This document shows positions 1 through 64,000 of a DNA stretch of 64,000 bases, piece after piece. The stretch lies in NCBI RefSeq assembly GCF_024256385.1, contig NZ_JAMLFW010000001.1, forward strand, positions 1,798,001-1,862,000. Direction: 5' to 3'. A model generated the notes under the pieces. It did no database searches, was not told where the DNA came from, and saw only the letters and a list, made by a program, of their open reading frames with translations. The DNA is from Anatilimnocola floriformis. Its GTDB lineage: Bacteria; Planctomycetota; Planctomycetia; Pirellulales; Pirellulaceae. The position numbers and the translations under genes are program-made. Position 1 is the stretch's first letter; every line of letters begins with the position of its first letter.

Positions 1-385
1 GCTTGTTCGTGAGGAGTTCTTTGGCTCGCTCAGCAACGCCCGCTTCTTGCACCTTGGTCGCCCATTCGCGACTCGCACTCAAAAACAAATCGGCGGGAGC
101 TCCCTCAATGATCTGATTCGCCAGGCCACTCGAAGGTCCCGCGTTCACCTTGATCGTGACGGCTGCATCCTGCGAATAGCTGGTGCTTAGCGCTTCCATC
201 AGTTCCTTGGTGCTGGCCGCGGCCGAGACCAGCACTTCGCCGGCAACCGCAGCCGATGCCGATGCGGAGTTATTCGCAGGAGCCGGAGCTGGATTTGCGA
301 CCGGCTTTGCGCCGTCGCAAGCCGCTAGCGCTCCGCACAATAACAGCACGACAAACCGCGTTAGCGGATGAACTGATTTTGGCAT
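1..385 (-). CDS. modA: Molybdate ABC transporter substrate-binding lipoprotein, partial (ModA-like)
   Basis: The 128 visible N-terminal residues begin with a lipoprotein signal ending in the lipobox LAAC (Cys23). An Ala/Pro/Ser-rich spacer of about 30 residues follows. The mature domain then opens with VSAAASTKELMEALS and continues with GPSSGLANQIIEGAPADLF, the pattern of the ligand-binding lobe of the ModA/WtpA class of periplasmic molybdate or tungstate binders. The start is supported by AGGAG five bases upstream of the ATG. The gene runs off the left edge, so the C-terminal half and any modBC partners lie outside. A substrate-binding protein for another oxyanion is possible, but the SSG and GAPADLF signatures favour molybdate or tungstate. 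Confidence 0.8.
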   Translation of the reverse strand, partial: MPKSVHPLTRFVVLLLCGALAACDGAKPVANPAPAPANNSASASAAVAGEVLVSAAASTKELMEALSTSYSQDAAVTIKVNAGPSSGLANQIIEGAPADLFLSASREWATKVQEAGVAERAKELLTNK

Positions 386-507
386 GAACGCTCCTGACTT
401 GCTTGGGGCCATTCCCGGGAGGGCGAGGCTCCCGCATGTGATCGGGCACCATCATAACGTAGCGTGTCATAATCATGCCACTTGGCGAGCGAGCCGATTG
501 CAGCGCG

Positions 508-1482
508 TTAGCGGACAAATCGCAGCGTGTCTTTGCCCATCGACGATGCGTACAGAATGTTCGCTTGCGGATCCCAGGCATAGTTCGGGCCGACCGGGCC
601 GACGGTAAATGTATCCGGCAGCGGCGCGATCGGCTTCCAGTTTTTGCCGCCATCGGTCGACTCGTGAAAGCCTTCCTTGTTCACGAGCATCATTTCGGTG
701 GCAGTTTTGCCGAAATAAGGACCGAAGACGCACGGCGGTGAACCGGCCAGCACTTCCCAAGTCTTCCCTTCGTCTTTGCTCGTCAGCAGCCCTTTGGCCG
801 ATGCCCAATAGATCGTGCCGTCGCGCACGATCGACACGCGCGCGGTGGGCGTGATGTCAGAAACCTCCGTCCACGTTTGCCCGCCGTCAGTGCTCCGTAG
901 TATTCCTTTCTTTTTGCTGGCCAGCAGAATCTTGTCGCTCACCACCCCCAAGTGCGAAAAGCCGGGCTGCAGATCGGTCCACGTTTGCCCCTCATCGGTC
1001 GAGAGCGTGAGCAGATCCTTGTTCTCATGGCGAAACGAGAGAAACACTTTGCCGGTCGCATGCCAATCGACCGCGCCAAAATCGAGATGGCTGGTCTTCG
1101 ACGCAGTCCATGTCTTGCCGCCGTCGGTCGTCAGCGCACTCGAGCCATAAATCATGAAGCACATCAGTCGCTTGCCGGCGGGGTCGAAGTTGAGCGCGTA
1201 GCCCGTCTCCGTTCGTCCACCGATCTTCTTGTCGTCGACGCGGGCAAATGTCTCGCCGTGATCGGTGCTCAGCCACATGCCGTTATCAGGAACGACCATG
1301 AAAACGTTGCCATTCGCCGGGTCGACCGTCACGCCAGCTGTCTTGCCGGGATAGCCAATCTTCTCGACCTTGGCGAGCGTGCTGTCGGAAATGACGGTCC
1401 ATTTTCCTTTTTCCAGTTTTGCCTCCTGCGCAAAGCTGTTTACGGCTATGCACAACAACATCACGGAGAGGAATCGAATCAC
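508..1482 (-). CDS. Secreted Asp-box (BNR/sialidase-repeat) beta-propeller protein
   Basis: A 324-residue protein with an N-terminal signal peptide (MIRFLSVMLLCIAVNSFAQ). At least six Asp-box motifs of the S/T-x-D-x-G-x-T-W type are visible (STDHGETF, TTDGGKTW, STDEGQTW, STDGGQTW, SKDEGKTW, STDGGKNW). These mark blade turns of a beta-propeller, as in sialidases, VPS10/sortilin and YCF48-like proteins. The catalytic Arg/Tyr/Glu set of true sialidases is not evident, so a binding or scaffold role is more likely than sialidase activity; this is inference. It is preceded on its own strand by a PQQ-propeller gene, and a 28-bp dispersed repeat lies 18 bases upstream of its ATG. Confidence 0.75.
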   Translation of the reverse strand: MIRFLSVMLLCIAVNSFAQEAKLEKGKWTVISDSTLAKVEKIGYPGKTAGVTVDPANGNVFMVVPDNGMWLSTDHGETFARVDDKKIGGRTETGYALNFDPAGKRLMCFMIYGSSALTTDGGKTWTASKTSHLDFGAVDWHATGKVFLSFRHENKDLLTLSTDEGQTWTDLQPGFSHLGVVSDKILLASKKKGILRSTDGGQTWTEVSDITPTARVSIVRDGTIYWASAKGLLTSKDEGKTWEVLAGSPPCVFGPYFGKTATEMMLVNKEGFHESTDGGKNWKPIAPLPDTFTVGPVGPNYAWDPQANILYASSMGKDTLRFVR

Positions 1483-1500
1483 GGCAGGGCTCCTTAATGA

Positions 1501-1528
1501 ATTGCAGATTGAAGATGTCAGATTGCAG
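1501..1528. repeat. Dispersed 28-bp intergenic repeat, copy A
   Basis: Matches the reverse complement of 48263-48290 at 24 of 28 positions. It lies 18 bases upstream of the propeller gene that starts at 1482. Each copy has the same orientation relative to the gene it precedes. Confidence 0.55.
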
Positions 1529-1542
1529 ATCGGAATACAGAT

Positions 1543-2808
1543 CTATTTTTGAGAGACGCACCAGAGGTGTTTTTTGCCTTTAAGAACTAGCTTGCCGTCG
1601 CTCACCGCGCCGGATGGTGCTGCGGCATCGCCCAAGTCATTCGTTGCTAGTAGTTCGTACTTCGGAGCTGCCTGCACGACGAAGGTTTTGCCGGCGCTGG
1701 CAAAATAGAGCTTGCCATCGGGAGTGATGATGGGGCTTGAGGACACCGATACGCCGTTGAGTCGTTGGGCGTATTGTTCCTCGCCGGTGGTTAGATCGAC
1801 GCACTTCAGCACGCCCGGATTGTGCAGGCGAAAGAGCAAGTTGCCGACGATGGCCGGCGAAGAGAGGCCCTCGGGGATTTGATCGAGCTTCCATTTCACG
1901 TGTGTGGCCGCGACATCGCCGCTGCCGTCGGCGGCGACGAGAATGCCAGGTCCGCCCCGACCGCTGTCGGTGTAAACCAAGCCGTTGGCAAAAACCGGCG
2001 AAGTGACATCGCCGGGTGTTTTGCACCACCACAGCTTCTCGCCGCTGGCCGGATCGAGCGCTTGCAATTCACCCGAAGCAGTCACCAGCAGCTGCGATTT
2101 GCCAGCTGCTTCGATGACGACCGGCGTGGTGTGTGTGAAGGCGCCTGTTCGTTTTGATTCCCACAGCATCTTGCCAGTTGCCGGCTCGAAGGCAGTGAGG
2201 GTCGATTTCTTTTGATTCCGATCAGCCAGGACGAGCAATTGGCCGCGATGCAAAATCGGGCTCGAAGCAATTGCCACATCAAAGGCTTGCCAATCGGGCA
2301 GGTCTTGTTCCCAGGCAATCTTTCCCAAGAAGTCGACCGCGGCCAGCTTCGACGAGCCGAACACGACATACACTCGCTCGCCGTCCGTTACTGGCGTCGG
2401 CGCGCAATAGCCGCCGCGCAAGTCCGAGAGCTTCCACGGTCCTGGCGGCACCGCCGTGTCCCACAGCTGCTCTCCGTCATTCAGCCGAAAGCAAGTCACG
2501 CGCTGCTCAGGCTGTTCCTCACCCTTGCGATCTTTGGGCCAGAACGCGGTCGTCACGAAAACTCGATCGCCCCAGATGATGGGGCTCGATTGATTGTGAT
2601 CGGGCTTTCCCTCGGCCAGCGTGGCGGGGAGCGGCATCTTCCAGAGCACGTTGCTGCTGTCGTTGGCGTTCCAGGTGAGGGGCAGGTTTTTCTCCTGGCT
2701 GATCCCCATGCCGGTCGGTCCACGAAAGCCCGGCCAGTTTTCAGCCGCCGCAACCGAAGTCGCGATCAGCAGGATTGGGAGAAGTGCTCGTACACTGCGC
2801 GTCTTCAT
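1543..2808 (-). CDS. Secreted PQQ-like beta-propeller protein (BamB-like fold)
   Basis: A 421-residue protein from the ATG at 2808; the reading frame extends upstream to 2889, but only the internal Met gives a sensible signal peptide (MKTRSVRALLPILLIATSVAAA). The mature protein begins ENWPGFRGPTGMG, the typical opening of planctomycete PQQ-propeller proteins. It continues with repeated blades of the type VYVVFGSSKLAAVDFLGKI, LTAFEPATGKMLWES and LQALDPASGEKLWW, matching PQQ/WD-like repeats. Such proteins are exported and many in this phylum have no assigned enzyme activity; a true PQQ dehydrogenase would need calcium and PQQ ligands that I cannot identify. It forms a minus-strand pair with the Asp-box propeller downstream. 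Confidence 0.8.
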   Translation of the reverse strand: MKTRSVRALLPILLIATSVAAAENWPGFRGPTGMGISQEKNLPLTWNANDSSNVLWKMPLPATLAEGKPDHNQSSPIIWGDRVFVTTAFWPKDRKGEEQPEQRVTCFRLNDGEQLWDTAVPPGPWKLSDLRGGYCAPTPVTDGERVYVVFGSSKLAAVDFLGKIAWEQDLPDWQAFDVAIASSPILHRGQLLVLADRNQKKSTLTAFEPATGKMLWESKRTGAFTHTTPVVIEAAGKSQLLVTASGELQALDPASGEKLWWCKTPGDVTSPVFANGLVYTDSGRGGPGILVAADGSGDVAATHVKWKLDQIPEGLSSPAIVGNLLFRLHNPGVLKCVDLTTGEEQYAQRLNGVSVSSSPIITPDGKLYFASAGKTFVVQAAPKYELLATNDLGDAAAPSGAVSDGKLVLKGKKHLWCVSQK

Positions 2809-2956
2809 ACTCGTCGCCCCGGCGAGATTTCGATTCACGAAGTCGCCGCAAGTATGGCGGGGGGCAGAGTGGGATGCAAGAAAAGACACGCGCTCGAACG
2901 ACGGTCCGTAATTTGTCGCAGGGTTGCGGCTGCAGTACTGACGGGCTTCCGTTGAT

Positions 2957-2976
2957 TAAAGTGTCCCGATACTTTA
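2957..2976. promoter_or_regulatory. Small inverted repeat upstream of the DoxX-like gene
   Basis: TAAAGT (2957-2962) and ACTTTA (2971-2976) form a 6-bp inverted repeat with an 8-base spacer. It ends five bases before the ATG at 2982, in the divergent spacer between the PQQ propeller and the DoxX-like gene. It could be an operator or a leader hairpin; the arms are short enough for chance. Confidence 0.2.
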
Positions 2977-2981
2977 GTCGG

Positions 2982-3359
2982 ATGGCCTCACCAAGCGGGA
3001 TAATTCAATTGAAGTCGATTTCCAAGTTTCTTCTGGCGGCTCTGATGTTGGGAGCCGGTGCGATGCACTTCGCGCAGTCTGACTTTTTCACGAGCATCAT
3101 GCCGCCGTATCTTCCGTGGCATCGCGAGTTGGTCTACATCAGCGGAGTTGCCGAAGCAGCGTTGGGCTTGTTGCTCATCGCCCCACGATTCTCACGCCCG
3201 GCGGCTTGGGGCATCATCGCCCTTTTGATCGCCGTGTTTCCGGCAAACATCTACCTTTACCAGCACCAAGAGTTGCTTCCCGCCCCGCCCATGGTCCATT
3301 TTCTTCGGCTTCCCCTGCAAGCCGTTCTCATACTTTGGGCGTTCTGGCATACGCGGTAA
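2982..3359 (+). CDS. DoxX-family membrane protein
   Basis: A 125-residue protein with four predicted membrane segments. They lie near the N-terminus (FLLAALMLGAGAMHF), at the central ISGVAEAALGLLLIA, at AAWGIIALLIAVFPANIYLY, and in the last 20 residues. The sequence PPYLPWHRELVYISGVAE followed by PANIYLY is typical of the small DoxX-like family. Members are linked to respiratory quinone or redox membrane complexes, but the role of this subgroup is not defined. The frame is open upstream to 2775, but that part has no hydrophobic start and overlaps the divergent promoter region. The gene ends 164 bases before the DUF1592 gene. Confidence 0.75.
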   Translation: MASPSGIIQLKSISKFLLAALMLGAGAMHFAQSDFFTSIMPPYLPWHRELVYISGVAEAALGLLLIAPRFSRPAAWGIIALLIAVFPANIYLYQHQELLPAPPMVHFLRLPLQAVLILWAFWHTR

Positions 3360-3523
3360 GAAAAATCCATCCGCGGCAGGTTGTGCATGTCGAAGTGCGC
3401 GGTGCTAAGATGAAGGCCCACCTAAACGGTTTCAGCTCCCACTGGATCCGTCCCACCCTTTACATCGTGAGCTTCGGAATCCTCCGAACAACGTACCTTA
3501 GCGCTCGGAAAGCCCGTCAGCCT

Positions 3524-6127
3524 ATGCGCACTCTGATCAGCACGATTCTGTTGATATCGGCAGGCGGAATGGCTTGCCACGCGCAGGCCGCAGACAGCAC
3601 ATCGCCGACTTTCGCTGAGGTGCGTGAAGCTGGGCGAGCGAAGTCGCTGTTCTTAAAGGAAGCCGAGAAGAAGGCGGAGTCGACGCCGGCCATTCCCACC
3701 GCCAATCTCGATCACTTCCGCAAATCGATCGGGCCGATCCTCGCGCAGAAGTGCGTCGCTTGTCACGGTCCGGATGCGACGATGGGAAATCTGCGCGTCG
3801 ACAAGCTGAATCCCGATTTGCTCACGGGGACCGACGTCGATCGCTGGCGAGGCATCTACAAGGTCCTCAGCAATTCCGAAATGCCCCCCGAAGACGAAGC
3901 CGATTACAAGCTGGCCGATGCCGATCGCAAGTTGATTGTCGATTGGCTTAGCGAAGAGATGAGCAAGGCCTCGTTGGTTCGTCGCAGCCGCGCCGAGCAC
4001 TCTTCGTTTCGCCGCATGACGAAATACGAATACAACTACGTCCTGCAAGACCTACTCGGCCTGTCGTACCCGATTGCCAACAGCTTGCCGCCCGAGACTG
4101 CTTCGGAGGACGGTTTTAAAAACAGTTCCGACTTGCTGCAGATGTCGCCGCAGCAACTCGAAGCCTACCGCGATCTCGGCTTGAAAGCGCTGCAGCGCGT
4201 GACCGTGATTGGCGAACGGCCCAAGCCGACCACTTATCTCATTTCGCCCGCAGAAATGATCAACAAGACCAAAGGGGATAAGGCCAAGCGGTTCAACAAG
4301 TCGGACGATAGCTATCGCAATCAACGGCACCGCACGCACCTGCTGAATCAAGAGACAGGTGACGGCAGCCAGTTCACCGAAGGAAGCGTCGCTCCCAAAG
4401 CGGGCGAGTTCGCCGGCCATAATCCGGATGCTTCGCCGGTGGTCATCATCCTGCCGCGCAACAACGAACTGAAACTAAACCTCGATCGCTTCCTGCCCGA
4501 CGAAGGGATGATGCGCGTGCGAATTCGGGCTGGCCGCAGCACGAACGACCCCGACGAGTATGCCAGCTTACGACTGATCTTCAGCGCTCACACGAGCAAC
4601 AACGCCAACTTCTCGAACATCATCAGCCAGCGCGACCTGCCCGTCACCGCGGCCGCAGACAAGCCGGAGTTCGTCGAGTTCGACATCCCGCTCAGTGAAA
4701 TCCAGCGCAATCCGTTTCGCAAACTCGAAACGACTTTTCCACGGCGGGATGAGTTCCTGCACATTCGCAATGAATCGAATGCGCAACGCAAAGAGCCGCT
4801 GCAGGTCGTCATCGATTACATCGAAATCAGCGCGCCCCACTTCGATCAATGGCCGCCACAGAGCCATCTCAACATCTTTATCGAGAGCCAGAATAAGAGC
4901 GACGAACAGGCTTATGGCCGAGAAGTACTCGCGAAGTTTTTGCTGCGCGCCTGGCGACGGCCTATTGCGGCGGAGGAGATCACTCCGTTCATGGAGTTGT
5001 TCGCCAAGTTTCGCGCGGATTTCGATTCATTCGAACCAGCGATGCTGGAAGTGCTCGCCACGGCCTTGGCCTCGCCGGAGTTCCTCTATCTGACTCAGAA
5101 GTCGCCCGCACCCGAAGAGAAGAAGCCGGCCACGATCAGCGATCAGGAATTGGCGACTCGGCTGTCGTTCTTCTTGTGGTCGAGCGTGCCCGATGATGAA
5201 CTGCTGCAACTCGCTCGCGAAGGGAAGCTCAAAGATCCCGTTGTGTTGAATTCGCAAGTCGACCGCATGCTGGCCGATCCGCGGGCCGAACGCTTCTCGC
5301 AACATTTTGTGGAACAATGGCTGGGGCTCGATGGACTGGAGAGCGTCACGCATGTGAAGGACGCCGCGCTCCGCGAGGCGATGCGACAGGAGCCGATCGC
5401 GTTTTTCCGCGAAGCCCTCCGCAACAACAGCAGCGTGATGGACTTTTTGCATTCCGATTACGTCGTCGTCAACGAGCGACTGGCAAATCACTACGGCATT
5501 CCGAAGGTCTTCGGCACCGAGTTTCGCAAAGTGGCTAGTTCGGCCGATATTCATCGCGGCGGCGTGTTGACCGCGGCTGCTTTGCTCACGATGAATTCCG
5601 ACGGCAGCGATTCGCATCCTCTCAAACGCGGCGTGTGGCTGCTGAAGCGCGTGCTGCTCGATCCGCCGCCACCGCCACCTGCCGCGGTACCCAAAGTCGA
5701 CCTCACCGATCCTCGCATTCTCGAGATGACGCTCAAGGAACGGATCGCCGACCATCGCAACAAGGCCGCCTGCATTTCTTGCCACTCGCGCATCGATCCC
5801 TGGGGCATCGCGTTCGAGAACTACGACGCGCTCGGCACTTGGCGGACAAGCATCAAGAACAAACCGGTCGACGCCACGTCGACGCTGTTCAACAAACAAG
5901 AACTCGCTGGAGTGGATGGCCTTAAACGGCACTTGCTGGCCGATCGGCAGGATCAATTTTCCCGGGCCATGGTTCACAAAATGGCTGCGTATGCTCTTGG
6001 TCGGCCGCTGACTTTTGCCGATCATGCCGATATCGACGGCCTGACGGCCCAGTTTCGAAAAAAGAACGACGGCCTGGCCGATTTGATACATTTGGTCGTG
6101 AGCAGCGATTTGTTTAACTCGAAATAG
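3524..6127 (+). CDS. DUF1592-family cytochrome-like protein (DUF1587/1595/1592/1588/1585)
   Basis: An 867-residue exported protein from the ATG at 3524 (signal MRTLISTILLISAGGMACHA). A c-type heme motif CVACH lies at residues 77-81, followed by MPPED, a plausible distal Met ligand. DUF1587 is near residue 160 (FRRMTKYEYNYVLQDLLGL). DUF1595 is near 472 (RAWRRPIAAEEI), DUF1592 near 541 (ELATRLSFFLWSS) and DUF1588 near 640 (DFLHSDYVVVNERLANHYG). A second CISCH motif is at 750-754 (CHSRIDPWG) and DUF1585 runs from about 796 to the end. The family is almost confined to Planctomycetota and Verrucomicrobiota and has no proven function; periplasmic electron transfer coupled to polymer breakdown is often suggested. 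The DUF1552 gene follows after 42 bases, the usual pairing. Confidence 0.9.
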   Translation: MRTLISTILLISAGGMACHAQAADSTSPTFAEVREAGRAKSLFLKEAEKKAESTPAIPTANLDHFRKSIGPILAQKCVACHGPDATMGNLRVDKLNPDLLTGTDVDRWRGIYKVLSNSEMPPEDEADYKLADADRKLIVDWLSEEMSKASLVRRSRAEHSSFRRMTKYEYNYVLQDLLGLSYPIANSLPPETASEDGFKNSSDLLQMSPQQLEAYRDLGLKALQRVTVIGERPKPTTYLISPAEMINKTKGDKAKRFNKSDDSYRNQRHRTHLLNQETGDGSQFTEGSVAPKAGEFAGHNPDASPVVIILPRNNELKLNLDRFLPDEGMMRVRIRAGRSTNDPDEYASLRLIFSAHTSNNANFSNIISQRDLPVTAAADKPEFVEFDIPLSEIQRNPFRKLETTFPRRDEFLHIRNESNAQRKEPLQVVIDYIEISAPHFDQWPPQSHLNIFIESQNKSDEQAYGREVLAKFLLRAWRRPIAAEEITPFMELFAKFRADFDSFEPAMLEVLATALASPEFLYLTQKSPAPEEKKPATISDQELATRLSFFLWSSVPDDELLQLAREGKLKDPVVLNSQVDRMLADPRAERFSQHFVEQWLGLDGLESVTHVKDAALREAMRQEPIAFFREALRNNSSVMDFLHSDYVVVNERLANHYGIPKVFGTEFRKVASSADIHRGGVLTAAALLTMNSDGSDSHPLKRGVWLLKRVLLDPPPPPPAAVPKVDLTDPRILEMTLKERIADHRNKAACISCHSRIDPWGIAFENYDALGTWRTSIKNKPVDATSTLFNKQELAGVDGLKRHLLADRQDQFSRAMVHKMAAYALGRPLTFADHADIDGLTAQFRKKNDGLADLIHLVVSSDLFNSK

Positions 6128-6169
6128 AGCTAGTAACCCGACGAACGTTACCTCAAAGAGCGAACAATC

Positions 6170-7552
6170 ATGAGCTTGAATCGTCGAAACTTCCTCCGTG
6201 GCGCCGGCGTCGCTTTGGCGTTGCCGTGGCTCGAGTCGTTGGCCGTGGCCGGTCCCGTTGCGAGCGCCACCCCGAAGCGGTTTCTGAGTGTCTATCATCC
6301 GGACGGCGTCGGCTTGCCGCTGAAGAGCGATCCGGCGTGGAAGGATTGGAGTTGGTTCCCGCGCGGCGGCGAAAAAGATTTCGAGCTGACGAAGGTGCTC
6401 GATGTGCTCGAGCCGCTACGGAGCGAAATCACCATTTACTCCGGCCTGTCGCACCCCGCCGCTCGCAAGGTGCATGGCCATTCCAATGCCGATCAATATC
6501 TGACCGGCGCGAACATCGGTGGCGATGGCCCGTACAAAAATTCGATCTCGGTCGATCAGGTCATCGCCGAGCATGCGGGCGAGTTCACGCGGCATGCGTC
6601 GCTGGTGATGTCGACCAACGGCGGGATTGGTGGCCCGCGTGGTGCGCAGACGCAATCGTACAATCGCGAAGGCCGCCCGATTCCGGCCATGAACAAGCCG
6701 AAGCAGATTTTCGACACGCTGTTTGTCACCAGCGGCAAGGATGCTCACGCTCGCCTCGCCCGCAGTAAGAGCGCGCTCGATCTGCTGATTGAGAATACGC
6801 GGTCGCTGGAGAAGTCGTTGTCGAAGCAGGATCAGCAAACGCTGAAGCAATATCTCGATGCGGTCCGCGACACCGAAGTGAAGCTTGCCAAAGCACAGAA
6901 GTGGATCGACACGCCGATTCCGACGATCGACACCAGCAAGCTCAACTTGCAAGCCACTCCGGAAGAAGCTCGCCTCTACTTCCAGACGATGTATGAACTG
7001 ATTTATCTCGCCTTTCTCAGTGATTCAACGCGAGTCGCCACGTTCCAGCTCGGCCGCGAAAACGGCGAAGGGCCGCACGACCTACTCTCGAAGGCCGTCG
7101 GCCTGAACGGTGCGCATGGTCTGACGCACGCCGTCAAACAACCCGACGGCTGGAAGAATCTCGGCACCTACAACCGCTACCAGGCTGAAGCCTTCGGCGT
7201 CTTCGTTCAACGACTCAAGGAAACTCCCGAGCCGACCGGCCACGGCAACATGCTCGACAATACCTTCGCGATGCACGGTTCGGCGTCTAGTAGTTTTCAC
7301 CTCTCGCGCAATTATCCGATCATTTCCGCCGGCGGGAAAAACCTGGGCTTTACCAACGGCCGCTACCTCAAGTTCGGCACGGGCAACGAAGACAACCAGG
7401 CTGGGGCGGGGATCGATACCGACGCTGGCTGGCAAAGCGACGCCAAGGTTCAAGAAGAAGCACTCGCCCTGCTGTTCACCACTCTGTTGCAGCGCTTCGG
7501 CGTCGAAACCGATTCGTTTGCGGGCATCACGGGAACGCTAAACCGGGTTTAA
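6170..7552 (+). CDS. DUF1552-family Tat-exported protein
   Basis: A 460-residue protein beginning with a twin-arginine signal (NRRNFLRGAGVALALPWLES). Recognisable DUF1552 segments follow: a YHPDGVGLPLK region early, an ITIYSGLSHP segment, NADQYLTGANIGGDG and SISVDQVIAEH. The conserved stretch DSTRVATFQLGRENG lies past the middle, with LDNTFAMHGSASSS near the C-terminus. The fold resembles alkaline-phosphatase-like or sulfatase-like DUF1501 relatives, but no activity has been shown. It is the translational neighbour of the DUF1592 gene upstream and probably co-transcribed, which suggests a shared exported complex or substrate. A structured repeat region and an IS element lie downstream. Confidence 0.9.
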   Translation: MSLNRRNFLRGAGVALALPWLESLAVAGPVASATPKRFLSVYHPDGVGLPLKSDPAWKDWSWFPRGGEKDFELTKVLDVLEPLRSEITIYSGLSHPAARKVHGHSNADQYLTGANIGGDGPYKNSISVDQVIAEHAGEFTRHASLVMSTNGGIGGPRGAQTQSYNREGRPIPAMNKPKQIFDTLFVTSGKDAHARLARSKSALDLLIENTRSLEKSLSKQDQQTLKQYLDAVRDTEVKLAKAQKWIDTPIPTIDTSKLNLQATPEEARLYFQTMYELIYLAFLSDSTRVATFQLGRENGEGPHDLLSKAVGLNGAHGLTHAVKQPDGWKNLGTYNRYQAEAFGVFVQRLKETPEPTGHGNMLDNTFAMHGSASSSFHLSRNYPIISAGGKNLGFTNGRYLKFGTGNEDNQAGAGIDTDAGWQSDAKVQEEALALLFTTLLQRFGVETDSFAGITGTLNRV

Positions 7553-7605
7553 GAGTTCTCCTGCTGCACATGTCTTACCTCCGCCTCGCTGCGCTCGGCA
7601 TTTGA

Positions 7606-7626
7606 TTTCGTTGCGCAGCAACGAAA
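7606..7626. other. Stem-loop downstream of the DUF1552 gene
   Basis: TTTCGTTGC (7606-7614) pairs perfectly with GCAACGAAA (7618-7626) around the 3-base loop GCA. It directly abuts the left arm of the 146-bp palindromic repeat. No T-run follows, so it is not a classical intrinsic terminator; it may stabilise the mRNA 3' end or belong to the repeat. Confidence 0.5.
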
Positions 7627-7771
7627 AGGTAGCCCGACGCGTGAGCGAGGGATTGGGCGAGTGGAGTCAGCCACCACCAACGTGCGACAGCACCTCCGTT
7701 TTTGTGCTTACGCACGTTGCCGAACCCAATGTCCTCGCGCCCAAACCCTCGCTCACGCGTCGGGCTACCTT
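7626..7771. repeat. Large palindromic intergenic repeat (REP/MITE-like)
   Basis: Two 34-bp arms (7626-7659 and 7738-7771) are reverse complements at 33 of 34 positions. Between them a nested inverted repeat pairs CAACGTGCG (7679-7687) with CGCACGTTG (7711-7719). The unit could fold into a long cruciform or RNA hairpin. Arm translations such as VARRVSEGLG or LTRRA recur in spurious planctomycete gene calls, as I recall, which suggests a dispersed family. The 7553-7968 stretch otherwise holds no supported gene. Confidence 0.8.
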
Positions 7772-7968
7772 GCTACTTGACGCTTCGAAATCATCGATCG
7801 CGGATGGCGGACGGCAAGAGCGGACCGGAGTTGTCCGCGCGGGTGTGTCTATTGGATGCCGGAGGTTGGGTGACGACGTGACGCGCGAGGTGAAGTGCCA
7901 TGGGCCAGAGCTAGTTGGAGCGACCTGTTCGGGCGATTTTAGAGCCACCCGTTTTAGCTAGAATAAAG

Positions 7969-8000
7969 GGCGGCGTCCATAATGGAACGCGTTGCTAGCA
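7969..8000 (+). repeat. IS30-family left terminal inverted repeat
   Basis: The outer 11 bases match the right end exactly; the mismatches fall at positions 12, 19, 20 and 25 of the repeat. Confidence 0.85.
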
Positions 8001-8108
8001 TTGAGTTTCGGGCATTTTGTGGAGGGGTGGCTGATTGAAAACGCCAACGCTGGGGCGGTTGAATAGAGGTTGGAAAACGACTTCTCGATTCAAACCGGAG
8101 ACCCAGCG

Positions 8109-9047
8109 ATGGCAATTCATTTTACCGTGAGCGAACGCCAGCAGTTGGCGGCATTGGTCGCGTTGCGAGTTTCGAAGATCGCGATTGCGCGCCGGTTGCA
8201 ACGTGCCCCGTCCACCATCTTTCGTGAGCTCAAACGCAATTGCGGTGACACGGGTTACCAGGCGGGCTCGGCTCAGCAACAGGCGGTGATGCGGCACACG
8301 CACCGTCATCGCAAGATGGATTCTCCGGAGGTGGCCGAGTATGTGAAGTCGCGACTGGAGCTGCGCTGGTCGCCAGATCAGATCGATGGCCGAACCAGAC
8401 GGGACTTTCTCGACGACCGCCTGCGGCGGATCTCGCGGCAAACGATCTACAACTGGCTGAAGCAACCTGCAGGGAGCGAGCATCGCCAATACCTGCGTTT
8501 TTATCGGGAAAAACCGCCACTTCGGCGTCGCGTCGATCCTGCTCAGACGCTCCCCAATCGGCCCGCCATCATCGGCCGCCGCGAACGCTTCGGCGACTGG
8601 GAAGGCGACACGCTCGTCGGTCGCAAAGGCATCTCGAAACCCGTGCTCTATAGCATCGTCGAACGGGTGAGCGGTTATCTCGAACTGGCGCGTGGCGAAA
8701 ACCGTGAAGCCGACACGGCCAATCGCATCCTTCGCCGTCGCCTCAATCAGTACCCACCCAACTGGCTGCAGAGCTGCACCTTCGACAACGGCGCCGAGTT
8801 CGCCAAGGTCGGCGAGCTCGAAAGCGTGTTGCAAATCGAGGTGTACCACACGCAACCCTACAAAGCCTGGCAACGTGGGACAAACGAAAACACCAACGGC
8901 CTCATTCGCCAATACTTCCCCAAAGGAACCGACTTCCAGCAAGTCAGCCAAGCGGAGCTGACCACGGCTGAAAGCCAACTCAACACCCGCCCTCGCAAAC
9001 GGCTCGGCTACCAGACTCCCCAAGAACTCAAAAACAAGTACTGCTAG
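8109..9047 (+). CDS. IS30-family transposase
   Basis: A 312-residue DDE transposase. The N-terminus carries the IS30 helix-turn-helix (SERQQLAALVALRVSKIAIA, then RAPSTIFRELKRN). The RNase-H-like core shows the first Asp in GDWEGDTLVGR, the second in TFDNGAEFA and the catalytic Glu in RGTNENTNGLIRQYFPKG, followed by LNTRPRKRLGYQTP near the end, a classic IS30 signature. The ATG at 8109, with GGAG upstream, gives a family-typical N-terminus; a TTG at 8070 would add 13 residues. Nothing suggests inactivation. Confidence 0.93.
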   Translation: MAIHFTVSERQQLAALVALRVSKIAIARRLQRAPSTIFRELKRNCGDTGYQAGSAQQQAVMRHTHRHRKMDSPEVAEYVKSRLELRWSPDQIDGRTRRDFLDDRLRRISRQTIYNWLKQPAGSEHRQYLRFYREKPPLRRRVDPAQTLPNRPAIIGRRERFGDWEGDTLVGRKGISKPVLYSIVERVSGYLELARGENREADTANRILRRRLNQYPPNWLQSCTFDNGAEFAKVGELESVLQIEVYHTQPYKAWQRGTNENTNGLIRQYFPKGTDFQQVSQAELTTAESQLNTRPRKRLGYQTPQELKNKYC

Positions 9048-9073
9048 CCACGCAATCCATTTTGGACGCCGCC
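9042..9073 (-). repeat. IS30-family right terminal inverted repeat
   Basis: Reverse complement of the left end at 28 of 32 positions; it includes the last codons and stop of the transposase. Confidence 0.85.
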
Positions 9074-9149
9074 AAAGTGCGATATGGGAACCCCGATATT
9101 GCAGTGGATTTTCGGCGTAAGTCGTTTGGATGGAGTCTTTTACAGGGAA

Positions 9150-9177
9150 TTCGAAAAGTTGTATCACCTGTTATAAT
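9150..9177 (+). promoter_or_regulatory. Possible promoter with a perfect TATAAT box
   Basis: TATAAT at 9172-9177 has a poor -35 candidate (TTCGAA, 9150-9155) at 16 bases. It lies between the IS element and the TPR/DPFG gene, and would give a leader of about 310 bases. The rest of 9074-9497 shows a run of eight G near 9190 and nothing else I can identify. Confidence 0.25.
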
Positions 9178-9497
9178 CTGGGGGTACGAAAGGGGGGGGC
9201 AGGTGTTCCAGAATTGCTGGCCACTGCACCGCGCGGCTCGGCGGGAGCCATTCCGTCGCTCGCCGCAACAGCGTGCCGTTTTTTTGCCGCTCGTTGGCGG
9301 CTACTCCAATGCCTTCGCTCCGAACGCCGTTTCCACGAGAACGAATTTCCCACCACATGGGAGACGCTCAAACTGGTCTCGTGTTTGCGGCGGCTTTTCC
9401 TTGCTCTTGCCTGCCGGGCAAATTAACATAATCGGTACGGAGCGCGAGAGTTGCGCTCGGGGTGCGCTTTATTGGCGGGTATCTACGGAGTTTGGCA

Positions 9498-10976
9498 ATG
9501 ACACGGAGCATTCGATGGCTGGCAGCGGCGGCGGTGGGCTGCTTGCTGTTCACCTCGGTCGGTTGGTCGCAAGATCAGCTGCTGGACGAACTTTACGGGC
9601 GGGGTGTGCATAACTATTTTGCACGCAACTATTCGCAAGCCCATACTTTTTTGACTGAGGCGGTCCAAGGCGGCAGCCAAGACCCGCGGGTCTATTACTT
9701 CCGCGCGCTCGCCTATAGCAAGCTCGGCCGGCCCGATGAAGCCAAGGCCGATTTTGAGAAGGGGGCCGCTTTCGAAGTGCAAGCTGGCGACATCTATCCC
9801 ATCGGCCGTTCGCTGGAACGGGTGCAGGGAAATGACCGGATGACCCTCGAAGGTTATCGCCGCAGCGCCCGCATTTCTGCTCGCAGCAATACGAACAAAC
9901 GAGACAATGTCCGCTTCGAAGAAATGAAGCGGAACGAACAAGAAGTGCTGCGGAATCCCGGCGCGGCTGGCAATTTGCCGGCCCCAGCCCCGGGAGCACC
10001 GGCTGCTCCTGCAGCTCCGGCCCCGAGCGACCCGTTTGGCGCTCCGCCCATGGCTGATCCATTTGGTGGTGCGGCTCCGGCTGCTCCTGCTGCACCCGCG
10101 GCCCCTGGCGCTCCGGCCGATCCGTTCGGTGCTGGCGCCGCCCCGGCAGCTCCTGCTCCAATGCCTGCCGCCCCCGCAGCGGACCCATTTGGTGCTGCTC
10201 CAGCGCCGGGTGCTCCGGCCCCAATGCCTGCTCCGGCAGCCGATCCATTCGGCGCTGCCCCAGCGCCGGGTGCTCCGGCTCCGATGCCCGCTCCTGCTGC
10301 CGATCCATTTGGCGCTGCTCCAGCGCCAGGTGCTCCGGCTCCGATGCCTGCTCCGGCAGCCGATCCATTTGGTGCTGCCCCAGCGCCGGGTGCTCCGGCT
10401 CCAATGCCTGCTCCTGCTGCGGATCCATTCGGCGCTGCTCCAGCTCCCGCCGCACCGATGCCGGCAGCTCCGGCTGCTCCAGCAGCAGATCCCTTTGGTG
10501 CTGCTCCGGCAACCGCCCCTGCCGTACCCGCTGATCCGTTCGGCGCTGGCGCTGCTCCCGTTGCCACCCCAGTAGCCGCTGGCGGTAAGTCCACCATGGG
10601 TTCGCTGTTTCGCGCTTTTACCAAAGCCATTCCCGGTGAAGCGAGCGCTCCCGGTGCTGCTCCCATCGTCGATCCAGCCGTTCGCCCAGCCGACAACCAA
10701 GTCGATCCTTTCAAGGATGACTCGCCGGCCGCGCCTGCTGCAGGTCGCCCAGCTGCGGCCATGCCAGCCGCCGATCCTTTTGGCGCTGCTCCGCCTCCCG
10801 CAGCCCCGACTGCACCGGCTCCGGCCGCCCCAGCACCCGCAGCAGCCGATCCTTTTGGCGCAGCCCCGCCGCCTGCTGCTCCCGCAGCTCCAGCCCCGGC
10901 AGCTGATCCGTTCGGCGCTGCTCCGCCAGCGCCAGCCGCTCCTGCACCAGCTCCTGCCGCCGATCCGTTCGGTTAA
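9498..10976 (+). CDS. Exported TPR protein with a Pro/Ala-rich DPFG-repeat tail
   Basis: A 492-residue protein from the ATG at 9498 (GGAG at 9487-9490). A signal peptide (WLAAAAVGCLLFTSVGWSQ) is followed by a short TPR-like helical domain to about residue 110 (GVHNYFARNYSQAHTFLTEA, then RVYYFRALAYSKLGRPDEAK). A charged segment comes next. From about residue 160 the protein is almost entirely Pro/Ala with DPFG recurring 14 times, plus one variant DPFK, and it ends exactly on DPFG. Four successive 20-residue units are identical in protein. Roles as a cell-envelope scaffold or a linear peptide-motif array are inferences. A strong terminator follows. Confidence 0.85.
   Translation: MTRSIRWLAAAAVGCLLFTSVGWSQDQLLDELYGRGVHNYFARNYSQAHTFLTEAVQGGSQDPRVYYFRALAYSKLGRPDEAKADFEKGAAFEVQAGDIYPIGRSLERVQGNDRMTLEGYRRSARISARSNTNKRDNVRFEEMKRNEQEVLRNPGAAGNLPAPAPGAPAAPAAPAPSDPFGAPPMADPFGGAAPAAPAAPAAPGAPADPFGAGAAPAAPAPMPAAPAADPFGAAPAPGAPAPMPAPAADPFGAAPAPGAPAPMPAPAADPFGAAPAPGAPAPMPAPAADPFGAAPAPGAPAPMPAPAADPFGAAPAPAAPMPAAPAAPAADPFGAAPATAPAVPADPFGAGAAPVATPVAAGGKSTMGSLFRAFTKAIPGEASAPGAAPIVDPAVRPADNQVDPFKDDSPAAPAAGRPAAAMPAADPFGAAPPPAAPTAPAPAAPAPAAADPFGAAPPPAAPAAPAPAADPFGAAPPAPAAPAPAPAADPFG
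10179..10418 (+). repeat. Four tandem 60-bp units coding DPFG repeats
   Basis: Units start at 10179, 10239, 10299 and 10359, each coding the same 20 residues (ADPFGAAPAPGAPAPMPAPA). They differ only at synonymous positions, for example GGT/GGC and GCT/GCC. This indicates recent duplication followed by drift under protein-level constraint. Confidence 0.9.
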
Positions 10977-11006
10977 TCGTCTGGCTCCGCTCGACTCCGC
11001 CATTTT

Positions 11007-11044
11007 CAGCGCCGTCATCGTTCCGATGACGGCGCTGTTGTTTC
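11007..11044 (+). terminator. Intrinsic terminator after the DPFG-repeat gene
   Basis: A perfect 14-bp stem (11007-11020 with 11024-11037, CAGCGCCGTCATCG and its complement) closes a 3-base loop and is followed by TTGTTT. It lies 30 bases past the stop codon, so the next gene probably has its own promoter. Confidence 0.85.
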
Positions 11045-11111
11045 CGCCCGCCCGATTCGCTCTCACTCGCCTTCAACGATTCGCCGCTTCGCCTCGCTTC
11101 GGAGCTTTCGT

Positions 11112-13979
11112 ATGAGTCGCTTGTCCTCTCTTGGTTGCTTGCTGGTTGCTCTGGTCGCCTCTTCGGTGAACGCGGCCCCGGCGATCAACGGTCTTTCGCT
11201 CCGCGGTCTCACGATCGGCAAGTCGGTGTCGATCACGATCGATGGCAGTGAGCTTGGCGACGATGCACGCATCGTTCTCGACGCGCCGATTGCGTCGCAA
11301 ACGATCAAACCGGGTAGCAAAGGCAACCAGGTTACGATCGAGATTACCGTCGATAACGCGACTGCACCGGGGCTTTGTCTGTTGCGAGTTGCCACGAAGA
11401 ACGGCATCTCAAACCCGCTCACGATCGGCCTCGATCGCCTGCCGCAAGCGATGTTCTCTGAAATGATCACAGCCACGCCGATCGCGCTGAGTGGCGCTAT
11501 TCCGAACGGCGGCATCTTGCGCACGAAGTTTGAGGGAAAGAAAGGCGAGGTCATCGCGCTCGATTTGGAAGCGCAACGCCTTGGCGCTATGCTCAAGCCC
11601 GTGGTGCGATTGCTCGATCCGCGGGGCACGCAGCTCGCCTATAGCCCACCGTTGCGAGCGCTCGGTGGCGATCCGCGCTTGACCACCGCCTTGCCCGCGG
11701 ATGGCACCTACACGATCGAGCTGCATGATCAACTCTATCGCGGCGCAAACCCGAGTCACTTTCGTCTGAAGGTGGGCGCCTTGCAGTTTGCTGATCAGGT
11801 CTTGCCTCTCGCCATGGCCAAGGGGAGTAAGGCGAATGTGAGCCTGCCGAACAGCAACCTCGCGGGTGAAGTGCATTTCGATGCCTCGGCTGCTCTGTTT
11901 CCACAATTAACCACGGTCGCCGTGCCGCCAACCGCGGAGCGGCTGACGGGCGCTGCGCCGCGGATCTTCGTAAGCGACATCGCCGAAAGCGTCGAACCAG
12001 CTCGCGAGGGTAATCAACTGCCGAAACTACCCGCCGTTCCAGTCGGCGTGAGCGGCGCGTTATCTGCCCCCGGCGAAGAAGATCGCTACGAACTGCCGGT
12101 CACGCCGGGCAAAAAACTGCGGTTCGAAGTTTTCGCCCAACGTTTCGGCTCGCCGCTCGATGGCGTGCTGACAGTTTATGGTCCGCAAGGCAATGCGCTG
12201 GCCAGCAGCGACGATCGAGCGGGAACAGCTGATCCCATGCTGGAATTCATGGTGCCAGCCGGCATGATGAGCGTGCAGGTAGGCGTGAAAGACATGCAAG
12301 AGCGTGGCGGCCCGGCATTTTTATATCGCATTGAAGCGCGCGACACTGCGGCACCGGACTTTGCTTTGAGTGTCGCCATCGATCGCTTGAACATTCCCGC
12401 CGGCGGTACGCAGGTGCTGCAAGTGCAGGTGAACCGCCTGGGTTACAACGGCCCCATCGATTTGCAGTTGCACGGTCTGCCCCATGGTCTCACCGTGAAT
12501 GGCAACAAGATCGCCGCCGGGGCCGCCATCGCACTCGTCACACTGACTGCGAATGCAGACATCGGCGGCACGACGAGCCTGATTCAAATCGCCGGTACCG
12601 CTTCAGAACTCGAACCGCCCCTCTCGCGACTCGCTCTAACGCCCGATTTGCCGGGCTCCAGCTATCAACCGCAGTTTAAGCAGCAACTCGCTCTCGGCGT
12701 GACGGCCGCTTCGCCGATTCAGTTTGCCTGGCAAGGAGCCGACACCGATGCGTTGTTGCTAGGTGATAAGCTTCCCGCAAAACTAGCCGTCAGTCGCGCC
12801 GGCAAAACGCCAGGCAACGTGCGCGTGCGACTCCTCACGACGCAGCCCATGCCAAAGAAGACGATCAAGGAAAACAATCAAGACAAAGTGGTCGACGATA
12901 TCAACAGCGCGCTGCGTCTCGAGGGTGATCCGCAACTCAAGGTAACCGAAGCCGAGTTAGTCGCGAACATTCTTGTCCCCGCTGATCTACCGCAACACGC
13001 TTGGGATCTGGTGTTGATCGCCGATCTGCTCGCGGCCGATGGCAAGACGGTCGTCTCGTCGATCGCCGCGCCAGTTCGCTCGTTGTTGCCGGTCAGCCCA
13101 TTCACGGTGGAACTCGCCGGCAGCGACACCGCCGAAGGAAAGGCGGGCGCGGGAACAACCGGCAAATTGGCGGGCAAGATTCAGCGCGTCGGCTCGTTCA
13201 AACAGCCGATCGTCGTAACCCTGGAAAATCTCCCCAAGGGCTACGCCGCGCCGCAGGTCATCATTCCCGCCGATCGCGCCGAGTTTGAGTTGCCGCTGGT
13301 CTTCCCGTTTGGCAGCAAGCTCGGTGAATTGAAAGATGTAAAGCTCGTCGCCGTCGCCGCGCCCGTCTCGGCGAATTCCGTTCGCAGCCGAGGCCTGCCG
13401 GTAAAGATTACGGTCGTTGCCGGCGAAAAACCGACAGCCGAACCGCCGCTGGAGGTTTTCGAGGACGACGAGAAATTCATCGCCCTGCTCAACGAAGGCA
13501 ACGGCAAGGCCGTGCCGGAAAATCGCGACAAGTTCAGCGGCCAAACGTGCATCCGCATCAACGGCGACCAACGATACAACGCCAAGCTCCCCGGCTTGAG
13601 TGTGAAGGTCCGCGAGAATCCCGGGCCCGGCGAAGTGCGCTACATTCGTTTCGCCTGGAAGAAAAACGGCGGCAACACGATCTGCCTGCAACTCAATCAC
13701 GACGGCATGTGGGGACCGGGTGGCTCGGGCCGCGAAGGGGCGAAGTTTCGTTACCATGCCGGCCCCGGCGGCGAATGCTACGGCGGTTCGCTGGTGATCG
13801 ATGAGAAGTTACCGGTGAAGTTTGAAGTGGTGACGCGCGACCTCTTCGCCGACTTCGGCGAGTTTACGCTCGATGGCATCGCGTTCAGCGCCGTCGATGG
13901 CCAAGCTGCTCTCTTCGACCATTTGTATCTCGGCCGCTCGCGAGACGATTTCGACTTGATCAAAGAGAAGGGCAAATAG
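11112..13979 (+). CDS. Large secreted protein with PPC-type beta-sandwich domains
   Basis: A 955-residue protein with a signal peptide (LSSLGCLLVALVASSVNA). The first 100 residues resemble an IPT/TIG-type fold (AINGLSLRGLTIGKSVSITI). Segments near residues 135-225 and 310-415 look like bacterial pre-peptidase C-terminal (PPC) domains, for example YTIELHDQLYRGANPSHFRL and LTVYGPQGNALASSDDRAG. The last 150 residues are a different domain, rich in Gly and aromatic residues (VRYIRFAWKKNGG, MWGPGGSGREGAKFRYHAG), resembling a jelly-roll module. No catalytic motif is visible. Exported proteins of this kind are common in planctomycetes and their role is unknown. It is convergent with the enolase-superfamily gene 21 bases downstream. 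Confidence 0.75.
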   Translation: MSRLSSLGCLLVALVASSVNAAPAINGLSLRGLTIGKSVSITIDGSELGDDARIVLDAPIASQTIKPGSKGNQVTIEITVDNATAPGLCLLRVATKNGISNPLTIGLDRLPQAMFSEMITATPIALSGAIPNGGILRTKFEGKKGEVIALDLEAQRLGAMLKPVVRLLDPRGTQLAYSPPLRALGGDPRLTTALPADGTYTIELHDQLYRGANPSHFRLKVGALQFADQVLPLAMAKGSKANVSLPNSNLAGEVHFDASAALFPQLTTVAVPPTAERLTGAAPRIFVSDIAESVEPAREGNQLPKLPAVPVGVSGALSAPGEEDRYELPVTPGKKLRFEVFAQRFGSPLDGVLTVYGPQGNALASSDDRAGTADPMLEFMVPAGMMSVQVGVKDMQERGGPAFLYRIEARDTAAPDFALSVAIDRLNIPAGGTQVLQVQVNRLGYNGPIDLQLHGLPHGLTVNGNKIAAGAAIALVTLTANADIGGTTSLIQIAGTASELEPPLSRLALTPDLPGSSYQPQFKQQLALGVTAASPIQFAWQGADTDALLLGDKLPAKLAVSRAGKTPGNVRVRLLTTQPMPKKTIKENNQDKVVDDINSALRLEGDPQLKVTEAELVANILVPADLPQHAWDLVLIADLLAADGKTVVSSIAAPVRSLLPVSPFTVELAGSDTAEGKAGAGTTGKLAGKIQRVGSFKQPIVVTLENLPKGYAAPQVIIPADRAEFELPLVFPFGSKLGELKDVKLVAVAAPVSANSVRSRGLPVKITVVAGEKPTAEPPLEVFEDDEKFIALLNEGNGKAVPENRDKFSGQTCIRINGDQRYNAKLPGLSVKVRENPGPGEVRYIRFAWKKNGGNTICLQLNHDGMWGPGGSGREGAKFRYHAGPGGECYGGSLVIDEKLPVKFEVVTRDLFADFGEFTLDGIAFSAVDGQAALFDHLYLGRSRDDFDLIKEKGK

Positions 13980-14000
13980 GCTCGGCTTTTCAATCAGAAG

Positions 14001-15203
14001 TTAGTAATCAGCAATCGAGCCATCCGGCAACCGGCCGCGCGTGGGCCATTCCGGCGGCAAAGGTTGTTTCGCGAGTTCTTCCAGCACCTTCTCGTCGATC
14101 TCGCAGCCGATGCCGGGTCCTTCAGGCAACGAGGCGTAGCCGTCTTTGTCGAGTGACCAGTTTTTCTTCACGAGCCCTGGTGGCGTGATGCTGGGGTAGT
14201 ACTCGTGGATCAGGAAGAAGGGAATCGCCGCGCTGACATGCAGGCTGGCCGTCGCGCCGAGGTCGGTCGTCACGCAGTGCGGCGCGAGGGGCACGTGATA
14301 GGCTTCGCCGAGGATCGCAATCTTTCGCATCTGCGAAATGCCGCCGGTGTGAGCGCAGTCGATCTGCAGAATGTCGGCGACTCCTTCTTGCAGGTAGGGA
14401 ATCACTTCCCAAATGGTGCGGGCCTGTTCGCCGACCGCGAGCGGGATGTTGATGTGCTTCTTGAGCCGCTTGAAGACCTCGATGTTCCCGGGTACGGCGG
14501 GCTCTTCGATATAGAGCAGATCGTAGGCCTTCACCGCCGCGGCGAGTTGCAGCAGGAACGGCGGTGGCAACGCACAATGCGCATCGAACATCACCACACC
14601 ATCCGCGCCGACTTGCTTGCGTGCATTCTCGATGTTCTTCACGATCCCTTCGATCTGCGCAGGAGTGCCGGAGAACGGCTGCGGCCCGGCACCGACCTTC
14701 GTGGCTTTCGCCGAAGGGTACATCCGCACCTTGTCGCGCGTCGGCCCACCGAGCAAACGATGCACCGGCACGCCCCACAGTTTGCCGGTGATATCCCACA
14801 GCGCCATATCGATGCCGGCCAACGTGTGCGTCATGAACGGCCCGCCGCGCATGTCGCGATGCGAGCGATAAATCTTCTGCCACAGATGCTCGATCCGCGT
14901 CGGATTTTCGCCGTCGAGCAATTCGAACAGCGACTTTACGAGGGCGGTCGCGACCGTTGTTTCGAGCTGATCGATCTCGCCCCAACCGGTCACGCCGTGA
15001 TTCGTTTCGACTTTGATGAAAACCTTCCGCTTCACCGCCGTTGGTGTAATGCGGATGATCTTCAGCGTGGTCGTTTTGTCGGCCACGTTGGCAGCGGGAT
15101 TGTTGTCCAACTGCGCGCCAAGGGCAGCGTTCATGTCGCCGCGGAAGGCGTTGAAGGTGAGTGTGCCAGCAGCAGCCGCGAGAAGGTTGCGTCGTGTGGT
15201 CAT
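14001..15203 (-). CDS. Tat-exported enolase-superfamily dehydratase, galactonate-dehydratase-like (paralogue 1)
   Basis: A 400-residue mandelate racemase/muconate lactonizing enzyme. It starts with a Tat-type signal (TTRRNLLAAAAGTLTF). Metal ligands D207, E233 and E259 and catalytic candidates H209 (FDAH) and H309 (LAPHC) are all present. Their spacing (26, 26 and 50 residues) equals that known for E. coli D-galactonate dehydratase (D183, E209, E235, H285), supporting acid-sugar dehydration. The exact sugar acid cannot be read from sequence. An export signal is unusual for this superfamily. It is the last gene of a minus-strand cluster, 130 bases after its paralogue. Confidence 0.85.
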   Translation of the reverse strand: MTTRRNLLAAAAGTLTFNAFRGDMNAALGAQLDNNPAANVADKTTTLKIIRITPTAVKRKVFIKVETNHGVTGWGEIDQLETTVATALVKSLFELLDGENPTRIEHLWQKIYRSHRDMRGGPFMTHTLAGIDMALWDITGKLWGVPVHRLLGGPTRDKVRMYPSAKATKVGAGPQPFSGTPAQIEGIVKNIENARKQVGADGVVMFDAHCALPPPFLLQLAAAVKAYDLLYIEEPAVPGNIEVFKRLKKHINIPLAVGEQARTIWEVIPYLQEGVADILQIDCAHTGGISQMRKIAILGEAYHVPLAPHCVTTDLGATASLHVSAAIPFFLIHEYYPSITPPGLVKKNWSLDKDGYASLPEGPGIGCEIDEKVLEELAKQPLPPEWPTRGRLPDGSIADY

Positions 15204-15333
15204 CGTTGCCTTTCACTGTCGCCTTTCGCTCCGCGAAAGGACGCGTCTGTTCAAGGTGGGAGAAAATGGGGAGGTGAGTTTGTTGCGCGTCGACGTGCAA
15301 AAGACGCGTGCTTTGACGGAGTGAAGGCCGACA

Positions 15334-16527
15334 TTAGTAATCCGCGATCGAGCCGTCTTTAAGTTTTTGGCCGGGCCATTTGTAGGTCTGCGGTTTCTTC
15401 GCTGCTTCTTCGAGTGCTACTTCGTCGACTTCGACGCCGAGGCCAGGTCCGGTGGGCAACGCGGCGTAGCCGTCTTTGTCGACTTCCCACTTGATGCGCA
15501 TGATCGAGCCGGGGTTGAAGCCTTTGTTGTCGGGATAGAACTCGTGAATCAGTAAGAACGGAATCGACGCCGCGACTTGAATGCTCGCGGAGATCCCCAG
15601 GTTGCTCGCCGTGCAATGCGGCGCGAGGGGTACGTGGAAAGCTTCCGCGAGCGCAGCGACTTTGCGCATCGACGTGATCCCGCCACCGTGGCAGCAATCG
15701 GGCTGCAGTACGTCAAGGCAGCCGTTCTGGAGATACGGAATCATCTCGTAGATGTAGCGATCGCGCTCGCCGGCCGCGAGCGGAATGCTGATCTGCTCCT
15801 TCAGTCGCTTGAAGACCTCGATGTTCCCCGGCACGGCGGGCTCTTCGATGAACAGCAGGTCATACGGTTTGAGAGCCGAAGCAAGTTGAATGAGAGTGGC
15901 CGGCGGCAGCGCGGAATGAGCATCGAGCATGACCGCGCCGCTGGGGCCGACTTTTTCGCGCGCTTGCTGAACCCGTTTGATGATGCCCTCGATGTCCGCT
16001 GGCGACGAACTATGTTCCAGCGGATGACAAGGAACTTTTTGGGCCTGCGGCGTGTGATAGACGCGAATGCGATCGCGCGTCGGCCCGCCGAGCAGGCGAT
16101 AGACCGGCACGTTGTGGAGCTTGCCGCAGATGTCCCAGAGCGCCATGTCGATGGCTGCCAGCGTGTGCATCATCAGCGCGCCGCCGCGCAGGTTGCGATG
16201 TGAACGATAGATCTTCTGCCAGAGATATTCGATCCGAGTCGGATTCTCGCCGTCGAGCAGTTCGAACAGCGACTCGACGAGCGGTTTGCTGACGCGGGGA
16301 TCGACTCCCTTGAGATCGCCCCAGCCAACCGGGCCGTGGTTCGTTTCGATCCGCACGAAGACGTTCGGATTGACCCACGTCGCGCGTAGGCCGGTGATTT
16401 TCAGCGTCGTCAATTTATCAACGACATTCGCCGCCGGATTTTGCGCGGCGGGCAAGGCTTCATTGATTAACGCAGTTCCCGCGGCAATCGCTGCCGCGGA
16501 AGCGATGAGGTCACGGCGGGTAGGCAT
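15334..16527 (-). CDS. Tat-exported enolase-superfamily dehydratase, galactonate-dehydratase-like (paralogue 2)
   Basis: A 397-residue tandem paralogue of the gene at 14001-15203, with long identical runs such as ELLDGENPTRIE and YDLL-IEEPAVPGNIEVFKRL. The Tat signal is TRRDLIASAAAIAAGTALI. Catalytic positions are again complete: D202, H204, E228, E254 and H304, with the same 26/26/50 spacing. Divergence is concentrated around residues 157-180, the region before the catalytic barrel strands (HTPQAQKVPCHPLEH here, PSAKATKVGAGPQPF in the paralogue). This may reflect a different substrate; that is inference. A hairpin repeat separates it from the DUF1552 gene upstream. Confidence 0.85.
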   Translation of the reverse strand: MPTRRDLIASAAAIAAGTALINEALPAAQNPAANVVDKLTTLKITGLRATWVNPNVFVRIETNHGPVGWGDLKGVDPRVSKPLVESLFELLDGENPTRIEYLWQKIYRSHRNLRGGALMMHTLAAIDMALWDICGKLHNVPVYRLLGGPTRDRIRVYHTPQAQKVPCHPLEHSSSPADIEGIIKRVQQAREKVGPSGAVMLDAHSALPPATLIQLASALKPYDLLFIEEPAVPGNIEVFKRLKEQISIPLAAGERDRYIYEMIPYLQNGCLDVLQPDCCHGGGITSMRKVAALAEAFHVPLAPHCTASNLGISASIQVAASIPFLLIHEFYPDNKGFNPGSIMRIKWEVDKDGYAALPTGPGLGVEVDEVALEEAAKKPQTYKWPGQKLKDGSIADY

Positions 16528-16539
16528 AGGCAGGAAGTT

Positions 16540-16628
16540 GTAGGGTGGGCCGAGCTGTACTCAGCGAGGCCCACCAATACCCGAGTTCGGTCGGTGGGCC
16601 TCGCCGAGTACGGCTCGACCCACCCTAC
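16540..16628. repeat. 36-bp-arm inverted repeat between operon genes
   Basis: Arms 16540-16575 and 16593-16628 are reverse complements at 33 of 36 positions around a 17-base loop; the outer ends read GTAGGGTGGG. It lies within the minus-strand cluster, between the DUF1552 stop and the paralogue-2 start. It could act as an mRNA processing or stability element or attenuate the two dehydratase genes. It lacks the T-run of an intrinsic terminator and has a different sequence from the 7626-7771 palindrome. Confidence 0.8.
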
Positions 16629-16631
16629 ACT

Positions 16632-17936
16632 CTACACTTCGTTCAGCGGTTCCTTGCCATCGCCAAATTCCTTCGGACGATGACTCATCTTGTCCATCAT
16701 CGACAAATACAGCCGGCACATCTGGCGGTTCGGCTGATCGCGGTAGTTCAGGATTTTGCCAGTGGCGATCCGTCCGCCGCCGCCACCGACCATCACGACC
16801 GGCAGCTGATCGTTGTTGTGATTGCCAGTCATCATGCTGCTGCAATACATGAGCATGCTGTTGTCGAGAGCGGTACGCGAGCCTTCCTGAATCGCATCGA
16901 GCTTGCGGGCGATGTAACCGACCTGCTCGACGAAGAATTGATTCACCTTCAGCCAATCGGCGGTGTCGCTGTGCGACAGCAAGTGATGGATCATGTAATC
17001 GACGCCCAGGTGTGGGAAGCGGAGCGACGAGTGGTCGTTGTTGAGCTTGAGCGTGGTGATCCGCGTCGTGTCGGTCTGAAAACCGAGGACGAGAATGTCG
17101 CACATCAGCTTCATGTGCTCGGCAATGTTCTGCGGAATGCCATCGGCAGGGCGCGCGATGTTCGGCTTGTCGAGTGTTGGTCGCCAGCCTTGCAACTCAC
17201 CCTTCTTGCCCGCGCCGGCGATGCGCTGCTCGACATCGCGGACCGAATCGAGATACTCATCGAGCTTCCGCTGATCGCTGGTGCTGATCTGCCGCCGCAG
17301 ATCGCGGGCATCGGAGAGTACCGCGTCGAGCACGCTTTGATCCCCCTTTTGCACTTCGTCTTTGAAAAGACGATCGAACGCCAGCGCAGGATAAAGCTCA
17401 AGCGGAGTAGGTGTGGTCGGCGATGTCCACGAGATATGCGAGCTGTAGAGCATCGAATAATTTTTGTGGACCGACGGATTCGATTTTTCGCAAGCCAGGA
17501 CCAGACTCGGCACTTTCGTCGATCGGCCGTACGTTTGAGCAAGTAGCTGATCGACGCTCGTCCCCGAACGAATGTCGCCGCCCGATGCGAGCGGTGCACC
17601 GGAAAGCAAGTTGCCAGTCTGCGAACTATGGATGTTTCCCTTCAAAGCCTGTTCGTTATAGAGGCCTTGAATAAACAGCAGCTTTTCGCGGAAGTCATGG
17701 AGCGGCGCGAGAACCTTGCCCAGTTCCATCGCCGAGCCTTCGCCCTTGGCCCACCATTCCTTGCTGTGAAAGCCGTTGCCGGAAAAGAGAATCGCGAGGC
17801 GCACCGGCGCTTCGCTCGCTTTTTCGGCGCCGGTCTTTTCATCGCCCCAGACATTGATCGATTCGAGCCACGGCAAGGCCATGCTCACGCCCAGGCCGCG
17901 GAGGAGAGTACGGCGGGAAAAAATGTGTTGTGTCAT
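16632..17936 (-). CDS. DUF1552-family Tat-exported protein
   Basis: A 434-residue protein with a twin-arginine signal (FSRRTLLRGLGVSMALPWLES), strikingly close to that of the 6170-7552 copy. DUF1552 landmarks are present: RLAILFSGNGFHSKEWWAKG, LLFIQGLYNEQALKG, SGTSVDQLLAQTYG, YSSHISWTSPTTPTPLEL, TDTTRITTLKLNNDH and LDNSMLMYCSSMMTG. It starts 18 bases after the DUF1592 stop, so the two are surely co-transcribed. Function is unknown; the strict pairing with DUF1592 across three loci here supports a joint role outside the cytoplasmic membrane. Confidence 0.9.
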   Translation of the reverse strand: MTQHIFSRRTLLRGLGVSMALPWLESINVWGDEKTGAEKASEAPVRLAILFSGNGFHSKEWWAKGEGSAMELGKVLAPLHDFREKLLFIQGLYNEQALKGNIHSSQTGNLLSGAPLASGGDIRSGTSVDQLLAQTYGRSTKVPSLVLACEKSNPSVHKNYSMLYSSHISWTSPTTPTPLELYPALAFDRLFKDEVQKGDQSVLDAVLSDARDLRRQISTSDQRKLDEYLDSVRDVEQRIAGAGKKGELQGWRPTLDKPNIARPADGIPQNIAEHMKLMCDILVLGFQTDTTRITTLKLNNDHSSLRFPHLGVDYMIHHLLSHSDTADWLKVNQFFVEQVGYIARKLDAIQEGSRTALDNSMLMYCSSMMTGNHNNDQLPVVMVGGGGGRIATGKILNYRDQPNRQMCRLYLSMMDKMSHRPKEFGDGKEPLNEV

Positions 17937-17954
17937 GTGTGATGTCCTTACTTC

Positions 17955-20900
17955 TTATTCTTCAACGACCTGATCCTGGCCGCGGATTTCTCGGAACTGG
18001 CGACTCAGAATAATTGTCTCAAGGGCGAGCTGCATTTGATAGTTGTTGGTCTTCAGTTTGGTTTGCATTTCGGCGAGGAGCGGCTCGTCCGAAAGCTGCA
18101 CGCTGCGGCCCAGGGCGTAGCCCAGCAACTTGCGACAGAACTGGCGGACGAAGGCCTCGCGGCGGGTGTTGGCGATGTAGTCCTGCAGACCGGCCAGGCC
18201 GTTGAACTTCACGCCGTCGATCGTTTGCACCGAGGTATCGCCGGGCTTGGCTGATCGCGCGCCGATGGCATCGAAGCCTTCGAGCGAAAAGCCGAGCGGA
18301 TCGATCCGTTTGTGGCAGACCGAGCACTTCGCGTCGGTGGTGTGCTTCTCGACAAGTTGCCGAACGGTGAGTTCGGCGGACGGCAGTTCGTCGGGCAACT
18401 GCGGCACGTCTTTCGGTGGTCGAGGCAAGCGTTCGCCGAGCAGGACTTCGCTAATCCAGTTGCCGCGCAGAATCGGACTCGTGCGCGACGCGCCCGACTG
18501 CTTGGACAAGGTTGCGGCCTGCGCCAGAATGCCGCCGCGGTCGTACTTTTTCGCTTCGGCAATTCGCTGCCAGTTCGGCCCAACGACATTCGGAATGCCG
18601 TAGAGCTTCGCCAGGTCGGCGTTCACGAACGTGTGATCGGAACTGATGATATCCAGCACACTACCGTTGTTTTGAAACAGGTCGGTGAAGTAGCGGATCG
18701 ATTCTTCATACATGTCGTCTTTCAGCGCGGCGAACTGCGGGAAGTGGCGTTCGCTCTTTTCGTCGTGCTGATCGAAGTCGTAAATGTGCAGCCATTGGCA
18801 GGCAAACTCTGTGGCGAGGCGACGCGTTTTGTCGCTCTTCAGCATGCGCTGTGATTGGGCAATCAACTGCTGTGGATCACGGAGTTTCCCCGCAGAAGCA
18901 ACGGCGAGTAATTCTTCATCGGGCTGCGACGACCACAGGAAATAGCTGAGGCGACTGGCCAGTTCGAGATCAGTGATCGGCCCTTGCTTGTTACCAGGGA
19001 CGGGCTTTTCGATTTTGTAGAGGAACGAAGGAGAAACCAGCACGCGGGCCAGCGTCAAACGAACTGCTTCTTCGTGCGGAATCTCTTGTGAGCGAAGTTT
19101 ACCGTAGAGTTGTCGCAGCTCTTGCTGTTCGGCGGGCACCAGCGGGCGGCGATAAGCCTTCGCGGCAAACGCCTGCAGCTTGGATAAGTGCGCTGATTCG
19201 GCGTCGATGAGCGACTGTCGATAATCGGCGGCGCGCTTGGCAAATGGCTCGCGGAGCGGTTCGAAGACTTTCGGATTGGCATCCTGCGTTGCGTATTGAA
19301 TGAGTTGTTCGAGCGCATCGACCAGCGTCAACGAATCCTGGCTGACGAAGTGCAACTCGGCCCACAGGTCATCGAGCTTTTTCCGCTGGGCATCGTCGAG
19401 CATCAGGCGAACGAGATGATCGTCTTCGCGGTAGAAAAGCATGAGCGTGACGACTTCGTCTACGGGCACGATCTTCGTGTAGCAGAGAGCGGCTGGGAAC
19501 AGATCGCGAAAGGCATTCAGATCGGTTTCGATGCGAGTCTTCGCTGCCGAGCCGTCGTTGACCAGGATCGGTGCGCTGACGGAAGTCTGGCGGTTGTCGC
19601 CTGTCCACGCGCCGCCGCCCATCACGGTTTTAGCTTCGGCGGGTTGCAGAGCTGCGCCGAGCGTTCGTTTGCCGACGACGATCTCGTTTTGCGCGCTGCC
19701 TTCTTTGCCGGTGGTAGGTTCGAGCAATGTGGCCGTGATCAGTTCGCAACCGGCGACGAGCGCGGCAGGGAGACGAATCTCGAGAACCGACGGCGCGCGA
19801 ACGCAAAGAGAGTTTCCATCGATGGCTGTGCCGTTCGGGTGTTTGCCGAAGAGGGACGGATCGAGACCGTATTCGTTTTTGACGGATTCACTGCCGGGAA
19901 CTGGCGGCGCGGGGCGAACATCGCTGAGCACGCTGCCGAGAAGTGGGCCGCTGAGGGAGGTCAGCTGTTGATGAAGGGCGGCGTCGCTTCCTTCCGAACC
20001 GGCGCTCAACAACAACGTCTGCACCGCGCCGGCGAGTTTCACCTTTTCATCTGCGTTGCTGGCCGTTTGCCATTTTGCGAGGACTGAACCGGCGGGAATC
20101 GCTGGGGTCGTCGGTTGCGGCTTGTCGGCTTCGGTGAAGAAGTGCCAAACGTTCTTGTTACCGAAACTGTCGTCGTGCGGATTGCCGGTGAGGACGTTGC
20201 TGGAAATGTCTTTAGCGAGATTCCAAACGCGTTCCTTTTCGCCTGGCGAAGACAACTGCCAATCGATGTTGGTCAGATCGCAGGAATGATTGTTGTCTCG
20301 AGCGCCGATCGACAGCGCGATCACATCCCCGGTTTGCACGGCGACGTCTTCGAATGGCCCGAACTTCACTTCCTTGGCGCCTTGAGCAATGCCAGCGGCG
20401 AATTGCCGGCGGGTCGCGCCGCGGCGAAGTTCGAGCGACCAGGTTACGCCGTTGCCACACTCGGTGTGAGCGTGTGTCACCGTTCCGCTCATCGATAGTT
20501 TGCCGGTGACCGGGCTCTGCCAGCCGACGGCGACGCGAAGCGTCGGCGAGGGATGAACAACGACGCCGTGCGCCCGCATGTTGCCAGGAATGCGAACGTG
20601 CTGGTCGGATGAATTGGCAAGAAGCAGAGGAGTTTGATTACTCCCCCAGCCTTGTACGAATTTATACGCACCGGCTTCGTCGAGCTTGGTAGTGAAGTGG
20701 CCCTCGATTTTCGTAGTAGCGCCGCTGCCGAGGCCCAGGTAGTTCAGCCAGGCTTCGAGCGGTTGCTGATCGACTTCGTGTTTCTTGGCGAGCGCGGCGG
20801 CATCGAAAGTTCCCTGCGCAGCCTGCGCTTCGGCGCAGGCCGCGAGATACTTTGTTGTCGACGACAAGACGCGAGCCCGCCGTTCGGCCAACTGCTGAGT

Positions 20901-22193
20901 TACGGCGCGGACATCTTTCAGCAGCAAATCGGGCCGGCCGGGAGCAACGAGCCGAGGCTGCTGCCAGACGACGAAATCATTTTCATTGCCGTCGCCAAGA
21001 TCGCTGGTGACGAGCGAGAGGACAATGTCTTCCCCGGCCGATGGCGGCGGCAGCTTGAATTTCAGATCTTGTTTGCTCGTCAGTGGGCTGAGAGGTTCCA
21101 GCCAGCGCTTCGGCCCGCCCACTTTGCCGATGTGGCCGACGGAGCCGAACCGCCACAGCCCACGCTGCCAGGCGGCGATCTCGGCCGTGAGTGCGGCAGA
21201 ATCTTCGGCTTTGGTCGCCGCGGCCCAGCGCTGACGCAAACCACTGAAGAGCAACGACGGCTTTTCATCTGTCAGCTGTTGCCACAGCAGGCCGAGATAT
21301 TTCGCATTGAGTGAACGTTCCGCAGCAACCGCAGCGATCGTTTTTTTGCCGCTGCGAATCGCTTCGCGCTCGACAATGGTCGCAGCGAGGTACTTTTCGA
21401 CCGGCAATCGGCCGCCGCCGTTGGTATTGAAGACGACGCCCTGCAGGTTCACTTGCTCGCCGCCGGTGGGATCGGTGAATTGGCTGTAGAAGTTGCGAAT
21501 ATCGGCCAGCGTTTCGTTGGTCCAATCACTGCGAGTCGTGTAACGCGAAAAGCGAATGCCCTCGGGCTGCAGCACCGCATGCGCTGCCATTTCCTTGGCA
21601 GCGTCGAGATACTTTGTTACGAGCGCCGGAGACATGACGAGCGCGTTGCCGGTGTTCGTAAAGCCTTCGCCGGCAGCGCCATCGACGGGAAATTCCTTGG
21701 CCGGCGACAGATCGTTCACGCCGAGCAAATCGCGGAGCGTGTAGGTGTATTCGGCATTGCTCAAGCGGCGAAGCACCACTTTGCCGGGATCGCCGGCGCG
21801 GGCGGCTGCTTCGGTGGTGAGAAAACTCCGAACCCACTGCTGCAACACGCGGCGATCAGCTTCGGTTGGCTGCGTTGCGTCCGGCGGCGGCATTTGCAGG
21901 CTATCGAGCATTTCGCCGACGCGCTGCCAGGTCTGCGGGTGCTTTTGCAGATCGGCGAGCGTGGCGAACGTCGTCAGATCGAGTTCGGCTTCCATTCGTT
22001 TGGCGGAATGGCATTCCTGACAGTAACGCATCACGATCGGGCGAATTTTTGCGGGAAAGGATTCGCGCAATTGGGCCGGCGTGAGATCTTGCCCGCGCAG
22101 CAAACTCGCGCAGGCTATCAAGACGAGCAACGAACTAATTCCACGAAGCGATTTCAGGAAGCAAGAGTTCATAAGCGTTTGTAACTTCATCAT
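17955..22193 (-). CDS. Giant DUF1592-family cytochrome-like protein with a long insert
   Basis: A 1412-residue exported protein from the ATG at 22193; 22172 would give a tighter signal peptide, and the open frame to 22304 adds an unlikely charged leader. A heme motif CQECH is at residues 58-62 with MPPPD downstream. DUF1587 is near 140-205 (LRRLSNAEYTYTLRDLLGV). DUF1595 begins only near residue 1000 (AYRRPLVPAEQQELRQLYG), followed by DUF1592 near 1076, DUF1588 near 1179, CSVCH near 1289 and DUF1585 to the end. The roughly 800 residues between DUF1587 and DUF1595 are about twice or more those in the other copies. They include a beta-rich part (TGKLSMSGTVTHAHTECGNG, then DVIALSIGARDNNHSCD) resembling a sugar-binding or jelly-roll module. 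It heads the four-gene cluster. Confidence 0.88.
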   Translation of the reverse strand: MMKLQTLMNSCFLKSLRGISSLLVLIACASLLRGQDLTPAQLRESFPAKIRPIVMRYCQECHSAKRMEAELDLTTFATLADLQKHPQTWQRVGEMLDSLQMPPPDATQPTEADRRVLQQWVRSFLTTEAAARAGDPGKVVLRRLSNAEYTYTLRDLLGVNDLSPAKEFPVDGAAGEGFTNTGNALVMSPALVTKYLDAAKEMAAHAVLQPEGIRFSRYTTRSDWTNETLADIRNFYSQFTDPTGGEQVNLQGVVFNTNGGGRLPVEKYLAATIVEREAIRSGKKTIAAVAAERSLNAKYLGLLWQQLTDEKPSLLFSGLRQRWAAATKAEDSAALTAEIAAWQRGLWRFGSVGHIGKVGGPKRWLEPLSPLTSKQDLKFKLPPPSAGEDIVLSLVTSDLGDGNENDFVVWQQPRLVAPGRPDLLLKDVRAVTQQLAERRARVLSSTTKYLAACAEAQAAQGTFDAAALAKKHEVDQQPLEAWLNYLGLGSGATTKIEGHFTTKLDEAGAYKFVQGWGSNQTPLLLANSSDQHVRIPGNMRAHGVVVHPSPTLRVAVGWQSPVTGKLSMSGTVTHAHTECGNGVTWSLELRRGATRRQFAAGIAQGAKEVKFGPFEDVAVQTGDVIALSIGARDNNHSCDLTNIDWQLSSPGEKERVWNLAKDISSNVLTGNPHDDSFGNKNVWHFFTEADKPQPTTPAIPAGSVLAKWQTASNADEKVKLAGAVQTLLLSAGSEGSDAALHQQLTSLSGPLLGSVLSDVRPAPPVPGSESVKNEYGLDPSLFGKHPNGTAIDGNSLCVRAPSVLEIRLPAALVAGCELITATLLEPTTGKEGSAQNEIVVGKRTLGAALQPAEAKTVMGGGAWTGDNRQTSVSAPILVNDGSAAKTRIETDLNAFRDLFPAALCYTKIVPVDEVVTLMLFYREDDHLVRLMLDDAQRKKLDDLWAELHFVSQDSLTLVDALEQLIQYATQDANPKVFEPLREPFAKRAADYRQSLIDAESAHLSKLQAFAAKAYRRPLVPAEQQELRQLYGKLRSQEIPHEEAVRLTLARVLVSPSFLYKIEKPVPGNKQGPITDLELASRLSYFLWSSQPDEELLAVASAGKLRDPQQLIAQSQRMLKSDKTRRLATEFACQWLHIYDFDQHDEKSERHFPQFAALKDDMYEESIRYFTDLFQNNGSVLDIISSDHTFVNADLAKLYGIPNVVGPNWQRIAEAKKYDRGGILAQAATLSKQSGASRTSPILRGNWISEVLLGERLPRPPKDVPQLPDELPSAELTVRQLVEKHTTDAKCSVCHKRIDPLGFSLEGFDAIGARSAKPGDTSVQTIDGVKFNGLAGLQDYIANTRREAFVRQFCRKLLGYALGRSVQLSDEPLLAEMQTKLKTNNYQMQLALETIILSRQFREIRGQDQVVEE

Positions 22194-22325
22194 TTCAGAC
22201 TTCGGTATCGGCCCCATCGTAGCGAGCCGCTCGCGCGATTGCCACGCGCGAGCGGCTTCACTCGCCGCGGGCGGTGAATTAGAATCTGAGTGTCGTCGTT
22301 TCACCTCTTATCCTCAGGTTGCCTC

Positions 22326-23864
22326 ATGAATTCCCGCCAGCTGCCACTGGGCCTGTCTATTTTGCTTGTTGTCATCGCTGCTCTCCCCGTGCGGGCTCAG
22401 TTTGCAGAGTTGACCAAGAAAATCCCGGGCTCGGCCAATGTCGCCGCGTTTGTCAACGTTGATAAGCTGATGTCGAGCCCCGCGGCCATGAAAAATGGCT
22501 GGTCGGAGAAGCGCGACAAAGCCTTCGCGAGTGGCGTGTCGTTCTTGCCGCCAGATGCGAAGTATGCCGTGCTGGCGATGGAGCTCGACGTGCAGATGTG
22601 GACTCCCATGTGGGAAGCTGCTGTCCTGGAACTCGATCACAATCCTGATACCAAGAAGATCGCCGAAATGACCGGCGGCGCGGTCGACACCATCGAAGGG
22701 CTGTCGGTTGTCGATCTTCCCAGCGATGCATACTTGGTGAAGTTCAACGGCAACACCGGCGCGTTCATGGCCCCGGCCAATCGCCAGTCGGTGGCCCGTT
22801 GGCTGCGTCAGGTGCAGGCCAAGAACGACCTGAATGTTAGCGGCTATTTGTTCGAAGCCTACAAGTACGCCAATGATCGCGGCACGCCGGTGATTCTGGC
22901 GCTCGATCTGGAAGACGCGTTTCCGCCAGGGGCCATTCAATCGCAACTAATGTCGCCCGATGCGGCCGACTTCCTGAAGAAGAACAACATCCCACTCGAC
23001 AAAGCCGTCAAGCTTTGCTCGAACGTCCGCGGCATTACGCTCGGTATTACCTTTGCCGATCAACCGTACGGCAAGGTGAAGATCGACTTCAAGGATGATG
23101 TGGCGATGACTCCTGAAATGGCCAAGCTGGCCATGCTGCACGTCTTTAGCACGCACGGCGTGATGCTGAACGAATTTTATGAGTGGAAGCCCGAAGTCGA
23201 AGGCAGGTCGATCGCCCTCGAAGGCTATTTCACTCCCAGCGGCATGCGTCGCGTCGGTAGCTTGTTCAATCGTCCGCCAGCTCTGAAGATGCCCGCCTCG
23301 GCCAGCGACGTGGTGCCGAAGACCAAGCAAGAACTGATGCGCGATGCCTCGGTGAATTACTTCCACCACATCGAAGGTTATCTCAAGGATTTCCAAGAGG
23401 TGAAGACCGGCGCCCAGAGCATGGGTTCGTACGGCGTGTGGATGAACAAGTACGCTGGAAAGATCGATCAGCTGTCGGCGCTGAATGTCGATCCCGACCT
23501 GTTGAACTACGGCGCTTATGTGTCCGATACGCTGCGGCAGTCGTATAACGCGATTCGCACGGGGGCTGCCCGTTCGCGGATTCGCGAAGTGAATACGCCG
23601 ATGCAGTACGACTACTACACCAATACCAATACCTGGGGCTACACCTATCGCGACGGCTGGTACGGCGGCGGCGTGGTGCCGTGGGGCAATACCTACACGA
23701 CGGCAGTGCCTGATCAGCAGGCTTACATTCACGCCCGCACGGCGGTGAAGACCGAAGAGCGCGTGGAGTCGGGAACGCAGGCCCGCACGATATTCCAGGG
23801 GATCGAGAAAGCGACCGGCGACATCCGCCGCTCGATGACGACCAAGTATATGGTTGATTTCTAA
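22326..23864 (+). CDS. Secreted protein of unknown function
   Basis: A 512-residue protein with a clear signal peptide (LPLGLSILLVVIAALPVRAQ). I do not recognise a named domain. The mature part looks globular (KKIPGSANVAAFVNVDKLM, LEDAFPPGAIQSQLMSPDAA, GKVKIDFKDDVAM). The C-terminus has a Tyr/Gly-rich stretch (YYTNTNTWGYTYRDGWYGGG), then an Arg/Lys-containing tail. The pattern resembles planctomycete exported proteins annotated only as hypothetical. It is divergent from the DUF1592 cluster with a 132-base shared promoter region, and its stop lies 330 bases before phoH. Confidence 0.7.
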   Translation: MNSRQLPLGLSILLVVIAALPVRAQFAELTKKIPGSANVAAFVNVDKLMSSPAAMKNGWSEKRDKAFASGVSFLPPDAKYAVLAMELDVQMWTPMWEAAVLELDHNPDTKKIAEMTGGAVDTIEGLSVVDLPSDAYLVKFNGNTGAFMAPANRQSVARWLRQVQAKNDLNVSGYLFEAYKYANDRGTPVILALDLEDAFPPGAIQSQLMSPDAADFLKKNNIPLDKAVKLCSNVRGITLGITFADQPYGKVKIDFKDDVAMTPEMAKLAMLHVFSTHGVMLNEFYEWKPEVEGRSIALEGYFTPSGMRRVGSLFNRPPALKMPASASDVVPKTKQELMRDASVNYFHHIEGYLKDFQEVKTGAQSMGSYGVWMNKYAGKIDQLSALNVDPDLLNYGAYVSDTLRQSYNAIRTGAARSRIREVNTPMQYDYYTNTNTWGYTYRDGWYGGGVVPWGNTYTTAVPDQQAYIHARTAVKTEERVESGTQARTIFQGIEKATGDIRRSMTTKYMVDF

Positions 23865-24194
23865 GCCGCCATTCGCAGGCATTTTTGACGAACGGTCGCG
23901 GTATTTACGCTTGGTAACCGCGGCCGGCAAAACCGTCAGCACCCGCTTTCCGTGACATTCTGACGTCGCAGCGGGTAAATCCGGCAGCTTGCAAGCTTTT
24001 TCGGCTCAATAACTTGCGTCACCGCGCGCCGATCCCTGGCCCCTGCCGCAGATTACCGTTTATACTTAGGTCATGCTGCCAGTGCGGTCCCCGTAGTCCG
24101 GGCAAACGTGCTGGGCGGCAAACTCGCTGGGGCTGGCTCGAATCGTTCGGACCAGCCTTTCTCGACACCCCGGTGCGGCCCGCGCCGCTCTGCA
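23865..24194 (+). other. Intergenic leader upstream of phoH
   Basis: No gene is supported here. A TATACT box at 24061-24066 could be a -10 element for the phoH block, but no matching -35 is visible. The open frame from 24108 into phoH has no features of a real N-terminus. Confidence 0.35.
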
Positions 24195-25157
24195 ATGATC
24201 GAACAGAATATCACTCTGGCCGACCCTAATCGGGCGCTCGCCCTCTTCGGCCCTCGCGATCAATATCTCCGTGCCCTAAAAGAAACCCTCGGTGTGACCC
24301 TCAGTCACCGCGACGGTGTTCTTCGCATTCAAGGAGAAGAGCCTGCCGTCAACAAGGCGGCGGCCATCGTCGAGCAATTGCAAACGCTGCTGAAGGAACG
24401 AGGCGAACTCGATCCAGAGACGGTCGGCGGTATTTTGGCAGCTGCTGGTGGCAAAGCCCTCGGCGTCGTCGCGCAGCCGATTGATATCATTAACGTGGCG
24501 AAGCGGATTCAACCCCGCACGGCCGGCCAGGCTCGTTACGTCGATTCGATCCGCGCACACGACATCACGTTCGCGGTCGGTCCGGCTGGCACTGGCAAAA
24601 CTTATCTGGCCGTGGCTCTCGCGGTCGAAGCGCTGAAGCATCATCAGATGCGAAAGATCGTGCTCGTCCGACCCGCCGTCGAAGCCGGCGAAAGCCTCGG
24701 CTATTTGCCGGGCGATATGTTCGCCAAGATCAATCCTTACCTGCGGCCGTTGCTCGACGCGCTGACGGAGATGATTGATTACGACCAGATGAAAAAATAC
24801 ATGGAGCAGGACGTGATCGAAGTCGTGCCGCTCGCCTACATGCGCGGCCGCACGCTCAACGAAGCCTTCATCATTCTCGATGAAGCGCAGAACACGACCG
24901 CCTCGCAAATGAAAATGTTCCTCACTCGCATGGGTAACGGTTCAAAAATCGTGATCTCCGGCGACGTGACGCAAGTCGACTTGCCCCGCGCAAGTGCCAG
25001 CGGTTTGACCGATGCGCTGCAGCGGCTGCGCGATATTCCGGGCATCAACACGGTTCACCTCGGCAAGGGAGACATCGTGCGGCACAAGCTGGTGCAGGAA
25101 ATTGTCCGGGCGTACGAGGAAGAACCGAAGTCGCCGCCCAAGAAGAGCACGCGCTAG
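24195..25157 (+). CDS. phoH: PhoH-like ATPase (PhoH/YbeZ)
   Basis: A 320-residue PhoH-family protein from the ATG at 24195. The N-terminal KH-like segment (LALFGPRDQYLRALKETLGV) is followed by the P-loop GPAGTGKT near residues 129-136, the Walker B region FIILDEAQN and the motif SGDVTQVDLPR. The family is a cytoplasmic RNA-linked ATPase that works with the endoribonuclease YbeY. The next genes, pgpH (17 bases on) and ybeY, reproduce the widespread phoH-pgpH-ybeY order, so an operon for rRNA maturation and nucleotide signalling is likely. Length is normal for the short, YbeZ-type form. Confidence 0.94.
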   Translation: MIEQNITLADPNRALALFGPRDQYLRALKETLGVTLSHRDGVLRIQGEEPAVNKAAAIVEQLQTLLKERGELDPETVGGILAAAGGKALGVVAQPIDIINVAKRIQPRTAGQARYVDSIRAHDITFAVGPAGTGKTYLAVALAVEALKHHQMRKIVLVRPAVEAGESLGYLPGDMFAKINPYLRPLLDALTEMIDYDQMKKYMEQDVIEVVPLAYMRGRTLNEAFIILDEAQNTTASQMKMFLTRMGNGSKIVISGDVTQVDLPRASASGLTDALQRLRDIPGINTVHLGKGDIVRHKLVQEIVRAYEEEPKSPPKKSTR

Positions 25158-25174
25158 TCGCGAATTGCCAAACC

Positions 25175-27526
25175 GTGTCGAACACCACCATTTCCCGACG
25201 ACTCCGCAACAGTAAGATGGCAGCGCTGCCACCGGGCATGTTTGCGCGCAGCTGGGTTGTGTTGCGGCGGACCGATGTGCTGATTCGGATCGCGCTGTGT
25301 GTTTTCGCGGCGCTGGTGATGTGGGGAGTGACGCAATCTTGGGCGCCGTCCTTTTCCTATCGCACTGGCTACATTCCGAGCCGCGAAATCATCGCCCGCG
25401 TAACCTTTGAAGAAAAAGACGTCGCGGAAACTGCCAAGCAGCAAGAACAAGCCAAAGCTCAGGCAGAATATGTTTACGAGCACGATCCGCGGCCGCTGGA
25501 AGAGTTGCGGCAGGAATTGAAAAACAAAGTCTCGCAGCTCGCGAGCGTCGAAACGTATGACAAGGTCGACCAGGCGCTGTGGCGAGAGTTTTCGCCGCCG
25601 AGCGAAACCAAGACTCCGGAAACCGAGCAAAAACGCTTCGAAGCGCTGAAGGCCTACTTTGCCGCGGGGATGGATTCGGGCCGTTTTGACGATGCGGTTA
25701 AAAAAGCGTTTGCTCCACTCGAACGCAACGGCTTGATCGATGTGCTGCAACACACCGCCGCCCAAGGGAGCCAGCAAGCGATTCTCATTTTGCCAACCGG
25801 CAAGCCGAAGTGGACGCATCGTGCTCCGATCGAGGAAGTGCTGGTCAGTAAGATCAAGCCGCAATTGCAACAGCGATTGATCGAAGAGCTCAAAGTCTTC
25901 GGCGGGATGAACGACGGCAGCCTGACGGTCGCCGATTTGACGTACACCTGGCTCGATCAGCGGCTGGCAAAGTTCCGTACCCTCGCCGTGCACCAGGTCG
26001 CCTCGGAAGAAGAGAAGACTGCCGCGGCGAAGGCCGTTCTGCCTGTCATTCGCCAATACAAAGCGGGCGAAGCTCATCTGGCTCCCGCATTTGAACCTCT
26101 CGGCAACTTGCAGGTCGCGCTCCTTCGAAAGGAATACGACGCCTGGCGTAAGCAGACTGGCCTGTCGGCCAAGTTCGCGCACTCCGCTGCAACCTTCGGT
26201 ATGTACTTCGCGCTCTGCACGCTTTGCGGCTTCTATATTTTGAACCGCCGTCGCAAGCTGGTCGAAGACCTCAACAAATTCACCGTGCTCTTGGGCTCGG
26301 TCGTCGTCACGGTTGTACTATGCTGGATCGCTTCCAAGGATCAGTGGCGGGCCGAAATCATTCCGCTCATGCTCTTCGGCATGACGGCGGCGATCGCTTA
26401 TGAAAAAGAACTCGCGCTGCTACTGGCCGCGTCTGTGTCGCTCATCGTTTCGTTTGCGCTCGATCAGGGACTCGCGGAGTTCGTGATTCTGGTCTCGTCG
26501 GTGGCCGCCGCGATTCTGTTTCTGAAACGGATTCGTAGCCGCACGAAGCTGATCTACGTCGGCGCTATCTCCGGCCTCGTGGTCATCGCGACCACGCTCG
26601 GCGTCGGCACGCTGGTCGGTCAGGCCTTTGGCGCTACCGATGGTGCGCTGACGGTTGTCGAAGATTGGCTCCCCGAAAACTGGACCAATCGATTTTTCGT
26701 GACGCTCGGCACCGGCGCTCTCTGGTTCGGGGCGTGTTCGCTCCTCGCCAGCCTGCTGATGACCGGCCTGCTGCCGTTTATCGAACGCGTCTTTGACGTG
26801 CAGACCGACATCAGCCTGCTGGAACTCGGCGACGTGCAACATCCGCTCTTGCAGCAACTCGTTCGCCGCGCCCCGGGCACTTATAACCACTCGATCAACG
26901 TCGCTTCGATCGCCGAAACGGCCGCCGAAGCCATCGGCTGTAATGGCCTGTTGGTTCGCGTCGGTGCGTACTTTCACGACATCGGCAAAATGCTCAAGCC
27001 GGCGTACTTCGTCGAGAATCAAGGGACCGAAGGGAACCGCCACGAATTCCTGCAGCCTGCCATGAGCACGTTGGTGATCATCGCGCATGTGAAGGACGGC
27101 GCCGATCTCGCCCGCCAGCATCACCTACCCCGGACGATCATCGATTTCATCGAGCAACATCACGGCACGACGCTGGTCGAATATTTCTACCGCCGCGAAG
27201 CCAAACGGCTCGAGTCCGATCCTTCGCTGCCGGAACCCGATGAATCGACGTTCCGCTATCCTGGCCCCAAGCCGCAGACCAAAGAAACCGCCGTGCTGAT
27301 GCTGGCCGATGTGGTCGAGAGCGCCAGTCGCGCCCTTTCCGACCCCACGCCGGCCCGCATCGAGAGCCTTGTGCACGATCTCGCCATGAAGCGCTTGCTC
27401 GATGGCCAGTTCGACGAATGCGGCCTCACACTGCAAGAGCTGCGCGTGCTGGAAGACAGCCTGGTGAAGTCTCTGACCGCCGTCTATCACGGCCGCGTGA
27501 AGTACCCCGAGCATCAAACGGTTTAG
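25175..27526 (+). CDS. pgpH: 7TM-HD cyclic-di-AMP phosphodiesterase (PgpH-like)
   Basis: A 783-residue membrane protein with a GTG start. TM1 is near residues 35-55, followed by a large extracytoplasmic 7TMR-HDED domain to about 325. A block of about seven membrane helices spans about 330-535. The cytoplasmic HD domain starts near 565: APGTYNHSIN, VGAYFHDIGKM (H601, D602), IAHVKDG, EQHHGTTLVEYFY and MLADVVESASRAL, all matching PgpH. The family hydrolyses c-di-AMP to pApA. The metal-binding His/Asp set appears complete. No diadenylate cyclase is in the window. The gene is co-oriented with phoH and ends one base before ybeY. Confidence 0.92.
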   Translation: MSNTTISRRLRNSKMAALPPGMFARSWVVLRRTDVLIRIALCVFAALVMWGVTQSWAPSFSYRTGYIPSREIIARVTFEEKDVAETAKQQEQAKAQAEYVYEHDPRPLEELRQELKNKVSQLASVETYDKVDQALWREFSPPSETKTPETEQKRFEALKAYFAAGMDSGRFDDAVKKAFAPLERNGLIDVLQHTAAQGSQQAILILPTGKPKWTHRAPIEEVLVSKIKPQLQQRLIEELKVFGGMNDGSLTVADLTYTWLDQRLAKFRTLAVHQVASEEEKTAAAKAVLPVIRQYKAGEAHLAPAFEPLGNLQVALLRKEYDAWRKQTGLSAKFAHSAATFGMYFALCTLCGFYILNRRRKLVEDLNKFTVLLGSVVVTVVLCWIASKDQWRAEIIPLMLFGMTAAIAYEKELALLLAASVSLIVSFALDQGLAEFVILVSSVAAAILFLKRIRSRTKLIYVGAISGLVVIATTLGVGTLVGQAFGATDGALTVVEDWLPENWTNRFFVTLGTGALWFGACSLLASLLMTGLLPFIERVFDVQTDISLLELGDVQHPLLQQLVRRAPGTYNHSINVASIAETAAEAIGCNGLLVRVGAYFHDIGKMLKPAYFVENQGTEGNRHEFLQPAMSTLVIIAHVKDGADLARQHHLPRTIIDFIEQHHGTTLVEYFYRREAKRLESDPSLPEPDESTFRYPGPKPQTKETAVLMLADVVESASRALSDPTPARIESLVHDLAMKRLLDGQFDECGLTLQELRVLEDSLVKSLTAVYHGRVKYPEHQTV

Positions 27527-27527
27527 C

Positions 27528-27968
27528 GTGGTCGATAAGATCGAAATTGCCGACGAGCAGGACGCTCACGTCATCACCTACGAGCGGTTGATCACGGCAG
27601 TGCGCGAGATTCTCTTTGACGCTGGTTACACTGCCGGCGAGGTAAGCATTGCGATTGTCACCGACAGTGCGATGCACGAACTTAATCGCCAGTATCTTGA
27701 GCACGACTATCCCACCGATGTGTTGAGCTTCGTGCTGGAATCAGAAGCCGAACGGCTCGTCGGCCAGTTGATTGTCAGCGCGGATTATGCAGCCCGCGAA
27801 GCGCCGACTTTTGGTTGGACCACGGACGATGAGGTTTTGCTCTATACCATCCACGGCGCTTTGCACCTGGTGGGGCACGATGATCAAGAGCCAGAGTTAA
27901 AAGCCGAGATGCGCGAGCAGGAGAAATACTATCTCTCCAAGTTCGGCTTGAGTCCGCAGTATTCGTAA
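27528..27968 (+). CDS. ybeY: Endoribonuclease YbeY (16S rRNA maturation, quality control)
   Basis: A 146-residue protein with a GTG start one base after pgpH. It has the YbeY core DSAMHELNRQYLEHDYPTDV with LSF, and the metal site HGALHLVGHDD at residues 109-119. H109 and H113 are the first two zinc ligands. The usual third His position (HGxLHLxGYDH) is Asp119 here, with His at 117. Known YbeY proteins act as single-strand-specific endoribonucleases in 16S 3'-end maturation and 70S quality control. Length and position in the conserved block leave little doubt about identity. Confidence 0.94.
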   Translation: MVDKIEIADEQDAHVITYERLITAVREILFDAGYTAGEVSIAIVTDSAMHELNRQYLEHDYPTDVLSFVLESEAERLVGQLIVSADYAAREAPTFGWTTDDEVLLYTIHGALHLVGHDDQEPELKAEMREQEKYYLSKFGLSPQYS

Positions 27969-27981
27969 CTGCTCGGCCTCG

Positions 27982-29112
27982 CTACTTTTTAGCCGGTGAA
28001 TAGCGGCGGTTGAAGATTTCCGGATCGAACGGATCCCGCGGCTGCCATGGTTTGTGAACTGCCGTTGGCGCTGGCGTTTGGGGGGGCGAGTGGTGCCCGT
28101 GCGGCGCGGGAGTCTTGGGCGGTTCACCGAGTTTCGGTGGTGTTGTCGCATCCCAAGGAGCTGGCACTTCGGCCACGTGTTTTGTTTCTGTGGTCCGCTG
28201 CTGCATGTTTTCGCCGGGCGTGGCCCGGAGCGGGGTCGTCAGCTGGGCCGCTTGCGGATCGATCGTGGCCGGCGTCGGCGCATCTTTGCGATAGGCAAGT
28301 TGTTCGACCCAGGTCTGAAGTTCCTGTAATTGCGAACGGCTGCGGACATCCAAGGCCGCGGCCGTGCCGCCGCCGTGAGGAGCTTGTGGCTTGTTGAGTA
28401 GCGCGCTGTTCGCCGGTTCATCGCGATCGACGAACTGTAGCACCGCATACAGATTGCGCTGCGTAAACTTCTGGGCGGAACCAATTCCCGCCGGAGGACG
28501 CAGCAGAACCAATTCACTCGTCGAGTTCGCGCCGTGGCAGTGGCTCGTCGCGCAGCGATTGTTCAAGATCGGTTGCACGATCGTCGAAAACCGCTCCAAC
28601 GCCCCCTTAGGCAGCTCGCGCAACGTCTTTTCGAGTTGCTCCCCACTCACGATCGTCGAATTGGCCGACTTGGCCTTGATCGGCGCGGGCGCTTGCGTGG
28701 CAAGCTGCAAACGGCGGTCGATCCCTTCCAATCGCTTGTTGTCGGGTTCGGTGGCGAGCGCGAGTGACAGTTGCTCGGCGCATTGGCGATGCAGATTATG
28801 TCGCAGGCTCCATTCGGCCAGATCGAGGTGTGGCCCGGCGCCATCGCCCGACAATCGCCGCAACTTATAGTCATATGCGCCTTCGATATCGGCGCACTGC
28901 GTTTCGACTTCCTTAGCTGCGATCTTTACTTCGCCGCCGATGCCGAACGTGACAATGTAGTTGTCGCCAGCCCGTGTGATCTGTCCTTGCAGCATGTGTC
29001 CATTGCGCAGCAACAGCAGTCCCGCCTGAGGAGTCAGGCTGGTGAATTCCTGCGCGACCGACAACGCCGGGAGCAGCAGAATCAACAGAATGGTGCGACG
29101 ACAAAATGACAT
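27982..29112 (-). CDS. Exported planctomycete protein with a CX4CH heme-like motif
   Basis: A 376-residue protein with a signal peptide (TILLILLLPALSVAQ). The first 70 residues look like a small beta-barrel (LLLLRNGHMLQGQITRAGDN). A helical middle (LDLAEWSLRHNLHRQCAEQL) resembles a TPR pair. A segment around residues 170-275 resembles a planctomycete cytochrome domain (VQPILNNRCATSHCHG, then SRSQLQELQTWVEQL). Its cysteines are C187 and C192 before H193, a CX4CH arrangement instead of CX2CH. The C-terminal 100 residues are Pro/Thr/His-rich and disordered, ending DPFDPEIFNRRYSPAKK. It is convergent with ybeY, 13 bases away. Function is unknown. Confidence 0.75.
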   Translation of the reverse strand: MSFCRRTILLILLLPALSVAQEFTSLTPQAGLLLLRNGHMLQGQITRAGDNYIVTFGIGGEVKIAAKEVETQCADIEGAYDYKLRRLSGDGAGPHLDLAEWSLRHNLHRQCAEQLSLALATEPDNKRLEGIDRRLQLATQAPAPIKAKSANSTIVSGEQLEKTLRELPKGALERFSTIVQPILNNRCATSHCHGANSTSELVLLRPPAGIGSAQKFTQRNLYAVLQFVDRDEPANSALLNKPQAPHGGGTAAALDVRSRSQLQELQTWVEQLAYRKDAPTPATIDPQAAQLTTPLRATPGENMQQRTTETKHVAEVPAPWDATTPPKLGEPPKTPAPHGHHSPPQTPAPTAVHKPWQPRDPFDPEIFNRRYSPAKK

Positions 29113-29280
29113 ACGGCGCGGAGATTAGAGATTGGCCGCAAGTGGGTCAAGAGAAATCAAACAAAATTTACAGCGTTGCAACGCCAGCACTTGCCGCCAT
29201 GGGATGAAAGCGCGGAAGTGCAATCGCGAGTAAATATCACGCGTTGCCGACTTGCTAATTCAAGAACGATCTTCCGTGCA

Positions 29281-29541
29281 CTACGCAGCCTGGCGAATGC
29301 CCAGCAGCGGCTGCAATGGCAGCGGCAATTTCGCCGCATGAATGGCCGGATCCTGCGACAAAGCTGCGGCTAATTGATCGAGTTGTTCGACGGCCGAAAG
29401 GGCCAGATCGAGAAAGATATGTCGTCGGCCGCCGAATTCGCACACGCCGCCACCGGTCCCGCCGAGCCATTCTTGCCGCACGCTGTAACCGAGTTCTTCG
29501 GCCAGACGGATCATTCGTTCGCGCATTTCGACGGTGTGCAT
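29281..29541 (-). CDS. Small conserved hypothetical protein (86 aa)
   Basis: It begins MHTVEMRERMIRLAEELGYS and continues VRQEWLGGTGGGVCEFGGRR, with the hydrophobic strand HIFLDLALSAVEQLDQLAAAL. The compact alpha-beta composition and the GGTGGGVCE run look like a genuine folded protein rather than a shadow. I recall near-identical small proteins in other planctomycetes, with no function assigned. It is cytoplasmic by appearance (no signal) and stands alone between two divergent units. Confidence 0.6.
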   Translation of the reverse strand: MHTVEMRERMIRLAEELGYSVRQEWLGGTGGGVCEFGGRRHIFLDLALSAVEQLDQLAAALSQDPAIHAAKLPLPLQPLLGIRQAA

Positions 29542-29709
29542 GGCTGCCTCCTTGCAGCGATTTCTCTCTTAGTTCACGGCGGATTGTAACCCGTCAAAGT
29601 CATGCGAGCCAGTTCGATTCGTCGATAAGACAACGTCCCTATTCGGCCCTGGCAAATTTCTTGTCATCAACCGGGCAATCCAGGCGAACTGCATCAGATC
29701 GAGGGCTTC

Positions 29710-30525
29710 GTGAGCATGACCAGCTCGTCCCGCACCGTGACACCGTCAGCAACGCTAGCAGACGAAAACGCCGATCTCCGGCGGCAGGTAGCTGTGCTCG
29801 AGGAGCAGCTCCTCCAGGCCCAGAAGCTGACTTCGTTGGGCGAGTTGATGAGCACGACGACGCACGAGTTCAACAACATTCTGATGACGGTGATGAACTA
29901 CGCGCGCATGGGCATGCGTCATAAGGACGAACCGACGCGCGACAAAGCTCTGGACAAAATCTACAACGCCGCGACTCGCGCTGCGAAGATCACCAGCAGC
30001 GTACTTGGCATGGCCCGCAACCGCACGATCTCATTTGCGCCGACGGAACTGCCGCAGCTGATCGAAGAAACCATGACGCTCCTCGAACGCGAGATGAGCA
30101 AGTATCGCATCGCTGTCGAACTTCAAATCGGCGCTGCGCCGCCGGTGTGGGCCGTGGGAAATCAGCTGCAGCAGATCCTGCTTAACCTGATGATTAATGC
30201 CCGCCAGGCCATGCCCAACGGCGGTCAGTTGATCGTGCGCGTGGAACACGACACCGCGACGAACATGGTCGACTTGACCGTGCGCGACAGCGGCAGCGGT
30301 ATTCCCGCCGACAAGCTGCGGCAGATTTTCGATCCTTTCTTCACCACCAAGACCGGCCCCGATGAAACGGGCAAAGGTGGCACTGGCCTTGGCCTGGCCG
30401 CGTGCAAGCGCATCGTCGAGGCTCACCGCGGTCGCATCCGCGTCGAAAGCACCGTCGGCCGCGGCACGGCCATCACCATCAAACTGCCAACCTCGCCGCC
30501 GGCTGCGAATACCAACGCGGCCTGA
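29710..30525 (+). CDS. Soluble sensor histidine kinase
   Basis: A 271-residue kinase with no membrane segment, starting at GTG 29710 or ATG 29716. A short coiled coil (ADENADLRRQVAVLEEQLLQ) leads directly into the dimerisation/phosphoacceptor helix, with H52 in STTTHEFNNILMTVMNYA. The HATPase domain has the N box LNLMINARQAM, the G1 box VRDSGSGIPADKLR, the F box FDPFFTTK and the G2 box GKGGTGLGLAACKRIVE. All catalytic boxes are intact. Without a sensor domain of its own, it probably senses through a partner or simply follows the coiled coil. No response regulator is adjacent; the convergent neighbour is a GGDEF protein with a degenerate receiver-like domain. Confidence 0.9.
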   Translation: MSMTSSSRTVTPSATLADENADLRRQVAVLEEQLLQAQKLTSLGELMSTTTHEFNNILMTVMNYARMGMRHKDEPTRDKALDKIYNAATRAAKITSSVLGMARNRTISFAPTELPQLIEETMTLLEREMSKYRIAVELQIGAAPPVWAVGNQLQQILLNLMINARQAMPNGGQLIVRVEHDTATNMVDLTVRDSGSGIPADKLRQIFDPFFTTKTGPDETGKGGTGLGLAACKRIVEAHRGRIRVESTVGRGTAITIKLPTSPPAANTNAA

Positions 30526-30529
30526 TCTT

Positions 30530-31399
30530 TCATTCGACAGTTGGCCACGATTGATTACCGCCGGCGGCCTTGGCGCGGCGGAGCTGTTCATCGGCGTTGC
30601 GAAAGGCAGCGGGCTGAGTGTCGTCCTGCGGTTGGTCAAGCACCGCCCAGCCAGCGCTGAGAGTGACCGAACGCGGTGCGTTGAGCCCGGCAGCGCTGCG
30701 GATTTGCTCGACGGTTGCGGCCACTCGGTTACTCGGCACGGCGGAAAGTATCAACGCAAACTCATCGCCACCCCAGCGAAACACAAAGTCGCCGCGGCGG
30801 ACAGCGGCTGAGAGTCGCTCGGCTACGCTGATGAGCTGCTGATCGGCCAGGGCATGGCCGAAGTCATCGTTCCAGCGTTTGAAGTTGTCGATGTCGAGTA
30901 AGGCGATGACGGTCGCATGGCCGTTGCCCGCGGCAATGTGGGCCGGCGTGTTTTGCAGTTGCTGCCACATTTCATCCCAAGCCCGGCGGTTGGCCAGGCC
31001 GGTGAGCGAATCCGTCGCGGCTGCTTGCCGCAGAAGTCGTTGTTGTCTTTGTTCGCGGAGCAGTTGTCGCCGCTGCGCCACGATCTGGCCGAGCAATCGA
31101 CAAGCGAGCACGATCTCGCGCGACGTGGCATCGGCCGGAAGTTGTACATCGGCGGGAGCAGTCTGGCCGATCAGGACAACGCCGATTTCACCCCGCTCCA
31201 AGCGTTGCACCGGCAGGTTCAACCGCTGTGGATCGACTGGTTGATCCGACAAAATGACGTGGATGTCGTCGAGCGTCAGATTCTCTGAAAGCTCCAGCGG
31301 AGCCAGCGCATCGATCCCCGCCGAACCGAGCGTGTTCCGCCAGGCCGCGAGTTTCGCGGTGTTATTCGAGACGAGCAGGATTGGCCGGGATCGACTCAT
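30530..31399 (-). CDS. Diguanylate cyclase with receiver-like N-terminal domain
   Basis: A 289-residue protein. The first 110 residues look like a degenerate receiver-type alpha/beta domain (PILLVSNNTAKLAAWRNTLG). A coiled linker (REQRQQRLLRQAAATDSLTG) leads into a GGDEF domain. The active site RWGGDEFALIL is intact near residue 212, and an RRGD stretch five residues before it matches the inhibitory I-site RxxD. It therefore likely makes c-di-GMP with product inhibition. The gene is convergent with the histidine kinase, stops four bases apart. Confidence 0.92.
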   Translation of the reverse strand: MSRSRPILLVSNNTAKLAAWRNTLGSAGIDALAPLELSENLTLDDIHVILSDQPVDPQRLNLPVQRLERGEIGVVLIGQTAPADVQLPADATSREIVLACRLLGQIVAQRRQLLREQRQQRLLRQAAATDSLTGLANRRAWDEMWQQLQNTPAHIAAGNGHATVIALLDIDNFKRWNDDFGHALADQQLISVAERLSAAVRRGDFVFRWGGDEFALILSAVPSNRVAATVEQIRSAAGLNAPRSVTLSAGWAVLDQPQDDTQPAAFRNADEQLRRAKAAGGNQSWPTVE

Positions 31400-31645
31400 G
31401 AGCGGGTTGGCCCGACTTTCGCCGAAGTGGATGCGAGTTGCCGCAAGGATTCAGCTCGAATTTTAGCGAGAAATGCCGCAACATTCTGCTAGAATAATGG
31501 TTGAAACAGAAACTCCCTCCACGGCTTCGTAAGCCGGACAATTGGTCCGTCCGCGAAGCGGGTGCCGAGCTTGGTCGTCTACGCTCGCTGCCCTTCGACG
31601 GACCGATGGTTCGTACTACTTTTTGAGCAAGGAATCGGTTCGCGC

Positions 31646-34009
31646 ATGCCTCGACGGAATCCATATTTCGCCCTCTGGATCTGCCTGGCATTTTTCCCTG
31701 CGCTGGCCGTCGCACAAGCTCCGGCCAAACTCACGCCCGCACAAGCTGCCGCGGCCGCTGAACAAAGTTACCGAGCGCAGGTCGTGCCGTTTTTGAAGCA
31801 GTATTGCCTCGAGTGCCATACGACCAAGAAGCCCGACGAAGAGATTCAATTCGAAAAGTTCAAGGACGCCCCTTCGGTCGTTGCCAATGCGAAGATCTGG
31901 CAAAAAGTCCTGGAGATGCTGAACTCCTCGGCGATGCCACCCGATGACAAGCCGCAACCCAGCGACGCGCAGCGGAAGCAGGTCATCGCCTGGATCGAAA
32001 AGACGATCTACAACCTCGATTGCGACGGCACGCCCGATCCGGGCCGAGTGACCATCCGCCGCTTGAACCGCGCGGAATACAACAATACGATTCGCGACTT
32101 GCTCGGCGTCACGTTCCGACCCGCTGATGATTTCCCTTCGGACGACGTCGGCAGCGGTTTCGACAATCAGGGAGATGTTCTCTCGCTGCCGCCGCTCCTG
32201 TTTGAAAAGTATCTCTCGGCGGCCGAAAAAATCTCTCATTCGGCGATCATCGCTAACTCTGCCTCGCTCGTGAAAACGCAGAAGATGGGTCGCAAGCTGG
32301 AAGCGGTCGGCGGCAAGTGGGAACGGGGCGAACACGGCTGGGGACTCTATTCCAACGGCGGTGTGAAGGGCTCGTTCGATATCGAGAAGCCCGGCGAGTA
32401 CACGCTGCGAGTGATCGCCGGCGCGCAGAACATCAATCGCGAAGACGCCGAGATGGAACTTCGCCGCGGCGACAAAGTCTTGAAGAAGTTTGAGGTCCAC
32501 GCGCCGCACGACAAGCAGAAGGGCTACGAATTCAAACTCAAGTTGCCCAAAGGCAAGCTCGAACTATCAGCGCACTTCACCAACGACTTCTACGACGAGA
32601 AGGCAACCGATCCGAAAAAGAAGGATCGCAACTTGTATGTCACCTCGCTTGAGGTGCAGGGGCCACTCGAAGTTGCCGAGAGCGACTATCCGGAATCGCA
32701 CCGCAAGTTGATCGTTACTAAACCTGCTGGCGGCGTCACTCCCGCGCAAGCCGCCTTGGCGAATCTGCGGCCTCTCATGCAGCGGGCGTTTCGTCGCAAA
32801 GTCAGCGAGCAAGAAATCCTGCCCTTCGCCGAACTCGCCGCGCAAGCGGTAAAGGATGGCGAGTCGTTCGAAGCCGGCATGCAGATCTCGCTGCAAGCGG
32901 TGCTCGTCTCGCCTCATTTTCTCTTTCGCCTGGAGCGCGATGCGCAGCCGAACAACCCGCAGCAGATTCACGACATCGGTTCGTACGAACTGGCGACCCG
33001 GCTGTCGTATTTTCTCTGGAGCAGTCTGCCTGACGACGAACTTTTCATCCTCGCTAACCAAGGCAAGCTCAATCAGCCCGATGTGCTGAAGCAACAAGTC
33101 CGCCGCATGTTGCAAGATCCAAGGGCCGAAGCGCTGACGCAGAACTTCGCGCTGCAATGGCTCAACTTGCGGATGCTCGATACGACTTCGCCCGATCCCA
33201 AAGTCTTTCAGGGTTTCGATGACAAACTAAAAGCCGACATGCGGCGCGAAACCGAGATGTTTTTCAATACCATGGTCAAAGAAGATCGGAGCATCGTCGA
33301 TTTTTTGAATGGCGACTTTACCTATCTCAACGAACGATTGGCGAAGCACTACGGATTAGAGGACAAAGCGAAGTTCAACGGCGATGAGTTCATTCGCGTG
33401 AGCCTGGCCGGTTCGCCCCGCCGCGGCGTTTTGTCGCAGGCCAGCGTGCTGACACTGACATCGAATCCGGGGCGAACTTCACCGGTCAAACGGGGAAAAT
33501 GGATCCTGGAAAATATCCTGGGTGCTCCGCCGCCGGATCCGCCAGCCGATGTGCCACAGCTCGATGCCACGCAGAAGGCCAAGCCGAACCTTTCGCTACG
33601 CCAGCAACTTGAACTTCACCGCCAAAACGCGGTTTGTGCTTCTTGTCATAAGACTATGGACGCTCTAGGCTTCGGGTTAGAGAACTTCGATGCCGTGGGC
33701 CGCTGGCGCGACAAAGATGGCAAGGATGCAATCGATTCGTCGGGCGTCCTGCCGAACGGCGACAAGTTCCGCGGCCCTAGCGAACTGACTGGAGTGCTGG
33801 TGCAGCGAAAGCAGGAGTTCGCCCGCTGCTTTACCGAAAAAATGATGGTGTACGCGCTCGGCCGGGGTTTGGCTCCGTATGACCGTTGTGCCGCCGACGA
33901 AATTGTGAAGGTTGCCGGACAGGAACAATTCAAAATATCCGCCGTGGTGACGCAGATCGTGCTCAGCGATCCGTTCCGCCGCCGCCGGGGTGATGGAGGG
34001 AAACCATGA
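31646..34009 (+). CDS. DUF1592-family cytochrome-like protein
   Basis: A 787-residue exported protein from the ATG at 31646 (signal FALWICLAFFPALAVAQ). CLECH lies at residues 54-58 with SAMPPDD downstream. DUF1587 starts near 137 (RRLNRAEYNNTIRDLLGV). A beta-rich carbohydrate-binding-like segment near 225-345 (DIEKPGEYTLRVIAGAQN) precedes DUF1595 near 374 (RAFRRKVSEQEILPF). DUF1592 is near 448 (ELATRLSYFLWSS), DUF1588 near 551 (DFLNGDFTYLNERLAKHYG), CASCH at 664-668 and DUF1585 from about 708. The gene overlaps the DUF1552 gene by four bases (ATGA), showing tight coupling. Confidence 0.92.
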   Translation: MPRRNPYFALWICLAFFPALAVAQAPAKLTPAQAAAAAEQSYRAQVVPFLKQYCLECHTTKKPDEEIQFEKFKDAPSVVANAKIWQKVLEMLNSSAMPPDDKPQPSDAQRKQVIAWIEKTIYNLDCDGTPDPGRVTIRRLNRAEYNNTIRDLLGVTFRPADDFPSDDVGSGFDNQGDVLSLPPLLFEKYLSAAEKISHSAIIANSASLVKTQKMGRKLEAVGGKWERGEHGWGLYSNGGVKGSFDIEKPGEYTLRVIAGAQNINREDAEMELRRGDKVLKKFEVHAPHDKQKGYEFKLKLPKGKLELSAHFTNDFYDEKATDPKKKDRNLYVTSLEVQGPLEVAESDYPESHRKLIVTKPAGGVTPAQAALANLRPLMQRAFRRKVSEQEILPFAELAAQAVKDGESFEAGMQISLQAVLVSPHFLFRLERDAQPNNPQQIHDIGSYELATRLSYFLWSSLPDDELFILANQGKLNQPDVLKQQVRRMLQDPRAEALTQNFALQWLNLRMLDTTSPDPKVFQGFDDKLKADMRRETEMFFNTMVKEDRSIVDFLNGDFTYLNERLAKHYGLEDKAKFNGDEFIRVSLAGSPRRGVLSQASVLTLTSNPGRTSPVKRGKWILENILGAPPPDPPADVPQLDATQKAKPNLSLRQQLELHRQNAVCASCHKTMDALGFGLENFDAVGRWRDKDGKDAIDSSGVLPNGDKFRGPSELTGVLVQRKQEFARCFTEKMMVYALGRGLAPYDRCAADEIVKVAGQEQFKISAVVTQIVLSDPFRRRRGDGGKP

Positions 34010-35352
34010 GCGAATTCAAGGCGACATTTGGCGTGAATCGACGGACGGTGCTGAAAGGGCTTGGCTGCACGCTGGGCCTGCCGTTGCTCGAAGCGATGTT
34101 CCCCAGTTCGTCGTTCGGCGCGCCCAAGACAAAAGCTCCGGTGCGGATGGGTATCGTCTTCTTTCCCAACGGCGCCATCATGCCGGCTTGGAAGCCGAAG
34201 GAAACCGGCACCAGTTATGAGATGCCCGAAACGCTCACGGAACTCGAAGCCGTGCGTAAGGACATCTCGATCATCACCGGCTTGGCCCAGGACAATGGCC
34301 GCGCCAAAGGAGACGGCCCGGGCGATCACGCGCGCTCGGCAGCCTCGTTCCTCACCGGCGCTCATCCGTTCAAGACCACGGCTGCAAACATCAAGGTCGG
34401 CATGTCGGTCGATCAAGCTGCAGCCATGAAGGCAGGCGAGTTCACCCGTCTGCCGTCACTGGAAATTGGCATCGAACGAGGTCGCGACGCCGGCGGCTGC
34501 GATAGCGGTTACTCGTGCGCTTACAGCAACAACATCAGCTGGAAGAGCGAATCGACGCCGATGGCCAAGGAGATCAATCCGCGAGCCGCGTTCGAGCGCC
34601 TGTTTGGCAGCAAGGAACAAACGGCTGACATGGCCAAGCGGAATAAGGTCCGCAAAAGCATTCTCGACGTCGTCGGGGCGCAAGCCGCCTCGCTGCGTAA
34701 AGATCTGGGCCAAACCGATCAGCACAAGATCGAAGAGTTCTTTACCAGCGTGCGCGAGATTGAACTCCGCATTCAACGGGCCGAAAAACAAGCCGCCCAA
34801 GCGCCGCCCGATTTCAAAACGCCAGAAAGCGCCCCGAGTGATCTGCGCGAGCACATCCGCCTGATGTACGACTTGCTGGCCATCGCTTTTCAAACCGACA
34901 CGACCCGCGTCGCCACCTTCATGCTCGCCAACGAAGGGAGCAATCGTTCCTATCGCAGCGTGGGTGTAAACAGCGGCCATCACGAGTTGTCGCATCACCA
35001 GAATGACAAAGAGAAGATTGATCAGATCAAAAAGATCGATCGCTTTCTTGCCGATGAGTTTGCTCGCTTCGTGAAGAACCTCAAGGACATCAAGGAAGGA
35101 AGCGGCTCGCTCCTCGACAACTGCATGATCCTGTACAGCAGCGGTCTCAGCGACGGCAATCGTCATCGCCACGATGACTTGCCGGTGGTCCTCGCCGGTC
35201 GCGGTGGTGGCAGCCTCAAGGTCGGCCAGCACTTCGATACGAAGCGCGAGATTCCGATGAATAACCTGTTCCTGTCGATGCTCGATCGGATGGACGCCGG
35301 CATCACCGCCTTGGGCGATAGCAACGGACGGCTGACGATGATCGATTCGTAA
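34006..35352 (+). CDS. DUF1552-family Tat-exported protein
   Basis: A 448-residue protein with the signal VNRRTVLKGLGCTLGLPLLE, translationally coupled to the DUF1592 gene by an ATGA overlap. Landmarks include MGIVFFPNGAIMPAWKPKE, ISIITGLAQDNGRAKGDGPG, DHARSAASFLTGAHP, YSCAYSNNISWKSESTPM, TDTTRVATFMLANEGSNRSY and NCMILYSSGLSDGNRH. Compared with the two other copies in the window it keeps the same order of motifs, so all three belong to one family. A weak 7-bp hairpin lies in the 68-base gap before the histidine kinase gene. Confidence 0.92.
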   Translation: MSEFKATFGVNRRTVLKGLGCTLGLPLLEAMFPSSSFGAPKTKAPVRMGIVFFPNGAIMPAWKPKETGTSYEMPETLTELEAVRKDISIITGLAQDNGRAKGDGPGDHARSAASFLTGAHPFKTTAANIKVGMSVDQAAAMKAGEFTRLPSLEIGIERGRDAGGCDSGYSCAYSNNISWKSESTPMAKEINPRAAFERLFGSKEQTADMAKRNKVRKSILDVVGAQAASLRKDLGQTDQHKIEEFFTSVREIELRIQRAEKQAAQAPPDFKTPESAPSDLREHIRLMYDLLAIAFQTDTTRVATFMLANEGSNRSYRSVGVNSGHHELSHHQNDKEKIDQIKKIDRFLADEFARFVKNLKDIKEGSGSLLDNCMILYSSGLSDGNRHRHDDLPVVLAGRGGGSLKVGQHFDTKREIPMNNLFLSMLDRMDAGITALGDSNGRLTMIDS

Positions 35353-35420
35353 CTAATTTTGCCGTAATCATTCCACGGCAAGGACTGTCGTTCCCGCAGC
35401 CAATCAACTGAATCAGCCGC

Positions 35421-36875
35421 ATGCCGTCTTCGACTCCTTATTACCAACCGGTTTCGCCAGCTCAGCGGGAAAACGATCAGCGCGTCTTTCGCTGGATGGC
35501 AGCCGCTTATCTGGGCGTCGGCGCGACGCTCTGCTTCGTGCTTGGCGTTGCGATCTGGGGTGTTTATCACGACTTGAGCCAGGTCCGAGTAACCTATCTC
35601 AGCGTCGAAATGAACCGGCTTCGGACGCACGCTTCGCGCACAGCGGCGCTTATTCAGGATGAACTCCATAAGGAGGACAAAAAGTCGCTTGATGAACTGG
35701 AAAATGACTTGTTTCTGCGGAATCATTGGGAACGCTACGTCATTCCCGATCGCTCGCGCGTCTATGCGGCCGTGGTGGGGACAAACAACATCATCATCAA
35801 GCACAGCGACAAGTCGCGCGAAGGCAAGCCGCTGGAAAGTGTCTGGTACGACCGCCCCGTACTCGAAGCGGGTGAAGACGTCGTCGAGACGCACTCGCAA
35901 GCGCTGGCCGGCGGCGTGCCGGGTTACAACGTCAACTCGCCGATCTACGTCAACAACGTTTTGATCGGTACCTATCACTCCGCGCTTCGCAAGGACTCGG
36001 TGGAAAAAGCCGTCGTCGATCGGCAGTCGCCGACCAAACGAATCTGGACCTATCTCCTCACTCTCATCGGCCTGATCGTTGCCATTTCTGGCGGTTCGCT
36101 GTTTTTCATCAGCCGGCGGATGGTCATGCTGCACGAATCGGTCAAGCTGACCCGCGCCCGTCGTTTTGCGGAACTCGGCCAACTGATGGCTGGCATCGTG
36201 CACGAAATTCGCAACCCGCTGAACGCCATGCGATTGAATCTGCATGTCCTCTCCCGCCGCCAGGAACTCAACGAGCCCGCCCCGGAAGAACATGGCGAGA
36301 TTATTCGCGAGACGAATTACGAAATCGAGCGAGTCGAAGGGCTCCTCCGGATCCTGCTCGGTTATGCCCGCCCCGATAATCCTCGCAATGAGATTCTCGA
36401 CGTCCGCTCTGAGGTGCAAGCCACGCTGATGTTTCTGCGGCCTTTGCTCGAGCGGGCCGAGATTCTGGTCAAGGCAACGTTCCCCGAGCAGCCCGCGCTC
36501 GTCGTGATGGATCGCGATCGCTTTCGGCAGATCCTGCTGAACCTGATCAACAACGCCCGCGAAGCCATGGACATCGGCGGCTGCATTCAGATTCAAGTGA
36601 AGTTACTCGGCGAGAAGGTCGAAGTCGTCGTTGCCGACGATGGCCCTGGCGTGCCATCGTCGCATCGCGAACGGATTTTCGAACCATTCTTTTCTACCAA
36701 AGAATTAGGTACCGGCCTCGGCTTGGCCATCGTCCGCCGCTTTGTCGAGGAAGGCGGCGGTTCCATCACTTGCGAATCCAATCAGGCTCAGGGCGCGTTG
36801 TTCCGCCTGCGGTTCGTCGCCAGTCAAACTGACCCGGTCCCCACGAACTCTGCACTTTCACCTCCTGCCAAATAG
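35421..36875 (+). CDS. NtrB-like membrane sensor histidine kinase
   Basis: A 484-residue kinase. TM1 is near residues 24-47 (YLGVGATLCFVLGVAIWGVY), an extracytoplasmic sensor of about 155 residues follows, and TM2 is near 206-229. The phosphoacceptor H261 lies in GIVHEIRNPLNAMRL. The ATPase boxes are NLINNAREAM, VADDGPGVPSSHRE, FEPFFSTK and GTGLGLAIVRRFV. The C-terminal part overlaps the open frame of the next gene, but the real regulator start is 13 bases after this stop. The pair is a sigma-54-type two-component system; the sensed signal is unknown. Confidence 0.93.
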   Translation: MPSSTPYYQPVSPAQRENDQRVFRWMAAAYLGVGATLCFVLGVAIWGVYHDLSQVRVTYLSVEMNRLRTHASRTAALIQDELHKEDKKSLDELENDLFLRNHWERYVIPDRSRVYAAVVGTNNIIIKHSDKSREGKPLESVWYDRPVLEAGEDVVETHSQALAGGVPGYNVNSPIYVNNVLIGTYHSALRKDSVEKAVVDRQSPTKRIWTYLLTLIGLIVAISGGSLFFISRRMVMLHESVKLTRARRFAELGQLMAGIVHEIRNPLNAMRLNLHVLSRRQELNEPAPEEHGEIIRETNYEIERVEGLLRILLGYARPDNPRNEILDVRSEVQATLMFLRPLLERAEILVKATFPEQPALVVMDRDRFRQILLNLINNAREAMDIGGCIQIQVKLLGEKVEVVVADDGPGVPSSHRERIFEPFFSTKELGTGLGLAIVRRFVEEGGGSITCESNQAQGALFRLRFVASQTDPVPTNSALSPPAK

Positions 36876-36888
36876 CAAAGGATCTCTC

Positions 36889-38229
36889 TTGGCCAGTGCA
36901 AGCAACAGTGCAATCCAATCACGAATTTTGATTGTCGAAGATGATGACAGCGAGCGCGAGGCCCTCGCCCGCGTGCTGCGGTTGGAGGGGTACGCCGTAA
37001 TCTCGGCCCGTTCGATTGCCGAGGCCTTTGAATTGTCGGTCGACGGCGCCGATCTGGTCATCAGCGATCTATGTCTCAAACGCGAATCGGGCATCGATCT
37101 GCTGCGTCGTTGGAAATCGCGTCAGCCCAACGGTCCATTTTTGCTCGCTACCGCCTTCGGCACGATCCAGACGGCCATCGACGCGATCAAGCTCGGCGCC
37201 GACGACTTTTTGATCAAGCCCGTCGATCCCGTTGCTCTATTGGAACTTGTCAAGCGCTTGCTGCTCCGCCGCAAGCCCAGCCTGCTCGCGCCCGAAACGC
37301 CCAGCCTGGCTGCCATCGTCGGCAAGTCGCCGGCAGTCGAAGAAATTCGGCAGAACATTCGCCGCGCCGCGGCCACCAACAGCACTGTGCTGATCATGGG
37401 CGAATCGGGGACCGGCAAGGAATTGGTTGCCCGCGCGATTCACGCCTCGAGCCCACGCTCGGGCAGTCCGCTGATCGTGATCAACATGGCAGCCGTCCCC
37501 GAAACGCTGGTCGAGAGCGAACTCTTCGGTCATGCGAAGGGCGCCTTCACCAGCGCCGTGCAAACTCGCGTCGGCCGTTTTGAGCAAGCCAATCACGGCA
37601 CGCTGTTCATCGACGAAATCGGCGACTTCCCGCTCCACATGCAACCGAAGTTGCTGCGCGTGGTCGAGGACGGCCTCGTGTCGCCCCTCGGCAGTGAGAT
37701 GGATATCCAAGTCGATGTTCGCCTCGTCGCCGCAACCAGCCGACCGCTGCTGAAGCTCGTGCGCGGTGGTGAATTTCGCGAGGATCTTTACTATCGCTTG
37801 AATGTCATCGCCATCGATCTGCCGCCCCTCCGGCAGCGCCGCGAAGACATCAGGCCGCTTGTCGAGCACTTCCTGAAGCAACTCGCGGCCAACCCCGCGA
37901 TCGTGACCCACCAGGTCGCGCCCGATTTGATGCAGCGGCTCGAGAATCTCCCGTGGCCTGGCAACATTCGCCAACTTCGCAATTGCCTGGAGCGAATGTG
38001 CGTGATGAGCCAATCCGAGGAACTCACTGTCGCCGATCTGCCGAACGACGTCGCCGAAGAAACGCCAATTCCGTCGGGCGATTTGCGAACCATGGAGCGA
38101 TCTGCCATCATCGATACGCTCCGCCGCTTCGACGGCAACCGCACTCGCGCCGCCGAAGCCCTCGGCATTTCCGTCCGCACCTTGCAGCGGCGGTTGCGCG
38201 ATTGGGGCGACATCGATGTAGCCGAATAA
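36889..38229 (+). CDS. NtrC-family sigma-54-dependent response regulator
   Basis: A 446-residue regulator. The start is TTG 36889, supported by AAAGGA seven bases upstream; the longer frame from 36742 lies inside the kinase gene. The receiver has the acidic pocket VEDDDSE, phosphoacceptor Asp in VISDLCLKRES and Lys in LIKPVD. The AAA+ domain has Walker A GESGTGKE near residues 171-178, the sigma-54 loop GAFTSA near 217-222 (consensus GAFTGA), Walker B GTLFIDEIGDF and RLNVIAIDLPPLRQR. The Fis-type HTH is at the end (NRTRAAEALGISVRTLQRRL). The nearest likely targets are the cupin and PSD1 genes. Confidence 0.93.
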   Translation: MASASNSAIQSRILIVEDDDSEREALARVLRLEGYAVISARSIAEAFELSVDGADLVISDLCLKRESGIDLLRRWKSRQPNGPFLLATAFGTIQTAIDAIKLGADDFLIKPVDPVALLELVKRLLLRRKPSLLAPETPSLAAIVGKSPAVEEIRQNIRRAAATNSTVLIMGESGTGKELVARAIHASSPRSGSPLIVINMAAVPETLVESELFGHAKGAFTSAVQTRVGRFEQANHGTLFIDEIGDFPLHMQPKLLRVVEDGLVSPLGSEMDIQVDVRLVAATSRPLLKLVRGGEFREDLYYRLNVIAIDLPPLRQRREDIRPLVEHFLKQLAANPAIVTHQVAPDLMQRLENLPWPGNIRQLRNCLERMCVMSQSEELTVADLPNDVAEETPIPSGDLRTMERSAIIDTLRRFDGNRTRAAEALGISVRTLQRRLRDWGDIDVAE

Positions 38230-38247
38230 CCTCAGTACGGACCTGCT

Positions 38248-38739
38248 ATGAACTCATCCGCCCATGCTGCCAGTCGCATGATCGCCGATCTGGTGATCCC
38301 AGCCATTCCCGACGACGAGCGCCTCTGGGTGCCGCAAGCGAAGGGCGTCTGGTTTCGACCGCTGTTCTTCAACACAGTTAGCGGCGAGTGGGTCAACCTC
38401 CTCCGCGTTCGCCGCAGCGGCGTGTTGAGTCGTCACCGCCATCCCGCGCCGGTGCACGGCTTTGTCCTCAAGGGCGAATGGCGCTATCTCGAGCACGACT
38501 GGGTGGCCCGCGAGGGAACCTATGTTTTCGAACCACCAGGCGAAGTTCACACGCTCGTCGTCGACGACGACTGCGCCGAAATGATCACGCTCTTCCACGT
38601 CTGCGGCGCCCTCATCTATTACACCGAGCAAGGCGAGCCGGCCGGACACGACGACGTTCACACCAAGCTCGACATGTGCCGCCGCCACTTCACTGCCACC
38701 GGCCTCGGCGAAGACTACGTCGACCAATTCGTGCGCTGA
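38248..38739 (+). CDS. Cupin protein, 2,4'-dihydroxyacetophenone-dioxygenase-like
   Basis: A 163-residue single-domain cupin. The metal-binding motif RHRHPAPVHGFVLKG gives H63, H65 and H70, and PPGEVHTLVVDDDC supplies the second cupin motif. The pattern is close to the 2,4'-dihydroxyacetophenone dioxygenase and ChrR-type cupin group. It may cleave a C-C bond in an aromatic ketone or act as an anti-sigma-like sensor; sequence cannot decide. Its stop overlaps the start of the PSD1 gene by one base (TGATG), so translation is coupled. It follows the sigma-54 regulator by 18 bases. Confidence 0.75.
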   Translation: MNSSAHAASRMIADLVIPAIPDDERLWVPQAKGVWFRPLFFNTVSGEWVNLLRVRRSGVLSRHRHPAPVHGFVLKGEWRYLEHDWVAREGTYVFEPPGEVHTLVVDDDCAEMITLFHVCGALIYYTEQGEPAGHDDVHTKLDMCRRHFTATGLGEDYVDQFVR

Positions 38740-41648
38740 TGCGTAGCAATCTCTCCTCTCTGTGTGCTCTGTGCATCTGTGGTGTTTTCGTTTTTGCAAC
38801 GAGCGCCGAAGAGCCACATCCTCTGCTCGCCAAACACTGCGTCACCTGCCACAACCCCTCTGACCCCAAAGCAGGCCTCGACCTCACCAACTCCAAAACC
38901 GCCCTCGCCGGCGGCGACACCGGTCCGGTGATTCTGCCCGGCAAACCCGCCGAAAGCCTCCTTCTCGAACGCGTCACCGACGGCTCGATGCCCCCCGAGC
39001 ACGACGGCCGCCGCCTCACGCCCGCCGAAGTTGCCAGTCTCAAAGACTGGATCGCCGCTGGCGCGAGGTGGCCCGTAGAAAAAGTTCTCAGTCAATTCGA
39101 ATTCACCACCGAGCGCCGCGCGGGTTTTGATTGGTGGTCGCTGCAGCCGCTACGAACTCCGTCAGCTCAATCGATCGATGAGGTGCTCCTCGCGAAACTA
39201 AGCGAGAAGGATTTACGTTTTGCTCCTCCCGCAGATCGCATAACACTTCTCCGCCGCGCATACCTCGATCTAATCGGTCTCCCTCCCGAGCCCGTCGATG
39301 TCGCTGCCTTCGTCGCCGATCGCGCGCCCGATGCTTTTGAAAAAACGCTCGACCAATTACTTGCGTCGCCCCACTACGGCGAACGCTGGGGCCGCCATTG
39401 GCTCGATGTTGCGCGCTACGGCGAAAGCGATGGCTTTGAGCACGACAAGTACCGCGAGCACAGCTGGCCTTATCGCGACTACGTCATTCGTAGCCTGAAC
39501 GCCGACAAACTGCTGTCCGATTTCATCATCGAGCAAATCGCCGGCGACGCGCTGCCGAATGCAACGAAGGAGCAGATCGCCGCGACCGGGTTTCTCGTTG
39601 CGGGCCCTTGGGATGAAATTCAAAACGTCGGCGCGAGCCCCACTGAAAAACGTCGCGCTCGTGAGGAACAGCAGGAAGAGCTGATCGCTGCCGTTTCGCA
39701 AAGTTTCCTCGGCCTGACGGTGAATTGCGCTCGCTGCCACGATCACAAGTTCGATCCAATCCCTCAGACCGATTACTACCGCCTGAAAGCCGCGCTCGAT
39801 GGCGTCGATCATGGTTTGCGACCATGGCAATCAGCCGCTGAATCGCAAGCCTGGGAAGCCGAACAAAAGCCATTGCAGGAGGAACTCGCGCAGCTGAAGT
39901 CGCGCATCGCTGATGCCAGCAAGTCGCTCCCCGGCGATGCTCGCCTCGAAAGAGGAGCCGAGCAAAAGCTCGTCGCCGGCAAGTTCGGCCAGACCTTTTC
40001 ACCGCAACACCACGCTGTCGCAGCGCCGCCGTCGGCTGCCTATGAACTACCGCCGTTGACCATCGAATGCTGGGCCAAACTCGACGGCAAGAAGAATTTC
40101 AACGTTCTGGTTGCCTGCAATCCGAAGTCGTCCAGCGAACATTGGGAGCTCTACACCTACGCCGGAAGCGGTGAACTCAGTTTGTATCTTCCCGGCTGCA
40201 AGCCCGCCGAAATCAAGTCGGGCGTGAACGTCGCCGACGGTGAGTGGCATTACCTTGCCGCGACGATGACAGAGAACGAAGTGCAACTCTTCGTCGACGG
40301 CAGGTCGGTTCGCACCACCGCTATCGAGCGACACAGCAAAGCGACTTCGGGCAAAAAACACACCGGCGGCCAGCTGCAGTTCGCCTCGCTCGTCGAAAAG
40401 TCGATCGGCTGCGAAGGGCTGATCGATGAAGTCCGCCTCAGCCGCGGCGTGCGCAAGATCGATGCTGTTCCCGCCGGTCCGTTTGCAGTCGACAACGAAA
40501 CGGTCGCTCTTTGGCATTTCGACGAAGCCCCCGGCGATTTGTTCCGCGACTTCGTTCGCGCAGCGGAATCAGCCGATGCCGAAGCCACTCGCGCCGAACT
40601 CGATAAACTCACCGAATCGCAAAAACAGCTGGAATCTAAACTCAAATCCCAAACGCGGCCGCAGATTTACGCGGGTGTTCGCAAGCAACCCGAACCAACG
40701 CTGCTCCTCATTCGCGGCGATCTCACCAAACCTGGTCCAGCAACCGCGCCGGGAACATTAACCGCGCTGCGATCATTCGCTAGTACGGAGATGGTCGCCG
40801 ATCTGCCCGAAGCTCAACGTCGTTTGACGCTCGCCAAATGGATTACTCATCACGACAATCCACTCCCCTGGCGAGTAATGGCCAATCGCCTCTGGCAGCA
40901 CCATTTCGGCCGCGGCCTGGTGGATACGCCGAGCGATTTCGGATTCAGCGGCGGCCGACCATCGCATCCAGATTTGCTTGATCACCTGGCGCACGAGCTT
41001 CGCCATACTGGCAGCTTGAAAACGCTCCATCGCCGTATCATGACCTCGCTCGCCTATCAGCAATCGAGCGTCGTCCACAATGCGCAGGCTGCGGCTACGC
41101 TTGATGCCGACAATCGCCTGCTGTGGCGATATCCGGCCCGTCGCCTCGAAGCTGAAATCGTCCGCGATGCGATGCTCGCCGTGAGTGGACAACTCAATCG
41201 CCAGCAGGGAGGCCCCAGTTTCAAACCGTTCACCGTGACGGTGTTCAACACGCACTTCTACCATCTGCATGACCAGGACCGTGCGGAGTTGCAGCGGCGC
41301 ACTGTCTATCGCGCCGCCGTCGTCACCGGCCGTAATCCACTCCTCACCGCGCTCGATTGTCCGGCCCCTTCACTCGCGGTGCCATTGCGGCAAGAAACGG
41401 TCACGCCGTTGCAAGCTCTCGGCCTGATGAACGATTCCTTCGTGCAACGACAAGCGGCGCGACTGGCCGAGCGCGTCTCTTCGCAAAAACAACTGCCAGA
41501 GCAAATTCGCGAACTCTACTCGCTGACTCTCAGTCGCGAACCTCTGGCCGAAGAAATCACCGACGGCCAAACGCTGATCGCCGCACACAGCCTGCGAGAG
41601 CTCGCCTGGGCGCTGCTGAATAGCAGCGAATTCCTCTACCAGCGTTAG
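38739..41648 (+). CDS. Planctomycete cytochrome protein: PSCyt1, PSCyt2 (DUF1549), LamG, PSD1 (DUF1553)
   Basis: A 969-residue exported protein from the ATG at 38739. The heme motif CVTCH is at residues 34-38 with SMPPEHD as a likely Met ligand. PSCyt2/DUF1549 spans about 145-365 ([34 protein letters not shown]) and holds CARCH near 330. A laminin-G/concanavalin-like module is inserted at about 410-600 ([18 protein letters not shown], then [14 protein letters not shown]). PSD1/DUF1553 runs from about 695 ([20 protein letters not shown]) to the end. These proteins are confined mostly to Planctomycetota and are thought to couple sugar-polymer binding to redox chemistry; this is not proven. Confidence 0.92.
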
Positions 41649-41738
41649 AGAGCATTGCTGACGTTTTCTGTTCGCGGTACGGTTACAATCCTTACTCGCT
41701 GATAGCGGTTGAACGTTCTGAATCTGAATTGGTGCGCA

Positions 41739-43415
41739 ATGAAACAGATGATCTTTGCTGGGTTGGCTTTCTTCGGGCTGTTCGTTGTGTCGAGCGCAGC
41801 CGAACCCAAGCCGAATGTCTTGCTGATCTGCGTCGACGATCTCAAGCCGGTGCTCGGTTGCTATGGTGACCAGCTGGCCAAGTCGCCGAACATCGACAAG
41901 CTCGCAGCCCGCGGCGTGCGCTTCGAAAACGCGTATTGCAATCAGGCTGTTTGTTCGCCATCGCGGAACGCGCTGCTCGTCGGCTTGCGATCGCAGACGC
42001 TGGGCATTTATGACCTGGCCACAAATTTTCGCAAGTCGCAGCCCAGCGCGATCACGTTGCCGCAGCACTTCAAGCAGAACGGCTACCGCACCGAAGCGCT
42101 GGGGAAGATCTTTCACGTCGGTCATGGCAACAACGAAGATGCTGCTTCCTGGAGTGTGCCGCATTTACAAGTGAAGAGCATCGGCTACGCGCTGAAGGAA
42201 AATAATTCGGAGCCAACGCGCGAAGGGGCGCTCTTTGAAAACAAAAATCCCGCCAACCTGCCGAAGGGTGCCGCCTATGAATCGGCCGATGTCGACGACT
42301 CGGCTTACGGCGATGGTAAGGTTGCCGAAGAAGCGATCAAGCGATTGCAAGCCGCAAAAGATCGGCCCGATCAGCCCTTCTTCATCGCCGTGGGTTTCGT
42401 CAAACCGCACCTGCCGTTCTGCGCACCGAAGAAGTATTGGGATCTGTACGACCCGAATCAATTCAAACTCGCCGAACAAAAAACTCCGCCGGTGAAAGCT
42501 CCTGAATACGCGCCGCAGTTTGGTGGCGAGCTTCGCAACTACAAAGACATTCCCGCCAAGGGCGAATTGCCCGCCGATCTGCAGCGGACACTCATTCACG
42601 GTTACTATGCCGCGATGAGTTACATGGATGCTCAACTCGGTCGCGTCCTCACCGCGCTCGAGGAAACTGGCCAGGCGAAGAACACGATGATCGTTTTCTG
42701 GGGCGACCACGGCTGGCACTTGGGCGATCACGGAATGTGGTGCAAACACACCAACTACGAACAGGCCGCCCACATTCCGCTGATCGTTTCTGCTCCGGGT
42801 AAGCTCGCGGGCCGCAGCACGAAGTCGCTGGCCGAGAGCGTCGATGTGTTTCCTACGCTCTGCGAACTGGCTGGCCTGCCTGCACCCAGCGGCGTTGACG
42901 GCCGGAGCTTCGCCAGCGTCATCGCCGATGAAAAGTCGCCGACCAAAGATGCGATCATTCACGTCTATCCCCGCGGTAACCGCCTCGGCCGTGCCGTGCG
43001 TACCGAGCGTTATCGTCTGGTGGAATGGAAGGTGATCGGCGCCGCGCCGGAAACGGCCGAACTTGAACTCTACGACTACGCGAAGGATCCGCTTGAGACG
43101 GAAAACATCGCCGCCGATCGTCCCGCTGTGATCGCCGAGTTGCGAAAAATTCTCGCAACCCAGCCCGAAGCGAAACCGCAGTACAAAGCCGCCGAAGAAG
43201 CAAAACAACCGGCCAAGGGCACGCCTCGCGCGGATCTTTTCGCGCGCAAAGACGCCGACAAGAATGGCAAACTGAGTCGCGAGGAATTCCTCGCCAATCA
43301 ACCTGATCCTGATAAAGCACCTGCCCGTTTCACTCAGTTTGATACCGACAAGAACGGCGAACTGAGCAAAGAAGAGTTCATCACGCAGGGTGGCAAGAAT
43401 CCGGATGCGAAGTAA
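41739..43415 (+). CDS. Exported sulfatase with C-terminal EF-hand pair
   Basis: A 558-residue sulfatase from the ATG at 41739 (the frame opens at TTG 41709). Signal MIFAGLAFFGLFVVSSAAE is followed by PNVLLICVDDLKP with metal-binding Asp. The formylglycine signature CSPSR lies at residues 72-76, so a type-I formylglycine-generating enzyme is needed. The iduronate-2-sulfatase-like segments SYMDAQLGRVLTALEE and GDHGWHLGDHGMW follow. The C-terminus carries two EF-hand loops near residues 505 and 534 (DADKNGKLSREEF, DTDKNGELSKEEF). This sulfatase/EF-hand fusion may need calcium for folding or attachment. It is probably a polysaccharide or glycosaminoglycan sulfatase. Confidence 0.9.
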   Translation: MKQMIFAGLAFFGLFVVSSAAEPKPNVLLICVDDLKPVLGCYGDQLAKSPNIDKLAARGVRFENAYCNQAVCSPSRNALLVGLRSQTLGIYDLATNFRKSQPSAITLPQHFKQNGYRTEALGKIFHVGHGNNEDAASWSVPHLQVKSIGYALKENNSEPTREGALFENKNPANLPKGAAYESADVDDSAYGDGKVAEEAIKRLQAAKDRPDQPFFIAVGFVKPHLPFCAPKKYWDLYDPNQFKLAEQKTPPVKAPEYAPQFGGELRNYKDIPAKGELPADLQRTLIHGYYAAMSYMDAQLGRVLTALEETGQAKNTMIVFWGDHGWHLGDHGMWCKHTNYEQAAHIPLIVSAPGKLAGRSTKSLAESVDVFPTLCELAGLPAPSGVDGRSFASVIADEKSPTKDAIIHVYPRGNRLGRAVRTERYRLVEWKVIGAAPETAELELYDYAKDPLETENIAADRPAVIAELRKILATQPEAKPQYKAAEEAKQPAKGTPRADLFARKDADKNGKLSREEFLANQPDPDKAPARFTQFDTDKNGELSKEEFITQGGKNPDAK

Positions 43416-43446
43416 GTCACGCATTTCAACTAGAGCTGGAGCAATC

Positions 43447-44433
43447 GTGTTCAAAATCCGGATCGCAACATTTTTTTGCCTGGTGCTAGTTTCTTGCGTC
43501 ATCACTAGTGCGCAAGATAGCGACAAACCACTCCCTTCCTGGAAGGCCAGTCCCGCCCGGACGGCGATCCTCGATTTCGTCGCTTGCGCGATCAATCCTG
43601 ACTGCGGTAGTTTCATTCCGCCAGCGGAACGGATTGCTGTGTTCGACAACGACGGTACGTTGTGGTGCGAGCAACCGATTTATATTCAGTTTGCTTTTGC
43701 CATCGATCGTGTGGTGGCTCTCGCGCCGCAGCACCCCGAGTGGAAGACCGAACAACCCTTTGCCGCCGCGTTGAACAAGGATCTGAAAGCCGTGGCCGCC
43801 AGTGGCGAGAAAGGTTTGCTGCAGTTGCTCGCTGCGACGCACGCGGGGATGACGACCGAGGAATTCGATCAAACGGTCAAGGAATGGTTCAAGACAGCGA
43901 AGCATCCGCTTTACAAACGGCCGTACACCGAGCTGGTTTATCTGCCGATGGTCGAATTGCTCGAGTACCTGCGCGACAACGGCTTTAAGACGTACATCGT
44001 TTCCGGCGGCGGCATCGAATTCATGCGGGCCGTTACTGAGGAGATCTACGGCATACCGCCGGAGCAAGTGATCGGCAGCAGCGGCAAGTTGAAGTACGAA
44101 CTCAAAGACGATAAGCCGGTGTTGATGCGGCTCGCTGAAATTGATTTCAATGACGACAATGCGGGCAAGCCGGTTGCCATTCAGAAATTCATCGGTCGAC
44201 GACCGGTCCTCGCCTTTGGCAACTCCGATGGCGACTACGAAATGCTCCGCTGGGTGACAGCGGGCAAAGGGCCGAGGCTCGGTCTGATCGTGCATCACAC
44301 CGATGCGGTTCGCGAAGTAGCCTACGATCGCGATTCGCCCATCGGGCGGCTCGATCGGGCGCTGACGGAAGCTCCCGATCGAGGCTGGCAAGTCGTTGAT
44401 ATGAAGCGCGACTGGTCGGCAGTATTTAAATAG
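43447..44433 (+). CDS. HAD-superfamily phosphatase lipoprotein
   Basis: A 328-residue protein from GTG 43447, supported by GGAG five bases upstream; the longer frame to 43390 overlaps the sulfatase. The lipobox LVSC puts the acylated Cys at residue 17. HAD motifs are VFDNDGTLW (motif I, Asp nucleophile), TYIVSGGG (motif II) and LAFGNSDGDYEML (motif IV), resembling phosphoserine-phosphatase-like enzymes. It is probably an exported phosphomonoesterase; the substrate is unknown. It lies 31 bases after the sulfatase stop and may be co-transcribed. It is convergent with the DUF1573 gene. Confidence 0.88.
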   Translation: MFKIRIATFFCLVLVSCVITSAQDSDKPLPSWKASPARTAILDFVACAINPDCGSFIPPAERIAVFDNDGTLWCEQPIYIQFAFAIDRVVALAPQHPEWKTEQPFAAALNKDLKAVAASGEKGLLQLLAATHAGMTTEEFDQTVKEWFKTAKHPLYKRPYTELVYLPMVELLEYLRDNGFKTYIVSGGGIEFMRAVTEEIYGIPPEQVIGSSGKLKYELKDDKPVLMRLAEIDFNDDNAGKPVAIQKFIGRRPVLAFGNSDGDYEMLRWVTAGKGPRLGLIVHHTDAVREVAYDRDSPIGRLDRALTEAPDRGWQVVDMKRDWSAVFK

Positions 44434-44446
44434 CCGTTTAAGTCAC

Positions 44447-45541
44447 TTACCGCTGCAGGTCATCCACCCGCAGGGCATTCTGATTGCCCGCTGGTGCAGC
44501 GGGAGCACCCATCGCGCGGATCGTACCGCGGGCCAGGCACTTCGTAACACCGCCCGCGGGGAGATCGGTTTCGATCTCGATTACCTGTTGCACTTCACCG
44601 GTCATTTGACCAGCCGTGAAGGTCACGGGGACGAGATGCACGGTTTTGGCCTGGTCGTTGGTCTTGAATTGGAAGGCTTCGCCATCGCAACGGACGCCCG
44701 TGATCTTGAACGGCGTCTTGGCCCTCACGACGAGTTGCTTCGTCACGGTGCTGCCGGGCTCCAGCACACCGAGAAAGAGCGCACTCGGGCTGACCGTCAG
44801 CGGCGGCAACACTTTGCCTTCGACCGTGAGCGGCACGGTGGGAATGTTGCGATCGTCGGTGACCAACGTCAGCGTATCGTTGATAAAGCCGGCCGGCGCA
44901 TCGGGCTTCACTTTGACGGTCATTTGATAAACCGTTTTGCCCGCAGTGCGATTGGCATTGCTCAATTCGACTTCGAGGTGTTCATTGGCGCTGCGAACAT
45001 CGGTGATGTTCCAGTTCGAGCGGCCGTAAAACGTCACGGCCACTTGCTGCTGCACGGCGGTCCCTTGCACGACATCGCCGAAGACAACGGAGCCGGGCTG
45101 GAAGTCGACATCGTTATGAATGTATCCCGAAACGGTCAGCTGCACCTCGGCGCGGAAGGGGCGATCGATGACGACAGTAATCGTCGAGTTCCGCTGTCCT
45201 TGGAACGACTTGGTGTTGAACGTGGTGACGATCGAGCCCTTTTCCCAGGTCTTCAGCGTTTGCTTGGTAATGCTGGGCGTGGTGCAGCCGCAGCTGCTCC
45301 GGACCTCGGCAATGTGCACGTCTTCTTCGTACGTGTTTTGGATCTCGAAGGCGAATTCGGTTTTCGCACCGTGGGCGACATGCCCGAAGTTGTGCGAGGT
45401 CACGGTAAACATCTTCTGCGCCCAGTCTTTGGCTTCAACTGTACCGCAGAAACAGAATGCCAGCAGCGTGCAACCCGCCAGCAGGGCTCGTCGCCCGGCC
45501 CGCGTGTTGGCTTGCTGTGTGCCTGTCAGGTTGCGAATCAT
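44447..45541 (-). CDS. DUF1573-family exported protein
   Basis: A 364-residue protein from the ATG at 45541; the start is fixed by AGGAG five bases upstream, while the frame to 45664 is unrelated leader. A signal peptide (ALLAGCTLLAFCFCGTVEA) precedes DUF1573 repeats: HNFGHVAHGAKTEFAFEIQN with SSCGCTTPSI is the diagnostic first repeat. Two or three further immunoglobulin-like segments follow (FGDVVQGTAVQQQVAVTF, FLGVLEPGSTVTKQLVVRA). The domain is widespread in Bacteroidota and Planctomycetota envelope proteins; function is unknown. It is divergently transcribed from the NHLRC2-like gene. Confidence 0.88.
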   Translation of the reverse strand: MIRNLTGTQQANTRAGRRALLAGCTLLAFCFCGTVEAKDWAQKMFTVTSHNFGHVAHGAKTEFAFEIQNTYEEDVHIAEVRSSCGCTTPSITKQTLKTWEKGSIVTTFNTKSFQGQRNSTITVVIDRPFRAEVQLTVSGYIHNDVDFQPGSVVFGDVVQGTAVQQQVAVTFYGRSNWNITDVRSANEHLEVELSNANRTAGKTVYQMTVKVKPDAPAGFINDTLTLVTDDRNIPTVPLTVEGKVLPPLTVSPSALFLGVLEPGSTVTKQLVVRAKTPFKITGVRCDGEAFQFKTNDQAKTVHLVPVTFTAGQMTGEVQQVIEIETDLPAGGVTKCLARGTIRAMGAPAAPAGNQNALRVDDLQR

Positions 45542-45986
45542 GTATCTCCTCCGCTGTTCGCCGCGCTCCATCCACGGATGAGGCGGGCAGCACAGTGGCC
45601 CTACCTTGGATTCTCTGTCTAGCTTATCGCCGATGCAATTACCGGTTGCCAGCATCGGCCTCAATCGGCGCCCCTACGGCGCGCATCGAGATGCCGCATG
45701 GATAAGTATTCGGCCAGTCGCCGAGCGGGCTGCAAGACTTTTTCACGGGCGGTATAAGTGAGATAGGACAGGTAAAGTTTGCGGGCAGATTGTTTGGAAC
45801 TGGGCCTGCTGTCACGATTGCTATCGTGAGAACCATCTGTTTTAGTCGCCCGGCTCGTCGGACCGGCAGGAACCGTTTTCGCGGTACACTTCCGCCGATC
45901 CGTGGGGTACGATGTTAGCCGCCGTTGTCCCTGTCGCTATTCAAGCGCAGTCAGCGGCGGATGATCTGCAGGTTGAAGGAGTGGTT
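45542..45986. other. Divergent intergenic region with an inverted repeat
   Basis: The 445 bases between the DUF1573 and NHL/thioredoxin genes hold no supported coding region. A 7-4-7 inverted repeat at 45812-45829 (TCACGAT, loop, ATCGTGA) is a candidate operator for either gene. No convincing sigma-70 boxes were found. Confidence 0.4.
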
Positions 45987-48251
45987 ATGAGTTTGGCATT
46001 CGTTGGTCGCGGGTCTTTTCTAACGCTGGCCATGGTGATGATTGCTGCGGTAATCATTGGCGGATCTGGATGCATCAATGAGTCGACCCAGCCAAAGTTC
46101 AAGCCGGTCGCCGAGGTCAACAACACGGCTGCCGTCACCGAACCGGCCATGAGCGACAGCAACCCGGCGAACGAAGAGACTCCCGCCGCGACGGAAAAGC
46201 CCGGTGACAAAGAAGTCGCCGTGCAAGCACCAGCCGAAGCCGGTAAGGATCATCCCTTCCGCCGCAAGCTCGAAGCCCCCGATTTTCCCCGGGGGATGGA
46301 ATGGATCAACACCCGTCCTCTCGCGAAGAAGGATCTCAAGGGGAAGTTCGTTCTCCTCGACTTCTGGACCTATTGCTGCATCAACTGCATGCACATTCTG
46401 CCGGAGCTGAAGAAGCTCGAAAAACAGTTCCCTAACGAACTGGTAGTCATCGGCGTACACTCGGCCAAGTTCGACACCGAGAAGGATAAGGACAACATTC
46501 TCGCTGCCGTACTCCGTTACGAAATTCAGCATCCCGTGGTGAATGATCACGAACACGCCATCTGGGATACCTTTGGCATCAACAGCTGGCCGACCGCGCT
46601 CCTCATCGATCCCGAGGGGAATGCCGTGTGGGGCCGCAGTGGCGAGTTCAAAGTCGACGACGTTGCCGAAGTGCTGAAGATGGCCATTCCTTACTATAAG
46701 GAACACAAGCTGCTCGACGACGCCAAGCCCTTCCCGCTCGATCTGGAAGCTGGCAAGCAAGCCGAAACGCCGCTGCGTTTCCCAGGTAAGATCCTCGCCG
46801 ATGAAAAGAACGGTCGGCTCTTCATTTCCGACAGCAACCACAATCGGATCGTGATCACCGATCTCGATGGCAAGCTGCTCGACGTCATCGGCAGCGGTGC
46901 GATTGGCGCTAAGGATGGTTCGTTCGCCCAGGCCCAGTTCGATCATCCACAAGGTTGCGCGCTGCAGGGGAACACGCTTTACATCGCGGACACCGAGAAC
47001 CACACGCTTCGCAAAGCCGATCTGCAAGAGAAGACTGTGGTCACGATCGCTGGCATTGGTCAACAAGCGAAGCACGCCTGGCCCGGCTTGGAAGAGTTCC
47101 GCCTGACCGGCGCTCTGCCGGAACGGTGGGCTGGCCCGACGAAGACCACTGCGCTCAACAGCCCGTGGGATTTGTGGATTCATGACAAAAAGTTGTTCAT
47201 CGCCATGGCCGGGCCCCATCAGATTTGGGTCATGCCGCTTGATGAATCCGAGATCGGTCCCTATGCCGGGAACGGCCGTGAGGACATCGTCGATGGCAAA
47301 CTTATTCCGCCCACTCCTTACGAAGGTGGCTTCAGCTCGTTTGCCCAGCCCAGCGGTCTGACGAGTGATGGCAAGTGGCTGTACGTCGCCGATAGCGAAG
47401 GGAGCTCGATTCGCGCGGTGCCGTTTGATCGCAAGCAGGAAGTTCGCACCGTCGTTGGTTCTGAAAACCTTCCGGGCGGCCGCTTGTTCGCCTTCGGCGA
47501 TATCGATGGACCCAAAGAGACTGCCAAGCTACAGCACGCCCTCGGCGTGACGTATCTCGACGGCAAGATTTATGTCACCGACACCTATAACAACAAGGTG
47601 AAGGTGGTCGATGCCAAAACGGGCGAAACCACCACGCTCGCTGGCACCGGCAAGCCTGGGAAAACCGACGAGCCGGCGATGTTCGACGAACCGGCCGGCA
47701 TCGCGAGCGTCAAAGGCAAACTCTACATCGCCGATACCAACAATCACCTGATCCGTACGATCGACCTGGATTCGAAGAAAGTCGGCACACTCACGATCAG
47801 TGGGCTCACGCCGCCCGGTGCGACGAAGGTGACGGTCGACAAGAAGCCCTCGTTCAAAGGTGCTCTGGCCGAAGCGGCCCCAGCCGCCACGCTGAAGGCC
47901 GACAACGGTGAGATCAAGGTAAAGGTTGACTTGAAATACCCAGTCGGTTGGAAGATCAACAAGCTGGCCCCGATGTCTTACTGGGTCGATTCCGCCAAAC
48001 CGGCCGGCCCTGTGAATCGCGCCGCCTTCGGCAAAAAGAAGCTGGCCGATCCTGTCGCCACTTTCGATGTCATTCTGCCGGTGGCTGGCGCGGGCGAGGA
48101 TGAAATCAGCGTCTCGCTGAATTACTATTATTGTCAGGACGCGGACGAAGGAGTCTGCAAGATCGGCTCGGTGGTTTTCACCCTGCCGCTCAAGATCGCC
48201 GACGATGCGAAGGAAAGCACGGTCACGATTTCGCACGCGATTCCTGAATAA
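45987..48251 (+). CDS. NHLRC2-like thioredoxin-domain/NHL-propeller lipoprotein
   Basis: A 754-residue protein from the ATG at 45987 (AGGAG at 45977-45981). An N-terminal hydrophobic segment ends at GGSGC (Cys29), a possible lipobox, and a Glu/Pro/Ala-rich linker follows. The thioredoxin-like domain has WTYCCINCMHILPELKKLEK, with the redox pair C131 and C134. A six-bladed NHL propeller occupies about residues 250-600 (FISDSNHNRIVITDLDGKLL, LYIADTENHTLRKA, LYIADTNNHLIRTID). The C-terminal beta domain ends with CQDADEGVCKIGSVVFTLPL. This is the domain order of NHLRC2. A role in envelope thiol chemistry is inferred. Confidence 0.88.
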   Translation: MSLAFVGRGSFLTLAMVMIAAVIIGGSGCINESTQPKFKPVAEVNNTAAVTEPAMSDSNPANEETPAATEKPGDKEVAVQAPAEAGKDHPFRRKLEAPDFPRGMEWINTRPLAKKDLKGKFVLLDFWTYCCINCMHILPELKKLEKQFPNELVVIGVHSAKFDTEKDKDNILAAVLRYEIQHPVVNDHEHAIWDTFGINSWPTALLIDPEGNAVWGRSGEFKVDDVAEVLKMAIPYYKEHKLLDDAKPFPLDLEAGKQAETPLRFPGKILADEKNGRLFISDSNHNRIVITDLDGKLLDVIGSGAIGAKDGSFAQAQFDHPQGCALQGNTLYIADTENHTLRKADLQEKTVVTIAGIGQQAKHAWPGLEEFRLTGALPERWAGPTKTTALNSPWDLWIHDKKLFIAMAGPHQIWVMPLDESEIGPYAGNGREDIVDGKLIPPTPYEGGFSSFAQPSGLTSDGKWLYVADSEGSSIRAVPFDRKQEVRTVVGSENLPGGRLFAFGDIDGPKETAKLQHALGVTYLDGKIYVTDTYNNKVKVVDAKTGETTTLAGTGKPGKTDEPAMFDEPAGIASVKGKLYIADTNNHLIRTIDLDSKKVGTLTISGLTPPGATKVTVDKKPSFKGALAEAAPAATLKADNGEIKVKVDLKYPVGWKINKLAPMSYWVDSAKPAGPVNRAAFGKKKLADPVATFDVILPVAGAGEDEISVSLNYYYCQDADEGVCKIGSVVFTLPLKIADDAKESTVTISHAIPE

Positions 48252-48262
48252 TGCTTTTCAAA

Positions 48263-48290
48263 CTGCAATCTGCCATCTGAGATCTGCAAT
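48263..48290. repeat. Dispersed 28-bp intergenic repeat, copy B
   Basis: Inverted relative to copy A at 1501-1528 on the map, but in the same orientation relative to the downstream gene. It ends three bases before the GTG of moxR; 24 of 28 positions agree. Confidence 0.55.
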
Positions 48291-48293
48291 CCA

Positions 48294-49274
48294 GTGATCG
48301 ACGTCAACGGCGCTGCCAAAAAGATCATCGCCAACGTCGAACAGGCGATCGTTGGCAAACGCCAGCAACTAGTGCTCGCTCTGTGCGCTTGGCTCTGCGA
48401 AGGACATATCCTCCTCGAGGATGTGCCCGGCGTTGCCAAAACGATGCTGGCCCGCGCATTGGCCCGCAGCGTCGGCTGTTCCTTCAAACGGATTCAATGC
48501 ACGCCCGATTTGTTGCCTGGTGACGTGACTGGCGCATCGATTTTCAATCCGAAGACGACGGATTTTGAATTCCGCGCTGGTCCGCTCTTTGCCCAGGTTG
48601 TGCTCGCCGACGAAATTAACCGCACCACGCCGTGAACGCAGGCAGCTCTCCTCGAAGCGATGGCCGAGAGTCGTGTGACGGTTGATGGTGTGACTCATAA
48701 ACTCGGGCCGCCATTTCTGGTCATCGCCACGCAGAACCCCGTCGATCATGAAGGGACCTTCCCGTTGCCGGAGGCGCAGCTCGACCGCTTCCTGATGAAG
48801 TTCAGTCTCGGTTATCCCGCGCTCGAAGAAGAACTGAAGATGCTTGAGATGCTGCAGCACAAGCATCCCATCGATGCGCTGCAGCCAGCCGTCTCGGCAG
48901 AGGAAATCGTCGCTTGTCAGCAAGCAGTGCGCAACATTTACGTCGATGACAAGGTCCGCCGTTACCTGATGCAGATCGTGCATGACACGCGCACTCACGA
49001 AGATGTGGCCCTTGGCGGCAGTCCGCGGGCTTCGATCGCGCTCTTTCGTTGCTCGCAGGCTATGGCTGCACTGCGCGGACGAAACTACGTGCTGCCTGAT
49101 GATGTGAAACGCGTCGCGGCCGCGGTTCTGACGCATCGCGTGATTGTGAAACCGGAGAGTCGGCTCCGCAAAGTGACTGCGGCCAAACTGGTCGAAGAGA
49201 TCGTGGCCGAGATCGCTGTTCCAGTGCTGGAAGATCCGAAGACGACGGACAAGCTGGCCGAGAAAATCACATGA
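48294..49274 (+). pseudogene. MoxR-family AAA+ ATPase interrupted by an in-frame TGA
   Basis: The frame would code a 326-residue MoxR ATPase but has TGA at 48633-48635 (codon 114). Before it are Walker A ([11 protein letters not shown]), the pore/sensor region [14 protein letters not shown] and Walker B ([12 protein letters not shown]). After it, in the same frame, come [42 protein letters not shown] and the lid domain, with no frameshift. MoxR proteins usually read RTPPKTQ or RTTPRTQ here, so CGA to TGA is the simplest explanation. A restart at ATG 48660 would give 204 residues lacking the nucleotide site. The stop overlaps DUF58 by ATGA. An assembly error or stop readthrough are the alternatives. 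Confidence 0.85.
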
Positions 49275-50578
49275 TCTGGCCAGCCGCGATCGTGCTGATT
49301 CTGATCATCGCGCTGATCTTTCGGCTCGGGCTGTTGATGTATGCGATGTACACGTTGCTCGGTGTGCTGCTGCTGAGTCGCTATCTCACGCATCGTTGGG
49401 CAGCATCGTTGCAGGCCACGCGCGAGTGCAACCGCTTGGCCGCCGAAGAGGGTGACGAAATCGCGGTCATTATCACCATCGAAAACACCGGCAACCTGCC
49501 TATTCCCTGGGTGATGGTCGAAGACCTGATTCCGCGTGAAGCACTCGTGTATTTGCCGCCGCGACTTGGCGTAACCGGCCCGCGGATGAAGCTCACGCAT
49601 CTTTGGCCGCGGAGCAAACGGGCGATCCGCTATCAGCTGAAGTGCAACCGTCGCGGCTACTATCAGCTCGGGCCGCTCGTTCTGGAGACTGGCGACCTGT
49701 TCGGCCTGCATCGGCAGTTTCGCGTTCTCACCGAACCACAGTTCCTACTCGTCATGCCCGAGGTCATACCGCTGACCGGCTACGCCATCTCTTCGAAGCG
49801 GCCCATTGGCGAAGTCCGCATGACCTATCGCCTGTATGAGGACCCGACGAGGATCAGTGGCGTGCGGGCTTATCAGGAAGGGGACTCGCTGAATCGCATT
49901 CATTGGCGAGCAACCGCGCGGACCGGCGTGCTGCACAGCAAGATTTATGAACCATCAACCGTTGCCGGCACGACGATCTTGCTCGACTTTCACAAGGACT
50001 CGCATGAGCAGCGTCACGAACCTCGGCGCAGCGAACTCGCCATCACTGCCGCTGCCTCGATCGCGAATGCCGTGACGCTGATGGGACAGCAAGTCGGCAT
50101 GATTACCAACGGTCGCGATGCTGCCGATCGCATCCGCACTGAAGGCTGGGCCAGCGACTGGCGAACGCGCGAATCGGCCCAAGTCGCTGCCGGCGTCCGC
50201 GAAACCAGCGATCGCCTGCGGCCCATCGTCATCGGCACTCGGCGCGGTGGTGATCAACTGACACAGATTCTGGAAATGCTCGCCCGCCTCGAACTTACCG
50301 ACGGCTTGTCGCTGACGCAAACGATCCTGGAAACCTCCTCGCGCATGCCCCGCGACGCGACGGTCATCGCTATACTCGCGCAGGTCACTTCCGAGATTGC
50401 CATCGCACTCGGCATGCTCCGGCGTCGCGGTTTGGTCGTCGTGGCGATTCTCAACATCTTCGACATCACGGGATTTGCCGACGCCGCCGGACCGCTCATT
50501 GCCGAAGGGATTGAAACGCGACAGTTGGAGAGCGAGGAATCGGTGGCGGAGATTTGTGCAGCTTATTGGCTGCGGTGA
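49271..50578 (+). CDS. DUF58-family protein
   Basis: A 435-residue protein overlapping moxR by four bases. Two N-terminal membrane helices ([20 protein letters not shown]) precede a beta-rich region ([20 protein letters not shown]). The DUF58 signature [20 protein letters not shown] is near residues 196-215, followed by a von-Willebrand-like fold ([13 protein letters not shown]). DUF58 proteins are encoded with MoxR ATPases in nearly all bacteria and are thought to be clients of MoxR chaperone activity. It is intact although its MoxR partner gene is interrupted. Confidence 0.92.
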
Positions 50579-50581
50579 TTA

Positions 50582-50619
50582 TTTCATTATTCTCATGAAA
50601 TTCGAGTAGAATGATGAAA
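50582..50619. promoter_or_regulatory. Imperfect inverted repeat in an AT-rich spacer before the nucleotidyltransferase gene
   Basis: Arms TTTCATTATTCT (50582-50593) and AGAATGATGAAA (50608-50619) match at 11 of 12 positions around 14 bases. The spacer is much more AT-rich than the surroundings. It lies 16 bases before the nucleotidyltransferase ATG, where an autoregulatory operator would be expected; it could instead be a hairpin ending the DUF58 transcript. Confidence 0.4.
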
Positions 50620-50635
50620 TCGAAATCGGTGCAGA

Positions 50636-51124
50636 ATGAATATTGACCATGTTTTGCAGACTTTTAACGACTGTGGCGTACGGTACATGCTGATCGGAGG
50701 GATGAATTTCGCGCTCCGTCATCAACCTTATACGACGTACGATATTGATCTCTGGATAGAGGATTCGGATGAAAACGTCGTTGCATGCGATACGGCATTG
50801 GCAAAGTGGGGCCGTACCGATTCCGAATGGGATTTAACACGAAACCTACCGCCGAATTGGCTGCGTACGCAGGGCGTCTTCTCGCTACATTCACCTCACG
50901 GTGCCATTGACATATTTCGAGCTGTAAAGGGGCTCGGTGAATGGGAGGACAGCTTCGGTCGCTCCATCCAGGAGAAAACAAATAGCGGAAGTGTTTATCA
51001 AGGGCTCGGTGACGACGATATGATTCGTTGCCAACTGGCACTTGATGCTTCTCATCGAAAGGTGGATCGGGTCAGAGTCATACAGGCGAAGTTGCAAAAT
51101 AAGGGTAATGAAAATGACGCCTGA
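50636..51124 (+). CDS. AbiEii-like nucleotidyltransferase
   Basis: A 162-residue protein with the minimal nucleotidyltransferase core: YMLIGGMNFALRHQPYTTYD gives GG at residues 21-22, then the catalytic pair D36 and D38 in YDIDLWIED. Conserved downstream features are FSLHSPHGAIDIF and a basic C-terminal helix (LALDASHRKVDRVRVI). It resembles AbiEii/MNT-type proteins and the DUF6036 group used in toxin-antitoxin and abortive-infection modules, or solitary proteins of unknown role. Codon usage and AT content are lower in G and C than the neighbours. It overlaps the next small gene by 17 bases. Confidence 0.75.
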   Translation: MNIDHVLQTFNDCGVRYMLIGGMNFALRHQPYTTYDIDLWIEDSDENVVACDTALAKWGRTDSEWDLTRNLPPNWLRTQGVFSLHSPHGAIDIFRAVKGLGEWEDSFGRSIQEKTNSGSVYQGLGDDDMIRCQLALDASHRKVDRVRVIQAKLQNKGNENDA

Positions 51125-51317
51125 CCAGGCAACCGATCTCGTTCAGCATGAAGCGGAGAAACGAAATCGCCACGTCAGCCCAGAAATGCGTTGGCAACAG
51201 TTTCAAGCACTCTGCGCCTGGCTTGATTCGCAACAGCCAGTGCCACGTAACAGTCGCGCAGGTTGTTTGGCGGCTGCGGCGAGACGCGAAAAGGCAGATC
51301 AGAAGTCGACGGAGTAG
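51108..51317 (+). CDS. Small protein overlapping the nucleotidyltransferase
   Basis: A 69-residue, highly charged, mostly helical protein (MKMTPDQATDLVQHEAEKRN, then SPEMRWQQFQALCAWLD). The start at 51108 has AAGGG just upstream; ATG 51114 is the alternative. Overlap with the upstream gene by 17 bases in another frame suggests translational coupling, as in toxin-antitoxin pairs. No DNA-binding motif is obvious. Whether it is an antitoxin, an adaptor or an unrelated small protein is open. Confidence 0.5.
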   Translation: MKMTPDQATDLVQHEAEKRNRHVSPEMRWQQFQALCAWLDSQQPVPRNSRAGCLAAAARREKADQKSTE

Positions 51318-51326
51318 ACCAGCATC

Positions 51327-53357
51327 ATGTCTCGTCGCGCCCCCGAAACTCTCGTCGATTGGCTAGTCGTTGGGATCGCGCCGTTCTTGATCATGTTGCT
51401 GGTTGGCAGCCTGGTGTTCTATCTCGTCGAGGTTTTCTATCTCGGCGAATACCAAGCGCGCGTGCTGTTCGTTCTCGGCATGTTTGTGATGGCCACGGTT
51501 TGCATCGCGCGAATTTCGATGGAGGAAGGCGCTGCCTATGCAGCCATGTATGCCGCGCCGCTGGCGATTGCTGTGGGTCTGGCGCTCGCCGCGTTCGTGC
51601 AAGTCAGCGGACCGCTGGCCGCGCTCGGGCCGATGCTCAACTGGGGGCTGATGATTCTCATCTGGTGGTCGGCGAATAAGCTAACCTGGGATTGCACGCT
51701 GATCGAAGGAAGCCGCGACTTTACCGGTCAAGGTTTGATGCAAACCACCGGACTCGATCGGTATTTTCGCGTGCAGAGGCCGCAAACCGCACCGGCGACA
51801 GAGCCTCCATCGCCGCCGCCCGATCTTTCCGGAACCAGCACTACCGAGCGTCCCGCTTCGCTCCCTGTTTGGAAATGGTGGAATTGGACGCGGGGTGAGG
51901 AACGGCCACATGCGCCGGGCGTGTGGGTCGTTTATTTTTCGATCGCCGCACTGCCCCTGTTTGGCTTGGGGCAGTGGTTCATGCCGGCGAACGCGCTCGA
52001 CCTGCGCCGGCGGGCATTCTGGCTGCTCGTGGTCTATGTCGCGGCCGGTTTGTCGCTGTTGATGGCGACCAGTTTCCTCAGCCTCCGTCGTTATCTGCGC
52101 CAACGCAATCAAGAGATGCCTGGTGAGATGGCCGCCGTTTGGCTCGGTACGGGCGGAGCGATTATCGCCATCTTGCTGGTACTCGCGTCGCTCCTGCCGC
52201 GCCCTATTCCGGAATATTCGATCACTCACCTCGCGCCACAAATTCAATCGCCGCAGCAAACCGCCTCGCGTTGGGGTTGGGGCAGCGAAGGAGCGAAAAA
52301 GAAAAACGTCAACTCGCCGCAAACGGCCACGAAGGGCGAGGTTGATCCCGCCACGAAGCAAGGTAGCTCACAAGGAAAGCCGACGCCAAACGCACAAGGC
52401 GCGCCTGCCAAGAACGCATCAGGTTCATCAGGTACCGACGGCAAGAACTCCGGCGGCCAAAGTCAGAGCAACAGCCAGACTAAATCCGGCAGCCAGCAAA
52501 ACGATTCGAAGCAATCATCTGGCAATCAGTCGAGCAATTCAAAGCAGCCAGCAAACTCTTCCGGCGAGCAGAAGCCGCAACCTCAGCAGAACAATCAGCC
52601 ATCGAACGAAGCGAATAACCAAACGCGAAGTAATCCGCAGCAACAGCCAAACAATAGCGATAAAAAATCGTCCAGCAATCCATCTACCGCCAATCCACCG
52701 CAGCAAACTCCGACCAGCAATCCGCCGCCACGCAGCACTCCTCCTGATTCACAAGCCACACCGCCGCTGCCGAATGAGGTCCAAGTTCCGCAGAAGAATT
52801 ATCTGCAGCAGGCCTGGAACATGGTCTTTACCTATCTCACGTACGTGCTGAAATGGGTGTTCTATCTGCTGGTGATCGGCGTCGTCGCTTACTACGCCTG
52901 GCAACATCGCGAATGGCTGCTGGCCGCGTGGCAGCAACTCCTCAAGGAACTGCGCGAGTTGTGGGCGAAGTGGTTTGGACAAAAACCAACCACGACATCG
53001 GCGGTTGCAACGGCTCTGCCTCCGCCGCCCAAGCGTTTCGCGGAGTATGCCGATCCGTTTTCTTCGGGACTCGCCGCTCGCTGGACGCTAGCAGAACTCG
53101 TTCGCTATACCTTCGAAGCACTCGAAGCCCGTGGTCGCGAGCAGAATTGTCCCCGCGGCAATGATCAAACCCCGCTCGAGTATGCAGCAGCCGTCGGTCA
53201 GGTCGAGCCGGGCTTTGCCGGCGAAGTTCATTCGCTAGCAGATCTGTACGGACAGTTGGCTTTTGCCGGGGGCAATTCTTCGCCGCAGTCAACATTACTT
53301 TTACAGCAGTTATGGCTGCATTGGCGGCAATTTCCTGCAGCGAGCTCGCAGACCTAG
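51327..53357 (+). CDS. Multi-helix membrane protein with C-terminal DUF4129 domain
   Basis: A 676-residue protein. About seven membrane helices lie in the first 310 residues (LVVGIAPFLIMLLVGSLVFY, AALPLFGLGQWFM, FWLLVVYVAAGLSLLMATSF). A Ser/Asn/Gln/Pro-rich disordered linker follows at about 335-490 (SGGQSQSNSQTKSGSQQN). One more helix (YVLKWVFYLLVIGVVAYYAW) precedes a DUF4129-like C-terminus (ARWTLAELVRYTFEALEARG, then TPLEYAAAVG). The domain accompanies MoxR/DUF58 sets, so it closes this cluster. The linker marks it as extracytoplasmic or flexible. A transglutaminase partner is absent here. Confidence 0.82.
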   Translation: MSRRAPETLVDWLVVGIAPFLIMLLVGSLVFYLVEVFYLGEYQARVLFVLGMFVMATVCIARISMEEGAAYAAMYAAPLAIAVGLALAAFVQVSGPLAALGPMLNWGLMILIWWSANKLTWDCTLIEGSRDFTGQGLMQTTGLDRYFRVQRPQTAPATEPPSPPPDLSGTSTTERPASLPVWKWWNWTRGEERPHAPGVWVVYFSIAALPLFGLGQWFMPANALDLRRRAFWLLVVYVAAGLSLLMATSFLSLRRYLRQRNQEMPGEMAAVWLGTGGAIIAILLVLASLLPRPIPEYSITHLAPQIQSPQQTASRWGWGSEGAKKKNVNSPQTATKGEVDPATKQGSSQGKPTPNAQGAPAKNASGSSGTDGKNSGGQSQSNSQTKSGSQQNDSKQSSGNQSSNSKQPANSSGEQKPQPQQNNQPSNEANNQTRSNPQQQPNNSDKKSSSNPSTANPPQQTPTSNPPPRSTPPDSQATPPLPNEVQVPQKNYLQQAWNMVFTYLTYVLKWVFYLLVIGVVAYYAWQHREWLLAAWQQLLKELRELWAKWFGQKPTTTSAVATALPPPPKRFAEYADPFSSGLAARWTLAELVRYTFEALEARGREQNCPRGNDQTPLEYAAAVGQVEPGFAGEVHSLADLYGQLAFAGGNSSPQSTLLLQQLWLHWRQFPAASSQT

Positions 53358-53444
53358 AATCTTGACGTTGACCGCTTTTCGACCTCTTCCTAAGCTCACC
53401 ACTGCCTGCCGTTTCGAATCAACGCTTGTGCAAGGATGCACCGC

Positions 53445-54593
53445 ATGAACTCGCCGTTCGTTAAGAATATTCCCCTGCTCGACGTCAACCGTGGTAATGC
53501 CCCGCTGCGGGAAGAATTCATCGAAGCCCTGACCCGCGTGGTCGATTCCGGGCGTTTCCTCTTCGGCCCCGATGTGCAACAGCTTGAGCGTTCGGTCGCT
53601 GAACGTTGCGGCGTCGAACATGCGATCGCTTGTGCTTCGGGCAGCGATGCGTTGCTCCTCGCTCTGCTCGCACTCGACATCGGCGATTACGACGAAGTGA
53701 TCGTGCCGAGCTTCACGTTCTTCGCCACGGCATCGGCGGTGACTCGCGTCGGCGCCACGCCGGTGTTCGTCGATATCGAGCCCGCCACCTTCAATCTCGA
53801 TCCCGCCTGCGTGAAGGCCGCCATCACGCCGCGGACGAAGGCGATCATCCCCGTTCATCTCTTCGGCCAATGTGCCGATATGTCGTCGATCATGTCGCTC
53901 GGCCTTGAGCACAACATTCCCGTCATCGAAGACGCTGCTCAAGCGATCGACGCCAAGCACGGCGGTGCAGCCGCAGGCTCGATGGGCGCGATCGGTTGCT
54001 TCAGCTTCTATCCGACAAAGAATCTAGGCGGCATGGGCGATGGCGGCCTGCTGACAACCAACGATCCCAAGCTGGCCGAACGTCTGCGGTTGTTCGCTGC
54101 TCACGGCATGAATCCGCGTTATCACCACAAGGTGATCGGCATCAACAGCCGGCTCGATACCCTGCAAGCCGCCGTGCTCAATGTGAAGCTTAAGCATCTG
54201 CAGGAATGGTCTGCTGCTCGCACGACGAACGCGCTCCGTTATCACGAAGGTCTGGCCGCGAATCACGATCTCGGTTTGCCGATCGCGTTGCAGGGAAACG
54301 AGCACGTGTGGAATCAATACACGGTTCGCGTGCCGAATGGCCAGCGAAATGCGGTGAAGCAACGCCTCACCGAAGCCGGTGTCGGCTGCGAGATTTATTA
54401 TCCGATTCCGCTCCATCAGCAGGAATGCTACCGCTCGCTTGGTTATCGCACTGGCAGCTTGCCGGAAACCGAACGGGCCGCAGCCGAAGTTCTCAGCCTG
54501 CCGATCTTCCCCGAACTGACCGCCGAAGAGCAGTACGTCGTGATCGAACGGCTCGAAGAAGCACTAGCGCCGCGCCGCGCTGCCGCTGCTTAA
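53445..54593 (+). CDS. DegT/DnrJ/EryC1-family PLP aminotransferase
   Basis: A 382-residue fold-type-I aminotransferase. Start ATG 53445 has AAGGA eight bases upstream; ATG 53436 is an alternative. Motifs include GRFLFGPDVQQLERSVAERC near the N-terminus, ACASGSDALLLAL (cofactor phosphate pocket), VIEDAAQAIDA (Asp for the pyridine nitrogen) and FSFYPTKNLGGMGDGG with the Schiff-base lysine at K192. The C-terminal IYYPIPLHQQECY is typical of nucleotide-sugar aminotransferases. It likely makes an amino sugar for cell-surface glycans. No other sugar-nucleotide genes are adjacent. Confidence 0.9.
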   Translation: MNSPFVKNIPLLDVNRGNAPLREEFIEALTRVVDSGRFLFGPDVQQLERSVAERCGVEHAIACASGSDALLLALLALDIGDYDEVIVPSFTFFATASAVTRVGATPVFVDIEPATFNLDPACVKAAITPRTKAIIPVHLFGQCADMSSIMSLGLEHNIPVIEDAAQAIDAKHGGAAAGSMGAIGCFSFYPTKNLGGMGDGGLLTTNDPKLAERLRLFAAHGMNPRYHHKVIGINSRLDTLQAAVLNVKLKHLQEWSAARTTNALRYHEGLAANHDLGLPIALQGNEHVWNQYTVRVPNGQRNAVKQRLTEAGVGCEIYYPIPLHQQECYRSLGYRTGSLPETERAAAEVLSLPIFPELTAEEQYVVIERLEEALAPRRAAAA

Positions 54594-54605
54594 GAGGAGG
54601 AACTC

Positions 54606-56537
54606 TTGTCGCTCCTCTTCACCGTCGTCTTTGCCTCCGGTGCCCGCAGCACGCATCACAAATTGGCTCTCGATGCGCTGCGGCATTTGCGGATGGCCGA
54701 TGCGCAGTCGTGGATGGACGTGTTCCTCCGCTACAACGCGTCGTATCTCGACGGTGCGAAGGCTCCCGATACGCAGTTCAAGGATTTCAAGAATCATGTT
54801 CTGCACGTGCGCGAGAACTACTGGGGCGGCGCAGTTGCTGCCGCTGAAAAGTGGTACGCCAAATCGCTGCAGGCCCTGAAGACACACGACTGGGAAGACG
54901 CTGTCTATTCGATTGGCGTGATGAGCCATTATTTTTCTGACCCGCTGATGCCGCTGCACACGGGGCAATCAGAGGACGAAGGACCAATCCATCGCGCGGT
55001 CGAATGGTCTGTCTGCAAGTCGTACGGCGAACTGCAGCATATTCTCGACGAAGATCAGGGCGGTTATCCCCGCTGGGAATGCCCTACTGGCAGCGATTGG
55101 CTCGCACAGATGGTTCGCCGCGCCGCCGATCTTTCGAATCCGCATTACGAAACGATCATTGATCACTACGATCTCGCCGCCGGCACACGCGATCCGCTCC
55201 TCGGTCTCGACCAAACGCTCAAAGACGTTTTTGCCAAGTGCCTCGGCTATGCCGTAATCGGCCTGGCGCGGATCATCGAGAAGCTTATCGAAGAAGCCAA
55301 CGTCGATCCGCCGTGGGTCGATGTCACGCTGCAGGGGGTGATGGCGGCGGCCAAGATGCCGTTCCGGGCGATTGCAAAAAACATCGAGGATGTGCACGAG
55401 CGCGAAAAGCTCCGGCAGATCTTCGACGAGTTTGAGCGGACCGGCAAAGTCATCGAAACTTTGTCGCCCGACGATGCAGAGGTCCGAAAGGCCCACGCCG
55501 CCGAAGTGCTCCACACGCCGCTGAGCGTGCTCGATTCGCAGCCGATCCGTAAACCGGGCGAACGCCATGGCCAGGGTGTTGCTGTGCGCGAACGCAGTGC
55601 GCGTAGCGTCACGGTCCCCGTGATCGACAATCGCAAGCGCTCGACCAACGTGCCGCAGCCAGAACCGGCTCCGGCCGAGCCGAAGTTCGCGTCGGCAACG
55701 AAACTCCCTTTCACTCCAGCTGCGAAAACGCCTCCTAAAGAATCCGTCAAAGAGCCGGTCAAGGAAGTTGCGAAGCAAGTCGTCAAGGAATCACCCAAAG
55801 AGAAGTTACTGCGCTACGACGCACCGACGGAAATCGAAGAGCCGATAAAAGCAGTCGCGCCGCCGCCCCCGGCTACGCCGAAAAAGCCAGAACCCGTTGC
55901 CGTGGTGAAAGAGCCAGTAAAAGAGCCGGCGAAAGAACCCGTGAAGGAGAAGCACGCAGCTCCCAAGGCTATCGAGAAACCAGCGGAAAAGCCGCCCGAA
56001 AAACCACCGGCCAAGGCCGCTGAAAAACTTCGCGTCGATCCACCCGCCGAAGAAAAACCGGCGCCCAAGAAGACTGAAAAGAAGCCTGCCGAGACCAAAC
56101 TCAAGTTCTACCTCGATCGCAGCAAGCCGATTCAAGACGCTCCTTCGATCGGCAGCAAAACAGCCGATCGCATGCGTGCTGCCGGTGTGAACACCGTCGG
56201 CGAACTCCTGTCGTCGCATCCCGAAAAGCTTGCCGCCAAACTCGATGTCGCGCACATCGTGGCCGACGTCATCCGCCAATGGCAGGCCGAGGCGACGCTT
56301 GTCTGCCGCGTGCCGGGGCTGCGCGGTCACGATGCACAGATTCTCGTGGCCTGCGGCATCGATCAGCCCGCCGAACTCGCCGAAAGCGAAGTCGAGGACT
56401 TGTTGGAATTGATCACGCCCTTTGTCGAGAGCAGCGACGGCCAACGTGTCCTCCGCGGCAGCGAACCGCCTGATGAAGAGGAAGTTTCCGAGTGGATCGC
56501 CGCAGCCGGCCAGGCTCGCTCGTTGAAGGCTGCGTGA
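54606..56537 (+). CDS. Zinc-dependent phospholipase C-like domain fused to DUF4332
   Basis: A 643-residue protein with a TTG start, chosen because AGGAGG lies directly upstream. The N-terminal 300 residues are helical with the zinc-phospholipase-C/P1-nuclease pattern: HHKLALDALRHL early, then SHYFSDPLMPLH with H108, D112, P116 and H118. A Lys/Glu/Pro-rich disordered stretch follows at about 340-500 with KEPVKEP repeats. The C-terminus from about 511 is DUF4332 helix-hairpin-helix (APSIGSKTADRMRAAGVNTV, then ACGIDQPAELAESEVEDLLE). No signal peptide is clear, so a cytoplasmic or membrane-associated role is possible. Convergent with the sulfatase nine bases away. Confidence 0.75.
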   Translation: MSLLFTVVFASGARSTHHKLALDALRHLRMADAQSWMDVFLRYNASYLDGAKAPDTQFKDFKNHVLHVRENYWGGAVAAAEKWYAKSLQALKTHDWEDAVYSIGVMSHYFSDPLMPLHTGQSEDEGPIHRAVEWSVCKSYGELQHILDEDQGGYPRWECPTGSDWLAQMVRRAADLSNPHYETIIDHYDLAAGTRDPLLGLDQTLKDVFAKCLGYAVIGLARIIEKLIEEANVDPPWVDVTLQGVMAAAKMPFRAIAKNIEDVHEREKLRQIFDEFERTGKVIETLSPDDAEVRKAHAAEVLHTPLSVLDSQPIRKPGERHGQGVAVRERSARSVTVPVIDNRKRSTNVPQPEPAPAEPKFASATKLPFTPAAKTPPKESVKEPVKEVAKQVVKESPKEKLLRYDAPTEIEEPIKAVAPPPPATPKKPEPVAVVKEPVKEPAKEPVKEKHAAPKAIEKPAEKPPEKPPAKAAEKLRVDPPAEEKPAPKKTEKKPAETKLKFYLDRSKPIQDAPSIGSKTADRMRAAGVNTVGELLSSHPEKLAAKLDVAHIVADVIRQWQAEATLVCRVPGLRGHDAQILVACGIDQPAELAESEVEDLLELITPFVESSDGQRVLRGSEPPDEEEVSEWIAAAGQARSLKAA

Positions 56538-56546
56538 TTCTTCGGC

Positions 56547-58040
56547 CTATTCGGGGATCGGATCGTCGCGACGGACCTTCTTTCCTTCCCACACCGCTTC
56601 GTCGGTCGCCTTGTCGTACGTCAGCACGCGCTGCGCACTGTTCGGCGCCGGTGGCCGGTCGATTTTCGGCAGCCAGCGACGATGCTCTTCAACGACCGTG
56701 GCGAGTTCTTTCTTGCTCGCTAAGTTCGTCCATTCGTGCGGATCGCTCTCGTGGTCGTACAATTCCTCGCTGCCATCGGCGTAACGAATGTATCGCCAGC
56801 GTTCACTGCGAACGCCATGATTTCCCTGGTTATGGCTCGTAACAGCAGGCCGTTCACGCTTCGCTTTCGCATCTCTCAATTGCGGAATGAGGCTGATTCC
56901 TTCTAAATCAGTCCTCGCCGACAAACCGCACAAATCGCTAAGCGTCGGATAGATATCAAGCAACTCGGCTGGCGAAGCAACGCGGCCGCCGGCGGTCACG
57001 CCCGGCCCGGCAAAGATCAGCGGAACGCGCGTGCCATCGTCCCAGAGCGTGTTCTTGCCGGTGATTCCCTTCGATCCCAGGTGCCAGCCGTGATCGCCCC
57101 ACACCACGACGATCGTGTTTTCAGCAAAGCCGTTCTCCGCCAGCGCTTCCAGAATCCGCCCAATCTGCGCATCGACAAAACTGGTGCATGCGAGATAGCT
57201 GCGGCACAGGTTCTTCCATTGATCGTTCTCTTGCACCCACTTCAACCGCGGCTCGGGCAAGTTCCAATGGAGATACCAAGAGAAACGCGGCGTGTCGTCG
57301 CGATCGTCGGCTTTAATGATCGGCAGCAGGCGATCGTCGTTGGGAAACAAGTCGAACCACCGCTGAGTTGCATAGCAGGGAACGTGCGGCAGGAAGAATC
57401 CCGCTGCGAGAAAGAACGGCTGATCGCGCGGCGCGGTTTTGATCTGCTCGATCGCCCAACTGGCCACTTGATAGTCGCCTTTGTCTTCATCGCGATGCGG
57501 AAAGACTCCCCAGTCCATAAGCGGATGGTCTCCCATCGGCGTAGGCGGAATCAGTTTCCTTTCTGGCTTCGCCCCAATTCCACCAGCAGGCCCCCACACA
57601 TCGAACTCCTGCTTGCGCTGCTGCGGACCGCCCGCGCCGCCGTGATAAATCTTCCCCGCAGACAACGTGCGATATCCGTGGGAGTGGAAGTGCTGCGGCA
57701 GGGCGACACGATCCTTCCAATCGTCAAGCGTGCGAAACCAAGGAGCCAAGCCATACACGCCGGTCGTCGTGGGCCGCAGGCTGAGCATCAAACTGGTACG
57801 CGATGGATTGCAGAGTGGCGCCTGACAGTGAGCATTCAGAAACGTCGTGCCCCGTTCAGCCAGCTTATCGAGATTCGGTGTCTTCGCGAGCGGATGACCG
57901 CCCAAGTGCCCGATCCAATCATTCTGATCGTCGATCGCAATAAAGATGACATTGGGTTTGGCGTACGCTGTCGGGTGAGCGGCTTGCACGCAGATTGCCA
58001 TCACAGCGAGCCAAACATAGCGCAATCTAACCACTGCCAT
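56547..58040 (-). CDS. Exported sulfatase (iduronate-2-sulfatase-like)
   Basis: A 497-residue sulfatase. ATG 58040 abuts AAGGAG with no spacing, so the in-frame GTG at 58034 may be the true start. A signal peptide (VWLAVMAICVQAAHPTAYA) precedes PNVIFIAIDDQNDWIG with the metal-binding Asp pair. The formylglycine site CNPSR starts at C77, and QIGRILEALAENGFAENT with WGDHGWHLGSKG closes the metal site. The family cleaves sulfate esters from sugars in the periplasm after formylglycine maturation. It is divergent from the ceramidase-like gene; no EF-hand tail is present, unlike the sulfatase at 41.7 kb. Confidence 0.9.
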   Translation of the reverse strand: MAVVRLRYVWLAVMAICVQAAHPTAYAKPNVIFIAIDDQNDWIGHLGGHPLAKTPNLDKLAERGTTFLNAHCQAPLCNPSRTSLMLSLRPTTTGVYGLAPWFRTLDDWKDRVALPQHFHSHGYRTLSAGKIYHGGAGGPQQRKQEFDVWGPAGGIGAKPERKLIPPTPMGDHPLMDWGVFPHRDEDKGDYQVASWAIEQIKTAPRDQPFFLAAGFFLPHVPCYATQRWFDLFPNDDRLLPIIKADDRDDTPRFSWYLHWNLPEPRLKWVQENDQWKNLCRSYLACTSFVDAQIGRILEALAENGFAENTIVVVWGDHGWHLGSKGITGKNTLWDDGTRVPLIFAGPGVTAGGRVASPAELLDIYPTLSDLCGLSARTDLEGISLIPQLRDAKAKRERPAVTSHNQGNHGVRSERWRYIRYADGSEELYDHESDPHEWTNLASKKELATVVEEHRRWLPKIDRPPAPNSAQRVLTYDKATDEAVWEGKKVRRDDPIPE

Positions 58041-58118
58041 CTCCTTCTTCCGAATCGACCGGCCTGAATTCGCAGGGTATTCTAATGCCCGACACCTCAG
58101 AAATCTTGGGAGGCGATT

Positions 58119-59522
58119 ATGCCTGCAGACCTGCAGCGTCGTGCATTCCTTCAACAGTCGATTGTTGTGGGCGCCGTGAGCGCAACGCTCACTTCAAAGC
58201 TAAGCGGGCAAAACGCCACGAAAGAAGCCGCTTGGAAAGCCGGTGTCGCCAAAGCCGTCATTACGCCTGAGAAAAGTGTCTGGCTCGCAGGCTACGGTAC
58301 GAAGCGCGCGCCGACGGGAAAGATTCACGATCTGTGGATGAAGGCCCTCGCGCTCGAAGATACAAGCGGTAAGCGCGTTGTGCTCATCACCAGCGATTTT
58401 CAAGGCGTGCCGAAGAGTATGAGCGATCGGGTGTTCGAGCAGTTGAAGAAGGACTTCAGCCTCGAACGCACGCAGGTCATGTTCACCTTCTCTCACAACC
58501 ACTGCGGTCCGCGATTGGGCGATGACCTGATTGATTACTATCCGATCGAAGCCGAACAAGTCGAACTAGTCGAGGAATACACGACGGCAATGGTGCAGAA
58601 GACGGTTGCACTCGTCGGCGACGCGCTGAAGAAACTAACGCCGGCGAGTCTGCAAATCGGCGAAGGAAAAGCAACGTTCGCGGTCAATCGCCGCAATAAC
58701 AAGGAAGCCGAAGTCGCCGCGCTGCTTGCTAAAGGGTTGCCGCTTGTGGGACCAGTCGATCACAGCGTGCCGGTGATGACCGTGACCCGCATGAACGGTG
58801 AGATTGCCGCAATCTTGTTTGGTTATGCCTGCCATCCAACCACACTCAACTTTTTGCAATGGTGCGGCGACTACCCGGGCTTCGCTCAGCTCGAAATCGA
58901 AGCCAAGCATCCCAGCACGCAAGCCATGTTCGTCAACACCTGCGGCGGCGATCAAAATCCATTGCCGCGGCGGAGTGTGGAACTCTGCCAGAAGTACGGC
59001 CATGAACTGGCGATCGGAGTAGAAGAAGCAATCAGCAAGCCGCTCACGCCGGTCGCGTCTGGATTGAAGACTGCATTCGAGATGCTCGAATTGCCGTATC
59101 TGAAAACAGTAACGCGCGACGACCTGCATCCACTTCTGCAGGATGCAAGTGCTGTGCGAGCCCGCTGGGCTGCGCGGATGCTGCAAAAGCTCGATGCCGG
59201 CGAGAAGTTTACGGCGTCTTATCCTTACCCGCTCCACGCCTGGCAGTTTGGCAAAGAATGGTTGATCGTCGGGCAAGGCGCCGAGACGGTTGTCGACTAT
59301 GCGCTGCGATTTAAAAAAGAGTTCGGCGCGGGAACGTGGGTCTGCGGCTATGCCGACGACATGATTTCGTACATCCCTTCGCGTCGCGTCTGGGAGGAAG
59401 GGGGCTACGAAGGAGGCGCCAATCTTTTTGAGTATGGTCGTCCTGCGTTTCGTTGGGCAGGCGATGTCGAAGATCGCATCGTGGCTGCGGTGCGAAAGCT
59501 CGTGAAGGAAGTTCGCGGCTGA
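58119..59522 (+). CDS. Neutral/alkaline ceramidase N-domain-like exported hydrolase
   Basis: A 467-residue protein with a Tat-like signal (LQRRAFLQQSIVVGAVSATL) and GGGAGG just before the ATG at 58119. The zinc-binding motif FSHNHCGPR gives H126 and H128, followed by FGYACHPTTLN and NTCGGDQNP, the hallmark segments of the ceramidase N-terminal family. The C-terminal immunoglobulin-like domain of true ceramidases is absent, and the family is broad in planctomycetes. It is more likely a general amidase or esterase than a proven ceramidase; specificity is open. Convergent with the small gene at 59535. Confidence 0.85.
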   Translation: MPADLQRRAFLQQSIVVGAVSATLTSKLSGQNATKEAAWKAGVAKAVITPEKSVWLAGYGTKRAPTGKIHDLWMKALALEDTSGKRVVLITSDFQGVPKSMSDRVFEQLKKDFSLERTQVMFTFSHNHCGPRLGDDLIDYYPIEAEQVELVEEYTTAMVQKTVALVGDALKKLTPASLQIGEGKATFAVNRRNNKEAEVAALLAKGLPLVGPVDHSVPVMTVTRMNGEIAAILFGYACHPTTLNFLQWCGDYPGFAQLEIEAKHPSTQAMFVNTCGGDQNPLPRRSVELCQKYGHELAIGVEEAISKPLTPVASGLKTAFEMLELPYLKTVTRDDLHPLLQDASAVRARWAARMLQKLDAGEKFTASYPYPLHAWQFGKEWLIVGQGAETVVDYALRFKKEFGAGTWVCGYADDMISYIPSRRVWEEGGYEGGANLFEYGRPAFRWAGDVEDRIVAAVRKLVKEVRG

Positions 59523-59534
59523 GTTTCGAACGCG

Positions 59535-59807
59535 TCAGCCATCCGCATACCAAATGCGCACCACCTGATGCCATTGGCTGGGCGAATCGCCGCTCGTGCC
59601 GAGCGAAGTATCGCTCGAACCTTCTTCGAAGCGGCTCCAGATGTTGGGGAGCAACAACGTCTCGATGTTGAGGACGTGGATGCCGTTTTCCTTGACCCAG
59701 TCGTTGGCAGCATCGACGGCGACTTGCAGGGCTTCGTACGTGGCGACCTTGAGGAAGCCTCCGGGCGTAAGCATCTGCGGCGTAAAATCCTGATAGCGAA
59801 TGACCAT
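59535..59807 (-). CDS. Small conserved hypothetical protein (90 aa)
   Basis: The protein from ATG 59807 begins MVIRYQDFTPQMLTPGGFLK and has the conserved core VLNIETLLLPNIWSRFEEGS followed by QWHQVVRIWY. The pattern recurs in planctomycetes and other bacteria, to my knowledge without function. The open frame to 59897 overlaps the neighbouring lipoprotein gene. The two genes are four bases apart and co-oriented, so co-transcription is likely. Confidence 0.6.
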   Translation of the reverse strand: MVIRYQDFTPQMLTPGGFLKVATYEALQVAVDAANDWVKENGIHVLNIETLLLPNIWSRFEEGSSDTSLGTSGDSPSQWHQVVRIWYADG

Positions 59808-59811
59808 GCCG

Positions 59812-61167
59812 CTATTGTAACCGGAGCGGCGGCGAGGTGAGATCGAAACCGGCCGCCCGACGACGAGCTTGCACCACCCCCGGCCGGCGAACCTCAACCG
59901 TCTCGCCAGGCCGCAGTTCGAGACCCGCGATCACAACTCGCTCGCGATCGACGCGGACTTCATACGGTTGACCGGTGAGGGGGCAGCTTGGCGGCGTGCC
60001 GAGGGGCAATTCGCAAACGGTGGTGAGCACGATCAGCCAGGCTTCGCAGCGCGTGCGGTCCTCGGCCAGGCGGCGATGAACTTCGCCGACCTTCGTCAGC
60101 AGCAGCGAACCGGCGACGAGTGGATACTCTCCCGATTCGGACCGCGATTGCAGTTCGAGTCGCAGCTGTTCGACCAGGTTCTGCCGTTGAAAGTAAGGTA
60201 CTCGAGCGGCAGCAATTTGCTGTTCAATCGCCCTCAAGTAAAAGAGCTCATCTGATTCGATGTTTTTCAAAACAGCCGTGGCCGTGGTCGCCGCGATTCC
60301 CTTTTTTTGCAACTCAGCCAGCTGCGCGCCGGTCAGCAAAGCATTGAATTGGCCGGCGCGCGCGAGTTCATACGAAAGTAGACCATGCGCTCGCTCGGCA
60401 ATCCAAACGCGCTCGTCGCTGGGCCAGTCGGTGAGGTTGTTCCTGATGAGTTGTTGCAGCCGTTGCAAAGTCTCGGGTGTCGCAAGCGGATGGTTCGCGA
60501 TGGCGTGAATTGCTTGCAGTCCATCGGCCCGCAGATCGACCGCGGCCAGGCGCGCGTTGAGATCTTGCTCGCGAGCAAGTTGCCGGCTCAGGTGCAGAAT
60601 CTTTTCCACCGGAGCAAGGGCAGCATCGGGCTGTTGCTCGGCAAGCATGTCAGCCGTGGCAAACGCTTCAATCCGGCAACCGGTCTGAATGGCATCGAGC
60701 CACTCGTCATCGGCGACGAGCGCGTCGGACATTTCTAATTGCGGTCGCGGACTCGTTTCACGCATGGCGCGATCGAAGCGTTGCCGCGCAGCTGCTTGCT
60801 GCTGGAGAAGTTCGCGGGCCTTTTGCAGCGCGCCCGGTTCGAGCGATAGAGAAACGGCGGGCCAGAGGGAATTCACTTCACGTTGAATTGCCGGTCGCGA
60901 GAACGACGGATAGGCCGTGACGAACGGTGCGTAGTGATTGCCGTCAGTCGCGTTGTCGATTTGCTGCGGCGTTTGCCGGGCGGCTTCGATCTTTTGGAGT
61001 TCGGCTACGAGTTGCGGATGACTCGAACTACGCAATCCAGGGAGCGACACCAGCCGGCGAGCTTCTTGCGATAGGGCATCACCGGGCGCAGGCGTGCGCG
61101 AACAACCGCTCATTGCGGCGATAACGCAACAGGCAATGCTCAGGAGATTGATGCGCCAGCGTTCCAT
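59812..61167 (-). CDS. Lipoprotein of unknown function
   Basis: A 451-residue protein with a lipoprotein-type signal (LLSIACCVIAAMSGC, Cys22). The middle part is alpha-helical (ALQKARELLQQQAAARQRFD, DALVADDEWLDAIQTGCRIE) and resembles hypothetical planctomycete lipoproteins. The last 80 residues (LPLGTPPSCPLTGQPYEVRV, then LRPGETVEVRRPG) look like a small beta module. No domain name can be given. It is followed by the 90-aa gene and preceded by another exported small protein; these three minus-strand genes may form a unit. Confidence 0.65.
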   Translation of the reverse strand: MERWRINLLSIACCVIAAMSGCSRTPAPGDALSQEARRLVSLPGLRSSSHPQLVAELQKIEAARQTPQQIDNATDGNHYAPFVTAYPSFSRPAIQREVNSLWPAVSLSLEPGALQKARELLQQQAAARQRFDRAMRETSPRPQLEMSDALVADDEWLDAIQTGCRIEAFATADMLAEQQPDAALAPVEKILHLSRQLAREQDLNARLAAVDLRADGLQAIHAIANHPLATPETLQRLQQLIRNNLTDWPSDERVWIAERAHGLLSYELARAGQFNALLTGAQLAELQKKGIAATTATAVLKNIESDELFYLRAIEQQIAAARVPYFQRQNLVEQLRLELQSRSESGEYPLVAGSLLLTKVGEVHRRLAEDRTRCEAWLIVLTTVCELPLGTPPSCPLTGQPYEVRVDRERVVIAGLELRPGETVEVRRPGVVQARRRAAGFDLTSPPLRLQ

Positions 61168-61271
61168 CGCGGCCCGGATTCAGGAGATTATCGGCGAGTG
61201 CTAGCGGAGTATCCCTAGCATTTGACGACTATTACCAAAGTCGGGCGGCCCGCTCAATGTCAGCAGAGAGC

Positions 61272-61661
61272 TTACTTTGTATCGTTCGTCGACTTGATCA
61301 CGGCCTTCGTCAGCAGCAGGTAGTTTGCGCCGCGGAATTCCGTCAGCGTGCCGCTGATGGTCCATTCTTGGCGAGCCCGGCTTTCGGTGAGAACCTGCGC
61401 GACCCGCTCGAGGGCCAGGTTTTCGAGCAGACGGTACGATTCACGACCGCCACCCGGAAAGAACGTCACGCGATCGCCGGCGATTTCGAACCGTCCGGCA
61501 ATATCACTTAGGCGCGAACCTTCGCGCTGCCGGTCGCCATTGCCGCGCTCATCGGTGCGGCGGTGAGCCACGGGGCGAGCGATCGGCGCAGGAGCAGGTT
61601 CTCCGGCGATGACGGTGGCGGTGATGAACAGAACGGCAGGCAGGAAACGCATCAAATTCAT
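61272..61661 (-). CDS. Small exported protein of unknown function
   Basis: A 129-residue protein from ATG 61661, with signal MRFLPAVLFITATVIAGE. An Arg-rich charged segment (RRTDERGNGDRQREGSRLSD) precedes a compact beta-rich C-terminus (ERVAQVLTESRARQEWTISG, then LTEFRGANYLLLTKAVI). The C-terminal part resembles small planctomycete proteins seen near envelope genes. The open frame to 61733 would be an implausible leader. Confidence 0.6.
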   Translation of the reverse strand: MNLMRFLPAVLFITATVIAGEPAPAPIARPVAHRRTDERGNGDRQREGSRLSDIAGRFEIAGDRVTFFPGGGRESYRLLENLALERVAQVLTESRARQEWTISGTLTEFRGANYLLLTKAVIKSTNDTK

Positions 61662-61949
61662 GGCAGGAATTTTTAGCTGGCTGGATGTGTCACGAAGAGC
61701 CGCGCACGAAGCGAGCGGAGGTGCTCTTTTCACAGATGCCGAAATCTAGCTCGCGGCCGATTGTGCTGCCGGAAATAAGCCGGCGATGTTGCCTTTTTGC
61801 CACATGTGGCGAGCGGGAAACACGGCTCGTGCGGAAAATTCCGCGACAAATTGTCCGCCACCGAGCGCAAACCCCGCTGCCACGTGGGTTTGAAGTGAAA
61901 CCCGATCCCTGGCCCGGTTTCCGGTCCGCAGGTTGCGATTGCTTCGGGC

Positions 61950-62816
61950 ATGAATCAGCGCATCGTCTTATTTCTCGCCCTCGCCAGCCTTGGCAGCCTG
62001 CGTGCGCTGCCTGCTCAAACGCCGATGGCGATTAAGATCGAGCACACTAGCGGCCGTCGGTGGGAAGGGCTGATCGATGCGCGCTCGACGCCAGAGCAAC
62101 TGATGCTGCGCTTTGAGCGCGGCACGGCGGTTCTCCTGCGGCCGATTCCTTGGAGCGAGATTCGTACTGCGGAAGTCGACGGCAAAGCTGTGACGGTTAC
62201 GGAACTCGCCAAGAGTTATGAATCGCTTGCGACCAGCGCCACGCCCTTCGCGGAACGAACGAAAATCACGCCTGAAGTGCCAGCTAACGAACAACCGTTG
62301 CCACCACCGCCCAACAAAGTTGCTGCGATTGCCTGCGATGCGTTGCTCGCCAACTGGGACGCCGATGTCGAAACCGACGGCTTGGCGATCAATCTTCAAC
62401 CGCTCGATGCCTGGCAAGAAATCACCGCGGCGGCTGGCACGCTGGAAGTCGAACTTTACACACTGCAGGCCCGCACCTTTCATCACGCACCGAACAGCCG
62501 AGGCCGTTCGGTCGAGCCGATCGCTCGCTGGTCGCAAGCTGTGAACTGGAACGATTACCGATCGCGCGGCGCGTACATTCAACTGCCGTTTCAAGCCGCC
62601 CATCCGGAATTCGATGGCAGCCTCGGCTTCTATGGACTTGTGCATATCAAATTCAGCGTCCCCGGCAGCGGCGTGTTTGAGCAGACCATCGATGGCGTGC
62701 GAATTCGCCCCTGGTCGCCGATCCGCGATTCTTTGCAGCTGAACACGGGGTATCGCTTCTTGCCCCACGAAGGAACAGGCCGCGGCAAGGCATCTTGGTC
62801 GGCTGACAATCAGTAG
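61950..62816 (+). CDS. Secreted protein of unknown function
   Basis: A 288-residue protein with signal IVLFLALASLGSLRALPAQ. The first domain (residues 27-90, IEHTSGRRWEGLIDARSTPE) looks like a small SH3/SM-like beta-barrel, as in the 27.9-kb exported protein. The second half is beta-rich (LEVELYTLQARTFHHAPNSR, then YIQLPFQAAHPEFDGSLGFY). I do not recognise a named family. It stands alone, 447 bases before the multi-HAMP gene, with no clear terminator. Confidence 0.65.
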   Translation: MNQRIVLFLALASLGSLRALPAQTPMAIKIEHTSGRRWEGLIDARSTPEQLMLRFERGTAVLLRPIPWSEIRTAEVDGKAVTVTELAKSYESLATSATPFAERTKITPEVPANEQPLPPPPNKVAAIACDALLANWDADVETDGLAINLQPLDAWQEITAAAGTLEVELYTLQARTFHHAPNSRGRSVEPIARWSQAVNWNDYRSRGAYIQLPFQAAHPEFDGSLGFYGLVHIKFSVPGSGVFEQTIDGVRIRPWSPIRDSLQLNTGYRFLPHEGTGRGKASWSADNQ

Positions 62817-63263
62817 GCCCGTTGTTAGAGAGCTACGGCTCCGACAGTCTGTCGCAAGCACTTCGAGGGGGCGACGCCACGGAATCGGTCGTCCTGCGGC
62901 GACTTTTTGGCGTATGTTTTCGATGGCCCTGCATCCGCCTCGCTGCAACTCGCTTGCCATTTGAAACAGATTGGCCTGCAAGTCCGAGTTGAAAGATTCA
63001 GGCCCCTGTGCCTAGAATGAGCCTCGCAATCGAAGACCTCGCAGGGACTGCGAGTTACGTCCAATCAACTGGATGCAACTGCGCGCCTGGAGAGTCCGTA
63101 TGATTTTTGTGATTCCGTCTGTCGCGGCGGCTTTTCAATCTCTGCTGGTATTGAGAAGGCCATTTCTTTTGCAGCCCGATGGGAATCGGCTGCCAGTGTC
63201 CTGAGCGAATCCCACTTTTCGCTCACTCGGCCCGATGCACCAAACTATCCAAAGGAATGCCCC
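62817..63263 (+). promoter_or_regulatory. Intergenic leader with a sigma-70-like promoter for the multi-HAMP gene
   Basis: TTGAAA (62989-62994) and TAGAAT (63013-63018), spaced 18 bases, each match the consensus in five of six positions. Transcription would give a leader of about 240 bases ahead of the ATG at 63264. Otherwise the region holds no supported gene; AAAGGA lies just before the start codon. Confidence 0.42.
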
Positions 63264-64000
63264 ATGGTTGCTGCTCTCGAAAACACCGAATCGATCGATC
63301 TGCCGGTTCTGCTCAACGCCATGAGTGCTCTGAAACGCGGCGACTTTTCGGTTCGCTTGCCGCATAACTGGACCGGCGCGGCGGGGAAAGTCGCCGATGC
63401 GTTCAACGAAGTGATCGAGCTCAACGAGCGGATGGCTCGCGAGCTCGAACGGATGGGCCGCGTCGTTGGTAAGGAAGGAAAGCTGACGCAGCGGGCCTCG
63501 CTCGGCGATGTGCGCGGCAGCTGGGCCGATTCAATCGACTCGGTGAACGAGCTGATCAACGACCTCGTGCGGCCGACGCGCGAAACAGCCCGCGTTATCG
63601 GCGCCGTGGCCCAGGGTGACTTGTCGCAGCTGATGACGCTCGAGCTCGACGATAGGCCGCTGCAGGGTGAATTCCTCGGCACGGCGAAGACCATTAATAA
63701 GATGGTGGATCAGCTCAGCTCATTTGCCTCGGAAGTGACCCGCGTGGCACGCGAAGTGGGTACGGAAGGCGAACTCGGCGGCCAGGCCCAGGTGAAGAAT
63801 GTGGCCGGTACGTGGAAGGACCTCACCGACTCCGTCAACTCGATGGCCCGCAACTTGACCGGGCAGGTGCGGAACATCGCCGAAGTGACCACGGCTGTGG
63901 CCAACGGCGACTTGTCGAAGAAGATTACGGTCGACGTGAAGGGCGAATTCCTCGAACTGAAGAACACCATCAATACGATGGTGGATCAGCTGCGGTCGTT
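63264..64000 (+). CDS. Soluble multi-HAMP signalling protein, partial (probable hybrid histidine kinase)
   Basis: The visible 245 residues contain about three HAMP-like units with no membrane segment. Each has the pattern [28 protein letters not shown] or [20 protein letters not shown], followed by VDQL or [10 protein letters not shown]1/AS2 helices are separated by linkers such as [20 protein letters not shown]. Proteins of this architecture usually end in a histidine kinase with receivers, but that part is outside the window. Start supported by AAAGGA eight bases upstream. Its relation to the other signalling genes here is unknown. Confidence 0.88.

Follow-up and report, generated by a model that had tools for sequence, protein, structure and literature searches.

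The interrupted moxR locus

The DNA analysed here, referred to as the window, is a stretch of 64,000 nucleotides (G000:C1:1798001-1862000) of a genome of 8.93 Mb, assembled in 17 contigs, 99.49% complete and 1.78% contaminated. It contains a gene with AAA_3 and AAA_lid_2 domains, which we take to be a member of the MoxR family, followed by the genes of a DUF58 and a DUF4129 protein (Table 1). From its GTG start codon at 48294, the moxR frame runs for 113 codons to an in-frame TGA, located directly 3' of a motif presumed to be Walker B, and then for 212 further codons to the normal TGA at 49272-49274. The internal TGA is the single interruption of the frame and the rest is open, exactly as claimed in the sequence-only reading, an earlier note made from the letters of this DNA.

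Table 1. Features of the interrupted moxR gene and its neighbours (window coordinates)
Feature	Position	Strand	Evidence
Interrupted moxR-type AAA+ ATPase gene	48294..49274	+	Frame, Pfam, intact ortholog in the congeneric genome G001 (90% amino acid identity)
First open piece, 113 aa, with presumed Walker A and Walker B motifs and AAA_3 positions 1-76	48294..48635	+	ORF, Pfam
Premature in-frame TGA, codon 114, arginine column in orthologs	48633..48635	+	Sequence, ortholog alignment
Second open piece, 212 codons, remaining AAA_3 and AAA_lid_2	48636..49274	+	Frame, Pfam
204-aa ORF from the first ATG 3' of the stop	48660..49274	+	ORF; ATG conserved as methionine in the orthologs and in G001
DUF58 protein gene, open, family match	49271..50578	+	Pfam; start overlaps moxR stop
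DUF4129 protein gene, open, family match	51327..53357	+	ORF, Pfam

The domain content of the two pieces is complementary. Above the curated Pfam cut-offs, the first piece matches AAA_3 up to position 76, and the second matches its positions 78-131 and the lid. AAA_3 is therefore found in each piece and AAA_lid_2 in the second, as expected of a MoxR-type AAA+ ATPase, and jointly they correspond to one AAA_3 and AAA_lid_2 protein; the same match bears out the earlier claim that both halves stay in one frame with full motifs. As one continuous chain, the protein is broken by the TGA at codon 114. Such a break of one domain by a single stop, supported by homology, exceeds the chance expectation. 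When the stop is replaced by X, residues 8-308 of the read-through protein match the solved MoxR-type structure 2r44_A (E 3.2e-69); no NCBIfam family was found above cut-off with the same query. Unlike 2r44_A and the orthologs examined, which are free of it, the window gene carries a stop inside the core.

MoxR-type AAA+ ATPases with a DUF58 partner are a known arrangement, and the window locus likewise has DUF58 and DUF4129 genes downstream. Both are open and match their families, so that their description as intact in the sequence-only reading holds. The ATG of the DUF58 gene at 49271 overlaps the normal moxR stop, an overlap from which we infer that the two genes are probably translationally coupled. 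Immediately 5' of moxR lies a low-complexity element, CTGCCATCTGAGATCTGCAATC, at 48270-48291; a second copy with 3 mismatches is located on the reverse strand at 1507-1528, where none is expected from 100 shuffles.

The stop codon among relatives and constraint on the frame

An intact moxR ortholog is present in G001, the only congeneric genome compared. The relatives were aligned as 108 rows with more than 68% identity (the best 80 of 218, together with loci from a family search), 89 of which are distinct. Column 114 is an arginine codon in all 108 rows; among the 89 distinct orthologs, it is written CGC in 32, CGA in 23, CGG in 21, AGA in 9, and CGT in 4. Arginine also occupies this column in 30 of 30 further regions, which partially overlap the 89, and none of the 89 has a stop before column 300. 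The comparison with sibling genomes proposed in the sequence-only reading thus gives arginine in G001 and in every ortholog read, the TGA being seen in the window genome only.

The gene is widespread: 155 of the 199 family genomes searched contain it (E <= 1e-120). Many of the rows listed by this search were flagged for a stop inside the match. In every one of the 39 such rows besides the window's own, among the matches listed, the first stop falls 307-316 codons past the match start, which is the C-terminus; 9 of these belong to the family-search loci of the aligned set and 30 were fetched separately, and the stop-free rows were fetched in part. A premature stop at codon 114 was seen in none of the relatives read. 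The best named matches are from Pirellulaceae and other Planctomycetota and are mostly metagenome assemblies. A search of a plasmid collection with a 1.2 kb DNA query returned two matches, at 7% coverage.

The sequence-only reading also attributed the stop to a single change from CGA to TGA. One stop codon is indeed all that separates the frame from an intact one, but the CGA origin is assumed; CGC is the codon in G001 and in two of the three relatives next to it (more than 81% identity), CGA in the third. A prior silent change may have been required before TGA could arise, which would be easy at the dS of about 1.3, near saturation, between the window and G001 copies.

Between these two copies dN is 0.041 before the stop and 0.081 after it. 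Over 89 outgroups, the dN of the window copy minus that of G001 averages -0.0148 for the part 5' of the stop and +0.0039 for the 3' part, and is positive in 13 and 55 of the 89 comparisons, respectively. This contrast could be a faint relaxation; no clear excess of amino acid change in the window gene relative to G001 emerges over the same outgroups. The frame contains no second stop or frameshift. At the 106 columns that do not vary among the 108 rows, two changes are seen in the window copy (the stop and a V to A replacement at 199) and none in G001. A crude bound from parsimony counts suggests that constraint on moxR lasted for all but roughly the final 2-3% of the branch. Since decay is so slight, with at most this 2-3% of the branch unconstrained, the stop is either very recent, or erroneous, or placed in a gene which is still used. 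A private stop, intact copies in the relatives, and no long decay are the picture of a recent nonsense pseudogene, as far as one congener allows the comparison.

Nonsense mutation or sequence error

The best explanation, which we consider probable, is a nonsense mutation that has recently inactivated, in this strain, a moxR gene otherwise widespread in the family. There is one stop, in this genome only, at a column where the orthologs have arginine, and the G001 ortholog is intact. Single-nonsense pseudogenes are of an ordinary kind in bacterial genomes, and the window moxR resembles them in having one stop, in one genome, within an otherwise conserved frame. The observation is correct and the event is ordinary, with no sign of a new reading of stop codons. 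Translation would end at codon 113 and yield a short protein with the presumed Walker A and Walker B motifs, which would lack the remaining AAA+ core and the lid and would presumably form no working ring ATPase. The DUF58 and DUF4129 genes would still be open because the event is young. DUF58 may be reached by fewer ribosomes, as the normal moxR stop overlapping its start would no longer be reached. Against the nonsense mutation, constraint up to the present is equally expected of a gene that is translated, and decay is limited to one of the 106 invariant columns besides the stop, in a genome where no orthologous backup was found.

Spare copies were looked for among the AAA_3 genes. The window genome has 15 AAA_3 matches, 12 of them strong including the broken moxR; in G001 there are 14, of which 12 are strong and none of these contains a stop. 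The sequence-only reading had suggested a second moxR that could compensate. In a loose sense one does exist, there being 11 other strong genes, but the nearest paralog is 47% identical, G001 has a gene equally far from the query, and neither an orthologous spare nor a recent moxR duplicate was found in the window genome.

A base-calling or assembly error, with moxR intact in the organism, ranks next after the nonsense mutation; it is a tentative and rather unlikely explanation. In the assembly of one strain, a base error gives an identical picture. Indeed, both loss of function and base-calling error, named side by side in the earlier reading, fit the results and are mutually inseparable on assembly sequence alone. 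The error is favored by a frame that looks constrained to the present, by the presence of the gene in most family genomes searched, and by the lack of a second convincing split gene beside moxR in the 860 kb scanned; one wrong base is enough. On the other hand, the assembly statistics are good, and the scan for single stops showed no flood of split genes, frameshifts being covered non-rigorously. These considerations call for caution: the stop carried by a widespread gene in this high-quality genome could be a genuine null allele or a single erroneous base. A real stop in a normally living strain would mean that this MoxR can be dispensed with under the conditions in which the strain grows.

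The scan for coding signal covered 860 kb of the same contig (G000:C1:1600001-2460000; 683 segments), about a tenth of the genome. It yielded 65 same-frame neighbour pairs separated by exactly one stop, nearly all of which we interpret as neighbouring genes. In 10 of the 65 pairs, no more than 3 codons separate the coding signal from the stop on either side; in 8 of these a start codon lies at most 5 codons past the stop, as in neighbouring genes. This leaves moxR (scores 49 and 111) and a pair at C1:1924260 (scores 14 and 16). The latter (L154:4075-4467, minus strand) is weak, with one TAA, the first start 24 codons on, and no Pfam match in either piece. Two further candidates were discarded. 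At C1:1792584, a complete T2SSE protein is encoded up to the stop and nothing in Pfam matches the piece that follows, which is the pattern of two neighbouring genes; at C1:2190817, a GTG is the sixth codon past the stop and no Pfam match falls within the cut-off (one is below threshold, E 0.078). The 683 segments thus yielded no further convincing case of a gene interrupted by a single stop. In the scan from which the C1:2190817 pair came, the best 60 of 167 pairs were examined, and 85 segments had no start near the computed onset, mostly owing to a blurred onset; neither figure is a rigorous count of frameshifts. Since no other convincing split gene occurs in the 860 kb, TGA does not appear to be broadly reassigned, and single-stop breaks seem rare in the scanned DNA; genome-wide reassignment is further disfavored by the 14 other AAA_3 matches, which are stop-free. 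In the same 860 kb, overlapping 10-mers such as CGTCCGGTGG, GGTGGTTCGT, and GTGGATCGAG are strongly enriched, which suggests a Gly-Ser-rich tandem repeat.

Readthrough, restart, and tRNA genes

It is improbable that the stop is real and tolerated, a working MoxR being made either through a low level of readthrough at the TGA, which follows a proline codon, or through reinitiation at ATG 48660 with the two pieces joining in the ring. Were a working MoxR made by either route, a protein under selection across a stop codon would follow.

Readthrough taken by itself, in which a near-cognate tRNA reads TGA at a useful level and some full-length MoxR results, is still more improbable. The C-terminal part remains conserved, and the stop is preceded by a proline codon; a proline codon in this position slows termination. 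However, the stop is shared with none of the relatives read. Among 68 tRNA matches in the window genome (cmsearch; 150 of 223 candidates scored), all in loci run through ARAGORN, no UCA anticodon was called. Two matches left uncalled by ARAGORN (C2:348-417 and C1:4044957-4045030) have loops without UCA when read by hand, the second showing GTG. Readthrough by a suppressor tRNA is not supported by the tRNAs found. The same holds for RNA structure, as folds around the stop are ordinary (z -0.44 to 1.18).

Selenocysteine is likewise not supported as the meaning of this TGA. Scoring of 150 of 1307 tRNA-Sec candidates in the window genome, and of 150 of 1398 in G001, gave no match above cut-off. 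Among the 8 loci examined, the top two per genome are tRNA-Ser and the remaining four lie at other tRNAs. The SelB model stays below cut-off in both genomes, and column 114 is arginine, not cysteine, in all 89 distinct orthologs. A SelA-family gene is present at G000:C1:1567749-1568822 (L136), and one also in G001, in both cases with no SelB or tRNA-Sec above cut-off. The programmed readthrough proposed in the earlier reading is not supported, given that the stop was seen in one genome only, that no suppressor tRNA was found, that the SelA-family gene is the sole selenocysteine component above cut-off, that the RNA folds are ordinary, and that the 860 kb yielded no second convincing split gene. 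In the open-access papers searched, no report was found on a nonsense mutation of a MoxR AAA gene or on MoxR readthrough.

The least probable account, already offered as an option in the sequence-only reading, is a split ATPase assembled from a polypeptide that terminates at the stop and a second one begun by restart at ATG 48660. This ATG lies 24 bases past the stop, where a terminating ribosome could restart, and restarting would maintain translation into DUF58; nevertheless, it is the conserved methionine codon of 89 of 89 distinct orthologs and of G001, hence no special restart site, no Shine-Dalgarno-like stretch precedes it by eye, and a start there omits core residues 115-122.

Two tRNA arrays were observed in the window genome. 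The first comprises 17 tRNA genes called by ARAGORN and one cmsearch match (L258:2891-5031; G000:C1, about 4042890-4045030), with many different anticodons. Its members score mostly below the other tRNAs of the genome, and no suppressor is among them. Dense low-scoring tRNA arrays of this sort occur on mobile elements or phages. The second array contains 7 tRNA genes (ARAGORN), also with low cmsearch scores, at L259:2371-3605 (G000:C1, about 1432370-1433604).
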